Below, one piece after another: positions 1-13,439 of a stretch of DNA of 13,439 bases; position 1 is the stretch's first letter, and each line of letters starts with the position of its first letter. Origin of the DNA: Akkermansia sp. (GTDB taxonomy: Bacteria > Verrucomicrobiota > Verrucomicrobiia > Verrucomicrobiales > Akkermansiaceae). A program made the position numbers and the translations under genes. Location: the NCBI GenBank assembly GCA_017379255.1, contig JAFNWZ010000289.1:1-13439 (forward strand), written 5' to 3'. The notes beneath the pieces were generated by a model. It saw nothing but the letters and a program-made list of their open reading frames with translations, did no database searches and was not told the origin of the DNA.

Positions 1-372
1 CTTGCGCTTGGCAAGGGTCTTGCTACTGGAGCGAACGGCTTTATTACGGGCAATGGCGCGGCGGCTGCTGCGGGCTGAACGCTGACGCACCGACTTCTTC
101 GCGGAAGCCATGGCGGAACGCGGCACATAGGCAGGAACCGGTGTGCGCGAGGTACGAATAGCCGCAGCCAGTGCCTTGCGCTGGTCATCTGCGCTGTAAT
201 TACTCCCCTGCTGGCTTACAAAGTACTGACGGTACTCCGGATCCACCTGGCTGAGGTTGGTGACGGCGTCCGGGAAGTTTGCATACTTGACGCCGCCCCC
301 GCTCTGACACGCCGTAAACAGGCATGCCACCAGGGCAAGCAGACAAAGCAAAAGCTGACGAGTGCTGGACAT
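1..372 (-). CDS. Lipoprotein with basic C-terminal tail (partial)
   Basis: The reading frame starts at the ATG complementary to 370-372 and runs off the left edge, giving the first 124 residues with no stop. The N terminus is a lipoprotein signal: a short polar start, a hydrophobic core (LLLCLLALVACLF) and a lipobox LFTAC with Cys22 as the likely acylation site. The middle is polar and rich in Gln, Ser and Tyr. From residue 85 onward the chain is extremely basic: I count 15 Lys/Arg in the 40 residues 85-124 and no acidic residue. I do not recognise a family. Seen: signal, lipobox and basic tail. Inferred: attachment to an envelope membrane, with the tail perhaps binding a polyanion such as peptidoglycan, LPS or nucleic acid. 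It is divergent from the NUDIX gene. Confidence 0.75.
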   Translation of the reverse strand, partial: MSSTRQLLLCLLALVACLFTACQSGGGVKYANFPDAVTNLSQVDPEYRQYFVSQQGSNYSADDQRKALAAAIRTSRTPVPAYVPRSAMASAKKSVRQRSARSSRRAIARNKAVRSSSKTLAKRK

Positions 373-470
373 AACAGTAAAACTTTCAGGGACAGGTTAA
401 ACGGCGACAGGCAAGAAAACCACGCATTTACCGGGCTGCCGCAAACCGTGTCTCCTACCCCGCCGAAGCT

Positions 471-500
471 ATACTATCACAGCACCACCCCTCATGCCAA
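471..500 (-). promoter_or_regulatory. Candidate sigma-70 promoter for the left-edge lipoprotein
   Basis: Read on the minus strand, TTGGCA (complement of 495-500) and TAGTAT (complement of 471-476) are separated by 18 bases. Transcription would start near 464, leaving a leader of about 90 nt before the ATG at 372. No better-spaced pair lies closer to the start codon. It was assigned by eye only. Confidence 0.35.
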
Positions 501-541
501 TACTAAACTTTTCCGTAGAATCATTTTTTTGAGAGTATGAC

Positions 542-569
542 TTGATTTTGCTCCCAAGGGGAGTAAAAT
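542..569 (+). promoter_or_regulatory. Promoter of the NUDIX gene, near-leaderless
   Basis: TTGATT (542-547) and TAAAAT (564-569) are separated by 16 bases. The predicted transcription start is near 576, only about three bases before the ATG at 579, so the message should have almost no 5' leader. This fits the absence of a ribosome binding site in front of the gene. Confidence 0.5.
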
Positions 570-578
570 CAGCCCGGA

Positions 579-1166
579 ATGAATACCCTCACAAACCAGT
601 TCCGGGAAAAGTTGTGCACAGAGTTGAAATTATTTGCCAGAAAGCATCCGGAACAGCGCCAGACAGCCGACACGATGCGCGAGTTCATCACCCGTACACC
701 GGATTGCTTTGAACGCAGTCACAAAGAGGGGCACATCACCGGCTCTGCATGGTTAATTAACCCGGGCGGTGACAAAGTCCTCCTGACGCTCCACCGCAAG
801 CTTCAGCGCTGGATGCAGACAGGCGGACATGCCGATGGTGACCCGGAACCACTGCGCGTCGCCCTGCGCGAAGCAACAGAAGAGAGCGGCATCGAAGACA
901 TACGCCCCTTGTATCGGGAGATTTTTGACATTGATATTCACCGCATTCCCGGAAACAAGACAAAAAACGAACCAGCGCACCTGCATTACGACATCCGCTA
1001 CCTGCTGCAGGCTCCGCACGAAGATTTCAGCATTTCCGATGAATCGGACGCACTGGCGTGGTGGTCACGCAGCGATATTGAACAAAGAGCAGCAGAACTG
1101 GATGCCAGCGTACTGCGCATGGCTGCGCGGTATTTCCGGAAAGACGAGTCCCCCTCCGGGGGCTGA
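579..1166 (+). CDS. NUDIX hydrolase
   Basis: A 195-residue NUDIX-fold pyrophosphohydrolase, expected to cleave a nucleoside diphosphate linked to another moiety with Mg2+ or Mn2+ in the cytoplasm. The Nudix box spans about residues 83-105, with the metal-binding core REATEESGI intact (R97, E98, E101, E102, G104). The first Glu of the consensus is shifted by one residue (Pro at 89, Glu at 90). The start GGHADGDPE, with a short segment HLHYDIRYL downstream, resembles stand-alone family members of about 180-200 residues. The substrate cannot be read from the sequence. The ATG at 579 is preferred because a promoter ends ten bases upstream and the N-terminal helix begins there. It is transcribed alone and convergently with the epimerase gene. 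Confidence 0.88.
   Translation: MNTLTNQFREKLCTELKLFARKHPEQRQTADTMREFITRTPDCFERSHKEGHITGSAWLINPGGDKVLLTLHRKLQRWMQTGGHADGDPEPLRVALREATEESGIEDIRPLYREIFDIDIHRIPGNKTKNEPAHLHYDIRYLLQAPHEDFSISDESDALAWWSRSDIEQRAAELDASVLRMAARYFRKDESPSGG
1148..1164 (+). terminator. GC hairpin at the NUDIX stop codon
   Basis: CCCCC (1150-1154), a TCC loop and GGGGG (1158-1162) form a compact hairpin, extended by AG/CT pairs around a bulged T, right at the TGA stop. No T tract follows, so intrinsic termination would be weak. It could equally be a coincidence of the final codons. Confidence 0.25.
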
Positions 1167-1208
1167 ATTACACCAGAATACTTTTCATCCTCGCAAAAAA
1201 CACGGACA

Positions 1209-1248
1209 GCTAAAGAAACGCAGGGGACGACCACGAAGGACGCCCCCT
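1209..1248 (-). terminator. Probable terminator after the epimerase gene
   Basis: On the minus strand, past the epimerase stop at 1275, an 8-bp stem with one mismatch forms between 1241-1248 and 1222-1229 (AGGGGGCG with CGTCCCCT). It is followed by a T-rich run, CGTTTCTTT (complement of 1212-1220). This is the right order for an intrinsic terminator of the leftward lipoprotein-epimerase transcript. Confidence 0.4.
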
Positions 1249-1274
1249 TGGAGATGAAGGAAAATCTGCGTATA

Positions 1275-2198
1275 TCAATCAATTTCCCAAGCAATGGTGC
1301 GGGCATACAGCTCGCCCGGGCGCAGTTCAATACTGGGGAAATGCGGATGATGCGGAGAATCCGGGTAATTCTGGGCCTCCAGCGCCACACCGCCACGCTT
1401 GAGCGGCAGATAATCACCAGTATAAACCTGCAGGCCCGGAGCATCTGTCAGCACGCGCAGTGTGCGGCGGCCATTCGTCAGCACGGCAGCCAGCTTCACG
1501 CCAGGAGTGGCTGGTAACACATAGTTATCGTCATAACCGCCGGCGATAGCATCAGGGGCATTGCGCTCACCCAGGCAGGCAGGGCGGCGCAAATCATACA
1601 GCGTTCCCTCCACCGGGGCAATATACCCCGTCGGGATATTGGCAACCATGGGCGTGTAGGCCGAAGCATTCACTTGCAGGCAGTGTGAATCCACCGTGCC
1701 GTCCGCGTCCAGATTCCAATAAGCATGATTGGTGAGATTCAGCAGCGTGGGGGCATCCGTCATCCCTTCCATGAGCAGGGTCAGGCGGCGGCCCTCCACC
1801 TTGTAAGTAGCACGCACCGTAACCGTGCCGGGATAATTTTCCTGGCCATCAGGAGACACGAGAGAAAGCACGAGGCTGGTATCCGAGACAGATTCCACCA
1901 CCCAGGGCATATCAGAAAAACCGCGCACCCCGCCATGCAGGTGGTTCGGGCCATTATTCACAGCAAGCTTGTACTCCACACCATCGAGCGAAAAGAAACC
2001 ACCAGCAATACGGTTTGCCACGCGGCCACAGATGCTGCCGCAGTAACAGGTATCTGCCGGAATCTCGTCCACAGTCTTTGGGCCGTACAGGCAATCCACC
2101 CCCTGGTATTCAAACGAAAGCACGCGAGCCCCAAAATTGGTGATGCGCACCTTCAATTCAGGCGTTGACAGTGTATATATTTCTGTTTTCATATCCAT
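1275..2198 (-). CDS. galM: Aldose 1-epimerase (mutarotase)
   Basis: A 307-residue protein that interconverts alpha and beta anomers of aldoses such as galactose and glucose, feeding the Leloir pathway. Family signatures appear in order: GRVANRIAGG (58-67), NNGPNHLHGG (81-90) with His88, NHAYWNL (157-163) with His158 as the catalytic acid, GGYDDNYVL (220-228) with a sugar-binding Asp, and LEAQNYPDSPH (273-283) with Glu274 as the catalytic base. The length is slightly shorter than the usual 340 or so. No signal peptide is visible, so it should be cytoplasmic. The start is the ATG at 2198; a second ATG two codons in (2192) is an alternative. It begins nine bases after the stop of the upstream lipoprotein, implying a shared transcript. 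No other galactose gene is nearby, so the operon gives no metabolic context. Confidence 0.92.
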   Translation of the reverse strand: MDMKTEIYTLSTPELKVRITNFGARVLSFEYQGVDCLYGPKTVDEIPADTCYCGSICGRVANRIAGGFFSLDGVEYKLAVNNGPNHLHGGVRGFSDMPWVVESVSDTSLVLSLVSPDGQENYPGTVTVRATYKVEGRRLTLLMEGMTDAPTLLNLTNHAYWNLDADGTVDSHCLQVNASAYTPMVANIPTGYIAPVEGTLYDLRRPACLGERNAPDAIAGGYDDNYVLPATPGVKLAAVLTNGRRTLRVLTDAPGLQVYTGDYLPLKRGGVALEAQNYPDSPHHPHFPSIELRPGELYARTIAWEID

Positions 2199-2207
2199 AA
2201 AACCAAA

Positions 2208-2645
2208 TCAGCGGGATGATTCCCACGCCGTAACCACATTGTTCTGGAACATGACCCACGCAGCCTCGCGCGGTACATAAGCCGTGGATGTTCCAACACC
2301 TCCACCACCCCAGCACGGGCCGTGCCAGCAACCAGCCCCCACCGTCAGCGAATCCACCATAACCGGCTGGTACACATTGTAAACCCATTTCTCATACGTC
2401 TCACCATTCTGCTGACCGGTAACCGGCGGCGTATTGGGATTTCCCCACGCCAGGTAAACAGCATCCTTTGTCATTCCCTCACAAATCCTCCCCTGCTGTA
2501 CAAGCAGCTGCTGTTCGGGAGAAAGCTGGCGGAACATCACCGGATTCTGGTTGATGCGGGTGGTGGGTGTTGCCGTCTGGCAAGAATCCAGATACAGGGC
2601 CGCCAGACTTAACACCAGCAGCTGAATGGCGCGGAATATTCTCAT
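2208..2645 (-). CDS. Small lipoprotein, BamE/SmpA-like
   Basis: A 145-residue protein with a signal peptide (hydrophobic 8-19) and a lipobox ending LDSC, giving Cys22 as the lipidated residue. Residues about 40-100 carry LLVQQGRICEGMTKDAVYLAW followed by GNP, which resembles the small alpha-beta fold of BamE/SmpA lipoproteins, where a G-M-(S/T)-x-x-x-V helix precedes 'GxP'. The C-terminal part is unusual: CWHGPCWGGGG (106-116), rich in Gly, Trp and Cys. Seen: signal, lipobox and the motif. Inferred: a periplasm-facing envelope lipoprotein. The match to BamE is by motif only and does not prove a role in outer-membrane protein assembly. It is the first gene of a leftward pair with the epimerase. 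Confidence 0.75.
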   Translation of the reverse strand: MRIFRAIQLLVLSLAALYLDSCQTATPTTRINQNPVMFRQLSPEQQLLVQQGRICEGMTKDAVYLAWGNPNTPPVTGQQNGETYEKWVYNVYQPVMVDSLTVGAGCWHGPCWGGGGVGTSTAYVPREAAWVMFQNNVVTAWESSR

Positions 2646-2680
2646 GCTTGCATGACAATAGCACCGAATTTCATGCTTGC
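2642..2680 (+). repeat. Direct repeat TCATGCTTGC (two copies)
   Basis: An identical 10-base word occurs at 2642-2651 and 2671-2680, 29 bases apart start to start. The first copy covers the start codon of the leftward lipoprotein and the second abuts or overlaps both -35 hexamers. It could be a pair of operator half-sites for a regulator acting on both divergent genes, or chance similarity. Confidence 0.35.
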
Positions 2681-2683
2681 CAA
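2655..2683 (-). promoter_or_regulatory. Leaderless promoter of the lipoprotein-epimerase pair
   Basis: On the minus strand, TTGGCA (complement of 2678-2683), a 17-base spacer and TATTGT (complement of 2655-2660), with an extended TGC in front of the -10. The predicted start near 2648 is about three bases before the ATG at 2645. Its -35 overlaps that of the divergent promoter by five bases. Confidence 0.55.
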
Positions 2684-2705
2684 GAAAAAAAATCAGTGCT
2701 AGAGT
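2677..2705 (+). promoter_or_regulatory. Promoter of the secreted-protein gene
   Basis: TTGCCA (2677-2682), 17 bases, TAGAGT (2700-2705), with an extended TGC (2697-2699) in front of the -10. The predicted start near 2712 leaves a leader of about eight bases before the ATG at 2720, too short for a ribosome binding site. Confidence 0.5.
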
Positions 2706-2719
2706 ACGCGTTATACGAT

Positions 2720-3484
2720 ATGAACCGGTCTCGTTTTCTTATGACTCTGCTGGCTGCCCCCATTGTGATGAGCAGCGCCGCCCATGCTGAAAAGGCTCCT
2801 GAAACCATCGCGGGCTACCTGCCCTGCAACGGGACAGCTATGCCCGGTGCGGTTATCCGGCCGATGCATGACCAGGCATTCCTGGAATTACACAAAGCCG
2901 CCGTCAGTCGTTTCGTTGAGCTCCCCAAAGAAAAAAAGGAAGCTATCAACAAGAAAGGCGATGCTGACCGTCTCATGGCATACGATGCAGATCTGTGGCC
3001 GGATAAGGCAGAATATGAAAAATACGCCGCAGCCTGGAAAAAGACCCAGATGGTACGCCTGGCGGATGTACACGTTGGCCTGAAGAGTGCAGGAGACGGC
3101 ATATACAACGTACTGTCAGCCACCCGTACCGCCAATGGAAGCTCCATGCCTCTGACCATTGGTTCACTGCGTTACAACAGCAAGAAGAACGCATGGATTT
3201 CCAACAATGGTGAACTGACTGCAACGCCTTTCTCCGCAGATGAAACGTTTATCTTCGGGCCCCAGACCGGCAACGAATGGAAACTGAATAAGAAAGACTC
3301 CCTTTCGGAACTCAACGAAATGATTCGCATCACCAAAGCGACAGACGGCAAGGCAGTGTACCTGTACTACAGTCTGACCGAGCGTTCTTCCATCAGCGGC
3401 ACCGTCATCGCCAACCATGGTTACACCATCCTCTTCCCCATCACCACAGCCAGTGCACGAGCCACGCGCCCGGGGCGGAAGTAA
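2720..3484 (+). CDS. Secreted protein of unknown function
   Basis: A 254-residue protein. Residues 1-23 form a typical Sec signal peptide: MNRSR, a hydrophobic core (FLMTLLAAPIVMSSA) and a cleavage site AHA before Glu24. The mature part is soluble and mixed alpha/beta. A Lys/Glu-rich helical stretch covers about 70-115 and contains DADLWPDKAEYEKY. A beta-rich second half with many Thr/Ser/Asn residues follows and ends in a basic tail (ATRPGRK). No catalytic motif or known family is apparent to me. The reading frame is open further upstream, but the ATG at 2720 is chosen because the signal peptide starts there and a promoter lies just in front. It is periplasmic or exported by inference. Confidence 0.8.
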   Translation: MNRSRFLMTLLAAPIVMSSAAHAEKAPETIAGYLPCNGTAMPGAVIRPMHDQAFLELHKAAVSRFVELPKEKKEAINKKGDADRLMAYDADLWPDKAEYEKYAAAWKKTQMVRLADVHVGLKSAGDGIYNVLSATRTANGSSMPLTIGSLRYNSKKNAWISNNGELTATPFSADETFIFGPQTGNEWKLNKKDSLSELNEMIRITKATDGKAVYLYYSLTERSSISGTVIANHGYTILFPITTASARATRPGRK

Positions 3485-3512
3485 GGGGTAAACCCTTTCC
3501 TATTCCAATCAA

Positions 3513-3549
3513 ACGGGAGTCCGGCTGAAGCAACGCCACTGGCTCCCGT
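3513..3549 (+). terminator. Hairpin between the secreted protein and rsmD
   Basis: ACGGGAG (3513-3519) pairs with CTCCCGT (3543-3549). Inside, CC/GG and GGC/GCC can pair around small bulges, leaving a loop of about nine bases. It lies 29 bases past the stop codon and 25 bases before rsmD. The bases after it are only mildly T-rich (GTCTTACAT), so it is at best a modest terminator. Confidence 0.4.
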
Positions 3550-3573
3550 GTCTTACATACCTAATCAGACAAT

Positions 3574-4140
3574 ATGCGCATCATTGCCGGAGCAGCCAAA
3601 GGACTTCCCATCCGCGTTCCCCAGGGCGAAGTGCGGCCCACCCAGGACCGCGTGCGGGAAGCTTTATTCAACATTCTCGGGCCTACCATCCAGGGGGCCA
3701 GAGTACTCGATTTATTCTGCGGCTCGGGCTCCGTAGGCATTGAAGCGCTGAGCCGGGGCGCAGCCTCTGCCCGCATGGTGGATGCCGCCCGCCCCTCCTG
3801 CGCCATGGCAAAACAGAATCTGGAGCGTTCACGGCTCAGCGGCGGCAGCGTGGTGCAGAGTGATTGCCTGCAATTTGTGAAGCGGGATTCCGGGCGGTAT
3901 GATTACATCTTTGCCGACCCACCCTATGCCAAGGCCATAGGCGACCGCGATATGATTGCCGAGCTCATGACAGACCGTCTGCACGAGATGCTGGCAGAGG
4001 GTGGTTATTTCATTGCCGAAGCACAGGAGGGCTATGGTGTGGGTGATTCCCACAGCCGCGAGTTCCCGGGCTGGAAGCTGGTAGACACCCGCTACTACGG
4101 CAAAAACGTTATTCTTTTCTACCAGGTCGAATCCGTATGA
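3574..4140 (+). CDS. rsmD: 16S rRNA (guanine-966 N2)-methyltransferase
   Basis: A 188-residue SAM-dependent methyltransferase that modifies G966 of 16S rRNA during small-subunit assembly. All family marks are present in order: MRIIAGAAKG at the N terminus, the RNA-binding RPTQDRVREALFNIL (21-35), the SAM-binding glycine loop DLFCGSGSVGIEALSRGA (46-63) and the catalytic motif DPPY (115-118). Length is normal for the family. Its last four bases overlap the start of waaA (ATGA), so the two are translationally coupled. No ribosome binding site precedes the ATG. Confidence 0.95.
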   Translation: MRIIAGAAKGLPIRVPQGEVRPTQDRVREALFNILGPTIQGARVLDLFCGSGSVGIEALSRGAASARMVDAARPSCAMAKQNLERSRLSGGSVVQSDCLQFVKRDSGRYDYIFADPPYAKAIGDRDMIAELMTDRLHEMLAEGGYFIAEAQEGYGVGDSHSREFPGWKLVDTRYYGKNVILFYQVESV

Positions 4141-5420
4141 AACGCTTTATCTTTCTCCTGCTCTACAACCTGCTGCTACCGGTATTCCTGATTATATCCA
4201 TACCGGGGTATCTTATCAAAATGAAAAAGCGTGGGGGCTTCGGCACAGGCCTCTCAGAGCGTTTCGGCATCTATAAGAAACCAGCCTCTGCTGAACCCAA
4301 GGGCGGGCTCTATGTACATGCCGTGAGTGTGGGCGAAACCTTCATTGCCCTCAAATTCATCCGCGAGTGGTGCAAAACCCACAACGAACCCGTCATTCTG
4401 GCCACCAGCACCGCCACTGGCCACCAGGTGGCGCGCGATGCCGCGCTGCCCAATGTGCGCCCGCTCTATTCCCCGCTGGATGTACCGGGGCTTTCCGGCC
4501 GCTGCCTGCAGCGATTTGCCCCCAGAGCCGTCGTGCTCATCGAAGCCGAATTGTGGCCGAATTTTGCAGAAGCCTGCCACCGCCGCAACATTCCCATGGT
4601 CATGCTCAACGCACGGCTTTCCCCCCGCAGCGAAGGGCGCTATGCCAAGGTACGCGGCATCACCCGCCTGCTTTTTGAACGCCTGACGGCACTGGGTGCA
4701 CAGAACGACACCGACAAAGCCCGTTTTGCCCGCATCGGCGTGAACCCGGATATCATCACAGCCCCCGGCAGCATCAAATTCGATGTCATGGGCGATGCCC
4801 CGCAGAATCTGCGTGAGGACTTCCGCAACATTCTGGACACCCTGCGGGGTGAAAAGCCCGTCGTTCTGGCAGCCAGCACCCACGCAGGAGAGGAAGCCCT
4901 CATTGCCTCCGCCATCCGCGAGGCGGGGGCATTCCCGCTCATCGTCCCCCGCCACGCCGAGCGCAGAGAGCAAGTGGTGGCCGACCTGCAGCAGGCCGGA
5001 TTTGCCCCCCTGCTCCGCACCGCTGGAGAACTCCCTGCCGATATTCCGGCCAATGTGTGCTACGTGGCAGACACCACCGGCGAACTGCGAGACTGGACCG
5101 CACTTGCAGATGCCGTAGTCATCGGCAAGTGCTTCCTGGCCAGAGGCGGGCAGAACCCGGTGGAAGCCATTGCCGCCCGCAAGCCGGTCATCATCGGCCC
5201 GGATATGACGAACTTTGCAGACCTTGTGACACTGCTCAAGAAAGAGGACGGCATCCTTTCCTGCGAAGCCGGAGAACTGACCGCCACCCTGCGCACCGCC
5301 TTGGACGGCAGCCCCGGAACCCAGGCCCGCACCGAACGCGCCTACAATGCCCTGCATGTTCATTCCGGCGCCACCCGCCGCAGTGTGGAGCTGGTCGAGA
5401 CCCTGTATGGCCGTGCATGA
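4137..5420 (+). CDS. waaA: Kdo transferase (lipid A biosynthesis)
   Basis: A 427-residue GT30-family glycosyltransferase that moves 3-deoxy-D-manno-octulosonate from CMP-Kdo to the lipid A precursor on the cytoplasmic face of the inner membrane. An N-terminal hydrophobic anchor (about 4-27) is followed by the acceptor-side segment GTGLSERFG, where Glu41 is the expected catalytic base. Then come VHAVSVGE (60-67), SPLDVPG (112-118), EAELWPN (136-142) and NARLSPRSEGRY. The C-terminal CMP-Kdo-binding half shows AASTHAGEE, VPRHAER and RGGQNPVEAIA. It shows that the organism makes an LPS-type outer membrane. Whether it adds one or more Kdo residues cannot be told. It overlaps both neighbours by four bases. 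Confidence 0.94.
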   Translation: MKRFIFLLLYNLLLPVFLIISIPGYLIKMKKRGGFGTGLSERFGIYKKPASAEPKGGLYVHAVSVGETFIALKFIREWCKTHNEPVILATSTATGHQVARDAALPNVRPLYSPLDVPGLSGRCLQRFAPRAVVLIEAELWPNFAEACHRRNIPMVMLNARLSPRSEGRYAKVRGITRLLFERLTALGAQNDTDKARFARIGVNPDIITAPGSIKFDVMGDAPQNLREDFRNILDTLRGEKPVVLAASTHAGEEALIASAIREAGAFPLIVPRHAERREQVVADLQQAGFAPLLRTAGELPADIPANVCYVADTTGELRDWTALADAVVIGKCFLARGGQNPVEAIAARKPVIIGPDMTNFADLVTLLKKEDGILSCEAGELTATLRTALDGSPGTQARTERAYNALHVHSGATRRSVELVETLYGRA

Positions 5421-5962
5421 AATTTGACTACAACAAGCTGGTTCAGAAAGTAGACGCCTACCTGCGCAAAAAACGCGCAGCCAGCAGGCTCTGGGCCGTC
5501 ATGTTGCCGGAAAGCCTGTTTCGCCCGGAGCTCTGGCTCTGGGAAAAGAGCAGCGTGGCCCGCGGTGCGGCATGGGGCACCAGCTGGGCGCTGGCTCCGG
5601 TTCCCATGCAGACCATTTTTGCCGTACTCAGCAGCATACGAACCCGGGGCAACATCCCCATGTCGGTGCTTTCCTGCTGCATTTCCTTTCCGGGCTACCA
5701 ACTGGTGGCATGGCCGCTTCAATGGTACGCAGGCTCAGTATTGCTTGGCTGGCTCGGGCTGAGCAGCGGCGTAGATATGGAGCTGATGCGCAGCTGCGCC
5801 GCTGCCGCCACCACGGAAGGCTGGGGGGCAGCGATGCAAATGCTGAAAGAAGTTAACCTCTTGATGCTCTGTGCAGAGCTACTCATCGGCTGTGCTGTTA
5901 CCTGCGCCGCCATCGGGGCGGTGGCCTATAGCCTGGTCATGCTGTTCTGGCGCAAGCGCTGA
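5417..5962 (+). CDS. DUF2062 membrane protein
   Basis: A 181-residue protein with the features of DUF2062: a basic N-terminal region with the segment PESLFRPELW (31-40), then hydrophobic segments at about 50-72, 82-112 and 147-177. The pattern 'A.G...A..PVPMQT......RGNIP' corresponds to the conserved small-residue and 'R-N-P' region of the family. The end is basic (FWRKR). The open frame extends far upstream inside waaA, but that part is a shadow. The ATG at 5417 forms an ATGA overlap with the waaA stop, the natural coupled start. The function of DUF2062 is not established. The position after waaA suggests an envelope role by association only. Confidence 0.82.
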   Translation: MKFDYNKLVQKVDAYLRKKRAASRLWAVMLPESLFRPELWLWEKSSVARGAAWGTSWALAPVPMQTIFAVLSSIRTRGNIPMSVLSCCISFPGYQLVAWPLQWYAGSVLLGWLGLSSGVDMELMRSCAAAATTEGWGAAMQMLKEVNLLMLCAELLIGCAVTCAAIGAVAYSLVMLFWRKR

Positions 5963-6012
5963 AACCATTTCTGACAATTTGCTGTTATACCACCCGCAGG
6001 CGCGTTTTCAGC

Positions 6013-6041
6013 TTGCATTGAGCACCATGTGATTTTATACT
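6013..6041 (+). promoter_or_regulatory. Leaderless promoter of the efflux-containing operon
   Basis: TTGCAT (6013-6018), exactly 17 bases, TATACT (6036-6041). It is the best promoter match in the window. The predicted transcription start falls at 6048-6049, that is, on the A of the ATG at 6049, so the mRNA should start with the initiation codon. Confidence 0.6.
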
Positions 6042-6048
6042 ACACGAC

Positions 6049-6606
6049 ATGGAATGGAATGACCACTTCATGGCGCTTTTCAGGGAGGCCGTAGAACGAT
6101 ACCAGCTCAATCCCCAGACCCCTGCAGACCGTTTCTTTCTGCCGGAAGAGCAGGAATTTCTCAAAACCATAGGGTATCAGCCGGCTGAAATGCACGGTTA
6201 TGTGCGCGAATATGCCGAAAAAGGAGCCCCCAGCCCCAGCACCACGCTGCTCATTGCCTCCGTACGCCGCCATTATTTTCTGAATGCTATGCGCGGCATG
6301 TCTGGCAATGCCCGCCCCATCACCGCAGCAGACCTGCCGGCAGAAACAGAAGAATTCCAGGAAATCCCCTACCTGCCCCGCATCATCCGCAAAGCCGAGG
6401 CCAAACTATTCGGCACACTGGCGCCCGATATCATGTATGGCGATGAAAAAGACCGCGAGTTCCTCCGCACACACGGCAATTTTCACCTGGCGGATTTCCT
6501 GCAACTGGCCGCAGCCGCGCGCAGTGACCGCCAGCGTCTCGTAAGCGCCGTGCTCAACGCCATGCGCAGCAACGCGGATTCGCCCGGCCCGGCGCAGGCT
6601 AACTAA
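6049..6606 (+). CDS. Hypothetical protein, DUF5069-like C-terminal half
   Basis: A 185-residue soluble protein without signal peptide or membrane segment. The N-terminal half is helical (LPEEQEFLKTIGYQPAEMHG, 31-50; LLIASVRRHYFL, 67-78). The C-terminal half contains YLPRIIRKAEAKL (108-120), a MYGDEKDREFLRTHG stretch and a final helix. It reminds me of DUF5069 proteins ('LPR...KA.A.L.G...Y......D..FL'), a family common in Verrucomicrobiota and Planctomycetota. That resemblance is recalled from memory and needs a profile search. It is the first gene after the best promoter of the window. The next gene starts 20 bases after its stop, so it probably leads the efflux operon, though nothing links it functionally to efflux. 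Confidence 0.7.
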   Translation: MEWNDHFMALFREAVERYQLNPQTPADRFFLPEEQEFLKTIGYQPAEMHGYVREYAEKGAPSPSTTLLIASVRRHYFLNAMRGMSGNARPITAADLPAETEEFQEIPYLPRIIRKAEAKLFGTLAPDIMYGDEKDREFLRTHGNFHLADFLQLAAAARSDRQRLVSAVLNAMRSNADSPGPAQAN

Positions 6607-6626
6607 AACCATTCCCCTGCATATTC

Positions 6627-7040
6627 ATGGACAAGCAGAATCAGATAGTGAGCACTGAAGCCCAGCGCCTGGCACTGGAGACCATGTCTGCCCAGCTGGT
6701 GCATAAGCTCAATGCCATGATTGCGGAACAAGAAGCACGAACCAGGGACTTTGCCGAGCAGCATCACACCCATATCGCACTGCCGCAGACCGCGGAGCCG
6801 ATTACCATTGTCCCCCCGGCGCCGTTGCCAAAACCGCCCCCGGCACCGCGCCCGCCCAGCCCCCGGCAGGAATACACCAGGCGCACCAAGGAGGAGCCCG
6901 CATTCAAACCAGAAGAGAAGCCGCTGCGAATCGGCCCGAAAAAACAAACTGCCAAGCCGGAGGAAGAAAACAACATCGGCCTGGGCATGGTCATTTTCTC
7001 CCTCATCGGCATCGTGATTCTCCTCCGTTCCTGCTCATAA
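6627..7040 (+). CDS. Proline-rich tail-anchored membrane protein
   Basis: A 137-residue protein of unknown family with three visible parts. Residues 1-45 are helical and heptad-like (ALETMSAQLVHKLNAMIAEQ). Residues about 57-112 are a Pro/Lys/Glu-rich linker (PPAPLPKPPPAPRPPSP). Residues about 117-133 are one transmembrane segment (IGLGMVIFSLIGIVILL), followed only by RSCS. With no signal peptide and a C-terminal membrane span, it should be tail-anchored with most of the chain in the cytoplasm. It sits 20 bases after the previous gene and 26 bases before the adaptor gene, inside the presumed operon. No ribosome binding site is visible. Confidence 0.72.
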   Translation: MDKQNQIVSTEAQRLALETMSAQLVHKLNAMIAEQEARTRDFAEQHHTHIALPQTAEPITIVPPAPLPKPPPAPRPPSPRQEYTRRTKEEPAFKPEEKPLRIGPKKQTAKPEEENNIGLGMVIFSLIGIVILLRSCS

Positions 7041-7066
7041 CAAGATTTAACAACAAACGCCTCAAT

Positions 7067-10033
7067 ATGACCCGCAACACCATACTGGCTCTGGCGCTCG
7101 GTGGCTGCACACTCGGCCTGCTGCCCTCCTGCAAACCTGGAGAAAACAGCACCAGCACCGCACCGCAGTCCATCCCCGCCATCAAGGTTTTCCATCTGCT
7201 CCACCAGGAGGTAACCGACTACGGCGAGTGGTTCGGCTACCTGCGCGGCGTGCAGGACACCAACATCCACCCGCATATCTCCGGATTCCTGCTTTCCCAG
7301 GAATACAAGGAAGGCACAAGAGTAAAAGCCGGGGATGTACTCTTCCGCATCGACCCCAAGCTCTTTGAAGCCGAACTTGCGCGCAGCAGGGCTAACCTGC
7401 AGGCCGCCCAGGCCACCCTGCTTTCGGCAGAGGCCACCGCCCGGAAAGCAGAACTGGACGTCAAGCGCTACACCCAGTTGGTGCAATCAGGTTCTGTTTC
7501 CGAAAAAGACCTGACGGATGCCCAGCAGACCCTGAAAGCAGCCCAGGCCCAGGTTGAGGCGGCCAAGGCCCAGATTGGCCAGCAGGAAGCCGCAGTCAGC
7601 AAAGCAGAAATCAACCTCAACTACAGCGTTATCCGCGCCCCGTACGATGGCATCATCGGCACAGCTAATGTTTCCATCGGCGATTTAGTCAGCCCCTCCA
7701 CCAACCTGGCCAACATCACCTCCATTGATCCCATCCGGGTTGATTTCTCCGTAAATGGAGACCACCTGCTGAACATCTTCAGCAAATATGGCAGCATCGG
7801 CACCAATAGTGCAGATGCCCCGCCCGCGCCGGAATTCCGGCTGCGCATGGAAGACGGGCAGGAACTCCCGCACCATGGCACACTCGTAGCCATGGACAGC
7901 GTACTCACCCCCTCCGGGCTGGTGAATGTGCAAGGCATTATCCCGAACCCCGACAACGTGCTGCGCGGTGGCATGCCGGTGCGCGTCAGGATTCCCCTTT
8001 CTACCGGCAAAGCCATGCTTGTTCCCAGGGCAGCCATCCGTAATGTGCTGCTCAACAACTTCATCCTGGTGGTGGATAAGGAAAGCGTGCCGCACATGGT
8101 ACCGGTGCATCTGGGCGGGGAATACAGCATCCGTGTAGAGGAGGACAACGGCTACCACTCCATCCAGACCATGGTAGCAGTCAAGGATTACGGCTCTATT
8201 TCACTGGTAGAAAAACTGAAGGAACTGGGCTATGAAAATCCGGCAGATGCCCCGGTGGTGACCGATGCTGAGAATGGCATTCTCGCGGTCAATATTTCCT
8301 CCACCAACAGCCGCCTGCCCAAGGGCGAGAAACCCGCCACCATCAAGACCACAGCATTCACGTTCAAGCCCGCGCCTAACCCCGCACTGGCAGCTGCCGC
8401 CCAGGAGACAGAGGGCGAAGCCGCCCCCGCCAACCCCGATGCCAAGCCCACCCTGCCGCCTTTCCCCGTGAAAATCAGCAACATGCTGCAGCAGGATGTA
8501 TCGGAAACCAGCTCATGGTTCGGCTCGCTGCGCGGTGTGGATGAAACTGACATACGCCCGCAGGTGAGCGGTTTCCTTCTCCAGCAGCATTTCAAGGATG
8601 GCTCCATGGTCAAAAAAGGTGATTTGCTCTTCACCATTGACCCCGCGCCCTACCAGGCCACGCTGGATGAAGCGCGTGCCAATCTGGCCGCAGCCCAGGC
8701 TGCCCGTGAGCAGGCAGACGCACAGCTTACCATGAGCCGCCAGACGCTGGACCGCTACCTCAAGCTGCGCGAGCAGACCCCTGGCGCCGTATCTGACAAA
8801 GTGGTGACAGACAGCGAAACACTGGTCACCACGAACGAAGCCGCCCTGCGCAAAGCGGATGCCTCAATTGCCCAGATGCAGGCTGCCGTGCTGCAGGCAG
8901 AAATCAACCTGAGCTACACCACCATCGAAGCCCCCTTCGATGGTCGCATCGGCATTCACAAACCCTCTATCGGTGCGCTCGTTAGTCCGTCTGATCCGGA
9001 ACCACTTGTCACGCTTTCCTCAGTCAACCCCATGCGTGTGGATTTCGGCATGAGCGGCCGCGGCGCCATGCAGGGATTCACGAATCACCGGGTGCGCAAG
9101 GCCAACCCCGATAAAGCCCGCAAGCAGGAGTTCGATATCATCCTCGACAACAATACCCTCTATGCCAAGAAGGGTTACATTGTCACCGCCAACAACACAC
9201 TGAGCACCAGCACTGGCACGCTGGATGTGGTTGGACATGTAGAAAACGACCACGCCATGCTGCGCAGCGGCATGGCGGTGACCGTACGCGCCCAGCGGGA
9301 CCCCATCCCCAATGCCTGCCTCGTGCCTGCACGCGCCCCGCTCAACGCCAACGGAATGGATCTGATTGTCATTCTCAAGCCGGATAACACCCCGCAGATG
9401 CTGCCTATCACCAAGGGGCCCATCATCAACCTGAAACGGGACAACGGCGCCGGGGTGGAATATGTGCAGCCCTTGCAGGTCATAGAGCCCGACCGCACTG
9501 TCATCACCGGCACGCTGCTGGCCAAGACCCAGGCACCGAATCTGGAATCCATCATTCTGGGTGGTGCCAAGGTCAAAACCTGGGGCGAGCTCGTTCTCAA
9601 ACAGGCCGGGGTCTCCAGTTTCCGGGAGTTGCTGGAAAAGCAGGCCGGCCATAGCCTGCCGGAATCCGACCTGCAGGCAGCAGGCGTGAGCGACTGGGGC
9701 GAGCTGCTGCTGCGCAAGAAAGCAGCCCCCGATTTCCGCGAACTCGTGCTGCGAGAAGCCGGCGCCAAGGATGAGCTCGACCTCATTGCCCTGGGTGAAG
9801 GCTGCAAATCGCTCATGGAGATGGTACTCAGGAAAATGGGCTTCGCCCAGGTGTCCGATGTACCCGTCATTGTGGAAGGCTCAATCATGGCGGCCCAGGC
9901 CTATGCAGCCAACGAAGCGGCTAAAGCCCCGGTCAACAAGCTCACCCCGCAGCCTTTCATCTATGTACCGACCAAGACGGTAACTCCCTCTGTCACCGCG
10001 GAACCGGTCAAGGAAGTTTCTCAGTACGAATAA
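7067..10033 (+). CDS. Tandem double RND periplasmic adaptor lipoprotein
   Basis: A 988-residue membrane-fusion (adaptor) protein linking an inner-membrane RND pump to an outer-membrane channel. The signal peptide ends LLPSC, with Cys22 as the lipid anchor. Copy 1, about residues 37-352: lipoyl half-motif (SGFLLSQEYKEGTRVKAGD), coiled-coil hairpin (about 97-185), second lipoyl half (RAPYDGIIGTANVSIGDLVSP) and beta-barrel. After a 379-389 element and an Ala/Pro linker (about 434-466), copy 2 (about 466-820) repeats the whole architecture with an offset of 429 residues. I count 37 of 62 identities between residues 55-116 and 484-545 without gaps. The usual adaptor is 350-420 residues, so this is a genuine doubling; no stop or frameshift separates the halves. 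Copy 2 continues into a 13-residue repeat array (824-926) and a Thr/Pro/Val tail. The pump gene starts 30 bases downstream. Confidence 0.92.
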   Translation: MTRNTILALALGGCTLGLLPSCKPGENSTSTAPQSIPAIKVFHLLHQEVTDYGEWFGYLRGVQDTNIHPHISGFLLSQEYKEGTRVKAGDVLFRIDPKLFEAELARSRANLQAAQATLLSAEATARKAELDVKRYTQLVQSGSVSEKDLTDAQQTLKAAQAQVEAAKAQIGQQEAAVSKAEINLNYSVIRAPYDGIIGTANVSIGDLVSPSTNLANITSIDPIRVDFSVNGDHLLNIFSKYGSIGTNSADAPPAPEFRLRMEDGQELPHHGTLVAMDSVLTPSGLVNVQGIIPNPDNVLRGGMPVRVRIPLSTGKAMLVPRAAIRNVLLNNFILVVDKESVPHMVPVHLGGEYSIRVEEDNGYHSIQTMVAVKDYGSISLVEKLKELGYENPADAPVVTDAENGILAVNISSTNSRLPKGEKPATIKTTAFTFKPAPNPALAAAAQETEGEAAPANPDAKPTLPPFPVKISNMLQQDVSETSSWFGSLRGVDETDIRPQVSGFLLQQHFKDGSMVKKGDLLFTIDPAPYQATLDEARANLAAAQAAREQADAQLTMSRQTLDRYLKLREQTPGAVSDKVVTDSETLVTTNEAALRKADASIAQMQAAVLQAEINLSYTTIEAPFDGRIGIHKPSIGALVSPSDPEPLVTLSSVNPMRVDFGMSGRGAMQGFTNHRVRKANPDKARKQEFDIILDNNTLYAKKGYIVTANNTLSTSTGTLDVVGHVENDHAMLRSGMAVTVRAQRDPIPNACLVPARAPLNANGMDLIVILKPDNTPQMLPITKGPIINLKRDNGAGVEYVQPLQVIEPDRTVITGTLLAKTQAPNLESIILGGAKVKTWGELVLKQAGVSSFRELLEKQAGHSLPESDLQAAGVSDWGELLLRKKAAPDFRELVLREAGAKDELDLIALGEGCKSLMEMVLRKMGFAQVSDVPVIVEGSIMAAQAYAANEAAKAPVNKLTPQPFIYVPTKTVTPSVTAEPVKEVSQYE
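9536..9844 (+). repeat. Array of eight ~13-residue repeats in the adaptor
   Basis: Residues 824-926 of the adaptor divide into eight successive units. Examples are KTWGELVLKQAGV, SDWGELLLRKKAA, PDFRELVLREAGA and KSLMEMVLRKMGF. Six are exactly 13 residues; two adjacent ones are 14 and 11. The pattern is an aromatic or Leu at position 3, Glu at 5, Leu/Val/Ile at 6-8, Lys/Arg at 9 and Ala-Gly at 11-12. Each unit looks like one short amphipathic helix closed by a Gly turn. The units are too diverged in DNA for recent slippage. I know of no such array in RND adaptors. Confidence 0.8.
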
Positions 10034-10063
10034 ACAGTCCCATTTCAACCATCTTTCTGAATT

Positions 10064-13000
10064 ATGTCTCCGTTTTTCATTAAGCATCCCATCATTGCCG
10101 GCGTTATCGCTGTGGTAACCACCCTGCTGGGTCTCATCAGTATGGTGGCACTGCCCATCGCCCAGTACCCGGACATCGCGCCCGTGACCATCGCCATGAG
10201 CGCGGCCTACCCCGGTGCCAATGCCACCGAAGTAGCAGAATCCGTAGCAACCCCCATCGAGCTGCAGCTTTCCGGCGTGGAGAAAATGGACTACATGAAC
10301 TCCACTTCCTCCAACAACGGTGCATGCAGCATCAATGTTGTCTTTGAACCGGGCTCCAACCCCAACACAGACCAGCAGAACACCTACATGCGCTACAGCC
10401 AGGCCACCAGCCAGCTGCCCAGCATGGTATCCCAGATGGGTATCACCATCAAGCAGAGTGGTGCCCTGCCCCTCATGCTCTATGCGCTGGACTCCCCTGA
10501 GGGTTTCTTTGAGCCGGTAAGTCTCACAGGTTACGCGTTCCTCAACCTGGTGGACCCGCTCAAACGCGTGGAAGGCGTGGGCGACGTGCAGGTATTCGGC
10601 GCCCGCTTTGCCATCCGCATCTGGCTGGATACGGATAAAATGGCCCAGAAAGGTATCTCCGTGCAGGAGGTGTACAACGCCGTCAGCACCCAGAATGCCA
10701 TTAACCCCGGCGGTGCCGTGGGCGCAGAACCCATGCCCGACGGGCAGGAATTCACCTACACCATCCGCAACCAGGGCCGCATGACCACGGTGGATGAGTT
10801 CAACTCCATCATCGTGCGCCAGAAGGGAACTCAGGCCGTTTACCTGCGTGACATTGCCCAGATTGAGCTTGGCTCCCAGAGCTACTCCATGGCCAGCCGC
10901 ATCAACGGCCGCCCCGGTACAGTTCTTGCCGTTTATCAGGCAGCCGGCTCCAACGCCATTGAAACCGTGGACAGGGTCAAGGCCATGCTGGACGAAAAGG
11001 CCCGGGTCATGCCGGAAGGCATGCGTGGCTTTGTGGCTCTGGACACCACCACCACCGTGCGCGACTCCATTTCTGAAATTGCGCACACGCTGTTAGAGGC
11101 TATGGTGCTGGTAGCGCTGGTGGTGTTCGTATTCCTGCAGGGTTGGCGCGCCACGCTCATTCCGCTCATCGCCGTGCCGGTGTCGCTGGTGACCACCTTC
11201 ATCTTCTTCCCCATGCTGGGCTTCACCCTCAACACCATCTGTCTGCTCGGCATGGTGCTGGCCATCGGCCTAGTGGTGGACGACGCCATCGTGGTGGTGG
11301 AAGCCGTGGAAGCGCACATGGAAAACGGCATGACCCCGCGCCAGGCCACCTTCGCCGCCATGAAGGAAGTAAGCGGCCCGGTGGTCGCCATTGCCTTGGT
11401 GCTGGCAGCCGTATTCCTGCCCACCGCGCTGCTGCCGGGTATCACGGGCACGCTGTTCCAGCAATTTGCCGTGACCATTGCCGTCTCCATGCTCATATCA
11501 GCCTTCAACGCACTCACCCTTTCCCCTGCGTTGTCGGCACTCATGCTGCAGCCCAAAAAAGAGCATCGCTCCCTGCTTACCCCGCTCTACAACCTCTTCA
11601 ACCGCTGCTATGATGCCGTGGCAGATAAATTCTCAGATGCCTGCCACTGGCTCTGCAAGCATCTCACCATCTCCATGGCGATGCTGGCCGGCATCACCGC
11701 CTGTGTCATCCCCGTCTCCCAACGCGTGCCCGGCGGATTCCTGCCCGCAGAAGACCAGGGCTTCCTCATCGGCGGCGTCATCATGAAACCCGGCGTTTCC
11801 CTGCAGCGCCTCACCGAGCAGGTCAAACCCATTGAGCAGGTGCTGCTCTCTGAACCCACCACTGACTTTGCCGTAGCCATCATCGGCATGAACCTGGTGA
11901 TTGGTGTGCAGACCACAAACGCGCTGTCGTTCTTCGCCTGTCTCAAGCCCTATGCGGATCGCCCGGTCATGGAGAATGGAGAGATTCCCACTGCAGATGA
12001 TGTGCAGAAACGCGTGCAGGCCAGACTGGCCATGTGCGGTGTGGACGGCGTAAGCTTCCTGGTCAGCCCGCCCGCCATTCCCGGCGTGGGCGTGGGTAAT
12101 GATATTTCCTTTGCACTGGAAGACCTGGACGGCCAGGGCGTAGGCCCGCTGTATGAACAGGCCCAGAAACTGGAAAAAGCACTCATGGCCCACCCGGCCA
12201 TCGCCAAGGCCTCCGACATGATGCTGCCCCAGGTGCCCCAGAAGAGCATCTCCATCGACAAGGAAAAATGCCTGGCACAAGGGGTGGATTACTCTGCGGC
12301 CAACCAGCTGCTGCAATGCTTCAACGGCTCCAGCTTCGTGAACTACTTCACCCAGTTCGGCCAGCAGTGGCAGGTGTATATGCAGGCAGCCGGTGTGAGC
12401 CGCGCCAACACGGAGCAGATTGCCAACTTCTACGTCAGCAACGCCAAGGGTGATTCCGTACCCCTGAGCACCCTGGTAACCATCAAGGACATCGCCGACA
12501 CCGAATTCGTGTGGCGTAACAACAACTACAACGCCGCCAAGATTTCCGTATCCCCGGCAGAAGGGTATTCCACCGCCCAGACCATGGCCGCTGTGGAGGA
12601 AGTATTCGCCAAGGTGATGGATACCACCAAGTTCGCCATGGAATATGTGGACATGAGTTACCAGGAAAAGAAAGTGCAGGATGGCCTTGGTCTCGGTGCC
12701 ATCTTTGGTCTTTCAGCCGTGTTCGCCTTCCTCATCATGGCGGCATTGTATGAGAAATGGACCCTGCCCATTGCCATTTTCATGACTGTCCCCATCGCGG
12801 TGCTGGGCGCATTCCTGGGTCTGCTCTGGACCGGGCTCGACCTCAACATGTATGCCCAGATCGGCCTGGTGATGCTGGTGGGTCTGGCCGCCAAGAACGC
12901 CATTCTCATTGTGGAATTCGCCGTGCTGCAGATGGAGCGCGGCCAGGAACTCATCGAAGCCGCGGTTACGGCAGCCCGCATGCGTCTGCGCCCGATTCTC

Positions 13001-13264
13001 ATGACCTCCTTCGCCTTCATTCTGGGCTGTGTACCACTGGTCACGGCTGAGGGGGCCGGTGCACTCGCCCGCAACTCCATCGGTGTGGTGGTAGTCATCG
13101 GCATGAGCATCGCCACGGCACTGGGTGTATTCTTCATCCCCTGCTCCTTCGTTTTCATCATGAAGCTGTTCCGCTCCAGAATCACAGCCGGGCACCACGG
13201 CGAAGACCCGGATGAAGTAGCGGCCTACGCCATGCTCGAAGCCCAGGAAAAAGAATCCACCTGA
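10064..13264 (+). CDS. RND multidrug efflux pump, HAE1 family
   Basis: A 1066-residue AcrB/MexB-type proton-driven drug exporter of the inner membrane. The N terminus FFIKHPIIAGVIAVV is the classic first transmembrane helix, and twelve membrane spans with two large periplasmic loops can be followed. The proton relay is complete: Asp406-Asp407 in GLVVDDAIVVVE (TM4), Lys944 in GLAAKNAILIVEF (TM10), and the RLRPILMTSFAF segment with Arg974 and Thr981 (TM11). This argues for a working multidrug-type pump rather than a metal exporter. No outer-membrane channel gene is present, so it must be supplied from elsewhere. It follows the double adaptor by 30 bases with no ribosome binding site and ends just before a strong terminator. 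Actual substrates cannot be inferred. Confidence 0.95.
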   Translation: MSPFFIKHPIIAGVIAVVTTLLGLISMVALPIAQYPDIAPVTIAMSAAYPGANATEVAESVATPIELQLSGVEKMDYMNSTSSNNGACSINVVFEPGSNPNTDQQNTYMRYSQATSQLPSMVSQMGITIKQSGALPLMLYALDSPEGFFEPVSLTGYAFLNLVDPLKRVEGVGDVQVFGARFAIRIWLDTDKMAQKGISVQEVYNAVSTQNAINPGGAVGAEPMPDGQEFTYTIRNQGRMTTVDEFNSIIVRQKGTQAVYLRDIAQIELGSQSYSMASRINGRPGTVLAVYQAAGSNAIETVDRVKAMLDEKARVMPEGMRGFVALDTTTTVRDSISEIAHTLLEAMVLVALVVFVFLQGWRATLIPLIAVPVSLVTTFIFFPMLGFTLNTICLLGMVLAIGLVVDDAIVVVEAVEAHMENGMTPRQATFAAMKEVSGPVVAIALVLAAVFLPTALLPGITGTLFQQFAVTIAVSMLISAFNALTLSPALSALMLQPKKEHRSLLTPLYNLFNRCYDAVADKFSDACHWLCKHLTISMAMLAGITACVIPVSQRVPGGFLPAEDQGFLIGGVIMKPGVSLQRLTEQVKPIEQVLLSEPTTDFAVAIIGMNLVIGVQTTNALSFFACLKPYADRPVMENGEIPTADDVQKRVQARLAMCGVDGVSFLVSPPAIPGVGVGNDISFALEDLDGQGVGPLYEQAQKLEKALMAHPAIAKASDMMLPQVPQKSISIDKEKCLAQGVDYSAANQLLQCFNGSSFVNYFTQFGQQWQVYMQAAGVSRANTEQIANFYVSNAKGDSVPLSTLVTIKDIADTEFVWRNNNYNAAKISVSPAEGYSTAQTMAAVEEVFAKVMDTTKFAMEYVDMSYQEKKVQDGLGLGAIFGLSAVFAFLIMAALYEKWTLPIAIFMTVPIAVLGAFLGLLWTGLDLNMYAQIGLVMLVGLAAKNAILIVEFAVLQMERGQELIEAAVTAARMRLRPILMTSFAFILGCVPLVTAEGAGALARNSIGVVVVIGMSIATALGVFFIPCSFVFIMKLFRSRITAGHHGEDPDEVAAYAMLEAQEKEST

Positions 13265-13281
13265 CCAATCAAATGATTTCC

Positions 13282-13320
13282 AATTACCGGTCATAAGCAT
13301 CTCTTATGACCGGTAATTTT
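13282..13320 (+). terminator. Strong intrinsic terminator after the RND pump
   Basis: A perfect 16-bp stem, 13282-13297 with 13303-13318 (AATTACCGGTCATAAG and its complement), encloses a 5-base loop (CATCT) and runs into T's at 13317-13320. It begins 17 bases after the pump stop codon. Because the stem starts with AATT it could also work in the opposite direction. It marks the end of the efflux operon. Confidence 0.85.
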
Positions 13321-13346
13321 CACTTCATCTCTTACTACTTACATAT

Positions 13347-13439
13347 ATGGTCAATTCATCTCCATCTCGTTTCACAGCTAAAACAACAGCTGCCGTCGTC
13401 CTTTTCATCATCCTGGCCGTGCTCAGCATCAGCAATCAC
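13347..13439 (+). CDS. Start of an unidentified gene (partial)
   Basis: An ATG at 13347 opens a frame that is still open at the right edge (31 residues). It encodes MVNSSPSRFTAKTTAA followed by a hydrophobic segment VVLFIILAVLSI, which looks like an N-terminal signal anchor or uncleaved signal peptide. It lies after the terminator, so it should have its own promoter; TTTTCA (13317-13322) and TACATA (13340-13345) are spaced 17 bases apart, but would start transcription just inside the frame. The product cannot be identified from this fragment. Confidence 0.5.
   Translation, partial: MVNSSPSRFTAKTTAAVVLFIILAVLSISNH

Follow-up and report, generated by a model that had tools for sequence, protein, structure and literature searches.

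The second copy of a fused RND periplasmic adaptor in Akkermansia carries an inserted array of short repeat units, each about 13 residues long and predicted to form a single helix. Fused RND adaptors are a known kind of protein; the short-period helical repeat domain on this one is without a described match in our searches and has so far been found in one genus. Taken jointly, the insertion, the class of fold proposed for it, and a single gain of the array followed by a later loss are very probable.

The host protein is a tandem adaptor of 988 amino acids with two adaptor copies per chain, encoded by an ORF at 7067..10033 of the window, the whole 13,439-nucleotide stretch of DNA that was analyzed; this and all features below lie on the + strand. 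TIGR01730 (RND_mfp) matched the protein over two stretches with an E value of 3.7e-106 and 354.7 bits, well above the family cut-off of 94.9. A full-chain AlphaFold model (50-row alignment, mean pLDDT 80.9, pTM 0.62) resembled AcrA, MexA, MacA, and BesA and contained the lipoyl, hairpin, beta-barrel, and membrane-proximal domains of the adaptor fold, with BesA (4kkt_D) aligned over model residues 464-966, that is, flanking the array on both sides. An AcrB-type RND pump is encoded directly 3' of the adaptor (10064..13264; PF00873, E = 5e-279), as expected of an RND adaptor. C22 was identical in 50 of 50 alignment rows, and we take it to be a putative N-terminal lipid anchor site by the lipobox rule. 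Upstream of the fused adaptor lies a small ORF (6627-7040), which a motif search placed beside the fused adaptor in four of five relative loci and which also adjoins the array-less adaptors in both such loci read.

Periodicity and repeat units

An earlier note on this DNA had placed eight 13-residue repeats at 9536-9844, corresponding to residues 824-926 of the 988-aa ORF, and a repeat is present there. In the window protein alone, z reached 7.3 at lag 13 and 5.3 at lag 26, whereas 2,000 shuffles, taken over all lags between 3 and 30, peaked at 4.7. A weighted family profile of 107 rows (the window protein and 106 relatives) gave z values of 11.5 at lag 13, 8.0 at lag 26, and 8.5 at lag 38 against a shuffle maximum of 4.6. 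The lag-13 value did not exceed 1.3 in any of 33 control windows (residues 40-788), and those across the hairpins showed lag 7 instead. One might still suppose, from the one degenerate unit and the absence of a detectable DNA repeat, that there is no true repeat and that the period arose by chance in ordinary helical sequence. The profile value set against the shuffles and control windows already refutes this reading, leaving it practically no probability, and a lack of significance, which the earlier note had named as fatal to its claim, was not what we found.

The unit consensus approximates (A/V)-x-(D/S)-(W/F)-x-E-L-(V/L)-L-K-x-A-G. As we read it, position 3 would act as a helix N-cap and the glycine at position 13 as a C-cap, positions 4, 7 to 9, and 12 would be the hydrophobic ones, and E6 and K10 could form a salt bridge; helix stability alone can explain the conservation of the latter two. 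Seven units were recovered from the window protein by a unit matrix, the resident helix described below included, and the highest score at 14,560 control positions was 6.9.

The insert opens with a capping helix (residues 810-821; 9494..9529), predicted from AlphaFold secondary structure both at full length and with the array alone. Unit 1 (residues 823-835; 9533..9571) had a matrix score of 12.0, unit 2 (836-848; 9572..9610), which carries the invariant W839, scored 30.1, and unit 3 (849-861; 9611..9649) scored 27.6. Unit 4 (862-873; 9650..9685) is degenerate: it has 12 residues, was missed by the unit matrix, and is only 0.10-0.15 identical to the other units, with a short helix predicted within it. 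Unit 5 (874-886; 9686..9724; score 20.9) contains the invariant W877 and is nearest to unit 2, with which it forms the most similar pair (identity 0.42), and unit 6 (887-899; 9725..9763; score 26.7) is 0.37 identical to unit 3. Unit 7 (900-912; 9764..9802; score 16.8) holds the invariant D902 and A908. Across the family, W839, D902, and A908 were invariant in 107 of 107 rows, W877 was present in all 106 rows having a residue there, and G912 in 106 of 107.

The strict period of the earlier note thus breaks at unit 4. Of its eight repeats, six are clear units, one is degenerate, and the last proved to be resident in the adaptor; the capping helix comes in addition.

Identity at equivalent unit positions across species was 0.46-0.69, compared with 0.10-0.42 between non-equivalent units, and the latter was almost equal within and between species. 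A search for a repeat at the DNA level found none, so the array is probably old. On the unit identities and the absence of a DNA repeat together, we rejected a recent expansion in copy number.

Borders, predicted fold, and origin of the units

We delimited the insert by hhalign between copy 1 (residues 340-434) and copy 2 (770-968). Two collinear blocks were obtained, 340-374/774-808 (E = 7e-5) and 375-432/913-966 (E = 4e-7), and the gap between them defines the inserted array as the 104 residues 809-912 (9491..9802), which have no copy-1 counterpart. The helix at residues 913-925 (9803..9841), counted in the earlier note as its last repeat, aligned with a copy-1 helix at residues 376-388 (8192..8230). 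As far as sequence comparison can tell, a counterpart of this resident helix, for example ESLKEIGYDKPSDAPVIVEGG, also lies in the same loop of each of the 11 single adaptors read from the genus, picked from the matches of homology searches. Because the profile alignment confines the insert to 809-912, helix 913-925 belongs to the normal adaptor fold in this genus. The claim that the array is foreign to that fold therefore holds for 809-912 and fails for 913-925, whereas its placement inside the copy-2 membrane-proximal domain, between two strands, is supported by the hhalign borders and the AlphaFold strands.

In the full-chain model, strand 798-808 leads into nine helices (810-821, 826-833 in unit 1, 839-847, 852-860 in unit 3, 867-871 in unit 4, 877-884, 890-898, 903-910, and the resident 916-923). 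The rest of the membrane-proximal domain follows as strand 933-937, helix 939-951, and strand 960-963 (9863..9955), as assigned from the model and the BesA 4kkt_D alignment. In the modeled copy-1 counterpart, a single helix (380-386) lies between strands 364-375 and 396-398, and helix 404-415 follows. The array was predicted as short helices in series with a pLDDT of 91-95 over residues 811-910 when modeled alone and 73-86 within the full chain, bearing out the helical units of the earlier note in both settings. The model suggests that residues 809-912 form a small alpha-solenoid of capped helices of about nine residues, one per 13-residue unit; as a whole explanation, with the docking discussed below included, this stands at roughly an even chance.

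Fold and sequence searches of the array against solved structures, adaptors included, returned no match. In a Pfam scan of 22 arrays, none reached the cut-off of any family, TPR, HEAT, ankyrin, and Sel1 among them. Sub-threshold matches were seen to Phage_TAC_7, a phage tail assembly chaperone, in two of the 22 (23.4 bits at best, E = 6.3e-05, below the cut-off of 25), and to DUF4332 (PF14229), which we take to be helix-hairpin-helix-like, over about 30 residues in two of 22 (best E = 0.023, 15.3 bits, below the cut-off of 23.2); on that evidence the array is a member of neither. The region is thus predicted to be ordered and matches no known domain in these searches, in line with the view of the earlier note that no described domain has this period.

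The resident helix offers a candidate source for the units. Compared with the six clear units, helix 913-925 ranked at the top of 789 non-array 13-mers (z = 5.0), and the copy-1 helix was outscored by three of the 789 (z = 2.75); this control pools helical, strand, and loop segments, and part of the similarity may therefore be one of helix composition. These data support fairly well the view that the one helix already resident in the loop was duplicated in tandem to give the array.

Distribution and history

The array is restricted to one genus, Akkermansia, in the samples searched. An array profile matched 22 of 195 genomes in a family sample, all from the genus of the window (one of 16 genera), amounting to 22 of the 41 own-genus genomes among those listed, and nine of 387 genomes in a phylum sample (one of 197 genera). 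Both profile searches gave a single array site per genome; one genome with two listed rows holds adjoining pieces of one gene. With the whole fused adaptor as query at E <=1e-60, single adaptors included, 31 of the 195 family-sample genomes matched, again from one of 16 genera. When 84,980 species genomes were scanned with just two peptide patterns, the 107 pattern matches yielded 25 loci. Their titles read Akkermansia in 20 cases (including one Candidatus Akkermansia intestinigallinarum), Akkermansiaceae bacterium in three, and Verrucomicrobiales bacterium and uncultured bacterium in one each. Several of these loci gave phmmer scores identical to those of own-genus genomes, which identifies the genus as Akkermansia. 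Many locus titles name gut samples of buffalo, sheep, goat, or deer, or "Lapin", which we read as rabbit.

With residues 760-988 as the query against about 5.8 billion proteins, 106 of 2333 candidates matched at E <=1e-3, the weakest at E = 1.5e-37. All 106 list one Pfam domain set, including the adaptor domains PF25973 and PF25944. A short-protein search yielded five matches at E <=1: three (P0107, P0108, and P0110) read as C-terminal fragments of the same fused adaptor, and two (P0109 and P0111), in which an adaptor-type end follows unrelated sequence, are probably assembly joins. The array as a domain common to other proteins was rejected, as the genome profile searches matched only the own genus and the matches of the protein search were adaptors.

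To follow its history, we used a tree set of 42 rows, 38 with the array and four without. The array lay in copy 2 in all 38. The insert was 104 residues long in 28 rows, 105 in three, 100 in two, 81 in four, and 69 in one, so the comparison of repeat number among relatives suggested by the earlier note revealed no free variation: 28 of 38 rows share one length, five have 100 or 105 residues, five are shorter, and one clade of four lacks the array.

In a copy-2 tree built without the array and rooted on the 11 single adaptors, the fused adaptors formed one clade (100/100). The 81-residue rows formed a clade (100/99) that branched first, and the other 38 rows grouped weakly (89/69). The array-less rows formed one clade (100/100) inside the array-bearing rows, joined to five long rows (99/98), and presence or absence of the array took two changes on this tree. 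In a copy-1 tree, the array-bearing P0106 was the sister of the array-less rows (100/99), with P0106 and others long-branched there. The linker between the copies is about 73-83 residues in P0106 and the array-less rows (five of five) and 50-60 in the 34 other measurable rows. The nesting in the rooted tree, the sister position of P0106, and the common longer linker are best fitted by one gain and one loss of the array. The same nesting and sister position led us to reject the array-less form as the ancestral state of the fused adaptor. In the four array-less genomes examined, the fused adaptor is kept, and the pump adjoins it in both loci read; the array was therefore lost from a retained adaptor and is not essential.

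A weaker suggestion is that a block of three helices was duplicated within a shorter array to give the long one. In favor of such stepwise growth are the short insert of the first branch, the lag-38 signal (z = 8.5), the particular likeness of units 2 and 5, and the tryptophan counts, as long inserts have two W (30 of 33) or three (3 of 33) and shorter inserts one (4 of 5) or two (1 of 5). Against it, L044, an 81-residue row, holds two W. The 69-residue row, L079, is early-branching only in the copy-2 tree and lies deeper in two other trees; its insert may therefore have been shortened later. Within one genus, the lone helix without an array (copy 1 and single adaptors) is found along with shorter and long arrays and a natural loss of the array, a compact record of the possible growth of a repeat domain from one helix.

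Possible roles and comparison with known systems

In most RND pumps, one protein occupies both adaptor positions. For AcrAB, published work describes two adaptors per pump protomer at semi-equivalent sites, limited overall contact, and a membrane-proximal domain that touches the porter domain and the funnel base (PMC6975555). That adaptor dimers assemble as a trimer is supported by natural fused adaptors, by two-adaptor pumps such as TriABC, and by AcrA fusions made by engineering (PMC4446572, PMC13328181). A fused chain like the present one would supply both adaptors for the two semi-equivalent sites of a pump protomer, and, since copy 2 alone bears the array, each pump trimer would have three of them, every one at the same kind of site. 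Each array might add contact with the porter or funnel surface of the pump or with a neighboring adaptor, and this extra contact could fix copy 2 to its site and stiffen the ring. We regard such docking to the pump or a neighboring adaptor as a tentative proposal, somewhat short of an even chance. Net charge points the same way: it ranges from -7 to +3 over the 38 rows and is -3 in the window protein, near-neutral to acidic values that suit docking to a protein better than to an anionic surface and would weakly speak against contact with membrane or peptidoglycan.

The low dN/dS of the array indicates purifying selection: in eight close pairs it was 0.02-0.20, compared with 0.03-0.11 in the copy-2 core. 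The array exceeded the core in six of these pairs, which, with one complete loss while the adaptor gene remained open, is what might be expected of a tolerated ornament that has no role of its own and is kept folded by selection against misfolding. Its presence in 38 of 42 tree-set rows, the ceiling of 0.20 in all eight pairs, the near-fixed length, and the unit-specific invariant residues make that reading quite improbable. A length of 100-105 residues in 33 of 38 array-bearing rows, within the domain closest to the inner membrane, would also suit a spacer or collar that fills the gap beside the pump or rests on the membrane or peptidoglycan and binds nothing specifically; the charge range disfavors anionic lipid or peptidoglycan, the invariant W839, W877, D902, and A908 suggest more than length, and we think this unlikely.

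The array could also dock another periplasmic partner or hand substrate over to the pump, a role suggested for the accessory domains of certain adaptors of metal pumps. PMC4446572 shows CusB and SilB with extra domains and records a proposal that the membrane-proximal domain helps in cargo presentation, and the small upstream ORF adjoins the fused adaptor in four of the five relative loci searched. That ORF adjoins array-less adaptors as well, however, in the two loci read. Residues 812-912 hold no conserved Cys or His in 107 rows, and 18 of 38 inserts have neither residue, which argues against a metal site of the Cys/His type and, with Cys and His as the ligands assessed, against a metal-handling accessory domain of the CusB/SilB kind. 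We therefore consider a role in partner binding or substrate delivery rather unlikely, and docking to the pump or a neighboring adaptor remains our preferred reading. Its boldest form is that a new class of alpha-solenoid, with one capped helix per 13 residues and born from one loop helix in one gene family, acts as a clamp specific to one site and so sets the two RND adaptor positions chemically apart; we hold this doubtful.

Like the alpha-solenoids (TPR, PPR, ankyrin, HEAT, and Sel1), the array would be a chain of short helices built from tandem units. It differs in period, with one helix per 13 residues compared with units of 31-36 residues in PPR and 42 in some TPRs (PMC11514114). Should the fold be borne out, it would join the short-period helical repeats already known. 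AcrA, MexA, MacA, and BesA have one adaptor per chain, compared with two here, and the array found no match in solved adaptors. A natural fused adaptor with an extra domain on copy 2 only offers a direct way to ask what each adaptor position does. The fused or paired adaptors closest to it are the Desulfitobacterium hafniense protein DSY0927, the pair in TriABC, and the AcrA fusions made by engineering. The passages describing them mention neither an array nor a site-specific extra domain; what they share with the present protein is that the adaptors act as a pair, in a trimer-of-dimers arrangement (PMC4446572, PMC13328181).

The linker between the adaptor copies and the architecture of P0106

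The linker joining the two adaptor copies was at least 13 residues longer in five relatives, namely the four rows of the array-less clade of fused adaptors (L040-L043) and P0106, than in the 34 other rows measured. The longer linker is common to the array-less clade and to its array-bearing sister in the copy-1 tree, and P0106 combines it with the helical-repeat array in one protein. Judged from its sequence, this longer linker looks helical. P0106 is a protein of 1428 aa encoded on a 74 kb contig, and its copy 2 contains, at approximately residues 690-1115, several stretches that look like additional lipoyl/hairpin segments.

Genes flanking the fused adaptor and pump

Directly upstream of the fused adaptor lies a small ORF of 137 aa (6627-7040), and beside it, also upstream of the adaptor, is a second small ORF (6049-6606). 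The C-terminal end of the 137-aa product is likely a transmembrane helix. Its motif was present in four of the five relative loci searched, two with the array and two without it, and was not found in the fifth, L081. On the other side, the remainder of the window 3' of the pump (13265-13439) was considered together with five relative loci (L080-L084) for an outer-membrane channel gene, and none was evident beside the pump in the ORF listings of these five loci, as read by eye.

A second fused adaptor in a relative's genome

The genome of one relative (L010; G000:C72) also carries a second, shorter fused adaptor, with an open frame of 741 aa and without the array. By reading of the adjoining sequence, this array-less adaptor appears to lie next to an RND-type pump.
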